A program made the position numbers and the translations under genes. This document shows, piece after piece, positions 1-64,000 of a DNA stretch of 64,000 bases. The notes below the pieces were generated by a model. The model made no database searches. It was not told the DNA's origin and worked only from the letters and a program-made list of their open reading frames with translations. The stretch spans positions 5,648,387 through 5,712,386 of the forward strand of contig NZ_MPPL01000001.1 in the NCBI RefSeq assembly GCF_001911425.1, in the 5' to 3' direction. Source of the stretch: Mucilaginibacter polytrichastri. Lineage in GTDB: Bacteria > Bacteroidota > Bacteroidia > Sphingobacteriales > Sphingobacteriaceae. The stretch's first letter is position 1, and every line of letters begins with the position of its first letter.

Positions 1-749
1 GTAACCAGGAGTATTAAGAGCGTAAGCGTTCGTTTCATGTATGCGGTTGAATGTGCAAAGAAAAGGAAAATAGTTTGAGGATTAGAACCAAGAGTCAAGA
101 GACAGGACAAGCTCGCGCGCAAATTTTTTTTAAGATCAAGCTTGTATCTTCCCCGCGCATGCCGATTGTGAGGCACGAAGCAGTCCTGGATTTTACAGAG
201 GCGTTTAGAATCCGTTTTTCATTAGGGAGAATCTTCTGCGTTAATCCAACTCGGCAATACAGGACGAAGAAGATATTTCGCTGCCGCTCAATACGACCAA
301 AAGTAGAAATAACTTAAACCCGATTGTAGCGGATACCGGCCTCGCGCTTAATGGCTAGTGCAGTATGAGCGCAAAGCGGGACTGCCGGAACCGATGAGCA
401 CTGGCATTGCTTTACCGAAAGATAGTGAGTGAATTTTGAATGCGTGACTAGAGTACTTTAATCTCCAATTTGTCATCTCGACGTAGGAGAGATCTTCTGC
501 TCCCAAACAGTAAACGTATAAGATCTCTCACAGGCGTTCGAGATAACAAGGTGTATAATGTAATGTGGCTTTAAATTTTGTTAAATCCCTAATTCTGATA
601 ATTATGGTTAGGATACTATTACTGCTGTAGAACTACAGTAATCACATCAACCTGATGTACTTATAATTAAACATTTATTAATTATTAAAATACTGTTGCT
701 GATTCTTAAATAGAGGTGCTACCTTTGCACTCCATTTATTTAATTGATA

Positions 750-1730
750 ATGAGTACTACAAGAGGCCCTATATCTCAATTTATTGAGCGCAATTATCTG
801 CATTTTAATGCAGCTGCTTTGGTTGATGCAGCCAAAGGATACGAAACCCACCTGCTGGAAGGCGGTAAAATGATGGTTACTTTAGGTGGTGCCATGAGTA
901 CTGCCGAGCTGGGTATTTCGCTTGCAGAAATGATTCGCCAGGATAAGATCGACATTATTTCGTGTACCGGCGCCAACCTCGAAGAGGACATCATGAACCT
1001 GGTTGCGCACTCGCATTACAAACGCGTGCCTAACTATCGCGACCTGAGCCCGCAGGATGAGTGGGACTTGTTAGAGAACCACTATAACCGTGTTACCGAT
1101 ACTTGTATCCCAGAAGAAGAAGCTTTCCGCCGTTTGCAGAAACATATTTACAAAATATGGAAAGACGCAGATACTGCGGGCGAGCGTTACTTTCCGCACG
1201 AGTTTATGTACAAGATATTATTAAGCGGCGAGCTGGAGCAGTATTACGAGATTGATCCTAAAAACTCATGGATGCTGGCTGCTGCCGAAAAAAACCTGCC
1301 GATTGTTGTACCGGGTTGGGAAGACTCTACCATGGGTAACATCTTTGCATCATATGTGATCAAAGGCGAAGTTAAAGCTACCACCATGAAAAGCGGTATC
1401 GAATATATGGCATGGCTTGCCGGCTGGTACCCCGAAAACTCTGGTGGCAAGGGTATAGGTTTCTTCCAGATTGGTGGCGGTATTGCCGGCGATTTCCCGA
1501 TTTGTGTGGTGCCGATGCTTTACCAGGATATGGAAATGCCGGAAATTCCATTCTGGAGCTACTTCTGCCAGATCTCTGATTCTACCACTTCATACGGTTC
1601 ATATTCGGGTGCTGTGCCTAACGAAAAAATAACCTGGGGCAAGCTTGATATCCATACGCCAAAGTTTATAGTTGAATCTGACGCTACTATTGTTGCCCCA
1701 TTAATTTTTGCATGGGTGCTAAAACAATAA
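750..1730 (+). CDS. Deoxyhypusine synthase-like protein
   Basis: 328-aa ORF with DHS-family motifs (GGAMSTAELGISL, SCTGANLEED, GSYSGAVPNEKITWGK). Likely ATG at 750. Confidence 0.85.
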   Translation: MSTTRGPISQFIERNYLHFNAAALVDAAKGYETHLLEGGKMMVTLGGAMSTAELGISLAEMIRQDKIDIISCTGANLEEDIMNLVAHSHYKRVPNYRDLSPQDEWDLLENHYNRVTDTCIPEEEAFRRLQKHIYKIWKDADTAGERYFPHEFMYKILLSGELEQYYEIDPKNSWMLAAAEKNLPIVVPGWEDSTMGNIFASYVIKGEVKATTMKSGIEYMAWLAGWYPENSGGKGIGFFQIGGGIAGDFPICVVPMLYQDMEMPEIPFWSYFCQISDSTTSYGSYSGAVPNEKITWGKLDIHTPKFIVESDATIVAPLIFAWVLKQ

Positions 1731-1790
1731 TTTAAAATTTGCAAATACGGCCGAAACCATTTTGGCCTTGCGCTGATGCATTTATACCAC

Positions 1791-1824
1791 AAAAGCCCTT
1801 TAATATTGATTTAGAGGGCTTTTG
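1791..1824 (+). terminator. Rho-independent-like terminator
   Basis: AAAAGCCCT...AGGGCTTTT hairpin about 60 bp after the DHS-like stop. Confidence 0.6.
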
Positions 1825-1986
1825 CAATTTATTTAGAAAGATTATAAATTATGATTATGTGTCATTACTTTGTCAGCGATACTGTAATAAATTATACTTT
1901 TGTGGACTGCAAAAAATGCTTATCAGCGTACATCTGCAAGCTATTGCATTAATATAAAATAGAATTATTTAGCACAAATACACTGT

Positions 1987-3255
1987 ATGAGAAATATCTC
2001 ATTGATTTTTAAACAATTTTCCAGGGCAGTTTTACTGGTTGCTGGCTTTGCTGCTATGGGTTATACGGCCCAGGCCCAAGGTGATGCTACCAAAGGTGAA
2101 GCTTTATTTAAGGCCAATTGTACCGCTTGCCATAAGATAGATGTGCGCATGACCGGTCCGGCATTGGGCCCCACCATTACATCAGAAACCGATGACAAGT
2201 GGTTAACCAAATGGATTCAGAACAACCAGGCTTTAATTGCTGCTAAAGATCCTAAGGCGCTTAAGATCTACAACGAGTACAATCAGGCTGGTATGAACGT
2301 TTTCACCAATCTGTCAGACGGTGATGTAGCAAACATTATTGCTTATGTACGCGAAGACTGGAAAAAAATGCAGGCTGCTCCTGCTCCTGGCGCTGCAACA
2401 GGTGCTGCTGCAGAAGATAGCGGACCAAGCAACATGGTTATTTTTGGTTTAATAGGCGTAATTGTTATTGCCTTTATCGTTATCCTGGTATTAAACAAGG
2501 TTATCGGTACACTGGAAAAACTGTTAATTAAAAAAGAAAACTTACCTGTAGAGGAAGAAGAAGAGGAAGAAGCTGTTAAGGTTGATCGTTTGGCCACGGT
2601 TAAAAAGATCGCTAAAAACAAGAAACTTGTATTCTTTATCATCCTGTGCGGTTCATTAGCAATGGGTAGCTGGGCCTGGGTTACCATGTGGAACACTAAC
2701 GTGCACCAGGGATACCAACCAGAGCAACCTATTAAATATTCGCACGAGTTACACGCCGGTGTAATGAAGATCAATTGCCAGTACTGCCACGGCGGTGCAT
2801 ACAAGAGCAAGAATGCTTCTATCCCGTCGCTTAACGTGTGTATGAACTGCCATAAGGTAGTTAAAACCGAATCTCCTGAAATTCATAAAATTTATGATGC
2901 TTTGGGTTACGATCCGGCTACTCAGAAATACGATAGCACTAAAGCGAAGCCAATCCAGTGGGTACGTATACACAACCTGCCAGATTTTGCTTACTTCAAT
3001 CACTCACAACATACTAAAGTTGGTGGTATAGAGTGTCAACGTTGCCATGGTCCTATCCAAACCATGAAACAAGTTTACCAGTACTCGCCGCTTACTATGA
3101 AGTGGTGTATCCAATGTCACAAACGTACCAACGTAAACGGCAAAGGCAACGCTTACTATGAAAACCTGATCAGTATTCACGATCGCATTAAAAAAGGCGA
3201 TAAAATTACTGAAGCAGAAATGGGTGGAACCGAGTGCGGTAAATGCCACTATTAA
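1987..3255 (+). CDS. actA: Alternative complex III subunit ActA: N-terminal monoheme cytochrome c fused to a pentaheme cytochrome c3-like domain
   Basis: Six CxxCH motifs (CTACH, CQYCH, CMNCH, CQRCH, CIQCH, CGKCH), signal peptide and internal TM segments; first gene of the actABCDEF order. Confidence 0.92.
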   Translation: MRNISLIFKQFSRAVLLVAGFAAMGYTAQAQGDATKGEALFKANCTACHKIDVRMTGPALGPTITSETDDKWLTKWIQNNQALIAAKDPKALKIYNEYNQAGMNVFTNLSDGDVANIIAYVREDWKKMQAAPAPGAATGAAAEDSGPSNMVIFGLIGVIVIAFIVILVLNKVIGTLEKLLIKKENLPVEEEEEEEAVKVDRLATVKKIAKNKKLVFFIILCGSLAMGSWAWVTMWNTNVHQGYQPEQPIKYSHELHAGVMKINCQYCHGGAYKSKNASIPSLNVCMNCHKVVKTESPEIHKIYDALGYDPATQKYDSTKAKPIQWVRIHNLPDFAYFNHSQHTKVGGIECQRCHGPIQTMKQVYQYSPLTMKWCIQCHKRTNVNGKGNAYYENLISIHDRIKKGDKITEAEMGGTECGKCHY

Positions 3256-3296
3256 TAATTAAAAAGAACTTAGCAATTACAGTTTATATAGCTTAA

Positions 3297-6200
3297 ATGG
3301 AAAGCAATAAAAAATACTGGAAAGGTATAGAGGAGCTGAACAGAACGCCGGAGTTTGTTGAGAAAAATAAACACGAGTTTGCAGAGCCTATTCCTATCGA
3401 AGAAATATTGAGTGGTGATGGACTAAAATCTAAAACTCCTCGTCGCGACTTTTTAAAGGCGCTGGGCTTTGGTGTTGGGGCTGTATCATTGGCTGCTTGT
3501 CAGAAAGTGCCGGTTCACAAATCAATCCCTTACCTGATTAAGCCAGAGGAAATAACCCCGGGTTTGGCTAACTTTTATGTATCAAGCTACGAAGGCAGTG
3601 CCATTTTAGTTAAAACACGTGAAGGCCGCCCTATTAAAATAGAAGGTAACCCTAATGACTTTTTTGGTAAAGGTGGTACATCTGCAGGCGTACAAGCTTC
3701 GGTTTTGGACCTTTATGATTCGAGCCGTTTAAAAAACCCACTGCAAGATGGCAGCGAAAGCGGCTGGAGCCAGATCGATTCTTTTGTAAAAGGTCAGCTA
3801 GCAGGTATTAAAGCAGGCGGTAAAAAAATACGTATCGTATCATCAAGCATTAACAGCCCATCTACACTGGCTGTAATTGCAGATTTTATTACACAATACC
3901 CAACTGCCAAACACATTAATTACGATGCGGTATCTTATACCGGTATCATCCAGGCTAATCAAAACAGTTTTGGTAAAGCAGTATTGCCGCACTACAACTT
4001 TGATAAAGCCGACATTATTGTAAGTTTTGATGCCGACTTCTTAGGCTCATGGATTTCACATACTGAGTTTAGCCGCCAGTATATGGCAAACCGTGCTGCT
4101 AAAGCGCTGGAAGAGAAAAAAATGTCTCGCCACATCCAGTTCGAAAGCGGTATGAGCATAACCGGTAGTAATGCCGATGTGCGTATGCCACTTAAACCGT
4201 CTGAAGAAGGTTTGGCTATCATTAGCTTATACAATGCCTTATCTGCTACAACCTTACCAGGCTCTAAAAAGGTAAGCGACGCTAATACAGATAAAGCGAT
4301 TACGCTTGTAGCTAAAGAATTATTATCTGCCAAAGGCCGCGCATTAGTAGTATCTGGCAGCAATGATGTGGCTACACAAGTATTGATAAACGCTATCAAC
4401 TCTTTATTAGGTAGCTACGGTACTACTATCGATTTAGATAACCCATCATTACAATACGCCGGTAACGACGCTGAGTTTGTTGAATTTGCAAACGAAGTTA
4501 AGCGTGGCGAAGTTGATGCTGTGTTCTTTTTGAATGCTAACCCTGTTTATGATTTCTACGCTGCAAAAGACTTTACCACAGCACTAGCTAAAGTGAAGCT
4601 GAAAGTATCATTTGCACCTTATAATGATGAAACTGCTGCATTATGTAATGTAGTTGCCCCTAACAGCCATTACTTGGAATCATGGGGTGATGAAAACGCT
4701 GTGGCCGGTTACTATACCATTGTACAGCCAACCATTAACCCGGTTTATGATACCCGCCAGGCAGAGCAAAGCTTGCTTAAATGGTCTGACAATCCGGTTA
4801 AAGAATATTATACTTATATCCGCAACAACTGGGATAAAAACCTTTTACCTATTGCAGGTTTATCTGGCCAGAGCGGTTGGGAAACTTTATTGCAGACAGG
4901 TTTTGTTAAAGCCCCGGCTAAAGCGGCAGGTGTTTACACTTTTAACCGCGATTTAAATGCGGTTGCACAAACTATCTTAACCCATAGCACGCAGGTTGCA
5001 GCTAGCGGCAGCCAGTTAGAACTTCAAATATTTGAAAGCCCTAACATTGGCGATGGTAAAAAAGCAAACAACCCTTGGTTACAAGAGTTGCCAGACCCGG
5101 TTTCGAAAGTAACCTGGGATAACTTTGCTGCCATGTCTATCACCACTGCAAAAAAAATTGGTGTTGAACAAGGCGATTATATCACCATTACAGCAAACGG
5201 TTACTCGGTTGATTTGCCTGTGTTATTACAACCAGGCCAGGCGCAAGGTACTATTTCTGTAGCGGTAGGTTACGGCCGTACCAAAGCAGGTAAAGTAGGC
5301 GATAAAGTTGGCCAGAACGCTTATCCGTTCCACACCTTCCGTAACGGTACTTTCCAAACTGCTGTTGCTGCTGATATTAAGAAAACTGGTGCTTTAAAAT
5401 ACATCTTCGCACAAACTCAAACCCACCACTCATATGAAGGCCGCAGCGTTATCCACGAGGGTACCCTGGCACAATATGTAAAAAGTCCGGCTTCTATAGT
5501 TGGTAAAGGTGAAGGTAAAGAGAACTACGATTTGTGGGACGAGTACGAACGCCCGGCTTATAACTGGGTAATGGCTATCGACCTTAACGCTTGTACCGGT
5601 TGCGGATCATGCGTGGTAGCTTGTACTGCAGAGAATAACGTTCCGGTTGTGGGCCGCGACGAAGTACGTAACCGCCGCGAAATGCACTGGATCCGTATTG
5701 ACCGCTACTACAGCTTTAACGATAACGGTAAAAACGTTACCAAAGAAGACGAGATAGACAAATTGCAGGATTTGGATCACGTATCGGTAACTTACCAGCC
5801 AATGCTTTGTCAGCATTGCGATCACGCACCTTGCGAAACAGTTTGTCCGGTATTGGCAACCACGCACTCAAGCGAAGGTTTAAACCAAATGACTTACAAC
5901 CGTTGCGTAGGTACCCGTTATTGCGCAAACAACTGCCCTTACAAAGTGCGTCGTTTCAACTGGTTTAACTACTGGAATGACTCTCGTTTCGAGAACTACG
6001 TACAAAACGAATACACAGAGCTGGTATTAAACCCGGATGTTACTACACGTTTCCGTGGGGTAATGGAAAAATGCAGTATGTGTGTACAACGTATACAATC
6101 AGGCAAACTGAAAGCTAAATTAGAAAAACGCTCATTGAAAGATGGCGAAATTAAAATGGCTTGTCAGCAATCATGCCCAACAAATGCTATTGTGTTTGGT

Positions 6201-6338
6201 AATTTAAATGATCCTACCTCTGAAGTTGCAAAAGCACTGAAGAGCGAAAGAACTTATTATGTATTGGAAGAACTTAACGTTAAACCAGGCATAGGTTACC
6301 AGGCAAAAGTTAGAAATACAACAGAATTAGGCGCTTAA
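3297..6338 (+). CDS. actB: Alternative complex III subunit ActB: molybdopterin oxidoreductase-like/Fe-S protein
   Basis: Tat-like RRDFLKALG N-terminus, molybdopterin-like domain, C-terminal ferredoxin clusters (CTGCGSCVVAC, CQHCDHAPCETVCP, CVGTRYCANNCPY). Confidence 0.93.
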   Translation: MESNKKYWKGIEELNRTPEFVEKNKHEFAEPIPIEEILSGDGLKSKTPRRDFLKALGFGVGAVSLAACQKVPVHKSIPYLIKPEEITPGLANFYVSSYEGSAILVKTREGRPIKIEGNPNDFFGKGGTSAGVQASVLDLYDSSRLKNPLQDGSESGWSQIDSFVKGQLAGIKAGGKKIRIVSSSINSPSTLAVIADFITQYPTAKHINYDAVSYTGIIQANQNSFGKAVLPHYNFDKADIIVSFDADFLGSWISHTEFSRQYMANRAAKALEEKKMSRHIQFESGMSITGSNADVRMPLKPSEEGLAIISLYNALSATTLPGSKKVSDANTDKAITLVAKELLSAKGRALVVSGSNDVATQVLINAINSLLGSYGTTIDLDNPSLQYAGNDAEFVEFANEVKRGEVDAVFFLNANPVYDFYAAKDFTTALAKVKLKVSFAPYNDETAALCNVVAPNSHYLESWGDENAVAGYYTIVQPTINPVYDTRQAEQSLLKWSDNPVKEYYTYIRNNWDKNLLPIAGLSGQSGWETLLQTGFVKAPAKAAGVYTFNRDLNAVAQTILTHSTQVAASGSQLELQIFESPNIGDGKKANNPWLQELPDPVSKVTWDNFAAMSITTAKKIGVEQGDYITITANGYSVDLPVLLQPGQAQGTISVAVGYGRTKAGKVGDKVGQNAYPFHTFRNGTFQTAVAADIKKTGALKYIFAQTQTHHSYEGRSVIHEGTLAQYVKSPASIVGKGEGKENYDLWDEYERPAYNWVMAIDLNACTGCGSCVVACTAENNVPVVGRDEVRNRREMHWIRIDRYYSFNDNGKNVTKEDEIDKLQDLDHVSVTYQPMLCQHCDHAPCETVCPVLATTHSSEGLNQMTYNRCVGTRYCANNCPYKVRRFNWFNYWNDSRFENYVQNEYTELVLNPDVTTRFRGVMEKCSMCVQRIQSGKLKAKLEKRSLKDGEIKMACQQSCPTNAIVFGNLNDPTSEVAKALKSERTYYVLEELNVKPGIGYQAKVRNTTELGA

Positions 6339-6363
6339 TTTTTACAACAGAGATTAATAATAT

Positions 6364-7836
6364 ATGGCATCTCATAGTGAATCAATAATCAGGGAACCGT
6401 TAATTACGGGTAAAAACATTACGTATGCCCAGATTACCAACGATGTACTGTTTCCGGTTGAAAACAAACCGAACAAGGCATGGTGGATAGGCTTTATTGC
6501 AGCAAGCATGGGTGCAACACTCTGGTTATTTGCCATGAGCTGGACCTTTTGGTACGGTGTAGGGGAGTGGGGTTTAAATAAAACAGTAGGATGGGCCTGG
6601 GACATTACCAGTTTTGTGTGGTGGGTAGGTATCGGCCACGCCGGAACCCTGATCTCGGCAGTACTGTTATTGTTCCGCCAAAACTGGCGTAACTCTATTA
6701 ACCGTTCGGCAGAGGCCATGACCATCTTTGCGGTTATTTGTGCGGCCACGTATATTTTCGGTCACATGGGCCGTACGTGGTTAGCCTACTGGACCTTACC
6801 ATTACCGAATCAATACGGTTCGTTATGGGTTAACTGGAACTCGGCACTGATGATGGACGTGTTCGCGATCTCGACTTACTTCTCGGTATCACTGGTATTC
6901 TGGTACACTGGTTTATTACCGGATATCTCAGCTATCCGCGACCGTGCAACAGGTCTTCGTCAAAAGATCTATTCAGTATTATCATTCGGCTGGACAGGTT
7001 CAGTAAAAACCTGGCAGCGTTTTGAAACCGTGTCATTAATTTTGGCCGGTATATCAACACCTCTGGTACTTTCGGTACACACCATTGTATCATTTGACTT
7101 TGCTACATCACTGGAACCAGGCTGGCATACTACCATTTTCCCTCCGTACTTCGTTGCGGGTGCAATTTTCTCGGGATTTGCGATGGTACAAACCCTGCTG
7201 TTGGTAGTGCGTAAAGTATTAGGTCTGGAAAACTATATTACCATGTTCCACATCGAATCAATGAACAAGATCATTCTTGTAACAGGTTCAATCGTGGGTG
7301 TGGCTTACATCACTGAGTTCTTTATCGCATGGTACTCTGGTAGCGAGTATGAACAATATACATTCTTAAACAGGTTTATTGGTCCGTATTGGTGGGCAGC
7401 TTGTATGATGTATGGCTGTAACGTATTGATGACCCAGTTAATGTGGTTCAAGAGCATCAGAACAAGCATCCCAATTGCATGGGGCTTATCTATTGTGGTA
7501 AACATTGGTATGTGGTTTGAGCGTTTTGTGATCATCGTTGTATCATTACACCGCGATTACCTGCCATCAAGCTGGGCTATGTTTTACCCAACCTGGGTTG
7601 ACGTAAGTATCTTCATCGGTTCAATCGGTTTATTCTTTACCATGTTCCTGTTATTCTTAAGAGTATTACCTTCTGTGGCTATTGCCGAGGTGAAATTATT
7701 GCTGAAATCATCGAGCGAGCAGGCTAAGAAGAAACTGATAGAAGAAGGCCACCTTGATCCGGATCAGGTAGCATATTATAAAGAATCATTAACAAAATTC
7801 GACAGCGTTGAGCTTGCCGACTACGATAAAGTATAA
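6364..7836 (+). CDS. actC: Alternative complex III subunit ActC, NrfD/PsrC-like membrane protein
   Basis: Polytopic NrfD-like sequence in act operon position. Confidence 0.92.
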   Translation: MASHSESIIREPLITGKNITYAQITNDVLFPVENKPNKAWWIGFIAASMGATLWLFAMSWTFWYGVGEWGLNKTVGWAWDITSFVWWVGIGHAGTLISAVLLLFRQNWRNSINRSAEAMTIFAVICAATYIFGHMGRTWLAYWTLPLPNQYGSLWVNWNSALMMDVFAISTYFSVSLVFWYTGLLPDISAIRDRATGLRQKIYSVLSFGWTGSVKTWQRFETVSLILAGISTPLVLSVHTIVSFDFATSLEPGWHTTIFPPYFVAGAIFSGFAMVQTLLLVVRKVLGLENYITMFHIESMNKIILVTGSIVGVAYITEFFIAWYSGSEYEQYTFLNRFIGPYWWAACMMYGCNVLMTQLMWFKSIRTSIPIAWGLSIVVNIGMWFERFVIIVVSLHRDYLPSSWAMFYPTWVDVSIFIGSIGLFFTMFLLFLRVLPSVAIAEVKLLLKSSSEQAKKKLIEEGHLDPDQVAYYKESLTKFDSVELADYDKV

Positions 7837-7838
7837 CC

Positions 7839-8375
7839 ATGAGCAGCACTAAAATGATATTAGGTCTTTTCGATGACCCGGATGAAATGATGCATGGGAT
7901 CGAAAAATTGCAAAAGAACAGTGTGCCTATCTATGATGTGTACACCCCAATGCCAATACACGGTATTGAGGATAAATTAGGCATCAAAGAATCGCGCTTG
8001 GGCTATGCAGCATTTTGCTTTGGTTGCCTGGGAGGTAGTGTGATCTTCAGTATTGTTTATTACACGCTGGTACATGACTGGCCAATGAATATAGGTGGTA
8101 AACCACACTTTGCAATGCCAAACTTTGTTCCATTTACGTTTGAGTGGACTATTTTATGGACTGCATTTGGTATGGTGTTTACCTTCTTTTATGCAACGCA
8201 CCTTTTCCCCGGCCGTACGCCGCGTGTAATGGATCTGCGTGCAACGGATGATCGCTTTGTGATTGCCATTGATGCCAAAGGAAATATACCACATGATGAT
8301 ATCACCAGAATTTTACAAGAAGCTGGTGCAGTTGAAGTAAAGCATAACGATAGAAAATATGTTAGCTATGAATAA
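7839..8375 (+). CDS. actD: Alternative complex III subunit ActD (DUF3341)
   Basis: Small two-TM protein between ActC and ActE with typical ActD sequence. Confidence 0.9.
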   Translation: MSSTKMILGLFDDPDEMMHGIEKLQKNSVPIYDVYTPMPIHGIEDKLGIKESRLGYAAFCFGCLGGSVIFSIVYYTLVHDWPMNIGGKPHFAMPNFVPFTFEWTILWTAFGMVFTFFYATHLFPGRTPRVMDLRATDDRFVIAIDAKGNIPHDDITRILQEAGAVEVKHNDRKYVSYE

Positions 8376-8943
8376 ATTTAGAATATTGGGTATAACAGCT
8401 ATTACTATTGCTGCTACCATTTTGGTAACTTCTTGTAAAGACAAGAAAAGTACCGGATGGGAGTATGCCCCCAATATGTATGAACATATCGCTTATGATC
8501 CGGATCAGAAGAATCCGAATTTTAAGGACGGTAAAACGGCTCAGGTTCCACCTGCCGGGACTATCCCACTAGGTTTTACCCGCTTTGATTACCCGAACAC
8601 GCGTGATGGCTATGAGAAAGCCAGTGGTGAAGTACAAAACCCGCTTCACAACACGCCTGCTAACTTTCAAGAAGGTGAAGTATTGTTTTCGCATTTCTGT
8701 TCTCCATGCCACGGTGCTACCGGGCAGGGTGATGGTACAGTTGTAGCGCACGGCTTCCCTGCTCCTCCGTCATATTCAAAAGGGCAATCATCTCGCGGTG
8801 GCGCTATGAAAGACCTTACCGACGGTAAAATTTATCATACAATTACTTATGGAGTAAATGCAATGGGTTCTTACGCATCGCAATTATCGCCAGAGGAGCG
8901 CTGGAAAGTAGTTATGTATGTTCACCATTTACAAACCTTATAA
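8368..8943 (+). CDS. actE: Alternative complex III subunit ActE, cytochrome c lipoprotein
   Basis: Lipobox-like VTSC and CSPCH heme motif. ATG at 8368 overlaps the actD stop. Confidence 0.9.
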   Translation: MNKFRILGITAITIAATILVTSCKDKKSTGWEYAPNMYEHIAYDPDQKNPNFKDGKTAQVPPAGTIPLGFTRFDYPNTRDGYEKASGEVQNPLHNTPANFQEGEVLFSHFCSPCHGATGQGDGTVVAHGFPAPPSYSKGQSSRGGAMKDLTDGKIYHTITYGVNAMGSYASQLSPEERWKVVMYVHHLQTL

Positions 8944-8954
8944 GTATTAGATTA

Positions 8955-10229
8955 ATGAAAACTGAATATAGTTTTAGTGAACGGTTTGAGTTTGCAGGTA
9001 AGGCAAAAACCTGGAGCTTAATAGGCATTGTGATCGGTGTACTGGGCATTTTATATGGCTTTTTCCTTGACCACGGCGAACTGGGTGTACAGCGTACATT
9101 CTCTAACCTGTTGTTAATGGGCTATTACTTTGCCTGTATTTGTATCGGTGCCATATTCTTTCTGGCTTACCAGTATGCCGCGCAGGCAGGCTGGTCTGTA
9201 GCGCTGTTAAGAATACCACAGGCATTTGCACGTGTATTGCCAATTGCGGCTGTTATATTGGTTGTAGTTATTGCAGCCGGTTTATTAACAACGCACAAAG
9301 TTATTGAAGACGGTAAAGAAGCTGTTGCTCCTTATTTATATGCACACTGGGCTACACATGGTTTAACTACTCCGGGTAGTGAAAACTTTGATGCTATTAT
9401 TGCAGGTAAGTCTGCATTGTTGAGCTTTTGGCCTTTTATAGGCATGATCGTTGTTTTATTAGGCCTTTATGCTATTATTGGCTGGATGCTGGTAAAATAT
9501 TCTGAAAGCGAAGACACTACAGGTGGTATGACCAATTATAACAAGAGCTTTAGTGCAGCTGTACTATTTCTGGTAATATTCGGTTTTACTTACCCAATAT
9601 TTGCATTCGATGGTATTATGTCGCTTGAGGCACATTGGTTCTCTACCATGTTTGGTTGGTATAACCTGGCAGCATTACACGTAACTGCATTATGTGGTAT
9701 TACACTTATCCTGGTTTTGTTGCACCAAAGCGGTAACTTTGGCTGGATCAGCGAAAACCATGTACATAGTCTTTGTAAACTGATCTTTGGTTTCTCTATC
9801 TTCTGGACCTATGTATGGTTTGCACAGTTTTTCCTTACATGGTATGCCAACATGCCCGAGGAGACCGCTTATTTTTACAAAAGATGGGAGCCTGAGTACA
9901 AATGGTGGTTCTGGTTAAACATTGTATTAAACTTTGTTGCACCGTTATTGCTGTTAATGTCCCGCGATGCTAAACGTTATTTTACGCGTGTTAAGTTTAC
10001 GTGTATCCTGTTACTCATAGGCCACTGGTTAGATTACTACCTGATGATTATGCCGGGCACAATGACCCCGCGCGATACAGCATTTCCGTTCGGTGTAGAA
10101 GAGATCACTATTTTCATTGGCTTTGCAGGCTTATTTACCTTCCTGGTATTGAATGCGCTAAGTAAATTTAAATCGTTGGCACCAGCTAAACATCCATTTT
10201 TGGAAGAGAGCCTTCATCATCACATATAA
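8955..10229 (+). CDS. actF: Alternative complex III subunit ActF, quinol:cytochrome c oxidoreductase membrane subunit
   Basis: Polytopic ActF-like sequence in act operon. Confidence 0.9.
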   Translation: MKTEYSFSERFEFAGKAKTWSLIGIVIGVLGILYGFFLDHGELGVQRTFSNLLLMGYYFACICIGAIFFLAYQYAAQAGWSVALLRIPQAFARVLPIAAVILVVVIAAGLLTTHKVIEDGKEAVAPYLYAHWATHGLTTPGSENFDAIIAGKSALLSFWPFIGMIVVLLGLYAIIGWMLVKYSESEDTTGGMTNYNKSFSAAVLFLVIFGFTYPIFAFDGIMSLEAHWFSTMFGWYNLAALHVTALCGITLILVLLHQSGNFGWISENHVHSLCKLIFGFSIFWTYVWFAQFFLTWYANMPEETAYFYKRWEPEYKWWFWLNIVLNFVAPLLLLMSRDAKRYFTRVKFTCILLLIGHWLDYYLMIMPGTMTPRDTAFPFGVEEITIFIGFAGLFTFLVLNALSKFKSLAPAKHPFLEESLHHHI

Positions 10230-10279
10230 TAATTGCTAACTTTGTAATTCATTGAGAATACCAAATCCGAACTATTAAA

Positions 10280-11473
10280 ATGGCATTTAAGAAACTGATA
10301 AATAATAAAATACTATCGCTGTTCAGCGTTCTGATGTTATCTGGAACCAGCATGGTGATGGCCGCTGATGCAACTACTGCAGCAGCCCCAGGTAGCGATT
10401 CGGCCCCGTCTGTATGGCCGGGTGTGTCTTACTACGTACTACTGTTTTTGGTAGTATGCTTCGCGGTAGGCATAATTGGTAAAATACTGCAGGTTTATGA
10501 TCTTACCTTAAAGCTGCAACGCAAAAAAGGCATCAAATGGAACAACATTATGGGCGCATTGTGCCTGGCATTCCTTATTGTAGGTTTGGCTGGGGTATAC
10601 TGGTCTTTTAGTGTACAAGGCAGCATGATTTTACCAGAGGCAGCATCACTGCACGGTAAAACTATTGATAGCATGTTCTGGACTACATTTGGTATTACCG
10701 TTGTGGTATTTATCGGCACGCAAATTTTACTGTTTTCGTTTGCCTTTGTTTACAGAAGCTCTGATAAACGTAAAGCTTACTACTTGCCGCACAATAACAC
10801 CATCGAAAAAATATGGACAGTGGCGCCAGCTATCGTTTTAACGGTACTGGTAATATTTGGTTTCTTTACATGGAGGTCAATTACCAATACAGTTGATGCC
10901 AAAGGCGAACCCGCTTCAATTAATATCGATTTAACAGGCCATCAATTTGCATGGGAAGTACGCTACCCGGGCAAAGACGGTAAATTGGGTATGAAGAATT
11001 ACAAACTGGTAAGCGGCAGCAATAAAGTAGGTGTTGATTTTAAAGACCGTAACAGCCTGGATGATTTAAACGCCGATACCATTGTATTGCCGGTTAACAA
11101 GTCTGTAAGGTTAAACATCATTGCGCAGGATGTGATCCACAGTGTTTACATGCCAAACTTCCGTTTGCAAATGAATGCGGTACCGGGTTTACCAACCTTC
11201 TTTAAATTTACACCAACCATTACTACTGCAGATATGCGTAACAGGCTTGATAAAACGGATTTCGAGTATCACTTGTATTGCAATAAAATTTGCGGAGGCA
11301 GTCACTACAACATGCAAAAAATTGTAAGGGTTGTAACTGAGGCCGAATACCAGGACTGGCTTTCGCACCAAAAACCATACCTGAACGATGCTCTTAGAAA
11401 AGAGCTGAAGATGGCTGATGCAACTCAGCCGCAACAGAGTGGAGTACAAAATAGGTTAGCATTTAATAATTAA
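10280..11473 (+). CDS. coxB: Cytochrome c oxidase subunit II
   Basis: CuA motif region HLYCNKICGGSHYNM; two TM helices; located before subunit I. Confidence 0.92.
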   Translation: MAFKKLINNKILSLFSVLMLSGTSMVMAADATTAAAPGSDSAPSVWPGVSYYVLLFLVVCFAVGIIGKILQVYDLTLKLQRKKGIKWNNIMGALCLAFLIVGLAGVYWSFSVQGSMILPEAASLHGKTIDSMFWTTFGITVVVFIGTQILLFSFAFVYRSSDKRKAYYLPHNNTIEKIWTVAPAIVLTVLVIFGFFTWRSITNTVDAKGEPASINIDLTGHQFAWEVRYPGKDGKLGMKNYKLVSGSNKVGVDFKDRNSLDDLNADTIVLPVNKSVRLNIIAQDVIHSVYMPNFRLQMNAVPGLPTFFKFTPTITTADMRNRLDKTDFEYHLYCNKICGGSHYNMQKIVRVVTEAEYQDWLSHQKPYLNDALRKELKMADATQPQQSGVQNRLAFNN

Positions 11474-11491
11474 TATTCAGGAGTAGCTATT

Positions 11492-13381
11492 ATGTCAACA
11501 TTAGCAGTTCACGATCATCACGGAGTTGAACATCATGATCAAGATCATGGACATCACCATAAAGAATCTTTTATAAGCAAGTACGTTTTTAGTATGGATC
11601 ATAAAATGATCGCTAAACAATTCCTGATCACAGGTATTATTATGGCGGTTATTGCAATGCTCTTGTCCATATTGTTCCGTATACAGCTTGCTTACCCGGA
11701 CAAAGCGTTTCCTTTTCTGGAAACTATTTTAGGCCGTTTTGCACCAGGTGGTCGTTTAGATCCCAATTTTTACCTTTCGCTGGTAACTATACACGGTACC
11801 ATCATGGTATTCTTTGTACTAACGGCAGGCTTAAGCGGTACTTTTAGTAACCTGCTTATCCCTTTCCAAATCGGTGCGCGCGATATGGCTTCGCCATTTA
11901 TGAACATGGTTTCTTACTGGATGTTTTTTACTGCCAGTGTAATTATGTTAGCATCGTTCTTTGTACAAAAAGGCCCTGCTGGTGGCGGTTGGACAATTTA
12001 CCCGCCACTATCTGCTTTACCTAAAGCAATGCCGGGTTCGGCAGAAGGTATGACCTTGTGGTTAATCAGTATGGTACTGTTTGTTGCTTCTCAGTTAATG
12101 GGTGGTATCAACTATGTAAGTACGGTACTAAACATGCGTACAAAAGGTATGGACCTTTGGAAAATGCCATTGACTATCTGGGCGTTTTTCTTAACCGCTA
12201 TTTTAGGTATCCTGGCATTCCCTGTACTGGTTGCAGGTGTTGTGTTGTTAGTATTTGACCGTAGCTTCGGTACCAGTTTCTATTTATCAGAAATTGTTGT
12301 ACAAGGCCAGGTTATGAACTTCGAAGGTGGTAGCCCAATCCTGTTCCAGCATTTATTCTGGTTCTTGGGTCACCCGGAAGTATATATCGTAATTATGCCT
12401 GCAATGGGTATCTCATCAGAGATTATGTCTGTTAACAGCCGTAAACCAATTTTTGGTTACCATGCAATGGTTTATTCACTAATTGGTATCACTGTCTTAT
12501 CGTTTATCGTATGGGGTCACCACATGTTTGTAACGGGTATGAATCCGTTCCTGGGTGGGGTGTTCATGATCACTACGTTAATTATCGCAGTGCCATCGGC
12601 CGTAAAAACCTTTAATTGGCTGGCTACACTGTGGCGCGGTAACATCCGCTTTACACCGGCTATGTTATTTGCTATTGGTTTGGTATCTTTCTTTATCTCT
12701 GGTGGTATCACTGGTATCTTTTTAGGTAACGCTGCGTTAGATATCAATCTGCATGATACTTACTTTGTAGTAGCTCACTTTCACCTGGTGATGGGCTCTG
12801 CAGCAATTTGCGGTATGCTTGCCGGTGTTTACCACTGGTTCCCTAAAATGTTTGGCCGTATGATGGACGAGAAGTTAGGTTACCTGCACTTTTGGTTAAC
12901 ATTTATCGGTGCTTACCTGGTATTCTTCCCGATGCACTTTATGGGTCTGGATGGTGTACCTCGTCGTTACTATGCATTTACCGAAATTGAGTCGTTAAAA
13001 CAATGGTTATCTGTTAATACATTTATTACCTGGGCGGCTATCATGTCGGCTCTGGCGCAGGTTGCTTTCTTGTTCAACTTCTTCTATTCTATATTCTTCG
13101 GTAAAAAAGCTACGCAAAACCCTTGGAATTCTACTACTTTAGAGTGGACTACACCTGTTGAGCGTATCCACGGTAACTGGCCTGGAGAAATCCCAACTGT
13201 TTACCGCTGGCCATATGATTACAGCAAACCGGGTGCTGAAGAAGATTTTATTCTACAAACTACACCTTATTCTCAAACCATGACGTCGAACTTGCCGCAT
13301 GATTTTGAAGATAACCCTATTGGTTTAGGCCAGTATAATGACTGGTTAAAAACACAACCGGTAAAAGAAGAAGTTAAATAA
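11492..13381 (+). CDS. coxA: Cytochrome c oxidase subunit I
   Basis: Heme-copper oxidase motifs (FWFLGHPEVYIVIMPAMG, HDTYFVVAHFHLVMG). Confidence 0.97.
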   Translation: MSTLAVHDHHGVEHHDQDHGHHHKESFISKYVFSMDHKMIAKQFLITGIIMAVIAMLLSILFRIQLAYPDKAFPFLETILGRFAPGGRLDPNFYLSLVTIHGTIMVFFVLTAGLSGTFSNLLIPFQIGARDMASPFMNMVSYWMFFTASVIMLASFFVQKGPAGGGWTIYPPLSALPKAMPGSAEGMTLWLISMVLFVASQLMGGINYVSTVLNMRTKGMDLWKMPLTIWAFFLTAILGILAFPVLVAGVVLLVFDRSFGTSFYLSEIVVQGQVMNFEGGSPILFQHLFWFLGHPEVYIVIMPAMGISSEIMSVNSRKPIFGYHAMVYSLIGITVLSFIVWGHHMFVTGMNPFLGGVFMITTLIIAVPSAVKTFNWLATLWRGNIRFTPAMLFAIGLVSFFISGGITGIFLGNAALDINLHDTYFVVAHFHLVMGSAAICGMLAGVYHWFPKMFGRMMDEKLGYLHFWLTFIGAYLVFFPMHFMGLDGVPRRYYAFTEIESLKQWLSVNTFITWAAIMSALAQVAFLFNFFYSIFFGKKATQNPWNSTTLEWTTPVERIHGNWPGEIPTVYRWPYDYSKPGAEEDFILQTTPYSQTMTSNLPHDFEDNPIGLGQYNDWLKTQPVKEEVK

Positions 13382-13405
13382 ACAGATCGTTGATCTGACT
13401 ATATA

Positions 13406-13454
13406 TTAGGGTATCTGCGCCGTTACATTTACCGGACGGATACCCTAATTTTTT
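13406..13454 (+). terminator. Terminator between coxA and the heme A synthase gene
   Basis: TTAGGGTATC...GATACCCTAA followed by a T-run. Confidence 0.7.
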
Positions 13455-13470
13455 GAGGAAACAATTATAA

Positions 13471-14529
13471 ATGAGTAAATCATCGCAGCGAATAAAGTTT
13501 AAACAAGTCAATCTGATTGCCATTGTTTCGCTTTTTGTTGTCATACTGGCTGGCGGTGTAGTACGCAGTAGCGGCTCGGGTATGGGATGCCCCGACTGGC
13601 CAAAGTGTTTTGGCCGGTATGTACCGCCTACCGATGCTGCTCAGTTACCCAAAGATTACAAGCAGGCTTATGTAGCCGGTCGCATCAAAAAGAACATCCG
13701 CTTTGCAAAAACACTTGATGTATTTGGATATAGTAACCTGGCCAAACGCATCCGCGAAGATAAGTCGATACTGGTGCCCGAGGATTTTAACGTGGTTAAT
13801 ACCTGGACAGAATATATAAACCGACTGATAGGTGTAATTGCAGGCATCTTTATGGTATTGACAGTTGTTTATTCTTTTAGCTATCGCGATGAAGTTAAGA
13901 TGATCCCGGTGCTAAGCATTACTAATTTGATACTGGTAGGCTTTCAGGGCTGGTTAGGGTCTATTGTGGTATCTACCAATTTAACCAGCTGGATAGTGAC
14001 CGTGCACATGCTACTGGCGTTGGCTATTTTGGCCGTAAGCATATATACTTACCATTTGGCGTTTACTTATAACAAGCAAAATGGAAAAGCAAAAGGCCTG
14101 GTAATCATTGTCGCAGTACTATCGCTAATTATTAGCGTAGTGCAGATAGTAATTGGTACAGATGTCCGCGAAGAAATTGATGCCGTATCCAACCACTTAC
14201 AAGGTTACCGCGAAGATTGGATTAATAGCGTAGGGGCAGTATTTGCCAACCACCGCACATTAGCTATCGGTGTTTTAGTGATTAATGTATTACTATACGG
14301 GCTGATCCGTAAAAACTATAACCGTCAGTCTGTACAGCAGCAATTAATGAGCTTTACATTCCTGATGATTCTGTTGCAGATCGTAACCGGTGTTATTTTA
14401 TCCTACTGGATGTTGCCGCCATATGCACAAGCTGCACATATTTTGTTGGCCAGCCTGGTGTTTAGCGCACAGTTTTATTTGCTGTTAAACCTGCAAAGGT
14501 CAGCCGGGATGAAGGAGGGAAAGCTATGA
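13471..14529 (+). CDS. ctaA: Heme A synthase (COX15/CtaA family)
   Basis: COX15/CtaA motifs (GGVVRSSGSGMGCPDWPKCFG). Confidence 0.92.
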   Translation: MSKSSQRIKFKQVNLIAIVSLFVVILAGGVVRSSGSGMGCPDWPKCFGRYVPPTDAAQLPKDYKQAYVAGRIKKNIRFAKTLDVFGYSNLAKRIREDKSILVPEDFNVVNTWTEYINRLIGVIAGIFMVLTVVYSFSYRDEVKMIPVLSITNLILVGFQGWLGSIVVSTNLTSWIVTVHMLLALAILAVSIYTYHLAFTYNKQNGKAKGLVIIVAVLSLIISVVQIVIGTDVREEIDAVSNHLQGYREDWINSVGAVFANHRTLAIGVLVINVLLYGLIRKNYNRQSVQQQLMSFTFLMILLQIVTGVILSYWMLPPYAQAAHILLASLVFSAQFYLLLNLQRSAGMKEGKL

Positions 14530-15413
14530 GTTTTAGCGATTTTAAAAACCTGGTTAAACTCAGATTAACCTTACTGGTCGTATTTTCTGCTTCTATCTCT
14601 TTTTTAATAGGGAGTAAGATTGACAACGAGGCGCACGGCTATACAGGCTGGAGCCATATTAACTGGATGAACTGGGTAATGCTTATCGTAGGCGGTTTCC
14701 TGGTAACAGGTGCAGCTAACTGCTTTAACGAAATTATTGAAAAGGATCTGGACAGGTTAATGACCCGTACTGCCGACCGCCCACTACCATCCGAAAGAAT
14801 GACAACCGGCCAGGCATTGGTTATCGGGCTGTTTATGGCGCTGTTGGGTACCTATTTGCTGGGTAAATTAAACTTATTGACTGGTTTTCTGTCGGTGTTT
14901 TCGATTATACTGTATGCATTTGTTTATACACCGTTAAAGCGTAGATCACCAATTGCCGTGTTTGTAGGTGCTATACCGGGTGCATTGCCAACACTTATTG
15001 GTTATGTGGCCGCACATCCAACTATTGATGAAATAGCACTAATACTTTTCGGTATCCAGTTTATGTGGCAGTTTACCCACTTTTATGCTATAGCCTGGGT
15101 ATTGGACGATGATTATAAATTAGCTGGTTTTAGACTTTTACCTACCGGGAAGCGCGATTTAACAAGTGCAATAGTTACCTTTGCTACGGCATTGATCTTA
15201 TTGCCTGTGAGCTTGTTACCAACATATATGGGTTACGGTGGTTATTATGTAGGCGGCGTATCATTAGTATGTAGCTTAATATTTTTATACCAGGCATTTA
15301 ACCTGATGCGTACGCTGGAAGTTAAGGCGGCGCGAACGTTAATGTTTGGTTCATTTTTATACCTGCCTGTAGTGCAGTTAATGTTTTTATTTGATTTTAT
15401 AGGAAAGCGATAA
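14526..15413 (+). CDS. ctaB: Protoheme IX farnesyltransferase
   Basis: UbiA-type motif NCFNEIIEKDLDRLMTRTADRPLPS; 4-bp overlap with previous gene. Confidence 0.93.
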   Translation: MSFSDFKNLVKLRLTLLVVFSASISFLIGSKIDNEAHGYTGWSHINWMNWVMLIVGGFLVTGAANCFNEIIEKDLDRLMTRTADRPLPSERMTTGQALVIGLFMALLGTYLLGKLNLLTGFLSVFSIILYAFVYTPLKRRSPIAVFVGAIPGALPTLIGYVAAHPTIDEIALILFGIQFMWQFTHFYAIAWVLDDDYKLAGFRLLPTGKRDLTSAIVTFATALILLPVSLLPTYMGYGGYYVGGVSLVCSLIFLYQAFNLMRTLEVKAARTLMFGSFLYLPVVQLMFLFDFIGKR

Positions 15414-15994
15414 TGATGGCTCAGATACAGCAAGACAGGGAACAACTTAACCTCGAACCTAAAAAGTTTAACATGTGGATTTTCCTATTCACATCGTTTA
15501 TGTTTTTTATGGCGCTTACCAGCGGCTTTATTGTATATAGCGGCGGTAAAGGGCATGGCCTTGATTTTAATTTACCCGGCGTGTTTATGTACAGTACCGG
15601 TACTATTTTACTTAGCAGCATAACCATGCTATTGGCATCAAATGCAGCTAAGCGGTTACAAATTCAAAAACAACGCCTGTTTTTATGGGCAACCATTGCG
15701 TTAGGTATTTTATTTTTTGTGTTACAGGTATACGCCTGGGGCCTTTTAATTAAAATGGGGGTATATTTTAGCAACCCCAACGCTTCACAAACCTTTGTTT
15801 ATGTGTTTACAGGGATGCACCTTATACACATTTTTGCAGGTTTATTGTTACTAATAAATACACTGGTTAAAACCTACCGCAACACGCCGCAGGTAATTAA
15901 CCTATATAGTATGAGTATGTCCTCGATATTTTGGCATTTTATCGATATTATATGGATTTATCTCTATGTTTTTTTACTTTTGAACCAACGTTAA
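15413..15994 (+). CDS. Cytochrome c oxidase subunit III-like protein (first of two)
   Basis: Multi-TM COX3-family sequence ending SSIFWHFIDIIWIYLYVFLLL. Confidence 0.85.
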   Translation: MMAQIQQDREQLNLEPKKFNMWIFLFTSFMFFMALTSGFIVYSGGKGHGLDFNLPGVFMYSTGTILLSSITMLLASNAAKRLQIQKQRLFLWATIALGILFFVLQVYAWGLLIKMGVYFSNPNASQTFVYVFTGMHLIHIFAGLLLLINTLVKTYRNTPQVINLYSMSMSSIFWHFIDIIWIYLYVFLLLNQR

Positions 15995-16014
15995 ACAATT
16001 CTATTTAAGTACAC

Positions 16015-16728
16015 ATGAGTACAGCAGTATCACCAATTGACGAAGTTAAAACCACACCATGGTCTGGCGGCCGCTCGCCATTCTCGGTTGAATATGGTAA
16101 AATAATGATGTGGTTTTTTCTGTTATCAGATGCATTCACTTTCTCATCATTACTAATTGCTTACGGTGCCTTACGTTTCAGCTCTGTGAGCTGGCCGGCT
16201 GCCGATCTTATTTTTCAATCTGTACCCGGCACATCCATAGAACATGGAGCACCATTAGTATTTGTGGGTATCATGACGTTTATCCTCATCATGAGCTCTG
16301 TAACCATGGTATTAGGCGTAGAAGCCGGTCACCGTGGCGCTAAAAAGGAAGTAGCCATATGGTTAGTACTTACTGTTGTAGGCGGCTTTATGTTCCTGGG
16401 TTGCCAGGCATTGGAGTGGAGACACTTGTTTTCTGAAGGTTTTGGCTGGGGACATATCCCTAAAGACCTTGGAGAATTCTTTCACAAGGATGCAACACCA
16501 TCTGCAGCTTATACACAACAGTTTGCAAACCTATTCTTTACCATAACAGGTTTCCACGGTTTTCACGTATTTACAGGTGTTATTATCAACATCATCATCC
16601 TGGTTAACGTACTGGTTGGTACTTACGAAAAACGCGGCAGCTACCTGATGGTTGAAAAAGTAGGCCTTTACTGGCACTTTGTAGACCTTGTATGGGTATT
16701 TGTATTTACTTTCTTCTATTTAGTTTAA
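16015..16728 (+). CDS. coxC: Cytochrome c oxidase subunit III
   Basis: COX3 motifs (ITGFHGFHVFTGV, GLYWHFVDLVWVFVF). Confidence 0.93.
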   Translation: MSTAVSPIDEVKTTPWSGGRSPFSVEYGKIMMWFFLLSDAFTFSSLLIAYGALRFSSVSWPAADLIFQSVPGTSIEHGAPLVFVGIMTFILIMSSVTMVLGVEAGHRGAKKEVAIWLVLTVVGGFMFLGCQALEWRHLFSEGFGWGHIPKDLGEFFHKDATPSAAYTQQFANLFFTITGFHGFHVFTGVIINIIILVNVLVGTYEKRGSYLMVEKVGLYWHFVDLVWVFVFTFFYLV

Positions 16729-16748
16729 AACATTAACTGATCAATTAT

Positions 16749-17096
16749 ATGTCATCAGAAACCACACACGCAGCTCATCACGAAGGCGAAGAGCACGAAT
16801 CAATGACCAAAAAGAAAATCTGGAGCGTATTCTGGATTCTTTTGGGTATCACCACCATCGAATTTATTATTGCACTTTATTTGGTACCACACGGTATTAT
16901 CCCACTTAAAGCTGCCAACCCTGTTTATATTATATTAACGCTGTTTAAAGCATTCTACATTATTGCTTACTTTATGCACTTAAAGTTTGAGAGAGTAGGC
17001 CTGATATATGCAGTAGTTGTACCTGTGTTGTTCATCATCGGTTTAATCCTGGTACTTACTAACGAAAGCCACCACTGGATCGATCTGAGAGCATAA
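16749..17096 (+). CDS. Cytochrome c oxidase subunit IV-type (CtaF-like) membrane protein
   Basis: Short His-rich N-terminus with TM helices in cox cluster position. Confidence 0.85.
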   Translation: MSSETTHAAHHEGEEHESMTKKKIWSVFWILLGITTIEFIIALYLVPHGIIPLKAANPVYIILTLFKAFYIIAYFMHLKFERVGLIYAVVVPVLFIIGLILVLTNESHHWIDLRA

Positions 17097-17797
17097 TGAA
17101 CAAAACGTCGGCCACCGTTAAAAAGGTTATGATCCTGGTACTCATCTTAGCAGTACCGGGATTTTTATATTATTTACTAACCGCAAAGGGTAAAAACCGC
17201 TATAAGCCACTGCCATTTTATGGACCGAAGATAGTTGCCAAAACCGGCCATAAGTTTCACGGTACATACATACCCGACACTATTTACCACAAACTGCCCG
17301 ATTTTAACCTGGTAGATCAAAGCAACCAGCCGGTATCTTTAAAATCGTTCGATAACAAGATCTTTGTAGCGGGATTCTTTTACACGCACTGCCCATCCAT
17401 CTGCGACCAGGTGAACAGTAACTTGGATAGTTTGGTTAAGGGCTACGCGCACAACAAAATGCTGCATTTTGTGTCAATCACGGTCGATCCGATGCACGAC
17501 TCACCCGCAGTATTAAAAACTTATGCAAGTAAATTGGCATCGAGCGCTAAATGGCAATTTTTAACCGGCGATACGGCTACCATTTACAACCTGGCCGCCA
17601 GGGGTTTTTTAGTTAATGCGGCACACGCCGGTAATAATGAGTTTGTGGTTGATGATAAGCTGGTTTTAATTGATGCTGAGAAACGTATTCGCGGATACTA
17701 CTCCGGGACATCCATCACAGATATGAACCGCCTGAACGATGAGATTAAAGTACTAATTGCCGAAGAACTAAGAAAAATTAAAGCTCCCGAGTTATAA
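17096..17797 (+). CDS. SCO1/SenC family copper chaperone
   Basis: FFYTHCPSICDQVNSNL and thioredoxin-like sequence. Confidence 0.9.
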   Translation: MNKTSATVKKVMILVLILAVPGFLYYLLTAKGKNRYKPLPFYGPKIVAKTGHKFHGTYIPDTIYHKLPDFNLVDQSNQPVSLKSFDNKIFVAGFFYTHCPSICDQVNSNLDSLVKGYAHNKMLHFVSITVDPMHDSPAVLKTYASKLASSAKWQFLTGDTATIYNLAARGFLVNAAHAGNNEFVVDDKLVLIDAEKRIRGYYSGTSITDMNRLNDEIKVLIAEELRKIKAPEL

Positions 17798-18375
17798 TGA
17801 TAATGAATGATAAACTGATATTCCGCTTTGTAGCAGGTATTTCCATATTTGTATTTGTGGTGGTGGTTATCCTGAGTATGAAAGTGCTCCCGGTACCGCA
17901 TCCACTGCCTGCCTTCACTATTTTTTTGCCAAAGCTTAACGCCATATTAAATGGTACCTGTAGTGTGCTTTTGTTAATGTCATTATACTTTATCCGCAAA
18001 GGCAATGTGGCGGTACACAAAACCATCAATATTGTCGCCTTCTGCTTGTCGTCACTTTTCCTGATATCATACATTGGCTTTCATTGGTTGGCCCCCGAAA
18101 CTAAGTTTGGGGATTTAAATGGTGACCACCTGGTTGATGCTGCCGAGAAAGCAGCCACCGGGGGAATCCGTTATGTGTATTATGTGATTTTGATTACACA
18201 CATTATACTGGCAGCCGGTGTTTTACCTTTAATTTTACTGAGCTTTTACCGCGGACTGCAAATGCAGGTAGCCAAACATAAGAAACTGGTAAGGTGGACT
18301 TTCCCTATATGGTTGTATGTTACCGTTACGGGGGTAATTGTGTATCTGATGATTTCGCCTTACTATCATTTTTAA
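17797..18375 (+). CDS. DUF420 family membrane protein
   Basis: Multi-TM sequence with conserved His, cox cluster context. Confidence 0.85.
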   Translation: MIMNDKLIFRFVAGISIFVFVVVVILSMKVLPVPHPLPAFTIFLPKLNAILNGTCSVLLLMSLYFIRKGNVAVHKTINIVAFCLSSLFLISYIGFHWLAPETKFGDLNGDHLVDAAEKAATGGIRYVYYVILITHIILAAGVLPLILLSFYRGLQMQVAKHKKLVRWTFPIWLYVTVTGVIVYLMISPYYHF

Positions 18376-18398
18376 ATACTTAAGCGTAAATTTGCATT

Positions 18399-18674
18399 AT
18401 GAAAAGCTTGAAATTGTTAATCGCCACCGTGTTTGTAGGATTGAGCTTATTACTGGTACAGCAGGCAAAAGCCCAATGTGCCATGTGTACTGCCACTGTT
18501 GAAACCAACTCTAAAAGCGGCCATAATGAAACCAAGGGATTAAACAATGGCATTATGTACCTGTTAGCAGCGCCTTATTTGGCTGTAGGTCTTTGTGGTT
18601 GGATCTGGTACAAAAAATATCGCCGCAAGGATGTTGACCTTAACATGCTCGACCAAAAGATCCACCTGAACTAA
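18399..18674 (+). CDS. Small membrane protein of unknown function
   Basis: Signal-like N-terminus, CAMCTA motif, one further TM helix; colinear with cox cluster. Confidence 0.7.
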   Translation: MKSLKLLIATVFVGLSLLLVQQAKAQCAMCTATVETNSKSGHNETKGLNNGIMYLLAAPYLAVGLCGWIWYKKYRRKDVDLNMLDQKIHLN

Positions 18675-18719
18675 TAGCTGCTGCACGAGGTTTGCCTCCT
18701 CATTAACATATACCCTTAA

Positions 18720-19127
18720 ATGAGCCAAACCCCAAAATACAAAGCCATGCTTGCCGGCAAATGCCCGCGTTGCCGCAGGGGTAATATGTTTAGCGGGCCC
18801 ATGTATAGTTTTGGCACAAACAGTACCCATATTTACTGCCCGCATTGCGGAATGAAGTTTGAAATAGAACCGGGCTACTTTTATGCAGCAATGTATGTAA
18901 GCTATGCCTTAAATGTTTCGCAGTCGGTTACACTGGGTTTACTTACTTACATTATCACACAAAACAGTACTTCGCCATGGTTATACCTGGCAACAATTTT
19001 AGGTGGCTGCTTTTTGCTGGCACCGTTTAACTATCGTTATTCACGGATAATACTGCTATATTGGTTATCGCCAAAAGTACATTATCAGCCTTATTTGGAT
19101 ACAGATGATAAGCCAGGACACGCTTAA
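18720..19127 (+). CDS. DUF983 family protein
   Basis: Zinc-ribbon-like CPRCRRG/CPHCG plus two TM helices. Confidence 0.88.
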   Translation: MSQTPKYKAMLAGKCPRCRRGNMFSGPMYSFGTNSTHIYCPHCGMKFEIEPGYFYAAMYVSYALNVSQSVTLGLLTYIITQNSTSPWLYLATILGGCFLLAPFNYRYSRIILLYWLSPKVHYQPYLDTDDKPGHA

Positions 19128-19767
19128 TTTTTTAAAAGACGTAAACCTGAATAACAGTCGCGAGTGGTTTCAGGATAATAAAGACAGATACGAGGTAGCC
19201 CGTGAAAACGTGCTAGACTTTACTGCTGCCATGATCACAGAGCTGGCCAAAACAGATCTGGGTGTTACTGATGTAGACCCCAAGAAGGCAGTAAAACGTA
19301 TCTACCGCGATATCCGTTTCAGCAAAGATAAAACCCCATATAAAAATCATTTCGGTATAGGTTTTTCATCCGTGTCTACTGCCAGTAAAGATACTACCGG
19401 TTATTACGTGCATATTATGCCCGGAGGTTCTTTTGCCGGGGGCGGATACTGGCAGCCAACTTCAGAGCATGTTAAAGCCATCCGTCAGGAAATTGATTAC
19501 AATGGTGCCGAACTGAAAAGCATTGTTGATGATCCTGAATATGTAAAACTATTTGGCGATATCAGGAATGAGAATAGCCTGAAAACCTTGCCTCGTGGTT
19601 ATGAGCCCACTCACACGGATATTAGCCTGCTTAAAATAAAGGACTTTATCGGTATGCATACTTTTACTGATGCTGCGCTCCAAAAGCCCAACAGCCCTAA
19701 AATGGTAGCCGATATATTAGCCAAAATATATCCGCTGAATGAGTTTTTAAATAATGCCATTGCTTAA
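19105..19767 (+). CDS. DUF2461 (TIGR02453) family protein
   Basis: IYRDIRFSKDKTPYKNHFGIGF and WQPTSEHVKAIRQEI motifs. Confidence 0.88.
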   Translation: MISQDTLNFLKDVNLNNSREWFQDNKDRYEVARENVLDFTAAMITELAKTDLGVTDVDPKKAVKRIYRDIRFSKDKTPYKNHFGIGFSSVSTASKDTTGYYVHIMPGGSFAGGGYWQPTSEHVKAIRQEIDYNGAELKSIVDDPEYVKLFGDIRNENSLKTLPRGYEPTHTDISLLKIKDFIGMHTFTDAALQKPNSPKMVADILAKIYPLNEFLNNAIA

Positions 19768-20632
19768 TTCTTTTAAACCCATGATAAAACTCAGGTATTT
19801 ATTAATAGGCGTTGTATTATGCGCCACCATGCATTCTTGTAAGGTAATGTCTACAAAGGCATATAAATCAATGGTTGCCGAGCGCGATTCACTGTCGACC
19901 CGAACCACATCCTTAGAAGCGCAGGTAGATGAGCTTAAAGCAGATACCGCACGCATGCATCGTGCATTAGCCGAACTAAACACAAAATATAACGAACTAA
20001 ATGATGGATATAATTTGTTGAACGCAAGTTATACGCAAGCCAATAGCAAGCTCAATAAAACATCATCGCAGGTTAGCCAGCTTTCGAGCGATCTGCAAAA
20101 ACGGGAGGCCCGCTTAAAAGAGGTGGAAGATATTCTGAAACGCCGCGATGAAGCCACCAACGCACTGAAAGCAAAATTGCAGCAGGCTTTACTGGGTTTC
20201 CAGCAAAGCGGTTTATCGGTTGATATTCGCGATGGAAAGGTATATGTATCGCTGACTGATAAATTACTATTCCCATCCGGCAGTATTGTGATAGACGATA
20301 AAGGCAAGGCGGCTTTAAAGCAGGTAGCCGTAGTGTTAAATAAAGAACCGAATATTAACCTGGCTATTGAAGGCCATACCGATGATAAGAAGGTGCTTAA
20401 CCTGGGCCAGATTAAAGACAACTGGGATCTTAGCGTATTGCGCGCCACATCGGTAAGCAGGTACATGGTAGAGACCGAAAATATGGACCCTAAACGTATT
20501 ACAGCCACTGGTAAGGGCCAATACCAACCCATTGACCCGGCTAATACCCCCGAAGCCCGTGCCCGTAACCGCCGCATAGAAATTGTGCTGACGCCCAAAC
20601 TGGATGAGCTGTACAATTTAATTACAAAATAA
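19754..20632 (+). CDS. OmpA family lipoprotein
   Basis: Lipobox-like HSC, coiled-coil, OmpA_C motifs (IEGHTDD, ARNRRIEIVL). Confidence 0.9.
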   Translation: MPLLNSFKPMIKLRYLLIGVVLCATMHSCKVMSTKAYKSMVAERDSLSTRTTSLEAQVDELKADTARMHRALAELNTKYNELNDGYNLLNASYTQANSKLNKTSSQVSQLSSDLQKREARLKEVEDILKRRDEATNALKAKLQQALLGFQQSGLSVDIRDGKVYVSLTDKLLFPSGSIVIDDKGKAALKQVAVVLNKEPNINLAIEGHTDDKKVLNLGQIKDNWDLSVLRATSVSRYMVETENMDPKRITATGKGQYQPIDPANTPEARARNRRIEIVLTPKLDELYNLITK

Positions 20633-20638
20633 TTGAAA

Positions 20639-20667
20639 GCCCCTGCTACAAAGCAGGGGCTTTTTTG
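20639..20667 (+). terminator. Rho-independent terminator
   Basis: GCCCCTGC-tacaaa-GCAGGGGC plus T6. Confidence 0.85.
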
Positions 20668-20679
20668 TTAATATGCGAT

Positions 20680-21456
20680 ATGAAAACATACGCCATCATA
20701 TCAGACATACATGGAAATCTGCATGCCCTGCTGGCCGTTTTAAGAGATATTAAAGCGCGCGAGATCGAAACGATAATCAACCTGGGGGATCACTTTTACG
20801 GTGCCTTAGAACCCGAAGGAGTGGCCGAGATACTGCGTGAAAATCCGATGATCAATATTCGTGGTAATACAGACCGCGCCATACTGGAAAGTCTGGAACG
20901 CGATGGCATGAAATCTGAAAAACCCGAAATGGAACGGGTTAAAGGAGAGATCTCTGAGAAAACCATTGAATGGATCAAAGCACTGCCGTTAACTGCTACC
21001 TGCGATAATGTTTTCTTTATTTGCCACGGCACTCCCGAATGCGATAACGAATACCTGCTGGAAGAAGTAACTGCCAATGGCGTATTTGTGTACAACGATG
21101 AAGATTTAATAGAGAAGGTAAAAGACATTAAAGAGCGCATTATCCTCTGCGGTCACTCGCATGTAAACCGTACCATCTATCTATCAAATGATAAAATAAT
21201 CCTGAACCCCGGCAGTGTAGGCTTGCCAGCTTATTTGGGTTCCGAAAAATATGAGCACCGTTTTGCCATGGAATCCATGACACCGCACGCCAAATATGCC
21301 ATAGTATACGTAAGCGGCGACCATGTGGATATAGAGCAGGTACAGATAACCTACGATTGGAAAACAGCATCTGAAATGGCCCGCAGCAACGGCAACCCCA
21401 ACTGGGCCGAGTTTCTGCTCCACGGCAGGATGCCGAAAGATTTGAGAGTGGGGTAG
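20680..21456 (+). CDS. Metallophosphoesterase family protein
   Basis: SDIHGNLHAL, NLGDHFYG, GNTDRAI, CGHSHVNR motifs. Confidence 0.92.
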   Translation: MKTYAIISDIHGNLHALLAVLRDIKAREIETIINLGDHFYGALEPEGVAEILRENPMINIRGNTDRAILESLERDGMKSEKPEMERVKGEISEKTIEWIKALPLTATCDNVFFICHGTPECDNEYLLEEVTANGVFVYNDEDLIEKVKDIKERIILCGHSHVNRTIYLSNDKIILNPGSVGLPAYLGSEKYEHRFAMESMTPHAKYAIVYVSGDHVDIEQVQITYDWKTASEMARSNGNPNWAEFLLHGRMPKDLRVG

Positions 21457-21515
21457 AGATAGTTTAGTAGCGGTAGCAGTCGTTCCACACAACGCGTCAT
21501 TGCTGTAAAGGTCAA

Positions 21516-22563
21516 GTAATTCGGTAACAGAATTAGCTTTATACAATTAAAGCTAACGTTATGCGGAACATTAATAATGACCTCACCTTAAAACGGAACT
21601 ATTTAAGTAAATATCGTTTTCTAATTGGAGAGTATGAACAGGTAAAGCGCGGGGAGCACCCTGTATTCAGATTTGCCAAAGATTTCTATTTGGCTCATGA
21701 TACAGATGCAAGGGCTTTTTTAAAGTATTACAATCTTTTCAAACAGTCTGGTAATGAAAATGATCTGTTGCCAGGCAAGCGCGGACCTAAGTATGGGAAC
21801 CGCAGGCCATCTGATGAAGATGAGCAGCAGATATTAAACCTTCGGGACCGGGGTTGCAATAAGTTTGAGATCACGAATCAACTTAAACAGAAATCAAATA
21901 ACTTTACACCATCACCATCAGGGGTATACAACGTCCTGAAGCGGCATAACCGGAATCGTTTAAAGCCGGCAGACCGGGAATTAAAGGTAAAGATCATTAA
22001 GGAACGTATGGGCCAGTTAGGGCATATCGACTGTCATCACTTAAGCAAAAGTGTGATCAGGGGGCAAAACAGGAAGCTTTATCTGCTGTGTGTGCTGGAT
22101 GATTATTCACGCGTAGCCTGGGCGCAGGTGATGGAGGACATCACCGCACTAACCACCATGTTTACTGCTATGCATTGCATGCAGGCAATCAAAAGAGAGT
22201 TCGGTATCCAGTTCGAGGAAATGATCGCAGATAACGGGCCTGAATTTGGGCCAGCTGGCAGTCAAAACAAAAACAAGCACCCGTTTGAAAGAATGCTAAT
22301 GGAAACCGGCATTAAACGCCGTTACATGAAACCCTACAGGCCACAAACCAACGGCAAGGTTGAACGCTTTTGGAGGACATTAAAAGAAGATCTTATCGAA
22401 GAAACAGATTTTGATACCCTGCAAGAGTTAGAAGACGAATTGTTAAAATATCTTGTTTATTACAATTGGGAAAGACCGCATCAAGGCATTAACGGCAAAA
22501 AACCTATCGAAATGTGCACCCTAAACAACAAATAATAAATACCTAATTCTGTTACCGAATTAC
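21516..22563 (+). mobile_element. Insertion sequence, IS481-like, with perfect 21-bp terminal inverted repeats
   Basis: GTAATTCGGTAACAGAATTAG at 21516-21536; exact reverse complement at 22543-22563; encloses one DDE transposase ORF. Confidence 0.88.
21561..22535 (+). CDS. DDE transposase with integrase catalytic core (IS481-like)
   Basis: rve-type motifs GHIDCHHL, IADNGPEFG, QTNGKVERFWRTLKED, N-terminal HTH-like region. Confidence 0.88.
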   Translation: MRNINNDLTLKRNYLSKYRFLIGEYEQVKRGEHPVFRFAKDFYLAHDTDARAFLKYYNLFKQSGNENDLLPGKRGPKYGNRRPSDEDEQQILNLRDRGCNKFEITNQLKQKSNNFTPSPSGVYNVLKRHNRNRLKPADRELKVKIIKERMGQLGHIDCHHLSKSVIRGQNRKLYLLCVLDDYSRVAWAQVMEDITALTTMFTAMHCMQAIKREFGIQFEEMIADNGPEFGPAGSQNKNKHPFERMLMETGIKRRYMKPYRPQTNGKVERFWRTLKEDLIEETDFDTLQELEDELLKYLVYYNWERPHQGINGKKPIEMCTLNNK

Positions 22564-22857
22564 ATAACCCTTACAATTGCGAGGTACGAAGCAATCTCAG
22601 ACCTATTATTACTAATCTCAATAACGCAGAAAATCCATTTTACATTAGGAATGGTAACGTTTAATGAATCGTCAGTGGATGTCAATTTCTTTTTCTCTCA
22701 AAAGCAAAGTGACACAAAGAAAAAGTCGTGGCTGCTCAATTTTCTTTGAAAGTGTGTGCTTTGGCTAATGTGTAGCCATCCGAAAATTAAGATGCCACAA
22801 TTATTAGCTTATTAAAGGTTCTTCGGGACAGTTTCTTAACAAGTATTAAAAATTTGT

Positions 22858-22935
22858 CAATTGCGAACAATGGCGTGGCAATCTCGTCGTATACTAATTA
22901 AGCGACGAGATTGCTTCGTGCCCCGCAATTATAGA
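22858..22935. repeat. REP-like palindromic repeat
   Basis: Perfect 12-bp arms GCAATCTCGTCG (22878-22889)/CGACGAGATTGC (22903-22914), flanked by AATTGCG-type ends. Confidence 0.7.
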
Positions 22936-22940
22936 TGGAA

Positions 22941-23489
22941 TTAAAAAGGGCTCACAAAGTCAGCAAATGCAGGCAGCAATTCATCTTTCGGCGAAAGCAA
23001 TACCTCTGTATCTGCAATACCCCAGCCGATACCCAATGATGGATCATTCCAGATCACGCCAATTTCTGATGCTTTATCGTAGAAGTTGGTTACCTTGTAA
23101 GTAAAAATGGTATTATCTTCCAGCGTTGCAAAACCATGCAAAAAGCCGGGCGGTACCCAAAATTGTTTATGGTTATCGCCGCTCAATTCGATGCTCACAT
23201 GTTGGCCGTATGTTGGCGAATTTTTGCGGATATCGACAGCAATATCTAATACGCTGCCTTTTAATACGCGTACTAACTTACCTTGTGCAAATGGATTAGC
23301 CTGGCCGTGTAACCCACGTAGCGCACCTTTTTGAGAGAATGATTGGTTATCCTGCACAAAATCTGCGGTGATGCCTATGTCGGCAAATTTTTGCTTGTTA
23401 TAGCTTTCGTAAAAATAACCTCGGTCATCCGGAAAAATGCGTGGTTCAAGTATCAGTAAGCCTTCAATGGCAGTGGTTGTAACAGTCAT
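22941..23489 (-). CDS. rfbC: dTDP-4-dehydrorhamnose 3,5-epimerase
   Basis: RmlC motifs (FVQDNQSFSQKGALRGLHGQ, VPPGFLHGFATLED). Confidence 0.94.
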   Translation of the reverse strand: MTVTTTAIEGLLILEPRIFPDDRGYFYESYNKQKFADIGITADFVQDNQSFSQKGALRGLHGQANPFAQGKLVRVLKGSVLDIAVDIRKNSPTYGQHVSIELSGDNHKQFWVPPGFLHGFATLEDNTIFTYKVTNFYDKASEIGVIWNDPSLGIGWGIADTEVLLSPKDELLPAFADFVSPF

Positions 23490-23492
23490 AAG

Positions 23493-23801
23493 TTAGTTTA
23501 TTTGCTCCATTAACGTATTAAACAATACAAAGCGGTTTTCGAATTGCTGGTTATGGGCAATATGTAGCGGGTTCATGTGGTAAAGCATAAAATGCTCATG
23601 TTTATCCACATGGTCTGTAAAATACTGGATGCAGTAGGTAACGCCTTCATTGGGCGAATTAAGCACCCTTAATATCTGGTGCGATTGGAAATCGCCGGTG
23701 GCAATAATATTAGCAATATGGTTTTCTTTTACCCATGCAAGCCATTGCTCGTGGATGCCTTCGTCAACAACAAAGGTTTCGTTATAAATGATCATTAGCA
23801 C
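23493..23801 (-). CDS. DUF4286 family protein
   Basis: MIIYNETFVVDEGIHEQWLAWVKENHI-type N-terminus (likely start a few codons in). Confidence 0.8.
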   Translation of the reverse strand: MLMIIYNETFVVDEGIHEQWLAWVKENHIANIIATGDFQSHQILRVLNSPNEGVTYCIQYFTDHVDKHEHFMLYHMNPLHIAHNQQFENRFVLFNTLMEQIN

Positions 23802-23812
23802 AAAAATATAAA

Positions 23813-25624
23813 TTAAGATGAACTGTCGGGCTTATCTCCGCGTAATAATCTGAAACGTTTACGGGCCTCATTTATCCACAAGCTGCCGGGATAATCTGTG
23901 ATAATTTTTTGATAGTAAGTTTTAGCCTGCGCCTTGTCGTTTAATTGGTTATCATAAATATCGCCCAGCATGTAAACAGCATCATCGGCCCATAAGTCAA
24001 ACTTGTGGGTTTCGGCAATTTGTTTAAGCGCGGTAATGGCTGTTTGATAATCTTTTTGCTGTATATAAATGCGTGCCCTGGCCATCAGGATATCATCTGC
24101 CAGTGAGTTGCCCGGATATTTTTTATCGATGCTATCCAATGTGATCAGCGCTTTTTGGGGTTGCTCTTTAAAGATCCACAGATCGGCACGGGCGTACATA
24201 CGCAGGGCATTGCCGGTGGTATCAAACGTGGTATTATCGGTAATCATGAGCGACAGGTTAAGCGCATCATTGGCTATGAGTTGCGAGGTGGCTGCTTTTA
24301 AAACATCCAGCTGGCCTTTGGCCCAAACAAAATCGCCGGTATAGTAAGCCAGCTTAGCATTACGAAAGGTAGCGTCCTGCCCAACAGGCGTACCCGGATT
24401 AGCTTTCTCTACCTGGCTGTAAATCAAAGTGGCTTCCCAGGGCTGGTTGTCCATCAGGTAAATATCACCCAGATCTAACTTGGACGACGATACTGTACCC
24501 GGCCGCGTACCGGCTATATTGATGGTTTCTAACAGTAGTTTTTCGGCATCTTTATATTTGTGCAGTTTAAACGCCTGCAGGTTAGCCAGCTTTTGCATGG
24601 CAAAGGCCGTGCTGCCGTTGCGGCCAAATTCGTTCAATAAAGAAAGGTAATCTTGCTCAAGGCCCAGCAAATCGGCCTCTGTGTATTTGCCCGAGGTGAT
24701 CTTTTGATTTTTAACATCTATCAGGTCAATTTTAGATGGAATGTAAAATGGGTCATCTTTAGTGCCTTCGAGGATGAAGTTATACCCGCGTATAGCTTCA
24801 TCATAAGCGCCTAAGCTGGCCAGTGTACGGCTTAGGTCGTAGATACTGCTGCCTTTATCATTGCGCCGGCGGCTTAGGGCTAAAGCCTGGTTAAGCGCCT
24901 GGTCGTATTGCTTTTGCTGCATGTACTGCCAGGTAAGCAGGTCGGCGTAAATGGTTGCCTCCGGTTGTTTCTGGATGCGTTTTAGTAATTCAAACTTCAA
25001 CACGTTATAATCACCCTCGCCCTCATAGGCTGTTGCGAAAATATTTTCGGCCTGGTTTAAATAACCGGGGTTGGCCGGTAAAAAGTTAAGATACTCATTG
25101 GTTAATGCTTCCTTATCGCGCTTGTAACGGTACAGGCTGATGAGTTCGAGCGCATATAATTGATCATTATGCAGCAGCTTGCGGCCTTGCAAAAATATTT
25201 TGATGGCATAATCTGCATTTTCAGACTGGTAAAACTGCGCTGCCAGGTTACCTATAATGCCCTGGTCGGCGGGTAGGTTTTTAACCAGGTTGTCATAAGC
25301 TTCATCTGCTTTAGCGGTATTGCCCTGTTCGCGGTATATGCGGCCAAGCGCAATGGTGTACTGGTAATCGGCGGGGTGCTTACGGAGAAGTTTTTTGGTA
25401 ATGCTCTCGGCTTCGTCAAATTTTTTGAGGCCAATGAGGCTGTTTACGTAATAGCTGAAATAATTCTCGTTATCCTGTTTGTAAAGTTTCTGATAGATAT
25501 CGAACGCTTTTTGCTGCTCGCCGTTAAGATTATATTGCTGGGCAAGCTGCAAATCACTGCTTTGTGCCAGCACCTTTATACAGGTAAACAGGCTTATGGC
25601 TATTAATGCGTAAAATCGCTTCAT
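23813..25624 (-). CDS. Tetratricopeptide repeat protein
   Basis: Signal peptide and repeated TPR-type helices over 603 aa. Confidence 0.88.
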   Translation of the reverse strand: MKRFYALIAISLFTCIKVLAQSSDLQLAQQYNLNGEQQKAFDIYQKLYKQDNENYFSYYVNSLIGLKKFDEAESITKKLLRKHPADYQYTIALGRIYREQGNTAKADEAYDNLVKNLPADQGIIGNLAAQFYQSENADYAIKIFLQGRKLLHNDQLYALELISLYRYKRDKEALTNEYLNFLPANPGYLNQAENIFATAYEGEGDYNVLKFELLKRIQKQPEATIYADLLTWQYMQQKQYDQALNQALALSRRRNDKGSSIYDLSRTLASLGAYDEAIRGYNFILEGTKDDPFYIPSKIDLIDVKNQKITSGKYTEADLLGLEQDYLSLLNEFGRNGSTAFAMQKLANLQAFKLHKYKDAEKLLLETINIAGTRPGTVSSSKLDLGDIYLMDNQPWEATLIYSQVEKANPGTPVGQDATFRNAKLAYYTGDFVWAKGQLDVLKAATSQLIANDALNLSLMITDNTTFDTTGNALRMYARADLWIFKEQPQKALITLDSIDKKYPGNSLADDILMARARIYIQQKDYQTAITALKQIAETHKFDLWADDAVYMLGDIYDNQLNDKAQAKTYYQKIITDYPGSLWINEARKRFRLLRGDKPDSSS

Positions 25625-25772
25625 TCAAATCAAAAATACTTAATAAATGCAATACATTCATCTGTAATTAATAACGCCATAAACGGGTAAAATTGTAGTG
25701 ACAATTTTGTAGCTAATGATTAAATTTACCTAATTTGACCTAATTGAATACGAGCAGAGCCGTTAGTGCAAC

Positions 25773-27668
25773 ATGATAAACCATTTTAAATTATTTTTTC
25801 TAAGCCTTATAATTATCGCTATAAGCTCGTGTAAGCAACAACAGGTTAGGCAAATACCCGTGCGCGATTTCTTTAAAACGCCGGAGAAAACATTCTTTAA
25901 ACTATCGCCGGATGGTAAGTATATATCTTATTTAAAACCCTATAAGGAGAAGCAGAACCTGTTTGTTAAATCGCTGGCAGATGGCAAGGAAGTAATGGCA
26001 ACTTCTTTTACCGACTACGGTATCCGCGATTACTCATGGACGTATAATAACCAGATTGTGCTAAGCCAGGACATTATTGCTTTAGACCAGTTTAAGGTTT
26101 ATGCCATTGATATAGCCACGTTTAAATTGCGCGAAGTACTTTCGCTGGGCACTAACGTGAGGCTTAGGGTATTGAACAGGGGGCGGTTTAATCCCGATAT
26201 TATTACCTGTAGTTTAAACAAACGCGACCCGGCAAATGCCGATGTTTACCGTTTAAATATCCGCACCGGCGAACTAAAACCATACCTCATAAACCCCGGT
26301 AATATAACCGATTGGTTTCCTGATGCTGATGGTAAAATAAGGCTGGTGCAAGCCTCTGACGGGGTAAACAGAACCATCTTATTTCGTAAGGATGAAAATA
26401 CCACGTTTAAGCCCATTATTGTAAGCAATTTTAAGGATATGGTGCAGCCTATTGCGTTTACCGGCACCAAAAATAACTTCTACGCGCTATCAAACATAAA
26501 CCGCGACAAAGCAGCACTGGTTGAAATAAATGCCGAGAACGGGCACGAAGAAAAGGTGCTTTTTGCAACTCCGCGTGGCGACGTGGAAGATTGGGGCTAC
26601 TCTAAAAAGAGCAAGCAAATAGAATATGTTGCCTGGAATGATGATAAGCCGCAGATTCACTTTTTAAGTAATGATGCACAGCGCCTTTACAATACGCTTA
26701 TTAGGCAATTGCCGGGCAACGATGTAAAGGTAGCCGACAGGGACAGCGCCGAACAAAAATTTATTATCAGCAGCAGTACTGATACCAACCCCGGCTCGTT
26801 TTACCTGTATGAAAGCGATACGCAAAAATTAACCAAATTGGGCGATGTAAACTCGGATATTAAGCCTGACGAACTTTGCGGAATGAAACCTGTGAGCTTT
26901 AAAGCGTCTGATGGGCTAAATATTAAAGGATATTTAACCCTGCCACAGGGAGATAAAAATACAAACCTGCCTGTGGTAGTTTTGCTGTTGCGAAATAATT
27001 TGTGGAGCAGAACCAGCTGGGGGTATAACGCCGAAGCGCAGTTTTTGGCTAATAGGGGTTATGCTGTTTTCCAGATAAATTACCGTGGCTGCATGGGCTA
27101 TGGCAAGGCTTTTCATAGCGCCGGCTTTAAGCAGGTGGGAGGTAAAGTACAGCAGGATATTACCGATGGCGTACATTGGTTAATTAATCAAAAAATAGCC
27201 AATCCTAAGAAGATAGCGATGTTTGGCAGCGGCTTCGGTGGTTTCTCGGCCCTTTATGGCATGTCATTCCATCCCGAACTTTATAATTGCGGGGTGATAC
27301 AATACGGCCTCATTAACTTTTTTACTTATATTAAAGATGCACCGCCGTTTTTAAAGCCCTATTTAAAAATGACCTATGAAATGGTGGGCAACCCCGAAAC
27401 AGATGCCGACCAGTTGCGGGCTATATCGCCGGTGTTTCATGCTGATAAAATTAAGGCTCCTTTGCTGATATTTCAGGGTGCTAAAGACCCGCGGGCAAAC
27501 ATTAGCGAACTTAACCAATACGTGCGCGAGTTGAAGCGGCGTAATGTGGCGGTTACTTATGTGCTTAAAGAAAACGAGCGGACTTATTTCCGCAGCGAAC
27601 ATAACCGTACCCAGATGTACACCGATATAGAAAAATATCTGGATGATAATATGCATGGGAAACCATAA
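25773..27668 (+). CDS. S9 family prolyl oligopeptidase-like peptidase
   Basis: Beta-propeller-like N-terminus and C-terminal hydrolase (FGSGFGGFSALYGM, FQGAKDPRANISE). Confidence 0.88.
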   Translation: MINHFKLFFLSLIIIAISSCKQQQVRQIPVRDFFKTPEKTFFKLSPDGKYISYLKPYKEKQNLFVKSLADGKEVMATSFTDYGIRDYSWTYNNQIVLSQDIIALDQFKVYAIDIATFKLREVLSLGTNVRLRVLNRGRFNPDIITCSLNKRDPANADVYRLNIRTGELKPYLINPGNITDWFPDADGKIRLVQASDGVNRTILFRKDENTTFKPIIVSNFKDMVQPIAFTGTKNNFYALSNINRDKAALVEINAENGHEEKVLFATPRGDVEDWGYSKKSKQIEYVAWNDDKPQIHFLSNDAQRLYNTLIRQLPGNDVKVADRDSAEQKFIISSSTDTNPGSFYLYESDTQKLTKLGDVNSDIKPDELCGMKPVSFKASDGLNIKGYLTLPQGDKNTNLPVVVLLLRNNLWSRTSWGYNAEAQFLANRGYAVFQINYRGCMGYGKAFHSAGFKQVGGKVQQDITDGVHWLINQKIANPKKIAMFGSGFGGFSALYGMSFHPELYNCGVIQYGLINFFTYIKDAPPFLKPYLKMTYEMVGNPETDADQLRAISPVFHADKIKAPLLIFQGAKDPRANISELNQYVRELKRRNVAVTYVLKENERTYFRSEHNRTQMYTDIEKYLDDNMHGKP

Positions 27669-27679
27669 CCTTGTAGTTG

Positions 27680-29332
27680 ATGAAACCACAGCAACAGGGC
27701 TATCAGAAAAACTTCTCGCTAATTATTGCATTTTTCGTCCTGATTTCGGTGACGCTTGTTGTAGCACTCATTATTGTATATAACCTTACCCAGCGCTATG
27801 TTGAAAACGAGTTTGCATCAAAAAAAATAGATGTACTGGAGCAAACGCTGAAACCCTACAATGACCTTTACCTTAATAAGGTATATGAAATTACATCTTA
27901 CCAGGGGTTCTTAGATTCGGCTTCGGCGGGCAAATATTCTGCAACGGTTTTTAAGGATTATCCTTTTGTAAAACGCACCGTTTTTTATGATGTACGCATT
28001 GGCAATGAACTGGTAGAGCCGGGGTCTAAAAAGTATCGTCTCGGTATTAGCGTAAAATCTATATACGAGTATACATTAAACAAGCAAAAACGCTTAACCG
28101 GCACCCGCATGCCCGATGTTGAGGATATCAATTTCAGGCAAATGGCTGCCAAATTCAGCTATTACATTGCCAATGCCGATACCTCCAGGGCGCCCAACCC
28201 CGATGAGATTTATAAGACATTTTATGATATTAAGCCCGATAAGGTAAGTTACCTTAACATACCTCGCAGGCAGGAGATAAAGGCATACCGCAACTTGCAG
28301 CAAACCGGGCAAACATCATCGTTTTACAAACAAAACATGATGACTTTTTACCTTGACCCATATGCCTTGCATGTTGCCAACCCACACCCCGAACTATATC
28401 AGCAAATTAGTATTAAGCCGGTAGTTTATGATCCGCTTGATAATAATGATAATAAGCAGCAGTATGTTACCGAGCTGGCTTTCCCCGGTGCGTTTTCTGA
28501 TTACAAGCTGTACTTTATGGCATCTACTAATTATTTGCAGGGCGAAATTAACCGCAGGTTTATGCCAACCGGCGCTATCGTTTTTCTGATATACTTTGTA
28601 CTGGTGTTTATAGGGTGGCTTATTTACCGTAACCTGAGCACCAACCTCAAGATCTTTAAACTGCAGTATGATTTTATTAACAACTTTACCCATGAGTTTA
28701 AAACGCCGGTAAGTGTGATAAAAATTGCAGGCTCTAACCTGCGCAGCGAGGCCGAACTTACCGAACGACAGCGTAAACACTACGGCCGCATATTGGATGA
28801 AGAAGCCGACCGCCTAAATGATTTGATGAACAAACTGCTTTCTTTTACACAGATAGAAAACCGGTCTATCAACATTAAGCGCAAAGAAGTAAATATTGAA
28901 GAGTTTGTAAAGGGATTTATCGAAACCTTCCGGATTAAATATCCCGATTTTAAAACCGATTATAAGATTGAGGGCGTTGATAAGTTTTATACAGACCCGG
29001 TTTTGCTGGGCAGTATATTTCAAAACCTGATAGAAAACGCCTACAAATATTCGCATCCGCAGCATAAAGAATTGTTCATAAGCGTTATACACGAAAAACG
29101 GGATATTGTATTTACATTTATAGACAAAGGCATTGGGATACCTAAAAGCGAGATTAAAAATATATTCAAGAAATTTTATCGCATAGAGAATAAGTACAAT
29201 CAGAATGGTAGCGTAGGCCTCGGTTTGGCGTTCTGTAAAGAACTGGTTAATTTTATGAACGGAGATATCACCGTTAAAAGTGAACTGAACCAGGGATCGG
29301 AGTTTACGGTTACCTTACCATACGAAATATAA
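27680..29332 (+). CDS. Sensor histidine kinase
   Basis: NFTHEFKTPVSVI H-box, NLIENAYKYS N-box, DKGIGIP, GLGLAF. Confidence 0.95.
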   Translation: MKPQQQGYQKNFSLIIAFFVLISVTLVVALIIVYNLTQRYVENEFASKKIDVLEQTLKPYNDLYLNKVYEITSYQGFLDSASAGKYSATVFKDYPFVKRTVFYDVRIGNELVEPGSKKYRLGISVKSIYEYTLNKQKRLTGTRMPDVEDINFRQMAAKFSYYIANADTSRAPNPDEIYKTFYDIKPDKVSYLNIPRRQEIKAYRNLQQTGQTSSFYKQNMMTFYLDPYALHVANPHPELYQQISIKPVVYDPLDNNDNKQQYVTELAFPGAFSDYKLYFMASTNYLQGEINRRFMPTGAIVFLIYFVLVFIGWLIYRNLSTNLKIFKLQYDFINNFTHEFKTPVSVIKIAGSNLRSEAELTERQRKHYGRILDEEADRLNDLMNKLLSFTQIENRSINIKRKEVNIEEFVKGFIETFRIKYPDFKTDYKIEGVDKFYTDPVLLGSIFQNLIENAYKYSHPQHKELFISVIHEKRDIVFTFIDKGIGIPKSEIKNIFKKFYRIENKYNQNGSVGLGLAFCKELVNFMNGDITVKSELNQGSEFTVTLPYEI

Positions 29333-29335
29333 TAT

Positions 29336-30025
29336 ATGAATCAAGAAATAAAAATTGCGCTGGTTGAAGACGATGAGAACCTGCGTTTTCTGGTGTCGGA
29401 AAGATTACAGACCGAAGGTTACCGTGTTTTAGAAGCATCAAATGGTGACGATGCCGAAAAAATGATTATGGAAGAAAACCCCGACATTGTGTTGTTAGAC
29501 TGGATGCTGCCGGGTAAACAAGGATCTGAAGTTTGCGAAAACATCCGCAAAAATGGTTTCGATAAGCTGGTAATTATGATGACTGCCAAAGCGCAGGATG
29601 TAGATAAGATAGAGGCTTATAATTTTGGCGTATCAGATTATATTACCAAACCATACAATATGGACGTATTGGTAGCGATGATTGATAACAAGATCAAATT
29701 TTCGTTAAACAACGATAAGCCCGAAACTTACCGCTTTGCCAATATGGAGCACCACCCCAATACCCACCTGCTGATAAAGGATGGTAAAAAGGTAGAGCTT
29801 ACCATTTTAGAGAACCGTATTTTATTATACTTTCTGAAAAACCGCAACAAGGTTATTAACCGCGAAGAGCTGATGATGGAAGTATGGGGTTACAATGCTG
29901 ATGTAAACACCCGTACACTGGATATGCACATTGTAAGGCTGCGTAAAAAAATTGAAGACAACCCGGATTCGCCGCAATACCTGCAAACCGTTAGGGGAGT
30001 AGGCTATAAGTTTGCGCACGATTAA
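29336..30025 (+). CDS. OmpR-family response regulator
   Basis: Receiver domain (VLLDWMLPGKQG) and winged-helix (RTLDMHIVRLRKKIED, QTVRGVGYKF). Confidence 0.95.
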   Translation: MNQEIKIALVEDDENLRFLVSERLQTEGYRVLEASNGDDAEKMIMEENPDIVLLDWMLPGKQGSEVCENIRKNGFDKLVIMMTAKAQDVDKIEAYNFGVSDYITKPYNMDVLVAMIDNKIKFSLNNDKPETYRFANMEHHPNTHLLIKDGKKVELTILENRILLYFLKNRNKVINREELMMEVWGYNADVNTRTLDMHIVRLRKKIEDNPDSPQYLQTVRGVGYKFAHD

Positions 30026-30140
30026 TTAATAATTTGTTGATTTTAAGCATGTTGCATAGTTGTTTAAAAAATATATTGCTGTTGCTGCAACCTGTTACTT
30101 AAAACAGGCGTCTTAATATTGAATAAAAAATAAAAAGACC

Positions 30141-30848
30141 ATGAAAGTACTGACCAAAATATTTTTTGCCCTGTTATTAATAGCGGGTGTTAATAGTGCA
30201 TTTGCAGATACGCAAGACCGCCACCTTACAGGCTTTAAAGCTGTAGACGTGGCTGGATCATTTGATGTATACATTACCCAGGGGAACACAGAATCTGTTA
30301 AAGTGGAAGCCCCAAGCGATGTAATGGACCGTATAAAAACTGAAGTGCAGGATGGCGTGCTTAAAATTTACAATAAACGTAACGCTGATTGGAACTTTAA
30401 CTGGTTTGGTGGTAATCATAAAAAAATGATCGTCTATGTAACCGCTAAAGATTTAAATGCGGTAACTGTTTCCGGATCGGGCGATGTTTCTTTTAAAGAC
30501 GGTATTACTACAAGTTCTTTAAAATTAAGAGTTAGCGGTTCGGGCGATATGAGCGGTAAGGTGCAGGTTAAAGATTTGCAAACCAGTGTTTCGGGCTCGG
30601 GCGATGTACGCCTTATCGGCAGCGCAACAAGCTCCGATGTGCGCGTGTCTGGCTCTGGTGATTACAGAGGAGGCGATTTAACTACGTTAAGTACTGCAGT
30701 TCATGTATCCGGCTCTGGCGATGCCTCTGTAAATGCAAGCACAAAAATCGATGCATCAGTATCGGGTTCGGGCGATATCCGCTACAGCGGTGGTGCCAAA
30801 AGTGTTTCAAAATCTAAATCAGGAAGCGGCGATATTCACGGGAGTTGA
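30141..30848 (+). CDS. GIN-domain (DUF2807) secreted protein
   Basis: Signal peptide plus seven SGSGD repeats typical of head GIN-domain proteins. Confidence 0.9.
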   Translation: MKVLTKIFFALLLIAGVNSAFADTQDRHLTGFKAVDVAGSFDVYITQGNTESVKVEAPSDVMDRIKTEVQDGVLKIYNKRNADWNFNWFGGNHKKMIVYVTAKDLNAVTVSGSGDVSFKDGITTSSLKLRVSGSGDMSGKVQVKDLQTSVSGSGDVRLIGSATSSDVRVSGSGDYRGGDLTTLSTAVHVSGSGDASVNASTKIDASVSGSGDIRYSGGAKSVSKSKSGSGDIHGS

Positions 30849-30900
30849 TTTTTAGTGAATGGTTGATTAAGTTCAAATTCGCTAACCAATCAATTCAATA

Positions 30901-30939
30901 AAAAGCAGGCTTCAATTGTATTGGGGCCTGCTTTTTTTT
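30901..30939. terminator. Rho-independent terminator
   Basis: AAAAGCAGGC...GCCTGCTTTTTTTT. Confidence 0.8.
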
Positions 30940-30943
30940 AGTC

Positions 30944-31405
30944 TTACTCGAGTAAATATAATTTATTATCGTAAACAAGGTTTTTAAATGGACTTTGATC
31001 TCCGTCTGAAATAAAAAAAATTCTAATATCCTGATCGAAACCACTAATTAATATTAAGTCCAATGATTTGGCATAAAACACAAATTGGGTTACTTCACGC
31101 AATCCATCAGCAGCCTTCTTTATAAATTCGCCATCATCCCAAAAGTCATACATGATTGCCTCACTCTTATCAAAATAAGTTAACTTGTAAATCTTGTTAA
31201 GCTCGACTAAAAATTCAATTATTTTAATTTCTATATCTATTAATCTCCTGTAGTCTTTTATCCCCAGTATTTTAAATGCTTCATCAGCTTCTTCTTCACT
31301 TAACCAATGGCTATGAACTGATAAAATATATCTATTAGAAAACAACTTGCTCTTTTCATTATTTTCTAATAAGTCCCCAATAATCGTTGTTACTCTCTTA
31401 GCCAT
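30944..31405 (-). CDS. Hypothetical protein
   Basis: Coding-like ORF. Start placed at ATG 31405 (MAKRVTTIIGD) because the upstream 32 codons overlap a repeat. Confidence 0.55.
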   Translation of the reverse strand: MAKRVTTIIGDLLENNEKSKLFSNRYILSVHSHWLSEEEADEAFKILGIKDYRRLIDIEIKIIEFLVELNKIYKLTYFDKSEAIMYDFWDDGEFIKKAADGLREVTQFVFYAKSLDLILISGFDQDIRIFFISDGDQSPFKNLVYDNKLYLLE

Positions 31406-31438
31406 TTTCCGTCCATTGATATAGTTTAAATTCTTTTT

Positions 31439-31563
31439 AGTCTCAGCAGGGTCTCTCGGAGAGGATGCCCCCTGTTGGTGCACGCGTACCGCGTGTTTCA
31501 CTCAATTTGTTTATTTCAGTCTCCGCAGGGTTCTCTCTGAGAGACCCTGCGGAGACTGAAATA
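31439..31563. repeat. Palindromic intergenic repeat unit, including a very long near-perfect hairpin
   Basis: TATTTCAGTCTCCGCAGGGT ... ACCCTGCGGAGACTGAAATA (31512-31563) with inner CTCTC/GAGAG; related partial copy GTCTCAGCAGGGTCTCTCGGAGAG at 31439. Confidence 0.75.
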
Positions 31564-31570
31564 ACTCTTA

Positions 31571-31669
31571 AGTCATGCTGAACTTGTTTCAGCACCCCAC
31601 ATGTTAGGTGTATACTTTGCATAATTTACAACCTGTCCCGTGGGTTCCCGAAACAAGTTCGGGATGACT
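31571..31669. repeat. Imperfect inverted repeat (AGTCATNCTGAACTTGTTTC type)
   Basis: AGTCATGCTGAACTTGTTTCAGCACCCCAC and inverted CGTGGGTTCCCGAAACAAGTTCGGGATGACT. Confidence 0.65.
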
Positions 31670-31929
31670 GGTTTTCGAAAAATATGCCAATACCTTGTCA
31701 CAAATAAAACTTAAAAGTAGTTATAAAAATGGCTTATAAGCACGAAAAGTGGAACATGGGTGCGATCTCAAAATACACGAATATCTGACTTAAATATTTA
31801 GTTTTCAATACATTAAAAATGTACCATTTGGTATAATAATGACTTTTAAGTCTGCAAGATGGAACAGGTGGCACACGTGGAACGTTCCACTCCAATTCTT
31901 AAAATAGCATTATGGACAACCCTAACTAA

Positions 31930-31976
31930 TTAAAACAAAGCAGGCCCCGATCAAATCGGGGCCTGCTTTGTTTTAA
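31930..31976. terminator. Bidirectional terminator
   Basis: TAAAACAAAGCAGGCCCCGAT-caa-ATCGGGGCCTGCTTTGTTTTA, perfect stem of at least 21 bp. Confidence 0.8.
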
Positions 31977-33004
31977 TCTTTAAACTTCACGAGCCTTTTT
32001 CGGCCAATATCATACTTGAGCCTGAAGGCTTCCTGGCTATCGCCCCATTGCCCCGGTGACTGCATTAAGCTGATAATAAACTGGCCGGTAATGCCTTTGA
32101 ACAAAAAGGGTGAATAAATTACGTCGAGCCTGTTATACATTTTCTTTTCGTAAAAAGCATCACCATAAGTTACATGGTGCCCCTGGCCCGCATAAAACTC
32201 GTCGAAGAATGCAAAGCGGTGTAAGCCGGCATATACGCTTGCTACAAAACCTTTAGGTATTTTAAAACCGCCGCCATCATTAACCCGGGTACGCTCTAGT
32301 GAGATCATGCCACCCGCCTCAACAGATAGGGAATCAAATGTTGTTTGTTTAAAATTTAATCCGCCACGAATCTGCGCTGCACCGTTATCACGAATATGGT
32401 CGCCGGGGATGGATACCGCCGGGCCTGCATCGTGGAGCATTGTAAAATAATTCATCAGGTAAAATGGCCCTGTTGGGTTGGGCTGGTATTTACCCAGCAT
32501 CCCAAATATAAATTGTTCGCGCTCAATGGCTGTTTGGCGGCTCACCCAGTCAATAAACAATGTTTGATAACCGTATTTAGTTTGATAGCGGGTTAGCAAA
32601 CCCTGTATGTTAGGGCGGTAATAAAGCAGCGTATCGTTAAACATAGCCCTTGGTATTTGTGTCACCAGGCCATCGCGCGGAAACATACCCGCATTAAATA
32701 GCCACTTATGACTTTCGTGGCTGTAATAGGCAACCGGGTCTACTTTTAAAAAATAGGGCTGTGCACCATATTCATGTATGCCGTTAACGCCCACAATAAA
32801 GTGATTTGCGCTATCGATGTTCACACCAAGGTCTAGTTGAGTACGTGTGCCCGAATAAGTGCGTGAGCGCTCTGTAAAGGCCTTGTATTCGCGGTTGTCC
32901 AGAAAGCTGAAACCGTTAAAATGTATATCAAGGCTGCCCTGGGCTTTTGCGCCAAGTACAGATAAAAATAATAAGCTTAATACGAGGTAGAGTTTTCTAT
33001 TCAT
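31973..33004 (-). CDS. Secreted/outer-membrane protein of unknown function (predicted beta-barrel)
   Basis: Signal peptide (SLLFLSVLGAKAQ), alternating aromatic beta-like pattern. Confidence 0.6.
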   Translation of the reverse strand: MNRKLYLVLSLLFLSVLGAKAQGSLDIHFNGFSFLDNREYKAFTERSRTYSGTRTQLDLGVNIDSANHFIVGVNGIHEYGAQPYFLKVDPVAYYSHESHKWLFNAGMFPRDGLVTQIPRAMFNDTLLYYRPNIQGLLTRYQTKYGYQTLFIDWVSRQTAIEREQFIFGMLGKYQPNPTGPFYLMNYFTMLHDAGPAVSIPGDHIRDNGAAQIRGGLNFKQTTFDSLSVEAGGMISLERTRVNDGGGFKIPKGFVASVYAGLHRFAFFDEFYAGQGHHVTYGDAFYEKKMYNRLDVIYSPFLFKGITGQFIISLMQSPGQWGDSQEAFRLKYDIGRKRLVKFKD

Positions 33005-33012
33005 CTAAAAAA

Positions 33013-34731
33013 TTATTGAACGGTAAAATTAATGATTCTGCTGTTTCTGCCCCCTGGAAAAGGTGTTGTCCTGATCGAAAATATAAGATCGTATTTGCCT
33101 TTTTGCTTAGGTGCATTAAGTGCAAAAGTATAATGTATAGTTTCACTTGGTTGCAATTTTATTTTATTAAAGTTTGCTGGTGCGCGCAGCGCCAAAACAA
33201 GGCTGTCATTTTGTATAAAACATGCGCCCATTAATGCTTTTTGTGTTTGCCCAGTATCGCTAAAATTAATGGCGTAAGGGTAGGGGTTAGTAAGGGTTAA
33301 ATTAAATATAAGTGGCTGGCCCGTGCTTGCTGTTACTTTGTATTTGTCGCTTTGGATGTTAATACGCTGATAGGTACGGATATCATTAACCCAGGTTGTA
33401 TAAAAAGAGCCTTTTACCGTATGCATAATCTGGTTGGTTGAGGCGCTATCTGTTTCAGACAAAATATACAGGGCGCGTTGGTGTTGCAAGCTGTCTTCCA
33501 GCGGCCATATATCAAATTGGGTACGGCGGTAATACCGGTTATCATATGCAAAGCCTTTTAATGATTGCGTATAAAAACTGTATTTGGATGGGTCTTGAAA
33601 CCCTGATCCAAATATAACGTAACTATTGCCTGCCCGCTGTTTAATTTGACCGGCCCACTGCCTGTAGCCGAAAAAGCTTTTAAACGGCCTTAGTTGTGCA
33701 ACAGCCGGGATACCGAATATCAAAGCGATACGAAGTAGTATAATGAGCAGAATATTGGCTATTGCCACCTTATTAAACCAGCCCGGTGGTTTAAAGCCCT
33801 GCCCAAAATAGATAAGGGCCAGCATACTAAGCGGGGCAAAGGCAATCAATGTCCAATGTGGCTGTACATTACCTTTAAGCGTGTTAATTAAAAAGAAGAT
33901 AAAGGTAGCTGCAGCATTAACAACCAGCGTGCGGATAAATGCGTCTTTAATACGCACTTTAAAGGCATAATAAAATACAATCCAGCCAATTAGCGGCCCT
34001 GCCATTAATAACTGGCCGGGTATAAACTGGTAGGTGTGTGCAAAATCGTAAACTTCTGATGATCGCTCAAACAAATGGTAATTTACCGAAGGATAGCCGT
34101 GGCTTACCTGCCAGTAAATATGAGGAATAAATAAAACGGTAGCCAGCACTGGTATAAGCCAGAAAGACTTGCGTTTAAGCAGTTTAATATTTGCCGCAAT
34201 GGTAAAAGTAATAAGCAGTACAGCATGGTACTTGCTATACAAAAGGCATGCAATAGTTAGCCCGATTAATGTAGCCAGCAGCCATTTATCTGTTTTTAAA
34301 TATTGCTGATACAGGTAGTAAAATAATACCGTGAAAAAGAACAAAGGGGCATCGGGCGTTGTAATAAAGCCATAGATGTGAAAGATGAACATGCCGCCAA
34401 CAACCAAAATAAATTGGCGGGCATCAACCTTATAATCTCTTAATGTTAACCACAGTAAACGGATAGCCAGGGTACTGCTGATTACGGTAACCATCCGCAA
34501 GCCAAACTCGTTTTTAAACACTGCGTAACCTATCCGGATAAAGATAGCCACCATGGGTGGGTGGTCATAGTATCCCCAGTCAAGCAGGCGCGAATAGAGC
34601 CAGTAATAGGCCTCATCTGAGTGAAGGCCTAGTGTAAAGGCTTGCAGGGCATTTAATACGGTCCAGCCTAGCATAAAAAACCAAATAAGTTTTTCTTGAT
34701 TTACAGCTTTACTGGGGTAAGTTAAATTCAT
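33013..34731 (-). CDS. Glycosyltransferase family 39-like membrane protein
   Basis: LHSDEAYYWLYSRLLDWGYYDHPPMVA is characteristic of ArnT/PMT-like GT39. Confidence 0.88.
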   Translation of the reverse strand: MNLTYPSKAVNQEKLIWFFMLGWTVLNALQAFTLGLHSDEAYYWLYSRLLDWGYYDHPPMVAIFIRIGYAVFKNEFGLRMVTVISSTLAIRLLWLTLRDYKVDARQFILVVGGMFIFHIYGFITTPDAPLFFFTVLFYYLYQQYLKTDKWLLATLIGLTIACLLYSKYHAVLLITFTIAANIKLLKRKSFWLIPVLATVLFIPHIYWQVSHGYPSVNYHLFERSSEVYDFAHTYQFIPGQLLMAGPLIGWIVFYYAFKVRIKDAFIRTLVVNAAATFIFFLINTLKGNVQPHWTLIAFAPLSMLALIYFGQGFKPPGWFNKVAIANILLIILLRIALIFGIPAVAQLRPFKSFFGYRQWAGQIKQRAGNSYVIFGSGFQDPSKYSFYTQSLKGFAYDNRYYRRTQFDIWPLEDSLQHQRALYILSETDSASTNQIMHTVKGSFYTTWVNDIRTYQRINIQSDKYKVTASTGQPLIFNLTLTNPYPYAINFSDTGQTQKALMGACFIQNDSLVLALRAPANFNKIKLQPSETIHYTFALNAPKQKGKYDLIFSIRTTPFPGGRNSRIINFTVQ

Positions 34732-34768
34732 AATAATCGCCGGCGCTTACAAAGGTATATTAAAAATT

Positions 34769-34802
34769 AACGCCTGTTTATTGTAAGTAATAAACAGGCG
34801 TT
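34769..34802 (-). terminator. Rho-independent-like terminator for the PfkB gene
   Basis: AACGCCTGTTTATT-gtaagt-AATAAACAGGCGTT. Confidence 0.75.
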
Positions 34803-34830
34803 TTAACGGTATAAGTAAGGTAATTATTGC

Positions 34831-35754
34831 TTACGCAGTGATAATCTCAAACTTGGTAAGATTTACAAATTGCTGTACACGTGCTGCAACTTCACCGGCA
34901 CTTAGGTTTTTAATTTTTTCGGTACCAAATTTCTCCACGCAAAAAGATGCCAGCGCCGAACCGTAAATGATGGCATTTTTCATATTGTCGAAATTAACAG
35001 TTCCGGCTTTAGCCATATAACCAATAAAGCCGCCCGCAAAAGTATCGCCGGCACCAGTTGGGTCAAACACTTCTTCGAGCGGTAAAGCCGGGGCCGAAAA
35101 TATTTTACCCTCGCCAAATAACAGGGCGCCATGCTCTCCTTTTTTAATGATGAGGTATTTTGGGCCCATGGTTAAAATTTTGTTGGCAGCTTTGGCTAAA
35201 GAATATTCGCCGGATAGTTGGCGGGCCTCGGCATCATTGATGGTAAGTACATCAACCAGCTTAATTGTTTCCAATAAATCGTCCATTGCTATGTCCATCC
35301 AAAAGTTCATGGTGTCCATCACAATTAATTTGGGGCGATTTTTTAATCTTTTTATTACCGTTTGCTGCACTTGTGGTGTTAAATTACCCAGCATTAAATA
35401 TTCGCAGTCCTGGTAATTCGCCGGAATGATCGGATCGAAGTCTGCAAGCACATTTAGCTCAGTAATCAGCGTATCGCGGCTGTTCATATCGTTATGATAT
35501 TTGCCGCTCCAGAAGAAAGATTTTTCCCCCGCCTTAACTTGAAGGCCTTCGGTATCAATATGATGACTGCCAAAATTGGCTATCGACTCTGCCGGGAAAT
35601 CATCACCAACAACGGCTACAATCTTTACCTTATCATAGAAATATGATGCCGCAAGGCTTGCATAGGTGGCTGCCCCGCCAACAATTTTATCAGTTTTACC
35701 AAAAGGTGTTTCAATTGCGTCAAACGCCACAGTACCAATAACTAACAGACTCAT
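34831..35754 (-). CDS. PfkB-family carbohydrate/nucleoside kinase
   Basis: VGDDFPAESIANFG, DTMNFWM, and DPTGAGDTFAGGFIGYMA signature; start set at MSLLVIGTVAFD. Confidence 0.9.
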   Translation of the reverse strand: MSLLVIGTVAFDAIETPFGKTDKIVGGAATYASLAASYFYDKVKIVAVVGDDFPAESIANFGSHHIDTEGLQVKAGEKSFFWSGKYHNDMNSRDTLITELNVLADFDPIIPANYQDCEYLMLGNLTPQVQQTVIKRLKNRPKLIVMDTMNFWMDIAMDDLLETIKLVDVLTINDAEARQLSGEYSLAKAANKILTMGPKYLIIKKGEHGALLFGEGKIFSAPALPLEEVFDPTGAGDTFAGGFIGYMAKAGTVNFDNMKNAIIYGSALASFCVEKFGTEKIKNLSAGEVAARVQQFVNLTKFEIITA

Positions 35755-35841
35755 GAAAAAATATTTTAATTTTTTTTTGTGCAAATATTGTGAAATTAAC
35801 GGAGAAATTATACTTTTGCACCACTCCAAACGGAAAACGAT

Positions 35842-35915
35842 TCCTGAGTAGCTCAGCTGGTTAGAGCATCTGACTGTTAATCAGAGGGTCGCTGGTTCGA
35901 GCCCAGCCTCAGGAG
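35842..35915 (+). tRNA. tRNA-Asn (GTT)
   Basis: 7-bp acceptor stem TCCTGAG/CTCAGGA, D-loop AGCTCAGCTGGTTAGAGC, anticodon GTT in CTGTTAATC, T-arm GGTTCGAGCC. Confidence 0.96.
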
Positions 35916-35916
35916 C

Positions 35917-35946
35917 AAAGCCCCCACATGCCTGTGGGGGCTTTTA
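35917..35946 (+). terminator. Terminator after tRNA-Asn
   Basis: AAGCCCCCACA-tgc-CTGTGGGGGCTTTTA hairpin. Confidence 0.75.
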
Positions 35947-36129
35947 TTTCTAAAAAATGGCCTTTTTGATGCAATTAAAGCATATTTTCATTATAATAAA
36001 TGAAAATTTCTCCATCTGAACGATCAGAGGCAATTACTTCAATATTTCAATTTCGCATCAATTTTTGTTGAATTTCACGAATGACTGCCACAAATGTGCG
36101 ACAGAATTTTCGTGGTTAATTATTGAGTT

Positions 36130-37446
36130 ATGGCCACTTTAAGCGCTAAAGTTTTTAAGCACCACAAAAAAGCAGATGGTACTTACAATGTTAAAATTTA
36201 CATCTATCACAATTCCGTTCGATCCTATATGGATACGGAGCACTACGTCACTGACAAACAACTAAAGAAAGATTTGCAGATTAAAGACACGTTCTTGCTT
36301 TCAATACTTAACAGGACATTGGACGATTACAGAAAGGCTATTAGTGATCTTGGTGCACGCCTTGATCTACTAGATGCACATTCGTTAAAAGATTATCTTC
36401 AAAAAAAAGAGGACGGAATTAACTTCCTTGGATTTTGCCAAATTCATATTGACCAATTAAAGGCAAACGGCCAGGTAAAGAGTGCTGCGAATTATAACAC
36501 GCTGCGAAATCACTTGGTAGATTTTTTTGAAGGTGACCGATTCCAGATATCCGATATATCTGTTCCTGTCATAAAGGCTTTTGTTCGATTTCTAAGCTCA
36601 AAAAGAAAGGTAATTCGAAAGAATCAATTTGGCAAGCCATACGAATTTCAAGCTAAAGGCGCTGCCGCTGGTAGCATATCGAATTATTTAAGAGATTTTA
36701 GCGGGTTCTTTACCGCAGCGATCCATTACTATAACAAGCCCGCATTAGGATATAACCCAATTTCATACAATCCTTTTTTGGAATTCAGGTCAATAGAAAG
36801 ACCTGAAACCAAAAAAAGGAATATAGATGTTGAACAAATTATTAAAATCAGAGATTGTCGCCCAGAGGAAAGTAGCCGTGCTGAACTCGCGCGAGACATG
36901 TTTATGCTGTCTTTCTACCTTTGTGGAATTAATGCGGTTGATATTTATCAGGGAAGCTACATAATTAACGAGGGCAGGCTGGAATACAACAGGTCGAAAA
37001 CTAAAGGCAAGAGAAAAGATAATGCGTTCATAAGCATCAACATCCCTCCTGAAGCAATGTCTTTAATATTGAAATATAATGGTAAACTCTCTAAACGTTA
37101 TGCTACGATTACGAATTTCAATAAAGCATTAAGCAAAGGCATGAAAGTTATTTGTGATTTAACCGGCTTATCAGGAGTTACGTTTTATTGGGCACGCCAT
37201 TCTTTTGGCAATTTAGCCCGTAATAAATGCCGGAAATCCAAAGACGACGTGGCGCTGGCGCTTAACCACGTCGATCAGGGTCGAAAAACGACCGACATCT
37301 ATTTGGAAAAGGACTGGAGTATAGTGGATGAAGTACAAGCCTCGGTTATCAAGCTGCTTAGGATACAACCAATCCTATCAGAGGGTGAACGCGTTGGTAT
37401 CAGAACCATTATTTTCAAAGACATTAGATTACCCCAGTTGTTTTGA
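36130..37446 (+). CDS. Tyrosine recombinase/site-specific integrase (Bacteroidota type)
   Basis: SAM-like core-binding N-terminal region; catalytic C-terminus with ARHSFGNLARNK (HxxR), ALNHVDQGRKTTDIYL (H...Y). Confidence 0.9.
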   Translation: MATLSAKVFKHHKKADGTYNVKIYIYHNSVRSYMDTEHYVTDKQLKKDLQIKDTFLLSILNRTLDDYRKAISDLGARLDLLDAHSLKDYLQKKEDGINFLGFCQIHIDQLKANGQVKSAANYNTLRNHLVDFFEGDRFQISDISVPVIKAFVRFLSSKRKVIRKNQFGKPYEFQAKGAAAGSISNYLRDFSGFFTAAIHYYNKPALGYNPISYNPFLEFRSIERPETKKRNIDVEQIIKIRDCRPEESSRAELARDMFMLSFYLCGINAVDIYQGSYIINEGRLEYNRSKTKGKRKDNAFISINIPPEAMSLILKYNGKLSKRYATITNFNKALSKGMKVICDLTGLSGVTFYWARHSFGNLARNKCRKSKDDVALALNHVDQGRKTTDIYLEKDWSIVDEVQASVIKLLRIQPILSEGERVGIRTIIFKDIRLPQLF

Positions 37447-37935
37447 CAGCTGCTGATTCAGCTGTAAATATACCTTTGTTGTATATTAAAGACCCAAGTC
37501 GTTCAAACTTGGCTCCCATCGAACAAGTCTAATGTAGCAAGCAAACTTATCCTTACTAATTGGTAAGAATGAGTTTTGTACAGATCAACGGTTTTAGAGA
37601 TTTCAGGACTTTTTTTTACAATTAAAGTCCTGAAATCAATATCCCTATGAACCGTAGCATCTCTAATTCACCGCATCAAAAATTCAATGGTTGTTATTAT
37701 AATGCCGATGGCACGGCTTTGCTCGGTCGCCAACTGCAGCCGCTGGGAATCCATGAGACTGAGGATCGCCGGCTACTTGGCAGATCAAAAGCGGAAGAAC
37801 CTGATGTGATTTTAGGGATTTTGCCTTGCTATCCGATATCCGGCTCCAGTTGAGGAAAAGGAGCAGGTTATATGCTTTTGCTCGCAGGTTAAAGAAATAA
37901 TTGATAAAAGCGGCGCACATTATCAGCATAAAGAA

Positions 37936-38016
37936 TGCTTTTGGCTAACGCAATAATAGATTTGGCTAAACCATTACCGTGCCGGACAGGCAATTTTGTA
38001 CCATTAACTCATACAA
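37936..38016 (+). promoter_or_regulatory. Two-part promoter/operator (copy 1), upstream of the alpha/beta hydrolase
   Basis: TGCTTTTGGCTAACGCAAT (37936-37954), 40-bp gap, TTTGTACCATTAACTCATACAA (37995-38016); counterpart at 39057-39137. Confidence 0.7.
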
Positions 38017-38062
38017 TGATGGAAGTTAAAATAACACATTGTTCTATTAAATAAAGGTACAT

Positions 38063-39025
38063 ATGAAACGCATTAGCAAAATCGGGATTTTAATTATGAC
38101 ACTTTTTTCCTTTTCTAAAGTGCAGTCGCAAGTAGTTAGCGACAAAGCAACTTACACCGATACTTCCTATACTACAGGTTCGGTTATTTCAAAAGACGGC
38201 ACTAAAATCGGTTACCGGCAGTACGGGCATGGTACGCCATTGGTTATTGTGCAGGGGGCAATGGGTGTGGCCTATAACTACGATCAACTGGCTAAAGCAC
38301 TGGCCGCGGGTTTTACGGTTTACGTTCCAGACAGACGGGGAAGAGGGCTGAGCACGCTGGAATACACGCCACAATATACCATTCAAAGGGATGTGGAAGA
38401 CCTGCAAAGCATCTTAGAAAAAACGCAGGCGCACCTGGTTTTCGCGTTGAGTTCCGGGGCGATCATTACGCTGGAGGCTTGTAAGGTTTTGCCAGCTATC
38501 CAAAAAGTAGTATTGTATGAGCCGCCATTTTATGTCAAAGGGGTTCCAACCAAAAATATTGACCGTCTGAATCAAGAAGTTGCTGAAGGAAAACTGGCTT
38601 CGGCCATGGTTACCATTTTCAGAACGATAAAAGTCGGTCCGCCGGTATTCGCTTATATCCCAAGGCCCGTGCTTACCTTTTTAGTAAAAAGGCCGCTCGA
38701 ACTTGAGCAAAAAAATGGCCCCGGCAAATACGAGTATTATAGCAAACTGATCCCCTCCATTCGCTATGATGCGAAGATCGTACTGGAACGGGGCGGCGAG
38801 ATCAAAACCTACCATTCAGTTAACCAGCCCATATTATTATTAGGAGGAACTAAAAGTCCGAAGTACCTCCAATTATCGCTTGATTCTTTGCAAAAGATCC
38901 TTCCGAACGGCAGCCGGAAAATATTTAAAGGGCTTGACCATTCCGGCCCATGGAATAAAGATAAAGGCGGCAGTCCGGAACTCGTTGCAAATGCTATCAT
39001 TGAATATTTTAAAAAATTAAATTAA
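38063..39025 (+). CDS. Alpha/beta hydrolase
   Basis: Signal peptide, DRRGRGLS, nucleophile-elbow-like ALSSGA, GLDHSGPW. Confidence 0.85.
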   Translation: MKRISKIGILIMTLFSFSKVQSQVVSDKATYTDTSYTTGSVISKDGTKIGYRQYGHGTPLVIVQGAMGVAYNYDQLAKALAAGFTVYVPDRRGRGLSTLEYTPQYTIQRDVEDLQSILEKTQAHLVFALSSGAIITLEACKVLPAIQKVVLYEPPFYVKGVPTKNIDRLNQEVAEGKLASAMVTIFRTIKVGPPVFAYIPRPVLTFLVKRPLELEQKNGPGKYEYYSKLIPSIRYDAKIVLERGGEIKTYHSVNQPILLLGGTKSPKYLQLSLDSLQKILPNGSRKIFKGLDHSGPWNKDKGGSPELVANAIIEYFKKLN

Positions 39026-39056
39026 AACGGGAGATTTAATGGTCCGCACATTTCGT

Positions 39057-39137
39057 TGCTTTTGGCTAACGCAATCGTGTAATCGGTTAATCATCAATCT
39101 TGCCAACCAGTTAAGTTTGTATCATTAAATTATACAA
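39057..39137 (+). promoter_or_regulatory. Two-part promoter/operator (copy 2), upstream of the SDR gene
   Basis: TGCTTTTGGCTAACGCAAT (39057-39075), 40-bp gap, TTTGTATCATTAAATTATACAA (39116-39137). Confidence 0.7.
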
Positions 39138-39139
39138 CC

Positions 39140-39925
39140 ATGAAATTAAAAAACAGCACCATACTCATCACAGGCGGTAGCAGTGGCATAGGGCTTGAAT
39201 TCGTAAAACAATTGATAGCTCAGCAACCTGAAGCCATCCTGATCACTGGAAGGGATATTTCCCGCCTGGAACAAGTCAGGCAGCAATACCCGCAGGTACA
39301 CATTTTTCAGAGCGATGTCAGCGATCCTAAAGCCATTATGCAATTAGCGGAAACAACCATAGCGCAATTCCCTAAACTCAATATCCTCATCAATAATGCA
39401 GGGGTTATGCGTAACATCAACCTGTTGGATAACATCGCGGATCAGCAGAGCATCACTGCCGAGATCGACATCGACCTTGCCGGCCCCATTTTAATGGTGC
39501 AGCAATTTCTGCCGCACTTACTCACTCAGTCGTCAGCTGCTATTATCAACGTCACATCGGGCCTGGCTTTTGTTCCTTTCCCGATCTCACCAATTTACAG
39601 TGCCGCAAAGGCAGGACTGCGGGCCTATACCCGTGTGCTACGCCTGCAACTGAAGTCTACCAAAGTCAAGGTGTTCGAACTCGCCCCGCCAAGTACGGAA
39701 ACTCCGTTGCAAAAAGATTTTACAGGACTGGTGGACAGCAGCCACAACATGGCTGTGGACAAAATGATCGGCATCGCTATTAAAGGTTTGTTAAACGATC
39801 AGCTGGAGATCAAACCGGGGTTTTCAAAAGTGCTCAAATTCATGAGCAGGCTGATGCCAGATTTTATCCTCAATTTTTTAGACAAAACGCTGCAAAAAAC
39901 GCGGTCGAAAAACTTACATTCGTAG
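39140..39925 (+). CDS. SDR-family oxidoreductase
   Basis: TGGSSGIG, NNAGVM, YSAAK motifs. Confidence 0.92.
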   Translation: MKLKNSTILITGGSSGIGLEFVKQLIAQQPEAILITGRDISRLEQVRQQYPQVHIFQSDVSDPKAIMQLAETTIAQFPKLNILINNAGVMRNINLLDNIADQQSITAEIDIDLAGPILMVQQFLPHLLTQSSAAIINVTSGLAFVPFPISPIYSAAKAGLRAYTRVLRLQLKSTKVKVFELAPPSTETPLQKDFTGLVDSSHNMAVDKMIGIAIKGLLNDQLEIKPGFSKVLKFMSRLMPDFILNFLDKTLQKTRSKNLHS

Positions 39926-39926
39926 T

Positions 39927-40865
39927 ATGAGCAGTGCTGCACCATACAGGGTAAAGACCATTACCGAGTTTCACAGGCTGAATAGCCTGCCCGGACCGCT
40001 GCATCCGCTCGTTAGCCTGGTAGACTATGCCATGATCCGCCATCCGCAGGAACGAAGCGGGTTAAGTGTAGTATTCGATTTTTATTCGATCTCGATCAAG
40101 CGGGGGCTGAACTATAAAATGATCTATGGCCAGCAATCCTATGACTTTGATGAGGGCATCCTGTTTTTTTTGGGCCCTGGCCAGGTGCTGAGAGTTGAGG
40201 TAAACGAATATGCAAACAATGAGCCTTCCGGTTGGTTGCTGCTGCTGCACCCTGATTTTTTAGCTAACACGGCCCTGTCGAAAAATATCAGGCAATATGG
40301 TTATTTTGGCTATTCGGCCAATGAAGCGCTTTTCTTGTCCGAGCGGGAAGAGCAAACTGTGAATGGATTGATCAGTCATATCCAGCAGGAATGCGAGGCT
40401 TATACCGACAGGTTTTCAAAGCAGATCATCGTGGCTGAACTCGAAGCTCTGTTTGGCTATGCAGACCGTTTCTATCATCGTCAATTCATCACCCGCGAAA
40501 GCGGCAGCCACCAGGTGCTTGGCCGCCTGGAAACTTTACTCGACAAGTATTTCAGCAGCGGAGAACAGTTGCTTCATGGTATTCCCACGGTTCAGTCTGT
40601 AGCCGAAACACTCCACATGTCCCCTAATTACCTGAGCGGCCTGCTGAAAACACTTACCGGCTTGAACACCCAGCAACATATCCATGAAAAACTCATCGCG
40701 GCTGCGAAACTTAAACTATCTAATACCGATCAGACAGTGAGTGAGATCGCTTATAGCCTCGGTTTCGAACATGTGCCGTCCTTCAGCAAATTATTTAAGC
40801 AAAAAACCAGGCAATCACCCGTCGCGTTCAGGCAGGGTTTCCAAAATGGCTTTACGGAAAACTAA
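39927..40865 (+). CDS. AraC-family transcriptional regulator
   Basis: C-terminal double HTH (VAETLHMSPNYLSGLLKT..., VSEIAYSLGFEHVPSFSKLFKQKT). Confidence 0.92.
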   Translation: MSSAAPYRVKTITEFHRLNSLPGPLHPLVSLVDYAMIRHPQERSGLSVVFDFYSISIKRGLNYKMIYGQQSYDFDEGILFFLGPGQVLRVEVNEYANNEPSGWLLLLHPDFLANTALSKNIRQYGYFGYSANEALFLSEREEQTVNGLISHIQQECEAYTDRFSKQIIVAELEALFGYADRFYHRQFITRESGSHQVLGRLETLLDKYFSSGEQLLHGIPTVQSVAETLHMSPNYLSGLLKTLTGLNTQQHIHEKLIAAAKLKLSNTDQTVSEIAYSLGFEHVPSFSKLFKQKTRQSPVAFRQGFQNGFTEN

Positions 40866-41080
40866 TTTAACGTGACTTCAGTTTCACTGGCTTATAACAA
40901 TTAAGATTTAAATAAAAAAGGGAGCTAAGAATAGATCCCTTTTAAGCTAATCGCTGGACAGCATGAGCATGTGTCCTATTAGCCTAGCCATTTTAAAGGT
41001 AATAACTTCATACAGCTATTAAAACATTTGTCATGAACAACGGAAAAAGGTCAATGAAAACTTGTTTATGCCATCTTATA

Positions 41081-42562
41081 TTATTTCGGCAGATTACTTT
41101 TATAAAACTGTTGGAAATAAACTTTTACTTTTTCCCAATCGGCCACGATAGCTGCAATATAACCATCAGGGCGTATAATCACCCAGCCTTTATCAATGCC
41201 GTAAGCACTAACAATTGCCTTATCATTACTGTTTACAATTTTTATCCCTTCTATAGTTTCCACCGGTGCTTTATCGTTAATAACCAGGACTCTCCATTGC
41301 GTTCCTTTCAATTGATCAGATAACCATGTTCTATCAGCTAATTCAACGTCAGGGGCGCGGTCTCCGGCTTGTAATTTGCTTTCCGTGTCGTTGCTTTTTA
41401 CAGTTAATGGGCTATCCCGATAATTGAGGTTAAGCTGGGTCGTGTCACTTGTGGCTAAGGTTTCAAAGGCTCCCTTACCCGCTGTGGCAGCTTTTAACAT
41501 CACTTGCTGACGTTCGGAGGTAGTCCTAAGTAGCCAGTCAGCAATCGGTATGCGTTCCTCCGCGTAGGTATTTAATAGATCATCACCTGCCTCTCCATGA
41601 ATCACTGCCGCCAGTTTCCAGCCCAGGTTATAAGCATCCTGAATGCCGGTGTTCATCCCCATGCCTCCAGCTATAGAATGCACGTGTGCGGCATCTCCGG
41701 CAATAAAGGCATTACCTACACGGTATTGTTCTGCCCGGCGGACATTTACTCGGTAAATAGATTGCCACGTGCTATTAGTAAAAGAAACACCCTCCATTTG
41801 CGTGCGTTCCTTAAAAAGCTGTCTAAAGCCTTCCAGCGTAGGTATTGGTACATTACCATCGTTATCTCGCGGCACAACGGCCTGCAACTGCCAGCTATTG
41901 CTACCCTTAAATGGGAATAAAGCGAATGCCAGACCAAATTCCGGACTAAGCCAGTTGTACCAGGCATCAGGCTTAAAACCTTCCACTTCAACATCACCCA
42001 CCCAGAGTTGCTCTTCCTGATGGGTTTCGCCCACAAAATTGATTCCAAGCTTTTTGCGGGTAGTGCTTTTTCCGCCGTCGCAGGCAATCATATAATCACA
42101 GGTCAATTCCTCTGTCCAGTTGGGGTTTTCCAGTCGGCAAGTGAAGCCGTTATCTATTTGGGTAAATTCAATTAATTCGGTAGCCCATTCCACATTTACT
42201 CCCAACTCGGCCAGTTTATGGCGCAAGGCTTCCTCAACTTGGTATTGCGGGAGCAATAAGACTTTAGGATATTTTGTGTCTTCGCGGGGGATTGTGTTGC
42301 GTGGCGTTTCACCAATGAATTGGTTGCCGCTAAATTTGCGGTACGGCAGCTCGGTATGGCCTAATGGCATTAATTTGTCCGCTATACCAAGCTCGTTTAG
42401 TATTTCAAGGCTTCTGGGTTGCAATGCTTTGGCGCGTGAGCCACTAGGTGGTAATACTGAGCGTTCAATTATCCGATAGTTAATGTTACGTCTTGCCAAT
42501 TCACAGGCTAATGTAAGGCCTACGGGACCGGCACCGATTATGAGGACAGTAGTATGGTTCAT
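41081..42562 (-). CDS. FAD-dependent aromatic-type monooxygenase
   Basis: IIGAGPVGLTLACELARR, GDAAHVHSIAGGMGMNTGIQDAYNL; C-terminal thioredoxin-like domain. Start set at MNHTTV. Confidence 0.92.
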   Translation of the reverse strand: MNHTTVLIIGAGPVGLTLACELARRNINYRIIERSVLPPSGSRAKALQPRSLEILNELGIADKLMPLGHTELPYRKFSGNQFIGETPRNTIPREDTKYPKVLLLPQYQVEEALRHKLAELGVNVEWATELIEFTQIDNGFTCRLENPNWTEELTCDYMIACDGGKSTTRKKLGINFVGETHQEEQLWVGDVEVEGFKPDAWYNWLSPEFGLAFALFPFKGSNSWQLQAVVPRDNDGNVPIPTLEGFRQLFKERTQMEGVSFTNSTWQSIYRVNVRRAEQYRVGNAFIAGDAAHVHSIAGGMGMNTGIQDAYNLGWKLAAVIHGEAGDDLLNTYAEERIPIADWLLRTTSERQQVMLKAATAGKGAFETLATSDTTQLNLNYRDSPLTVKSNDTESKLQAGDRAPDVELADRTWLSDQLKGTQWRVLVINDKAPVETIEGIKIVNSNDKAIVSAYGIDKGWVIIRPDGYIAAIVADWEKVKVYFQQFYKSNLPK

Positions 42563-42615
42563 CGTTGTAATGTTTTGTTGATGCAAAATTACCGGTCGTC
42601 CAAGCCGGCACACGA

Positions 42616-42627
42616 TAACAATTGTTA
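42616..42627. promoter_or_regulatory. TAAC-N4-GTTA palindrome, candidate Crp/Fnr-family operator
   Basis: TAACAATTGTTA, 54 bp upstream of the monooxygenase ATG and just downstream of a Crp/Fnr gene. Confidence 0.5.
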
Positions 42628-42632
42628 ATTAA

Positions 42633-43157
42633 TCACTTCCTATTCCTGATCCGGCTGAGTGAAACGGAAGTGATCCCAAGGAAAGAAGCGATATAATGTT
42701 GCGGTACCCTGAGGATGATTTCGGGATGATGTTCCAGCAATTCTTTGTACCGCTTTTCCGGGCTGTCTTTAATGCGAGAAACAAAAAGCTTCTGATAATG
42801 CAATAACCTACTTTCCACAAGTGCGCAATAAGAAGCACGAAAATCTGCATCCTTGGCTTTCCTTTCTTTGAATTCGCTTAAGGGCAAGCTATAAGCTACG
42901 GTTGGCTCTAGGGTTCCCACGCTATACCAACTGGGTTCATTAGAAATAATGGTTTCCATGGATGACACGAAGTTACCTTCAAATCCAAATGACATCGTAA
43001 TTTCTTTGCCATCGTCGGCATTGAACCAACACCTGCAACAGCCGGTTTCGATGAAAAATAACTTTTTGGCCAAAGCACCTTCTTTAACCAATAACACCCT
43101 TGCGGGGAATTCTTCCCTTGTACAAATGGATTTTAGACGATCCGTAAAATGCTCCAT
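42633..43157 (-). CDS. Crp/Fnr-family transcriptional regulator
   Basis: cNMP-binding-like N-terminus; HTH VPQHYIASFLGITSVSLSRIRNR. Confidence 0.88.
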   Translation of the reverse strand: MEHFTDRLKSICTREEFPARVLLVKEGALAKKLFFIETGCCRCWFNADDGKEITMSFGFEGNFVSSMETIISNEPSWYSVGTLEPTVAYSLPLSEFKERKAKDADFRASYCALVESRLLHYQKLFVSRIKDSPEKRYKELLEHHPEIILRVPQHYIASFLGITSVSLSRIRNRK

Positions 43158-43299
43158 AGAACTAAGTTCGGGAAAATAATAATTCCGGCTACTGAATGAT
43201 CAAGTGCTTTATTTGAGTAAGTCGGTTATTCTGTGCCATCTTTATACTCGTAACGAGTTCTTTCGCTTTTTCGTATGACATGGCTCTTAAGCATATGAA

Positions 43300-43463
43300 A
43301 AACATATCAGCCGCGAAAACGGAACTATCTAATACCTATCAGACAGTGAGTGAGATCGCTTATAGTCTCGGTTTCGAACATGTGCCGTCCTTCAGTAATT
43401 ATTTAAACAAAAAACCAGGCGAGGTGAGCAAAAATTGCTTGAAGGCCGGGTTAAAAAAATAAT
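43300..43463 (+). pseudogene. Decayed AraC-family C-terminal fragment
   Basis: KTELSNTYQTVSEIAYSLGFEHVPSFSNYLNKK nearly duplicates the C-terminus of the 39927-40865 AraC gene; no N-terminal domain. Confidence 0.85.
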
Positions 43464-43559
43464 TAATAAACGTGGCGCACACCCCAGCACAAGATGGCCG
43501 GTAGATGTGCACTACGCGTTTTTAATTTTCTTAATTTTTCATTTGTGAATGAATAACAA

Positions 43560-44543
43560 TTATGGCCGGAGGATAATACTGCCTGTGGTTTTACGTGATT
43601 CAAGATCGGCGTGTGCTTTCCCTGCATCGGCTAATGCGTATATGCTTGTGTTTTGAACATTCAATATACCTTTCCTCAGCAAATTAAATACTTCAGTGAC
43701 CGCTAAAGTTATCTTTTCCTGATCTTGCAGGTACTGATAAAGGGCAGGATTTGCATAATGAATGTTCTTTTGCTCCATTAATTCTGTGTATATAGTTGGC
43801 ATCCCGGAAGGCCAGCCGTACAATACCGCACTGCCCCCGGCTTTGATCAAGTCAACAGATTTTTGAAAAGTTGCTTCCCCGGTGCCATCATATACCGCAT
43901 CCAGGCCTTTGCCCTGCGTGACCTTATTTACTACGTCAGCAAAATCCTCCGATTGCAGATTAACAACGTGCTCAAATCCACGCGTCAAGGCGAGCTCTTT
44001 TTTGGCGGCACCACCTACGGTTCCGATCACTATAGCACCTAACGCCCTTGCCCAGTCACTAAGTAAGGTACCAACCCCACCTGTCATAGCGTGTATTAAG
44101 ACAATATCGCCGGACTTTACACAGTAACTTTGTTTGAGGAGCATATGGGCGGTTAACCCCTTAACTAAAACAGCCGCAGCCTGGTCAAAAGTGATGTCAT
44201 CAGGAAGTTTAAACAGACTGGATGCAGGAATGATCCTGCTTTCTGCATAAGCCCCCATAGCAAATGGATAAGCTACACGGTCGCCAATGACAAAATCCTT
44301 TACGCCAGGCCCGACAGCTTCAATGATACCGGCCGCCTCCGAACCTACGGGTGCGGGGTAGGTGTCCATCGGAAACGTTCCGTTTCTAAAAAAAATATCT
44401 ACGAAATTTACCCCAATACTTTTTTGAGCAATTAAAACTTCTGTTTCTCCCGGCTCCGGCAGCGTTACGGTTTGATATCTCAACACGTCAGGTGATCCGG
44501 TCTGTTCAATAAGCACTACCGCGCTTGATCTTTCTGTTTTCAT
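43560..44543 (-). CDS. Quinone oxidoreductase-like zinc-binding/MDR family protein
   Basis: GSEAAGIIEAVGPGV, HAMTGGVGTLLSDWARALGA; start set at MKTERSS. Confidence 0.9.
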   Translation of the reverse strand: MKTERSSAVVLIEQTGSPDVLRYQTVTLPEPGETEVLIAQKSIGVNFVDIFFRNGTFPMDTYPAPVGSEAAGIIEAVGPGVKDFVIGDRVAYPFAMGAYAESRIIPASSLFKLPDDITFDQAAAVLVKGLTAHMLLKQSYCVKSGDIVLIHAMTGGVGTLLSDWARALGAIVIGTVGGAAKKELALTRGFEHVVNLQSEDFADVVNKVTQGKGLDAVYDGTGEATFQKSVDLIKAGGSAVLYGWPSGMPTIYTELMEQKNIHYANPALYQYLQDQEKITLAVTEVFNLLRKGILNVQNTSIYALADAGKAHADLESRKTTGSIILRP

Positions 44544-44607
44544 TTTGTACTTCTGTTTATTTTGAATTACAAAATTAATCCATGTAACTTTATAAAAGGA
44601 ATGGCTG

Positions 44608-44639
44608 TCCCAAAGGGAAGTCGCTTCCCAAAAGGAACT
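44608..44639. promoter_or_regulatory. Phased direct repeat, candidate HxlR operator
   Basis: TCCCAAAGGGAAGT (44608) and TCCCAAAAGGAACT (44626), 18-bp phase, in the divergent intergenic region. Confidence 0.45.
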
Positions 44640-44656
44640 TTCTAATAAGAATAAGA

Positions 44657-45013
44657 ATGGAAATAATCTCAAATGACTGCTTACAGCGGTTTAAGGCGAT
44701 AAATGATGTAAAAGATATCTTGAGCGGAAAATGGAAAATCATGATCATCGCAAGCCTGTCCGTATTTGGAGAAAAGCGTTATACAGAATTACAGCGGATC
44801 ATTGACGGTATAGGCACTAAGATGCTGTCAAAAGAATTGCAGGAACTCGAAATAAACGGATTAATCAAAAGGACTGTCATGCCCACTAAACCTGTTACCG
44901 TCAAGTATGAGCTTACTGCATACGGAAGCACACTTAAACCAATTATTGATGAAATGGCTTCTTGGGGAAGCCAGCACAGGGTTAAAGTTATTCAGGAGAT
45001 AGCCGCGAAATAA
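44657..45013 (+). CDS. HxlR-family transcriptional regulator
   Basis: LSGKWKIMIIASL, RYTELQRIIDGIGTKMLSKELQELE. Confidence 0.93.
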   Translation: MEIISNDCLQRFKAINDVKDILSGKWKIMIIASLSVFGEKRYTELQRIIDGIGTKMLSKELQELEINGLIKRTVMPTKPVTVKYELTAYGSTLKPIIDEMASWGSQHRVKVIQEIAAK

Positions 45014-45037
45014 TTTCCCGCAATTCTTCGCACATTT

Positions 45038-45544
45038 TTACTGAGATTGATGAGTTGTCAAATAATAGGTTGCCAGGTCGATTGAAGAGAGTTCGATGAA
45101 ACCTGCCTGGCGCAAAAGGTTAACCAACTGCCCGCGATGATAGGTGGAGTGGTTCATGCTATGCGCGAAGGTTTGCCAGTATAACAGTTGTCCTGATCCG
45201 CCCCTGGGATAAACAAAGGTGACAGGATCATTGTAACTTTCTTCCGGACAATTTTTTATAAAATCCAGCATCCCCGATGAAGCTGTTTTCCAAATATTGA
45301 TAAGCTCATTTTTAGAACCCTGAAAATCAGCCGAAAGATAGATTGGGCTTGGTGTTTCCGTCCAGAAATCGATCCATATTTTTTCCGCACTGGCAATATG
45401 GGCCGCTGTTTGTCGAATACTTCCGAAACTGCTGGTAAAGGATTGATCCCATTGTGTGTCATTGATCTGGCCTAGCCAGGCCATAGCTTTATCGTTCGCC
45501 CAGCTGTTATATGCAGCTAAGGCCGTAAAATATTGTTTAGTCAT
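45038..45544 (-). CDS. DinB-family protein
   Basis: YNSWANDKAMAWL, HIASAEKIWIDFW, HSMNHSTYHRGQLVNLLRQAG. Confidence 0.9.
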   Translation of the reverse strand: MTKQYFTALAAYNSWANDKAMAWLGQINDTQWDQSFTSSFGSIRQTAAHIASAEKIWIDFWTETPSPIYLSADFQGSKNELINIWKTASSGMLDFIKNCPEESYNDPVTFVYPRGGSGQLLYWQTFAHSMNHSTYHRGQLVNLLRQAGFIELSSIDLATYYLTTHQSQ

Positions 45545-45548
45545 TTTT

Positions 45549-46370
45549 TTAATTGCTTAATTGGTACTGTTTCGGTGTGATGCCGTGTACCTGTTTAAAA
45601 GAATGTATAAAACTGGATAAATTCTCGTAACCAAGTTCATAATAGATCTCGCTGGCGGTGCTGTCTCCTTGCTTAAGGAGCATGGCAGCTTTTTGCATTC
45701 TTTTTTCCAGCAGCCATTTACTGGGCGAGGTACCATAGAGTCTGTCGAAGCGCCGCTTGAAGGTGGATAAGCTTGTATTACATAAGAAAGCCAGTTCTTC
45801 AACGCTTATCGGATGATCAATATTCGCGTTTACCGCCTGCTTGATAAGAATGTCATCAGCGTCTGACTGGCTCATTCCCCGGAGTTTTTGTAAAGCGCCG
45901 GGATACTTTTCGCCAAGGTAAAGTAAGAGCTCATGCAGCTTTAATTGCTGCATATTTGGCGAAATGGTTTGACCACCTGTGAGCATATGTCCCAGGGAAC
46001 TGATAAAATCACGGAGGAAAGCATCCTGCTCAAAGCGTAAAATGGGCTCTTCAGGTACTTCGACAGCTTGAATACGCAGCAGGTTTGGCTGTCTTGTAAA
46101 AAAATCAGCAAGCACTCCGTTATCAAAGGAGATCAAAATGCTTCGGTAATCTCCGCCGGGGGCCACTATTTTTTCGCTCATCAGGCAGTTGCCTGCGGCG
46201 AGCAGCAGGAACTGGCCAGGTATTATCCCGACCGTTGTGCCTGCATAATGAACAGTTTTTTCGCCTTCCAGCAAAAAACTAAACAGATTTTGCTGAAGTG
46301 TGATCCTGTTCCTGATGCTGGTTCCTTCCGCCTGATAGCTAAAGATAGAGATCGGTTCCGCTTGTTTCAT
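45549..46370 (-). CDS. AraC-family transcriptional regulator
   Basis: C-terminal AraC HTH (LAFLCNTSLSTFKRRFDRLYGTSPSKWL, SEIYYELGYENLSSFIHSFKQVHGITPKQY). Confidence 0.92.
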   Translation of the reverse strand: MKQAEPISIFSYQAEGTSIRNRITLQQNLFSFLLEGEKTVHYAGTTVGIIPGQFLLLAAGNCLMSEKIVAPGGDYRSILISFDNGVLADFFTRQPNLLRIQAVEVPEEPILRFEQDAFLRDFISSLGHMLTGGQTISPNMQQLKLHELLLYLGEKYPGALQKLRGMSQSDADDILIKQAVNANIDHPISVEELAFLCNTSLSTFKRRFDRLYGTSPSKWLLEKRMQKAAMLLKQGDSTASEIYYELGYENLSSFIHSFKQVHGITPKQYQLSN

Positions 46371-46381
46371 TTCAGGCTAAT

Positions 46382-46867
46382 TTAATGCTTTTGTCCGTAA
46401 ACCAATAAAGAGGTCTTAGCAAGCGTAGCGTAATGAAGGTTGAATCCTACATAGGCAGGCGTAGCGTTCTGATTCAGCTCAATTTCCTGGGCGAGGGCAT
46501 GAACAGTAATCATATAACGGTGGGCCGGGCCTTCGGGTGGTGCTGCTCCTGCATAACCGGGAATACCCACGTCGGTATTACTTTGTATCGCATTTCCCGG
46601 CATTAAATTTTTCGCCGGGTTGCCGGCATCGGGTGGCAGTTCATGAACGTCAGCTGGAATATTGAATACAACCCAATGCCAGAATCCGCTGCCGGTTGGC
46701 GCATCGATGTCATGCATTGTCAGCGCAAAAGCCTTGGTATCTTTCGGCGCGTTCTCCCAGTAAAGTTGAGGTGAGCGGTTCTGTCCATCAAAGCCGATAA
46801 CGTCGGCATACTGTTCTCTGTTTAACTGCCCCCCTAATTCGGTGCTTTTTAAAGTGAATGTTGTCAT
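46382..46867 (-). CDS. YbhB/YbcL (PEBP/Raf kinase inhibitor-like) protein
   Basis: NRSPQLYWENAPKDTKAFALTMHDIDAPTGSGFWHWVVFNIP, GPAHRYMITVHAL. Confidence 0.93.
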   Translation of the reverse strand: MTTFTLKSTELGGQLNREQYADVIGFDGQNRSPQLYWENAPKDTKAFALTMHDIDAPTGSGFWHWVVFNIPADVHELPPDAGNPAKNLMPGNAIQSNTDVGIPGYAGAAPPEGPAHRYMITVHALAQEIELNQNATPAYVGFNLHYATLAKTSLLVYGQKH

Positions 46868-47111
46868 TGTTTTTTACATTTGATTATAGATCAAAGTTAA
46901 ACCCTTCATCCAAGCGAGCCGATAGGCCAACGTTCAAAAAGTATTGCTAAACGGTCAAATTAATGGCTTTATATTATTTTGGCTTCCACATTTGTTCCTA
47001 ACTTTATAATGGAAGTCGATTAGTTATTAGCCCGGTTCGTATGATCCATTATTTAAATTCTAGACCTAAACCAGCAAATGAAAGATAAGTCTATTGTTAA
47101 AGCAGATGCTA

Positions 47112-48239
47112 TTAGCGCATATTGAAAACATCAAAGTGAAACCTGCGCTTATCAAATCCATAGAATTTCAGATCTTCGAGTAACTTTTGCCGAAAACCCG
47201 GTGGACCGCAAAACCAGAAACTAACGTTATCGAAATCTCCGATTACATTTTTAATACGCTCGGTTCCTAACAGTTCATTATTTCTGGAGTCTAAATGGTA
47301 AAAGTTCACCCCAGCTTCCTTACAGGAATCGGTAAGTGAGTTCGGATATATCTGGCGTTTCTCGCTTTGGGTAGCGTACCAAAAGGGAATCGGTTGACTG
47401 CTGCCGCCATTTTGGGCCAGATATTCCAGCCGGGCCATGAACGGGGTTATTCCGATACCTCCGGCTACCCAAACCTGCCTTTTGCAACTATCCTCAAATT
47501 TGAATTCCCCATACGGACCTTCGAACTCGACCTCCTGGCCGATAGCCCGATGATCTGCGAGTTCTTTCGTAAAATTTCCGGAAGCCTTGATACCAAATCT
47601 TAGGCTGACAGCATCTTTACTGGCTGAGGCAATTGTAAAAGGATGAGGTTCTTTATCATGCTCGAAACGGAGGAATCGATACTGGCCCGGCTGATGAACG
47701 AAAGTCTTCCCTGGGTTTCCCAGATGCAGATCGATAATTCCTTGCTCATAATTTACGATTTCCTTAATGACCAATGTATGTTTCCTGGATTTTCCGATAC
47801 GCTGGAAAAGTCCGGTAAAACCTGCATAACAGCCCGCTAACAATAATAGGAATAATAAGTAACTACCTGGGCTCCCCAGCCAGTGATCTTTTAGCTGCGC
47901 TGTTGCGGAGTGATATGCAAATAATAGAAATACACCCGGAAAATATTTGTGAGATCTCCGAAAAAAATGATAGCTGAACCTTTCGAACAACGCGATAATA
48001 ACCAGCGCCAATAAAATATAAAAAAGCAGGTGAGCAAACAGGACGCCGGTCTGGAACAGGATCAGTTCAGGCTTGGTATATTGGCTGCAGTCAACTAATT
48101 GCCCCGGATCTGAAATGATATGCAGGACTACCAGCCAATCCGGCACATAAGCCATCATGAAATGCAAGAGCACAAATATTGTAGTCCATATACCGGCCCA
48201 TTTGTGAACAATGTACCCCTTATCAAGTCCGGCCATCAT
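47112..48239 (-). CDS. Ferric-reductase-like membrane oxidoreductase with FAD/NAD(P)-binding domain
   Basis: N-terminal TM helices, EPHPFTIAS, VAGGIGITPFMARLEYL, FWFCGPPGFRQKLLEDL. Confidence 0.88.
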   Translation of the reverse strand: MMAGLDKGYIVHKWAGIWTTIFVLLHFMMAYVPDWLVVLHIISDPGQLVDCSQYTKPELILFQTGVLFAHLLFYILLALVIIALFERFSYHFFRRSHKYFPGVFLLFAYHSATAQLKDHWLGSPGSYLLFLLLLAGCYAGFTGLFQRIGKSRKHTLVIKEIVNYEQGIIDLHLGNPGKTFVHQPGQYRFLRFEHDKEPHPFTIASASKDAVSLRFGIKASGNFTKELADHRAIGQEVEFEGPYGEFKFEDSCKRQVWVAGGIGITPFMARLEYLAQNGGSSQPIPFWYATQSEKRQIYPNSLTDSCKEAGVNFYHLDSRNNELLGTERIKNVIGDFDNVSFWFCGPPGFRQKLLEDLKFYGFDKRRFHFDVFNMR

Positions 48240-48444
48240 TTTTAGAGATCCAATTGATCCTTGCCGAGATCAGCATAGAAGCGACCATAAGTGAAATACT
48301 ACATACACCAGACAGATAGATCACTTGGTTTCTCAACTCCCAGTTTGTAGGATGTTGCAAATACAACTTTGGGCCTGGTGAAAGCGCGTAAATCAGACAA
48401 GTAAGCAAAATACTTCCTGTAACAACCAATCCAGATTTCGTCAT
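48223..48444 (-). CDS. Small membrane protein
   Basis: Two hydrophobic segments; overlaps start of ferric-reductase-like gene. Confidence 0.55.
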   Translation of the reverse strand: MTKSGLVVTGSILLTCLIYALSPGPKLYLQHPTNWELRNQVIYLSGVCSISLMVASMLISARINWISKNDGRT

Positions 48445-48457
48445 GATGATTTCATCT

Positions 48458-48844
48458 TTAAAATAAGAGTTCGCGGATATTGACCGACCTAAAATATTTG
48501 CGGTAAGAAACATAGGAAACTACCAGAATAATCAAATAGCCTATTGAACCGAAGCTATGTGCAACGGGATCATGCGATGCCAGGTGTGCGATGGGGGCGG
48601 AAATGAAAATAATAATGCATCCAAAATAAGCCCATTCTTTTAAAATTGATCCCACAGGAATTAACAAGGCCAGAACTGCTGAGAACTTTGCGAAGGCAAG
48701 CTCGATCCGGAAATAATCTGGAAAGCCCAAGTGCTGGCAGGCTTGTTTCACCTCTTCCCTGGTTAAGTAATTATAACCGGAGAAAAATACCATGGCCGCG
48801 ATCATGGCTGCAGATACCCAATATGTGATTTTTAACTTTTTCAT
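48458..48844 (-). CDS. DoxX-family membrane protein
   Basis: Four TM segments, LGFPDYFRIELAFAKFSAVLALLIP. Confidence 0.8.
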   Translation of the reverse strand: MKKLKITYWVSAAMIAAMVFFSGYNYLTREEVKQACQHLGFPDYFRIELAFAKFSAVLALLIPVGSILKEWAYFGCIIIFISAPIAHLASHDPVAHSFGSIGYLIILVVSYVSYRKYFRSVNIRELLF

Positions 48845-49015
48845 ATGGTTTTTTTTCGTTATCGAATAAGTGGAACTCATTATTGCCATTTAGAAAATGG
48901 CAAAATTTGAAAATAGAATGGCCGGCAGCCGGAAAACCCGGCAGCAGATATTAATCTCCAGTAAAATTTCAGGAATGATTACCCATGTTATCGCTGCATG
49001 GGTAATCAATGCATA

Positions 49016-49987
49016 TTATATAGTTACGACCAGGCGTTGTCCATCTGGAACTTCAAGATCCCAAAGATCAGCGATAGATTCGAGTTTGACTTTGATAGTT
49101 TCCACCACCAGCTTACCGTCCGCCGCCAGTTCGAACATTTCCGGAAGGATATCAGTGAATAAACTGCGCACCTGATCCTTCGTCCAGGCACCCAGTCCCG
49201 AACCGGTCAGCTGAATGTTTACACTTCGCAGGATAGCGGCTGAAAGTTGAATCAGGTCGCCTGTTACGCTGCCCACAGATACGAACCTTGTCCTGTTACC
49301 AAATGAACCATCTCCTTTAAGACAGGAAAGGATCATCTCCGCCGTGTGACCCCAGAGATAATCTATGACCACGTCTATTGGCGTTTCCTGATGTATTTTC
49401 TTGATTTTTGACTTAAAGCTGTCGTCGTCCTGAAGTATGGTTATAATCTCATCAGCGCCTAATGACAAGAGGTCATTCAGGGAATCCTGGTTCCGGCCTG
49501 TTACGATGATCTTTTTTGCCCCGTAATGCCTGGCGATCTGTACAGCCACGCGCCCGGTGAAACCGGTTGCGCCATTGATCAGCACCACGTCGCCATCCTG
49601 CATGTCGGCTTTGTATTTGAGTCCCATTGCGGCACCAATCACTGCATTCGGCAGTGCTGCTGCCGTAGCATCATCAAGGTTATCGGGAAGTTTTACGATC
49701 CGGTCTATTTCAATAGTTGCTTTTTCGGCCAGCATACCGCTGACACCCATCCCGAAAACTCTTGTTCCGTCTGGTAAAATACAAACGCCGTCACCGCCTA
49801 CAACTTTGCCGCCTTCCTTAAGTCCGTCGCTTGAATAGTGCTTACCGCTGGCTTTGCTTTTATCCAGATGTTTGATCGCTACCGCTTTCACGGTAACTAA
49901 TATTTCATCCTCATTTTGAGGAGTTGGTTCGGGGTAATCTACATATTGCGGAAGTTCCCCTTTTTGATACATTACTGCTGCTTTCAT
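49016..49987 (-). CDS. Quinone oxidoreductase-like/MDR zinc-binding family protein
   Basis: VVGGDGVCILPDGTRVFGMG, INGATGFTGRVAVQIARHYGAKKIIVTGRN. Confidence 0.9.
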   Translation of the reverse strand: MKAAVMYQKGELPQYVDYPEPTPQNEDEILVTVKAVAIKHLDKSKASGKHYSSDGLKEGGKVVGGDGVCILPDGTRVFGMGVSGMLAEKATIEIDRIVKLPDNLDDATAAALPNAVIGAAMGLKYKADMQDGDVVLINGATGFTGRVAVQIARHYGAKKIIVTGRNQDSLNDLLSLGADEIITILQDDDSFKSKIKKIHQETPIDVVIDYLWGHTAEMILSCLKGDGSFGNRTRFVSVGSVTGDLIQLSAAILRSVNIQLTGSGLGAWTKDQVRSLFTDILPEMFELAADGKLVVETIKVKLESIADLWDLEVPDGQRLVVTI

Positions 49988-50039
49988 TTTTATTAGTATT
50001 TGTTAGAACAAAATTAGGCGACTAAAATGGCAGCAGCGA

Positions 50040-50051
50040 TAACATATGTTA
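50040..50051. promoter_or_regulatory. TAAC-N4-GTTA palindrome, candidate Crp/Fnr-family operator
   Basis: TAACATATGTTA, 53 bp upstream of the oxidoreductase ATG and just past the stop of a Crp/Fnr gene. Confidence 0.55.
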
Positions 50052-50056
50052 TGTAA

Positions 50057-50641
50057 TCAAAAATGTGCTTTGCCTGATGCGATCTTGGTTTTGATCCTAC
50101 TAAGGTGGACAGTGGTAATACCAAGATAGCTCGCGATATAGTTCTGGGGGACGCGCAAAATAATATGCGGACGTTCGGACAGCAGTTTTTGGTACCGCAT
50201 TTCAGGTGTATCCCGTATAAAAGATAAGAACTCGTTCATATAATGCGTTTGCCGCTGTGCAGACATCTGTATAAGTGTTTTACTGAAGTCATGTATATGA
50301 ATTAGCTCATCCATGAGTTGCATCACATATTTTTTAGGCAACATGTAAACGACGGATGGTTCAATGGTTTCAATGGTAAAAGCGCTGGGCACATCATTGA
50401 TAAAGCTGTCGATGGAGGTCAGGCCTTCATGCTCAAAAAAGAACTGCACATTTTTATCCTGCCCGTTATTATTAAAATATAGACGCACACAGCCCTTCTC
50501 GATATAGATATAGTTTTGGGAGGTTTTTCCCTCTTCAAGAAGTACCGTTTTTGCGGGAACCTCCATACGTTTTTGAAATTCCAGATACTTATCCCAGTAA
50601 GGATTCAATTCCGGAAACCGTTCTTTAAATTGAAAAATCAT
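50057..50641 (-). CDS. Crp/Fnr-family transcriptional regulator
   Basis: cNMP-binding-like domain; HTH ILRVPQNYIASYLGITTVHLSRIKTK. Confidence 0.92.
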   Translation of the reverse strand: MIFQFKERFPELNPYWDKYLEFQKRMEVPAKTVLLEEGKTSQNYIYIEKGCVRLYFNNNGQDKNVQFFFEHEGLTSIDSFINDVPSAFTIETIEPSVVYMLPKKYVMQLMDELIHIHDFSKTLIQMSAQRQTHYMNEFLSFIRDTPEMRYQKLLSERPHIILRVPQNYIASYLGITTVHLSRIKTKIASGKAHF

Positions 50642-50782
50642 TGTCCATGTTGTTATTGATAATAATACCCTTTACACATAATATTCAGATCGGACATGCA
50701 ATTAGTTTTACGATAAGTAAATAATTCTGCGTAGTTCAAATATCAGCAACATAATCTTTACTTGCACACTATCTGCATTTAA

Positions 50783-50794
50783 TAACATATGTTA
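50783..50794. promoter_or_regulatory. TAAC-N4-GTTA palindrome, candidate Crp/Fnr-family operator
   Basis: TAACATATGTTA between the divergent Crp/Fnr gene and cupin gene. Confidence 0.5.
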
Positions 50795-50927
50795 TCGCTA
50801 AAGACAATGGTGTCCACTTAATTTGTAATACGGCTACACAGCATTATAAGGATGATGGAATTGATCAGCATACATGAATTGGAGGATTAGCTAAAAATGA
50901 CGGAGTATCGTCGATTACATTTTTACT

Positions 50928-51470
50928 ATGAAACGTACAATCAAAAACGCTCAATTAAGGGATACGGTAACTTTCATTCAAACTTCCGAAAGTTCCGGCG
51001 GTGACGTAACCGAGTTAGAAGTTGTGGTCATGCCGGGTGGGATAAACCCTGCACATTTCCATAAAAAATATGACGAAACGGTTCATGTGCTTGAAGGAAT
51101 ATTATTGCTTACTTTGTCTAAGAGAGCCAAAATCACCCTGCTGCAAGGTGACCAATATGTTATTAAGGCAGGACAAGTACACAGCTTACAAAATGCGGCT
51201 GATGTGAAGCTAAAACTTAGGAGCATCATAATTCCTGCCAACCAGGGATTTGAATCTGCATTACGAATAATGTACGGCTTAGCTAATGACGGACTTTATA
51301 ACGCACATAAAATGCCGCGGAATTTTGTTCACCTTTCAGTTTGTTCCGTGATGAGTGATACCCGGCTTCCTGGGTTGAAATCACTATTAAATCCAGTATT
51401 TATCCTACTTGCACACTGCGCAAGATGGACAGGGATTACAGAACGGCTTATAAGTAAATATTGTGTGTGA
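50928..51470 (+). CDS. Cupin-domain protein
   Basis: VMPGGINPAHFHKKYDETVHVLEGILLLTL, IKAGQVHSLQN. Confidence 0.85.
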   Translation: MKRTIKNAQLRDTVTFIQTSESSGGDVTELEVVVMPGGINPAHFHKKYDETVHVLEGILLLTLSKRAKITLLQGDQYVIKAGQVHSLQNAADVKLKLRSIIIPANQGFESALRIMYGLANDGLYNAHKMPRNFVHLSVCSVMSDTRLPGLKSLLNPVFILLAHCARWTGITERLISKYCV

Positions 51471-51546
51471 TCAATTCGTCAATAATTATTCGAATCAACC
51501 TTGCATTGTCATAATTTTGTTAGTTTTTTAAGTAATTTTCAAAATA

Positions 51547-51560
51547 AGACCTTTTAGTCT
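51547..51560. promoter_or_regulatory. TetR-type operator candidate
   Basis: AGACCTTTTAGTCT, 26 bp before the TetR ATG; exact reverse complement at 52249. Confidence 0.7.
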
Positions 51561-51585
51561 ATATTTGAATTATTAAAAATAACCA

Positions 51586-52191
51586 ATGAACGTAAAAGGA
51601 AAAGCGGAAAGAACCAAGCAGTTTATCATTGAACAATCGGCACCAATATTCAATGCTAAAGGAATAGCCGGTACGACCATATATGATATACTGGCGGCCA
51701 CAAAAATGGCGAAAGGAGGAATTTACGGGAATTTTGAAAACAAAGAGGCGATTTCTATCGCTAGTGTAGATTTTCTTTTCGGTAAAATGTCCGCTAAAGC
51801 TTATTCCGTGATGTCAAAAGAAAAAACAGCGGTTAAAAAACTGTTTGCGTTTATAAATCTCCGTGAAAATCCTTTGGTTCCCTTTATCGAAGGTGGGTGC
51901 CCTATTTTGAATTTCGGCGTGGACTCGGATAACACAAATCCAATAGTCAAAAATAAGGTAAAAGCTATGATCGAAGGATCTATGGCCTCTTTTATCGATA
52001 TTTTAAAACAAGGTATAGCAAGCGGAGAATTATCTGCTCAACTGAACCCTGAAGAGTATTGCTTGAAAGTACTGGTCATGCTGGAAGGGGCAACTTTGAT
52101 TTCAAGAGTAACCGATAGTGTTAAGCCGATGCATACGGTCATCAAAATGCTTAAATCTGAATTGAGATCTTTCGAGATTAAGCAAAAATAA
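51586..52191 (+). CDS. TetR/AcrR-family transcriptional regulator
   Basis: GIAGTTIYDILAATKMAKGGIYGNFENKEAI HTH. Confidence 0.93.
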   Translation: MNVKGKAERTKQFIIEQSAPIFNAKGIAGTTIYDILAATKMAKGGIYGNFENKEAISIASVDFLFGKMSAKAYSVMSKEKTAVKKLFAFINLRENPLVPFIEGGCPILNFGVDSDNTNPIVKNKVKAMIEGSMASFIDILKQGIASGELSAQLNPEEYCLKVLVMLEGATLISRVTDSVKPMHTVIKMLKSELRSFEIKQK

Positions 52192-52248
52192 ATAGGTATA
52201 TGGTTTAAATGATTGAATCAGGAGAACCATTTTTTTATAATCAAAATA

Positions 52249-52262
52249 AGACTAAAAGGTCT
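52249..52262. promoter_or_regulatory. TetR-type operator candidate
   Basis: AGACTAAAAGGTCT, 18 bp before the hydrolase ATG; exact reverse complement of 51547-51560. Confidence 0.7.
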
Positions 52263-52279
52263 TTTAATGAGTAGCGGAT

Positions 52280-53536
52280 ATGGAACGCAGAAACTTTGTA
52301 AAAAACACAGCACTTGTTGCTTTAGGAGCGGTTTTGATCCGCCCTTTGAAGGTATTAGCAGAAAAAAAACCAAATGATATGAAAACAAATGAACAATTAA
52401 AGGAAATGGAACTACCGGCAGGCATACGCGAACGGTATGTTCCCGGCGTCAATGGCTTGACCGTGCATGTACTGGAAGCCGGTTTTGAAACACCAAAACG
52501 CCCGGCTGTATTATTGCTGCACGGATTTCCGGAACTTGCCTACAGCTGGCGGAAAGTAATGCTGCCATTGGCAGCTGCGGGTTACCATGTGATTGCTTAT
52601 GATCAGCGCGGCTATGGTCGCACGACGGGATGGGACAACTCTTATGATGGAAATTTTGCCTCTTTCAGGACTCATGAACTTTCCCGCGATGCCCTGGGTG
52701 TGGCGATGGCGATGGGACACGATGCTGTCCATACGATCATCGGACACGACGTGGGTGCGATAATAGCGTCTTATTGCGCGCTAGTCAGACCAGATTTTTT
52801 CCGGTCTGTTGTGCTGCTAAGTTGCCCTTTCGGCGGTGTACCCCCTTTACCTTTTGGCGTTGTAACACAATCCGGACCGAATCTACAACCAACAGCACCT
52901 GCACAAGATCCTCTTGCATCATTACCAAGACCCAGTAAGGACAGTACGACTTATTTTTCCACACGCAGCGCAAATAATGATATGCTGAACTGCAAGCAGG
53001 GCCTGCACGATTTTCAGCGGGCTTACTTTCACGTTAAAAGTGCCGACTGGAGCCAGAATAAACCGTTTCCCCTTACTTCGGGCACGGCGGAAGAATTCGC
53101 TAAACAGCCGATGTACTATGTTTTGGATCTTGATAAAACGATGCCGGAGGAAGTTGCTCCTTACATGCCATCGCAGCACGAAGTAGCCGCTTGTAAATGG
53201 CTCACGGATGCCGATCTTGATGTTTATATACATGAGTTTAAACGTACCGGTTTCCAGGGCGGATTAAACTGGTACCGTTGTACGACCAACGGATTAAACA
53301 GATCTGACCTCGAACTTTTTTCGGGTTACACTATAGATGTGCCTTCCTGCTTTATTTCAGGTGTGGCAGACTGGGCGACATTTCGCCCGCCCGGCGCATT
53401 GGAGCAGATGCAGCGCAAGGCCTGTACAAAAATGGAAAGCTTTCACATTATAGAAGGTGCGGGTCACTGGTTGCAGCAGGAGCAGCCTGAACAAGTTACA
53501 GGATTGGTAGTTGATTTTTTGAAAAACTTAAAATAG
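52280..53536 (+). CDS. Alpha/beta hydrolase (epoxide hydrolase-like), possible Tat-like signal
   Basis: MERRNFVKNTALVALGA N-terminus; LLLHGFPELAYSWRKVM, AYDQRGYGRT, HDVGAIIASYCA, GAGHWLQQEQPEQV. Confidence 0.92.
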   Translation: MERRNFVKNTALVALGAVLIRPLKVLAEKKPNDMKTNEQLKEMELPAGIRERYVPGVNGLTVHVLEAGFETPKRPAVLLLHGFPELAYSWRKVMLPLAAAGYHVIAYDQRGYGRTTGWDNSYDGNFASFRTHELSRDALGVAMAMGHDAVHTIIGHDVGAIIASYCALVRPDFFRSVVLLSCPFGGVPPLPFGVVTQSGPNLQPTAPAQDPLASLPRPSKDSTTYFSTRSANNDMLNCKQGLHDFQRAYFHVKSADWSQNKPFPLTSGTAEEFAKQPMYYVLDLDKTMPEEVAPYMPSQHEVAACKWLTDADLDVYIHEFKRTGFQGGLNWYRCTTNGLNRSDLELFSGYTIDVPSCFISGVADWATFRPPGALEQMQRKACTKMESFHIIEGAGHWLQQEQPEQVTGLVVDFLKNLK

Positions 53537-53561
53537 AGGACATTTGATAATGGTATAAATC

Positions 53562-53599
53562 AGAGCCGATATGATGTTAAAAGATCGTATCGGCTCTTT
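53562..53599 (+). terminator. Terminator hairpin
   Basis: AGAGCCGAT...ATCGGCTCTTTG. Confidence 0.65.
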
Positions 53600-53775
53600 G
53601 ATTGCCAAGATGGAATCAGCAAAAATAGCCACCGTTCGATTTGGAAACACAGATCCGAAAAACGATCCTGAGGTTGGACATAGTTCGCACCCCTAATTAG
53701 AGCAATTGAAATAAACGGTTGAAAGGTTACTTACGACCATTACGTATTTGTCAAAACTGAAAGAAATATATTAAA

Positions 53776-54036
53776 GTTGCGTTTAAGGATATTCTTTATA
53801 TCGAGGGCCTGAAAGATTACGTTGTCATGCGGACAGAAGAAGGGAAAATTATCACCGCCATGAATCTTAAAACAATTCATGATCAGCTGCCCAAATCACC
53901 TTTTATTAGGGTGAGCAAATCCTATGTAATAAACGTCCACCGCATCACCGCTATTGATAATGATTTCGTAACGATCAGAGAGGTAGAAGTCCCTATAGGG
54001 GATATCTCAGAAAACCTTTTTTTGACGAATATGTGA
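53776..54036 (+). pseudogene. Orphan LytTR DNA-binding domain, no receiver domain (remnant)
   Basis: VAFKDILYIEGLKDYVVMRTEEGKIITAMNLKTIHDQLP...FIRVSKSYVINVHRITAID. Confidence 0.7.
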
Positions 54037-54206
54037 AAAGGAAACTGATCGGCAGATAATCTCCGCATCAGGCAGCGCTGCCGCTAAAGAGTGGCCCAGT
54101 CATATTAAGAACTGGGGGCATTGTGACTATTGTGCATGGTAAACAGGAATGAAACTGCAATTTGCAACAAAATCATTATCATATCTTTACCTTTCTTCCT
54201 CAAAAA

Positions 54207-54974
54207 ATGCAAAGCACCAATAGTATAGCCGACAGTGGTATTGAATACAAAATTGCCAAACCGTCTACGGAACTATCCGACTTTGTAGAAAGTTTTTGGA
54301 TGATAGAAAATACATCAGCTATACCACATGAAGCAGTTGGCTTACCTGACGGCAGGTTTGATATCATTTTTTCCTATTCACAGAACGAGCCTTTCGATGC
54401 AATGCTGATGGGTTTAGGAACAGAAGCGGTACAACAGTCCATTCCGCCTAAAATTGTAATGTTTGCAATCAGTTTTAAATTGCTTGCAATCGAATATTTG
54501 TTGGCGATGAAAGCGGCTTCACGACCTAACAATGCTTATGCTTTACCAACTGAATTTTGGGGAATAAAAAAAAGTGATCTGAATGATTTTGAAGGCTTTT
54601 GCGAAAAAGTGTCTGAAAAAATGCTTTTACAAAAAAAAGCAAACATTGACAGCAGAAAACAAAAATTATTTGACTTGATTTATTCTTCTCGTGGTTCTTT
54701 ATCTGTAAAAGAATTATCAGAAAAAGTTTTTTGGAACAGCCGACAAATCAATCGTTATTTCAATGAGCAGTTTGGAATTTCATTAAAGACATATTGCAAC
54801 ATCCTTCGTTTCAAAACTTCGCTGCATCACATCAAAGAAGGGAAACTATTTCCCGAACTAAATTTTGCCGACCAAAACCACTTTATCCGAGAAGTGAAAC
54901 GGATGGCAGGCGTAACGCCAAAAGAACTTTCAAAAAACAAAAACGACCGATTTATTCTATTATCTGCCATTTAG
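54207..54974 (+). CDS. AraC-family transcriptional regulator
   Basis: VKELSEKVFWNSRQINRYFNEQFGISLKTYCNILRF; N-terminal DUF6597-like region. Confidence 0.88.
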   Translation: MQSTNSIADSGIEYKIAKPSTELSDFVESFWMIENTSAIPHEAVGLPDGRFDIIFSYSQNEPFDAMLMGLGTEAVQQSIPPKIVMFAISFKLLAIEYLLAMKAASRPNNAYALPTEFWGIKKSDLNDFEGFCEKVSEKMLLQKKANIDSRKQKLFDLIYSSRGSLSVKELSEKVFWNSRQINRYFNEQFGISLKTYCNILRFKTSLHHIKEGKLFPELNFADQNHFIREVKRMAGVTPKELSKNKNDRFILLSAI

Positions 54975-55012
54975 CTTACCCACTTTTGCATCGTAATTAA
55001 AAATTCAATACG

Positions 55013-56164
55013 ATGTTACAAAATACTGACAAAGTTATAATTGTAGGCGCGGGTATAGCTGGATTAAGTTTGGCTATTCAGCTTGCTGAAAACAAAATAG
55101 CTTGTATCCTCCTCGAAGAAAAGCACAATTTCAATGGTGTTACAAGTGGAGTTAGAATTTCCACGCAAGGCGTAAGTATATTGGAAAAAATGAAGATCAG
55201 TGGTGTGGGTAAGCCTACACAGCGGACGATTATGCACTATGGAAATATCGTTGCGGACTTTGCTTTGAGTAATCCTCCGGGAGCAAGCCCGGCAATCATG
55301 GTAACAAGATTGGCCGTCTATGAAAAGTTATTGGAGAAAGCGAAGTTGCTGGAGATTGAGTTGATTACTGGTTTCAAATTGTTAAATGCAATAGAACATC
55401 CCGATGGCATTGAAGTCATCTCTGAAAAAGGTCAGAAAGTGACAGGCCGGTTGTTCGTCGGTGCAGATGGAGTAGGATCGACAGTAAGAAAAATATTGAA
55501 TCCGGATCAACCATCAAGTAAGGCTTATGCCGGCTATTTAGGCGTTGGGTTAATAACACAAAGCGATTTGCAGATTGAAATGTCCCTTTACGAACATCCA
55601 GGTAATCATGTTGGTGTTGCCTCAATTGGGAAGATGAGTGCCAGTGATGTTAATAATAATGTCTTCTTATGGAGTCACCTTTATATGACAGAGCAGGAAG
55701 CTAAAGAAATGACAAACGAAAAGGTTATGAAGATGCTTGAAGTTAAGTCGCAAGGCTGGAGTTTAGAATTGAGAAAGCTATTTGAAATGTGCAAGACGGA
55801 TTCTAAATCCATCATTGCTCACGGTCCAGTATACAATGGAAAAGTACCGTCCTCCTGGTTTAGCAAAAATATGATTTTAATTGGCGACGCGGCCCACCCC
55901 TACGGTCCAGGGGGGCAGGGAATTAGTATGGCTTTGAAAGATGCTGAAGCGTTGTGCGAAATGCTTCTTTCCGGAAACTTGAGCGAGGAAAAAATGACAA
56001 CATTTCAAAAAAATCGTGCGGAAGAAGCTAAAAAGCTTGGCGAAAGTGCCGAAAAAAGGAATAAACCTGAAAAGCAAATCAAATCTCGTTGGGGCATCTT
56101 TTTCAGCGGTGTCGTTATGAAGTTTTATCATTTTTTCAATCGAGGAGTTTTAAAATCTTTTTGA
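55013..56164 (+). CDS. FAD-dependent monooxygenase/oxidoreductase
   Basis: IIVGAGIAGLSLAIQLAE, VGADGVGSTVRK, LIGDAAHPYGPGGQGISMALKDAEAL. Confidence 0.93.
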   Translation: MLQNTDKVIIVGAGIAGLSLAIQLAENKIACILLEEKHNFNGVTSGVRISTQGVSILEKMKISGVGKPTQRTIMHYGNIVADFALSNPPGASPAIMVTRLAVYEKLLEKAKLLEIELITGFKLLNAIEHPDGIEVISEKGQKVTGRLFVGADGVGSTVRKILNPDQPSSKAYAGYLGVGLITQSDLQIEMSLYEHPGNHVGVASIGKMSASDVNNNVFLWSHLYMTEQEAKEMTNEKVMKMLEVKSQGWSLELRKLFEMCKTDSKSIIAHGPVYNGKVPSSWFSKNMILIGDAAHPYGPGGQGISMALKDAEALCEMLLSGNLSEEKMTTFQKNRAEEAKKLGESAEKRNKPEKQIKSRWGIFFSGVVMKFYHFFNRGVLKSF

Positions 56165-56340
56165 GTAGCCATCATAGGTTACACCCAGCATTTTAAATAT
56201 TCTCTTGGAGTATTTATCTCTACACTTCTTATTTAACCTAATATTTGAATACCGCGAATTTTTAAAAAGGCACTGCGAGACACTCCATTATTTATTTAGC
56301 AAATAAGGTATTAGATTCTATTCCCCATCAACCTAACTTG

Positions 56341-57093
56341 TTACCGCATACCACCAGATGCATTTATTCTTTCTCCGGTTACCCAGCCGGATGCATCTGA
56401 AGCTAAAAATACAACAACCTTGGCTATATCCTCTGGAGTTCCTAATCGTCCAAGCGGAATCATTTTCGTGATATCCATCGAAACGCTACTTTGGTTCTTT
56501 TTCATTTCTTTCGAGCCTTCCGTAATCGTCGGTCCGGGAGCAACTGTGTTAACCCTGATATTACGGGCCGCAAGTTCCTTTGCAAAGGCCATTGTCAGCG
56601 TGTCTACAGCCGCCTTTGTAGCACTATATAAACTACCGTTTATATTCGGACTGTGACTAAGTGTAGCACCAATATTAATGATATTACCGCCAGCAACTGG
56701 AAAATGATGTAAAGCTTCTTTAGTAGTGAGAAAGACGCTAAGTACATTTGTGTTAAAGAATTGTTGAAATCTTGCAACCTCAAATTCTTCTATAGGATTA
56801 AATTTATAAATTCCGGCATTATTAACTATGATGTCTATTGGTCCAAAATGTTCTTTGGTAACCGCAAACATATTTTTCACGTCTTTTTCATTACTTGCAT
56901 CCCCTTTTATCACTATAGCTTTGCCTCCGGCATCAACTATTTCCGCCATTATTTTATTTGCATCATCTTCGCTGCTTGCATAATTTACTGCTACCGCTAC
57001 TCCCTCTAAAGCCAATGCTCTGGCAATAGCTGCACCGATTCCTTTAGAACCGCCTGTAACGATAGCGGTTTTATTTTTCAAATTAAGTTCCAT
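56341..57093 (-). CDS. SDR-family oxidoreductase
   Basis: VTGGSKGIGAAIARALA, NNAGIY, YSATKAAVDTL, RINASGGM. Confidence 0.94.
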   Translation of the reverse strand: MELNLKNKTAIVTGGSKGIGAAIARALALEGVAVAVNYASSEDDANKIMAEIVDAGGKAIVIKGDASNEKDVKNMFAVTKEHFGPIDIIVNNAGIYKFNPIEEFEVARFQQFFNTNVLSVFLTTKEALHHFPVAGGNIINIGATLSHSPNINGSLYSATKAAVDTLTMAFAKELAARNIRVNTVAPGPTITEGSKEMKKNQSSVSMDITKMIPLGRLGTPEDIAKVVVFLASDASGWVTGERINASGGMR

Positions 57094-57151
57094 TGTTCTT
57101 TTAAATTTATTTGTTTGGCAAATTTAAGTAGGGCTTTTTTAAGTCTGCTAT

Positions 57152-57189
57152 TAGTTACTTGATAGTAAGTAGTTATCTTTGAGTAACTA
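57152..57189. promoter_or_regulatory. Phased/palindromic repeats, candidate HxlR operator
   Basis: TAGTTACTTGATAGTAAG and TAGTTATCTTTGAGTAAC at 18-bp phase. Confidence 0.45.
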
Positions 57190-57200
57190 TCTGTTTAGCT

Positions 57201-57569
57201 ATGAATAAAAGAAGTGATAAACCAGAAACGCCTTTATACAGAAGCCATTTAATTCCGGTACATGACACTGTTGAATTATTGAGCGGAAAGTGGAAAATAG
57301 AGATCATTTGCAGTCTTACTTTTGGTAAGAAATTTTTCATGGAACTTAAAAGAGATGTAATAGGCATATCACCCAGGATGCTTTCTAAAGAATTACAGGA
57401 ACTTGAAGTGAATGGAATAATTACACGGTTACCGCTTGCGACCAAACCGATAACCGTTAGTTACGAATTGTCGGAGTATGGTAAAACGCTCGTTCCTGTT
57501 ATCCATATCATGGGTGCATGGGGGCGTAACCACCGAAAAAAAATCATCGGCTCTTTGAAAGTTAATTAG
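57201..57569 (+). CDS. HxlR-family transcriptional regulator
   Basis: LLSGKWKIEIICSLTFGKKFFMELKRDVIGISPRMLSKELQELE. Confidence 0.93.
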   Translation: MNKRSDKPETPLYRSHLIPVHDTVELLSGKWKIEIICSLTFGKKFFMELKRDVIGISPRMLSKELQELEVNGIITRLPLATKPITVSYELSEYGKTLVPVIHIMGAWGRNHRKKIIGSLKVN

Positions 57570-57575
57570 GTGTTG

Positions 57576-57995
57576 CTAAAGACTAACATATCCGTCATAG
57601 ACAGCACTGAGATCGTCCTTCCATTCCTTTGTCCAATTCAACAGGGCCATCACAGGGTCAGCGATACTTTTACCAAAATCAGTTAACCAGTACTCTACCT
57701 TTGGAGGGACCTCCGGATACACTTTACGCCCGATCATTTTATATTTCAGCAATTTCTTTAATGTTTCGGTCAGCATTTTGGGCGAAATCCCGGGAATTTC
57801 CCGCTGAAAGTCACTATTTCTTTTTTTGCCGTGCATCAGCGCACCGAGTACCAGCAATGTCCATTTGTTTCCCAGGATAGCGTAGGACTGGTGCAAAACA
57901 CAAAAATCATCTTTATTACTCTCATCCAATAAGGCGAGACGTAAATTTTCAAAATTGTTTATTTTTTTTTGTGGTTCAGTTGTGTTATTTCCCAT
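57576..57995 (-). CDS. HxlR-family transcriptional regulator
   Basis: ILGNKWTLLVLGALMHGKKRNSDFQREIPGISPKMLTETLKKL. Confidence 0.93.
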   Translation of the reverse strand: MGNNTTEPQKKINNFENLRLALLDESNKDDFCVLHQSYAILGNKWTLLVLGALMHGKKRNSDFQREIPGISPKMLTETLKKLLKYKMIGRKVYPEVPPKVEYWLTDFGKSIADPVMALLNWTKEWKDDLSAVYDGYVSL

Positions 57996-58003
57996 TTCTT
58001 ACG

Positions 58004-58032
58004 CAAAAGTGCCTATTAGACCCAAAAGTGCC
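58004..58032. promoter_or_regulatory. Direct repeat, candidate HxlR operator
   Basis: CAAAAGTGCC at 58004-58013 and 58023-58032 (19-bp phase). Confidence 0.5.
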
Positions 58033-58151
58033 CTCTTGCAAAGATAGCTATTTGCAAATACTTTTACGCCTCACCCTTAAGGTGTGCAAGTCTTGGAAAA
58101 CCTGTTTTCCGAGTATTTTATAAGACTGCTCATAAAAAGACAAGAAGAAAT

Positions 58152-59099
58152 ATGAAAATATTAATGTTTGGACGAGGCGTGATTACAACGCAATATGGTT
58201 GGGCTTTCGCAAAGGCCGGGCATCAGGTAGAGTTTTACGTAAGGCCTGGGAAAGCTGCAATTTACGGACCTGAACTTCCGTTAGAATTGCTGGATGCACG
58301 CAAAAAGATCACAGGTGATTTAATTAAAGAAACGGCACAATTAACGTTACGGGAGGACATTCCGGATAACCATGATTTTGATCTTATCATACTTAGTGTA
58401 CAACATTATCAGTTTGCCGAGGCGGTATCTTTCCTTGGTCCAAAAATTGGCAATGCTACATTATTGATTTTTAATAATTTCTGGAAAGATCCCCTGGAAA
58501 TTACAAATGCCCTTCCTTTTAACCAGCTGGCATGGGGCTTTCCGCAATCAGGCGGGGGATTTGACCAAGCAGGCACGTTGAAGGGTGCGCTGTTTGCAGA
58601 CGTGCATTTTGGTACCTTTGGTACCGAGCCCACAGATCGTGAAATTGCTGTCAGGAACCTTTTCAGCAGTGCCGGTTTTAAACCGATTGAACATAAAGAT
58701 TTTAAAGGATGGCTCTACATACATTTCGCGGTGGAAGCAGGTTTGTTCGCTGAAGTTTTAAAAATAGGTTCTGTAGCGGAAGTGATCAGGTCGCACAAGC
58801 ATGTCAAAAATGCTATTATGAATGTAAGAGAGCTTCTGCCCGTTGTAGCGGCGCGCGGAATAATTTTGGATAACAATAAAGACGACTTCAGCTTTTACCT
58901 CCGCCCGGCCTGGCTTGCCAGCTTTTTGCTTCGTATGCTGACAAAGATAAGTCCCCCGTTACGCTTTTTTATGCTCAGCCATAATAATCCAAAGGAGATC
59001 AGATCTTACTGCCAGGACGTACTGGCAGAGGCTCGCCGATTGGGCCTGGAAGTTCCCAGATTGGAATCCATTGCCAACAAGTTACAAGCAGTTGACTGA
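58152..59099 (+). CDS. Ketopantoate reductase family (ApbA/PanE-like) protein
   Basis: MKILMFGRGVITTQYGWAFAKAGHQVEFYVRPG Rossmann N-terminus; DLIILSVQHYQFAEA. Confidence 0.82.
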   Translation: MKILMFGRGVITTQYGWAFAKAGHQVEFYVRPGKAAIYGPELPLELLDARKKITGDLIKETAQLTLREDIPDNHDFDLIILSVQHYQFAEAVSFLGPKIGNATLLIFNNFWKDPLEITNALPFNQLAWGFPQSGGGFDQAGTLKGALFADVHFGTFGTEPTDREIAVRNLFSSAGFKPIEHKDFKGWLYIHFAVEAGLFAEVLKIGSVAEVIRSHKHVKNAIMNVRELLPVVAARGIILDNNKDDFSFYLRPAWLASFLLRMLTKISPPLRFFMLSHNNPKEIRSYCQDVLAEARRLGLEVPRLESIANKLQAVD

Positions 59100-59283
59100 T
59101 TCCAACAGGATAACAAGAATTAAAATTAGCTAATTTAAATCCTGCTGAAAATATCGAAATTGTGCTTTCTTAAGCACCGTACAAGATATTTTGTCATTAA
59201 TGTATCATTGTATTAAATTTTTAATTACGATGCAAATTGGGCTAAGTGCTATGTCTGACATGATTTCATGCATCTAAAGCTTT

Positions 59284-59412
59284 CTACTGCTGAAGGAATG
59301 TTCGCATATCATTTTACGGTGCCACAAAATATATCGCGAGCTATCTGGGAATTACTACTGCGCGCCTCAGCAGAATAAAAACTAAGATCGTATTCAGCCG
59401 CGCACATTTTGA
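59284..59412 (+). pseudogene. Frameshifted C-terminal remnant of a Crp/Fnr regulator
   Basis: LLKECSHIILR / VPQN / YIASYLGITTARLSRIKTKI across frames, matching the C-terminus of the 50057-50641 gene. Confidence 0.8.
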
Positions 59413-59712
59413 ATTAATTAACATATGTTATCGTGCTTGTTGTACAGGCCCTCCACCTTTGTTTTCATATCCATTAATGAACGTTGACGATTAAAGAAAT
59501 TCATCCTCTGTCTTCTTGTGCGGTCTTTTACACAGAAAAAGTAAAAAGTGGACAAATCAACAGAGCCGACGTCCTCATGGGTATATAAATAATTATTCGG
59601 TAACATTTTTTAGTGATATTCCTCTTTGGTGTCAACGACTTACGGCGATCATCGTCTTCATGGTCAAATCGCTGACTGAGAAGGTTACAAAAACTTAAAC
59701 CTAAACTAGACT

Positions 59713-60390
59713 ATGAGTAATAAAGAAGAAATAAAACGCAAATTGATTTGGGCTGTCGGTGAAGTCTTTAAAACTAAGGGCTTCGCGGGATTGAAAATCA
59801 GCAGGATCGCCCGCTGCGCAGAAGTAGATCGTAAATACGTTTATAGATATTTTGAGGGAGGACTTAATGGCCTTATCGAGGCTTATGTGACCGAACATGA
59901 TTATTGGATGGCCTTTAAGGACGTATTAAACGAAGTTGCTGAAGAAAATGGTGGAAAAAACGTGCGGGGGTTGATTGTGGCTATCCTGCAAAATCAATTC
60001 CGTTATTTTTATTCCGAAAAAGATATGCAGCGTTTAATCCTGTTGGAAATAACAGAGGACAATCAGATGATGCGAAGCATTCATAATGCCAGGGAAGCAC
60101 AGGGACAAAGGTTCCTGGCACTTGCTGATCCTTATTTTGAAGGTACAAGTATAGATATTAGGGGAATCGCCGCTTTGCTTGTAAGCGGAATTTATTATAC
60201 CGTTCTGCATGCGCGTTTCAATGGAGGAATGATCAGTGATATCGATATCAATACAGAGTCCGGCCAGGATAATATTTTGAAGGCCCTTGAACAAATTGTT
60301 GGCTGGGCATTTGAAGGAGCGCAAAAAGAAAAATCGCTGAAAGCCGGTTCTAATGAGGCCGGTGAAATTAGTGATCCAACGGAAGGGTAA
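59713..60390 (+). CDS. TetR/AcrR-family transcriptional regulator
   Basis: GEVFKTKGFAGLKISRIARCAEVDRKYVYRYFEGG HTH. Confidence 0.88.
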   Translation: MSNKEEIKRKLIWAVGEVFKTKGFAGLKISRIARCAEVDRKYVYRYFEGGLNGLIEAYVTEHDYWMAFKDVLNEVAEENGGKNVRGLIVAILQNQFRYFYSEKDMQRLILLEITEDNQMMRSIHNAREAQGQRFLALADPYFEGTSIDIRGIAALLVSGIYYTVLHARFNGGMISDIDINTESGQDNILKALEQIVGWAFEGAQKEKSLKAGSNEAGEISDPTEG

Positions 60391-60471
60391 CGTTATGATT
60401 ACTAATAGGAACAGCGGTGAAATTTGAATATTACGGGACGTGGGAAGATGTTTTCAATAGTCTATCACTTC

Positions 60472-61017
60472 TTACTTCACCATTAACCGATGGTAAGCAT
60501 AGGCGTTACCTTTGTCGATTGTTTCGAGTTCCGCATACTCACGGTTAGCCAAACCTTTATAATAATCGAACTTCTTTTTCCGTGCAGCTAATTGAGCGGC
60601 ATTGAAACGCCATACTTCTATGGGAGCATACCTGTTGGTTAGTTCTTTGCAGATCTGCGCTTTCAATACTTTGAGATTAAAACTTTTCATTTGCAGACTA
60701 TCCGCCATGTCGGCCATTTTTCTGGCCGCTATTAAATGGTCCGTCGCGACGTTACTACCCAAATCAGGTTTTACCACGAAACTGTTAAACTGCAGGTAAA
60801 GCAGTGCCCGGTAAAATAAGCTCGTTGTATCCTTTGGATCTGACATTAGCTTTTTGTCGAGGCTGTCTGTGAGTAGCGCGTATTTTTTTTCAGTTGGTGA
60901 AAAATCATCCAGTGATATTAAACCGTCTACTACTTGGATCTTTGGCTGCGCGGAAACACCGCCTGCTACCATAAATAAAACGAAAACAAATGACATTAAA
61001 ATTTGACCTGGTTTCAT
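60472..61017 (-). CDS. Secreted hypothetical protein
   Basis: Signal peptide (FVFVLFMVAGGVSAQ); no recognised domain. Confidence 0.65.
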   Translation of the reverse strand: MKPGQILMSFVFVLFMVAGGVSAQPKIQVVDGLISLDDFSPTEKKYALLTDSLDKKLMSDPKDTTSLFYRALLYLQFNSFVVKPDLGSNVATDHLIAARKMADMADSLQMKSFNLKVLKAQICKELTNRYAPIEVWRFNAAQLAARKKKFDYYKGLANREYAELETIDKGNAYAYHRLMVK

Positions 61018-61140
61018 AAGGCTTGTTTTACTTCAACATGATTACCTATAAATACAAAGGAAAGTGTATTAAATCAGAAAAGTTGGGACATTGCCCCAAT
61101 AATTTTACTTGGGAATTCTATTCTGGCAAATCAGGCGAGG

Positions 61141-61401
61141 CTACTTCAGTAAGTCCTTGCATTGTTCCACTGCATCAGCCTGTCCGAATAAATCGTTGGT
61201 CAGCTGCATGATACTATTCTTAAATTTTAATGCTGCGGCCTGTTGTTCTGGGTCCAGTTTTTCTGCGGCAGAGGTGAAATTGCGGTCGAAGAAATCATTT
61301 AATTCTTCTTGAAACTGGCTGTACGGGACTTCGTTAAACCTCTTCATGATGGCCGTTAGGGATGAGAAGTCAGGCTGGTCCGAATGCATTTTAGATTCCA
61401 T
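61141..61401 (-). CDS. Small hypothetical protein
   Basis: 86-aa helical ORF divergent from an HTH gene. Confidence 0.5.
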   Translation of the reverse strand: MESKMHSDQPDFSSLTAIMKRFNEVPYSQFQEELNDFFDRNFTSAAEKLDPEQQAAALKFKNSIMQLTNDLFGQADAVEQCKDLLK

Positions 61402-61528
61402 AGTGTGCGTTAAAATTAAACGATTTAAAAAATAGAGAATTTATCTATAAATATAGAGTTAAAACACTCAAATGCGATTATTTTATCAATAATGCAGAGG
61501 ACAGAATACTTTTAGCGAAAATTAAAGT

Positions 61529-61777
61529 TTGCAAAAAGAAACGTTAACGCATCTGGGCCTGTACCTGGCGAAAAAATCGGTTAATAAAGCCGATGTAGCC
61601 AGAAAAACCGGCTTAAGTACCTATAGAATAAGTCAGCTCTCTATCAATACCAAATCGCACCTTCGGGTTGACGAACTATTTCTAATCGCGTTGGCAATTG
61701 AAGCCGATCCGGCAGAATTATTAGCGTTTGTATGCGAAGATGTCTCTTTACCGTTAAAAGAAAAAGTTAATCAATAA
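61529..61777 (+). CDS. Small XRE/HTH-type DNA-binding protein
   Basis: VNKADVARKTGLSTYRISQLSINTKSHLRVDELFLIALAIEADP HTH_3-like; TTG start. Confidence 0.7.
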   Translation: MQKETLTHLGLYLAKKSVNKADVARKTGLSTYRISQLSINTKSHLRVDELFLIALAIEADPAELLAFVCEDVSLPLKEKVNQ

Positions 61778-61939
61778 ATATTTGTCGGATCAGTTTGGTA
61801 CCTTCGAGTTCGTTTTGCTCTCTTCATCGAACACCCAGGCAAAAATTCGATTAAGCGAGATTTAATAACTCGGTTGTCTGCTTTCGTATTGAAATAAATA
61901 TCGCTGCTGATCATTCCGCGAACGTAGTTTTAATGCGGA

Positions 61940-62230
61940 GTTTTGAATCGCTGACCGAGAAGAACCATTTGACGCTGAGGTTGCCAAGTTATATGCTGAA
62001 GTTCGGTACATCACCCCAATCCTATGAATGCGCTCTGTAACGATATCAAGGGATTTTCACCGGTGATATGATCGGGAATAGTATTATTCTGGAAGCTAAA
62101 AGATTAATTATCAGCCTTGATATGAAGTTGCCTATGCCCTGAATTTTGGTGATAATTCTGATTCCTAAATTCTTTAAAAACCAAGAAGTGGTAACGCCCG
62201 AGGTATTTAGGAAACAAATAAGGATGAGGA
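61940..62230 (+). pseudogene. Decayed AraC-family C-terminal remnant
   Basis: In shifting frames: FESLTEKNHLTLRLPSYMLKFGTSPQ, NSIILEAKRLIISLDMK, KFFKNQEVVTPEVFRKQIR. Confidence 0.75.
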
Positions 62231-62369
62231 AGATAAAGCTTTTAATGTGGCTTCTCTAACTATTGGTTATCATCACTTTAGCTGATAACAAAGTATTGTA
62301 ATGTCCAATAAAATTACAATCTGTTTTAAACTAATAGACAGGATCTTTCTAACCCATTCATCGAAAGGG

Positions 62370-62789
62370 TTACTTTTCGCCTTTAACAAGATCCATATAT
62401 TTATCAAAGTAACCGCGAAAATATTTTACCTCCGATTGTAATTGATCGACCAACAATTCGTACCCGTTTGTATGGTCGTTTACAACATATTGTTTATGAT
62501 TATTTCCTGCCGAATTGGTTTGCGTAAAATGATAAATTTGAGAGATTTCCAATTCCAAAACCTGTTGAATGGTCACGTTATAATGATTGCATAGCTTAAC
62601 TAGAATAATTAAAGGCAATTCATGCATTCCATTCTCAATTTTTTCTATGATCTCCGGTTTAATTTCCAGTGCACTTGCTACACTTTTAATTTCTTCTTTT
62701 TTGTCCGTGCGGATTGTGAATAGGTTTTTCCCAATTGTTCTTAAAAGATCGCCAGGGATAACTTCCTGAACTTTACCATTTTTTGTCAT
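62370..62789 (-). CDS. XRE-family HTH protein (tandem paralog 2)
   Basis: HTH_3-type N-terminus plus a C-terminal block shared with the neighbouring gene. Confidence 0.82.
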   Translation of the reverse strand: MTKNGKVQEVIPGDLLRTIGKNLFTIRTDKKEEIKSVASALEIKPEIIEKIENGMHELPLIILVKLCNHYNVTIQQVLELEISQIYHFTQTNSAGNNHKQYVVNDHTNGYELLVDQLQSEVKYFRGYFDKYMDLVKGEK

Positions 62790-62794
62790 TATAA

Positions 62795-63202
62795 TTAATC
62801 TATAGGTGAATTTTTTTCTGAATGTTTTTCAAAGAACTTGCGAAGATAATTAACTTCAGATTGAAGCTGCGCTATTAAAATGTCATAACCGTCTGCTAAT
62901 TCATGAACTACATATTGTTTGTGATGATTTCCGGTTTGATTTTTTTGAGTAAAATAAAAGATTTGATTGGTGTCCAAATTTAATACTTGCTGCAAAGTTA
63001 CGTCGAAATGATTGCAAAGCTTAATCAATAATTCCAAAGTAATATTGTAAGCACCACTCTCTATTTTGCTTACGACGGGATGAGTCAAGCCAATTGATTT
63101 TGCAACTCCATATTGCGTTTCTCTTTTTGCATTTCTGATCGCTGAAAGATTACGTCCTAATGAAATCAGAACTTCGTCGACTAAAATAGGCTTATTCATC
63201 AT
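62795..63202 (-). CDS. XRE-family HTH protein (tandem paralog 1)
   Basis: LGRNLSAIRNAKRETQYGVAKSIGLTHPVVSKIESGAYNITLELLIKLCNHFDV HTH. Confidence 0.87.
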   Translation of the reverse strand: MMNKPILVDEVLISLGRNLSAIRNAKRETQYGVAKSIGLTHPVVSKIESGAYNITLELLIKLCNHFDVTLQQVLNLDTNQIFYFTQKNQTGNHHKQYVVHELADGYDILIAQLQSEVNYLRKFFEKHSEKNSPID

Positions 63203-63358
63203 TAATTAAATAAAACATTAAGTTACAAATTGTAACTGACGGGAACAAATTTTATTTATTTTTTAGCCGTATAATGATGGCTTATTGTCAATTTTGTGTT
63301 GAATGAAAGTCATTCGTTGAAAAATAGTAATTTAGCGCTTCTTCAGGAAAGAAGGTAA

Positions 63359-63540
63359 GCGCTTAACGGGTCTCGCACTCCGAATCTGACAATTCTTAAG
63401 AACCGCGAGAGTAAGTTTAAGCGCCCAATCCCTATATCAATAGGGTTGGGCCTACTTACGTATTTGTGGTTCTATCGCTTCGGCGGCGGCTTTGTCAGAG
63501 CCGGGAGTGCAAGTGGCGGAGTAGGTTTCAACCCTATTGA
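63359..63540. other. Structured non-coding region with interleaved inverted repeats
   Basis: Arms A 63375-63390/A' 63494-63510 and B 63437-63455/B' 63521-63540 in order A-B-A'-B'; further stem 63359-63367/63415-63424. Confidence 0.5.
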
Positions 63541-63836
63541 TTTATAAGCCTACAGAGACTTGTTGTTGATTTTATCAATAATGAGCAAAAATTTAAACAT
63601 ATCTCTCCGACTGTATTTCTTTTCTGAATTTATCCATCAGCATTTTCTTTTTATCTATGCCGGTTTAGCTTTTAATTTAATTGCTTTCCCCTCATCATAC
63701 CAACTCATTAAATTTTCGATCACTAAAGAAACGGTCGGCCAGATAAAATTTTATCCCTTAAAACCCAAAAAACCTACGTAGCGGTTCAATTAAACTTAAG
63801 TAATTCAAATTATTTTCTTATTAAACCAGCAAAAAA

Positions 63837-64000
63837 ATGAAAGCAATTTTACGCTTAATGGGAATCCTATTACCCAAAAAAAAGCGAAAGCATAAAAATA
63901 ATATCATCGCCATTTTGATAATAATGAGCTTATTAACGCCAACTTCCATCATAGCACAATCGGCGTATTATAGTGTGATAGGCATCGTAAGGACATCCGA
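63837..64000 (+). CDS. Start of a secreted/membrane protein, truncated by window end
   Basis: MKAILRLMGILLPKKKRKHKNNIIAILIIMSLLTPTSIIAQSAYYS: basic N-region plus hydrophobic signal; open to the end. Confidence 0.5.
   Translation, partial: MKAILRLMGILLPKKKRKHKNNIIAILIIMSLLTPTSIIAQSAYYSVIGIVRTS

Follow-up and report, generated by a model that had tools for sequence, protein, structure and literature searches.

The window analysed here is a 64,000-nucleotide stretch of the Mucilaginibacter polytrichastri genome. It contains two modules in which a Crp/Fnr regulator gene is followed, on the same strand, by a TAAC-N4-GTTA palindrome and then by an oxidoreductase gene. Two further predicted operators lie elsewhere in the window, one oriented toward a cupin gene and one beside a decayed regulator. 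The features are as follows.

41081..42562 (-): FAD-dependent aromatic-hydroxylase-type monooxygenase, 493 aa, predicted target 1 (Pfam FAD_binding_3, 3.3e-76)
42584..42591 (-): -7 box TAATTTTG, 24 bp past operator 1
42616..42627 (-): predicted operator 1, TAACAATTGTTA (+TCGTG), centre AATT (from sequence; TAACAATTGTTATCG in most VSLSRI relatives)
42633..43157 (-): Crp/Fnr regulator 1, 174 aa, recognition helix ITSVSLSRIRNR, VSLSRI subfamily (ORF; Pfam cNMP_binding, 1.4e-11)
48458..48889 (-): DoxX_2 protein (Pfam DoxX_2, 4e-17)
49016..49987 (-): quinone-reductase-like MDR oxidoreductase, 323 aa, predicted target 2 (NCBIfam quinone_pig3, 1.6e-29, below cut-off)
50009..50016 (-): -7 box TAATTTTG, 23 bp past operator 2, palindrome centre at -41.5
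50040..50051 (-): predicted operator 2, TAACATATGTTA (+TCGC), centre ATAT (from sequence; 71/73 orthologs)
50057..50641 (-): Crp/Fnr regulator 2, 194 aa, helix ITTVHLSRIKTK, VHLSRI subfamily (ORF; Pfam cNMP_binding, 2.7e-10)
50783..50794 (+): predicted operator 3, TAACATATGTTA (+TCGC), oriented toward the cupin gene (from sequence)
50818..50825 (+): candidate -7 box TTAATTTG, 23 bp past operator 3 (from sequence)
50928..51470 (+): cupin-domain gene, predicted second target of VHLSRI regulators (Pfam Cupin_2, 5.9e-11)
59324..59410 (+): decayed Crp/Fnr C-terminus, frameshifted, 72% identical over 29 residues
59419..59430 (+): predicted operator 4, TAACATATGTTA (+TCGTG), a relic (from sequence)
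59454-59461: promoter-like CACCTTTG, 23 bp past operator 4 (relic)

The original prediction had placed palindromes at 42616, 50040 and 50783, the first two at set distances from the next ATG. Both coordinates and spacings were re-found in the sequence: measured from the first base of the site to the first base of the ATG, the distances are 54, 53 and 145 bp respectively. Sites 42616 and 50040 start 5 bp past the Crp/Fnr stop codons (42633 and 50057). The 18-mer AGCGATAACATATGTTAT, described as common to 50040 and 50783 in inverted orientation, is also real, and reflects the TATCGCT flank. A fourth copy, TAACATATGTTA at 59419-59430, was absent from the earlier list and is just 3' of the frameshifted Crp/Fnr C-terminus. 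The monooxygenase scored 492 bits against NCBIfam PRK06184, where the cut-off is 476.

The pattern TAACN4GTTA occurs 6 times in the window, compared with 1.4 expected, and none of 100 shuffles reached 6. Across the 5.84 Mb genome the bare pattern is not enriched (179 occurrences, versus 217 for the reversed pattern), which rules out the 12-mer as a genome-wide regulon marker. The informative features are the TCG flank and the promoter spacing; the bare 12-mer is uninformative. The genome has 5 copies of TAACATATGTTA and 0 of the reversed sequence. Four of the 5 are in or beside Crp/Fnr modules and the remaining copy, at G000:C1:2161383, is without the TCG flank. Similarly, TAACANNTGTTAYCG is present exactly 5 times. 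Besides the four window copies there is one at G000:C1:4335934, within a paralogous module where a regulator 69% identical to regulator 2 is paired with another quinone-reductase-like gene. We found 32 Crp/Fnr matches in this genome at an E value of 0.01. Inspection of 30 Crp/Fnr loci placed TAACN4GTTA within 1.5 kb only at regulator 1, regulator 2, its paralog, the neighbour of that paralog, and the relic.

Read toward its predicted target, each of the five sites is TAACAWWTGTTATCG, followed after 23 or 24 bp by a TAnnTTTG-like -7 box. The box of the paralogous module is again TAATTTTG. In Flavobacterium, the -7 box spans positions -12 to -5 (PMC9723704). Hence, relative to the predicted start sites, the palindrome centre falls at -41.5 for the 23 bp spacing and at -42.5 for the 24 bp spacing. 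This is the position from which CRP and FNR act as class II activators, and FNR sites at 41.5 are known (PMC1802743). A clear -33 TTTG is not evident in the promoters carrying the sites. Note that the cupin promoter has an imperfect -7 box and a long leader. The third site (50783) probably serves the cupin gene, and is not conserved upstream of orthologous regulators. The DoxX_2 gene is a probable further member of the second regulator's module, and DoxX-like genes directly follow the site at three other loci (L185, L211 and L258). A half-site match between the quinone-reductase stop codon and DoxX_2 (48978-49000) was rejected as an operator; it belongs to a perfect inverted repeat of 11 bp.

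The arrangement around regulator 2 is widely conserved. We compared 80 named loci encoding relatives of this protein, 73 of which could be parsed. The site is 3' of the regulator gene in 71 of the 73, from Mucilaginibacter, Pedobacter, Chitinophaga, Flavobacterium and others, and nearly all have a quinone-reductase-like gene after the site. The centre is ATAT in 48 cases, AAAT in 22 and ATTT in 1, while TCG follows the palindrome in 66/71. The -7 box is 23 bp away at 44 sites and 24 bp away at 24, with no box at 3; class II geometry, with an N4 palindrome at about -41.5, is thus predicted for 68/71. In information content, the palindrome positions approach 2 bits, those of TCG have 1.7-1.9 and the next T has 1.2. 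It is low, almost nil, across the 20-bp spacer between TCGT and the -7 box, and high at the box itself. The distance from site to regulator stop codon varies from about 0 to 300 bp, and the distance from site to -7 box is constant. At three loci (L078, L089 and L098) the regulator is not within 3 kb and the site is still at the quinone-reductase-like promoter. Retention of the site without a nearby regulator, fixed spacing from the -7 box and invariant arms all mark it as a promoter element. TAACN4GTTA was found within 400 bp upstream of the regulator in only 1/73 relatives, which rules out autoregulation through the same site.

Relatives of regulator 1 in other genera are 44-53% identical to it, and most have TAACAATTGTTATCG 3' of the gene. 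They usually precede a 196-aa gene, not a monooxygenase; judged by its sequence, the product resembles an NAD(P)H dehydrogenase of the flavodoxin fold. The original prediction was to be abandoned if such sites showed no enrichment beside orthologous Crp/Fnr genes. The enrichment was found, both for regulator 2 and for most orthologs of regulator 1. We also scanned for the site without reference to the regulators. In 396 Bacteroidota genomes, the pattern TAACAWWTGTTATCGN{20,21}NANNTTTG gave 16 matches in 12 genomes and its reversed control gave 0. Outside this genome there were twelve matches: in 11 the site is 3' of a same-strand Crp/Fnr gene, and in the remaining one it precedes a DoxX-like gene. 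A scan of 301 genomes of the order, with TAACNNNNGTTAN{21,26}TANNTTTG, gave overall counts resembling the control. Among the matches listed, the spacing was 23-24 bp for 38/40 AWWT centres versus 62/107 others (Fisher p 6e-6). Many of the AWWT matches are placed between a Crp/Fnr gene of 191-194 aa, which ends 6-7 bp before them, and a quinone-reductase-like gene; few non-AWWT matches are. The comparative sequence data thus establish the site, its orientation, its spacing and its linkage. The linkage across the phylum, and the blind scan, support the proposal that the sites are operators.

To compare operator centre with recognition helix, we used 109 regulators whose gene has TAACN4GTTA on its 3' side. 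Among VHLSRI proteins the centre is ATAT (58), AAAT (29) or ATTT (1), and AATT never; among VSLSRI proteins (n=21) it is AATT (19), AAAA (1) or ATTT (1). The original suggestion that the centre gives specificity stands as a correlation, with AATT in 19/21 VSLSRI cases and other centres in 88/88 VHLSRI cases, but this rests on essentially two clades. In a tree built without the helix, the helix types differ by 1 change and the centre needs 11. Hence, the centre is kept within each type, but the comparison of type with type is a single contrast. The link between centre and helix is correlative. Val occupies position 178 in every TAAC-linked regulator of both subfamilies; in the other paralogs of this genome the residue is mostly Glu or Gln. 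We take this position to align with FNR Glu209, the reader of the G:C pair in TTGA. Relatives of an ETLSRL paralog (L015; ISQETLSRLK) have TTGAC-N4-GTCAA at 18 loci, mostly 5 bp past the stop codon and 23 bp from a TTnnTTTG box. Such sites are consistent with Glu replacing Val at position 178. Note that the rule relating helix to site is not simple, since TAACCTATGTTA was seen at pirin-like genes after two VTPEFLSKM regulators. A strict palindrome was usually not found in relatives of the ITPVSLSRIR type (L004). Separately, the ITPETFSRV type (L007) has a candidate TTGAT-N4-ATCAA, with only three relatives above threshold.

Regulators 1 and 2, and the paralog, all match PF00027 (cNMP-binding) above cut-off. 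The AlphaFold model of regulator 2 (pLDDT 90) matches CRP and FNR chains and has a C-terminal helix-turn-helix (helices 158-163, 166-173 and 177-188). There is no Pfam HTH match, and the model lacks wing strands after the recognition helix. Against the NCBIfam CRP model, scores were 20 and 34 bits, versus a cut-off of 266. CRP contacts cAMP through Arg-Ser/Thr of its phosphate-binding cassette; in the equivalent stretch, NDVPSAFTI, Arg-Ser was not seen when compared by eye. C51 is the only Cys of regulator 2, so there is no 4Fe-4S ligand set and none of the four-Cys arrangement of oxygen-sensing FNR. Cys51 is conserved in 102/109 TAAC-type regulators, versus 5/25 other paralogs, and is a candidate sensor residue, nothing more.

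We propose that the palindromes are operators for class II activation of the neighbouring oxidoreductase gene by the adjacent Crp/Fnr regulator, and give this reading a probability of roughly 85%. Each palindrome would be the operator of the regulator encoded directly upstream, with a dimer binding TAAC-N4-GTTA. For VHLSRI proteins the full site would be approximately GATAAC-ATAT-GTTATCGT, and for VSLSRI proteins TTAAC-AATT-GTTATCGT. Its centre would lie at -41.5 or -42.5 in the sigma-A promoter of the next gene. This promoter has a -7 box, TAnnTTTG, and lacks a clear -33 TTTG. Given this position and such a promoter, the dimer would act as a class II activator, switching on the oxidoreductase gene through contact with RNA polymerase. 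Both regulator binding, and activation rather than repression, are what we infer. The predicted targets (quinone-reductase-like, flavodoxin-fold NAD(P)H dehydrogenase-like, FAD monooxygenase and DoxX) suggest that the inducer would be redox-active or electrophilic, for example quinones. Sharing an identical 15-mer, the two VHLSRI regulators of this genome should be subject to cross-talk.

The adjacent proteins might instead bind the sites as repressors, blocking sigma region 4 at -33 until released by a ligand. Some Crp/Fnr proteins do repress from such positions and the site, with its TCG flank, overlaps the -33 region (about -47 to -32). We consider repression unlikely: all 68 of the 68 sites with a box have the 23-24 bp spacing that is the hallmark of class II activation, and the absence of an evident good -33 TTTG is expected of an activator-dependent promoter. 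That one shared or global regulator owns the sites, with the adjacent Crp/Fnr genes being incidental neighbours or targets, is less credible still. TAACAAATGTTACCG-like sites do precede TolC-like, DUF2892 and TSUP genes with no Crp/Fnr gene within 3 kb, so at least one such regulator acts at a distance. However, the genome's other paralogs have no nearby TAACN4GTTA of their own, centre and half-site follow the helix of the neighbouring regulator, and, within this genome, TAACANNTGTTAYCG is confined to the modules.

The palindrome could also act in RNA, as a hairpin or terminator ending the regulator transcript, rather than as a DNA operator. In most genomes it is 5-17 bp past the regulator stop codon, and among three sites one gave a somewhat better fold than its shuffled versions (z -2.19). 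No gain over expectation was seen for the remaining two (z -1.27 and +1.09), the invariant arms show no compensatory changes in 71 loci, and there is no U-tract. Furthermore, the site occurs at target promoters without a nearby regulator (L078, L089, L098 and L185), and it is the spacing from the -7 box that is fixed, with the stop codon about 0-300 bp away. We rejected this explanation on the folding scores and lack of compensatory changes, and regard it as very improbable. Chance palindromes in AT-rich intergenic DNA would fit the lack of genome-wide enrichment of the bare motif. Conservation of sequence, orientation and spacing across the phylum already refutes this, and leaves it a negligible probability.

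Systems of this kind are known. Like FNR and CRP at class II promoters, the regulators combine a cNMP-binding fold with a helix-turn-helix, and the sites have two half-sites with a 4-bp gap, centred at -41.5. Unlike FNR and CRP, the modelled protein ends after the recognition helix, the site is between regulator and target, and few targets per genome are predicted rather than a global regulon. PrfA of Listeria also belongs to the Crp/Fnr proteins, and its recognition helix likewise has a residue other than Glu. The operator core here is nearly identical to that of the PrfA box, although phylum, promoter type and targets differ, and the sites here have a conserved TCGT flank on one side. The box itself reads TTAACANNTGTTAA (PMC5359189); the inner TAACANNTGTTA matches and the outer pair differs (A/TTAAC...GTTAT). 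We found no evidence for common descent of these sites and PrfA boxes. The best sequence match in the PDB is 3DN7 (6.2e-37), a Crp/Fnr protein from the Bacteroidota species Cytophaga hutchinsonii, with 194 residues and a short C-terminus like the regulators here. We know of no operator, target or ligand for 3DN7. The operator, target set and cassette layout appear undescribed in the literature searched. No paper contained TAACNNNNGTTA and nothing relevant to Bacteroidota Crp/Fnr operators was retrieved; this is weak evidence, since words containing a slash could not be searched.

Tentatively, the observations can be drawn together, in a joint reading whose parts we regard as possible but rather doubtful when taken all at once. 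Many of the dozens of wingless Crp/Fnr paralogs in each Bacteroidota genome may be single-target, self-contained cassettes, laid out as regulator, about 6 bp, operator, 23 bp, -7 box and enzyme. Half-site and centre may be set by the helix, with Val178 specifying TAAC and Glu specifying TTGAC. The TAAC group may detect quinones or electrophiles via the conserved Cys51. If true, this would provide a readable recognition code and a new class of redox sensor in the Crp/Fnr family. The Crp/Fnr paralogs of Bacteroidota are numerous, and their targets and sites are mostly uncharted; three groups now have a predicted operator, promoter geometry and target. These natural pairs of regulator and site make DNA specificity within one expanded family directly testable, and offer simple inducible promoters to try in environmental Bacteroidota.

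Three further features lie in the window:

43302-43463: short stretch like an AraC-type regulator's C-terminus (SEIAYSLGFEHVPSFSNYLNKKPG)
48978-49008: perfect 11-bp inverted repeat, GATTACCCATG...CATGGGTAATC, just past the stop codon of the quinone-reductase-like gene
59324-59461: decayed Crp/Fnr regulator with its predicted operator and a degraded -7 box

The last of these is the remnant of a third module of the VHLSRI subfamily (named by its recognition helix), and no target gene is recognisable beside the decayed regulator. The inverted repeat probably forms a hairpin at the transcript end. The AraC-type stretch, which resembles the AraC gene at 39927-40865, contains no intact gene and is likely a gene remnant.

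Pirin-like, OsmC-like and sterol-desaturase-like genes are found directly 3' of other Crp/Fnr genes (loci L131, L132, L141, L067 and L122). Here, variants of TAACN4GTTA have the centres CTAT, CCGG, GTTT and TTTT, with the -7 box at 23-24 bp. Among Crp/Fnr paralogs with the helix ISQETLSRLK (L015 and L301-L329), TTGAC-N4-GTCAA occurs, mostly 5 bp past the regulator stop codon. A TTGnTTTG box is positioned 23 bp beyond, and the genes that follow resemble predicted secreted proteins.

Scanning 301 genomes of the order identified one more kind of conserved site. It reads TAACAWWTGTTACCG, with close variants (L080, L082, L087, L092, L094, L097, L101-L104 and L106), and takes the form TAACCTTTGTTAC in another genus. 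The 23-bp spacing is the same as in TAAC-N4-GTTA modules. No copy is present in the M. polytrichastri genome. The genes 3' of such sites encode outer-membrane proteins that resemble TolC (447 aa), small CC-containing proteins of a DUF2892-like type and TSUP-like transporters. Since a Crp/Fnr gene is mostly absent from the neighbourhood, these sequences probably mark a separate regulon, under a distantly encoded Crp/Fnr protein.
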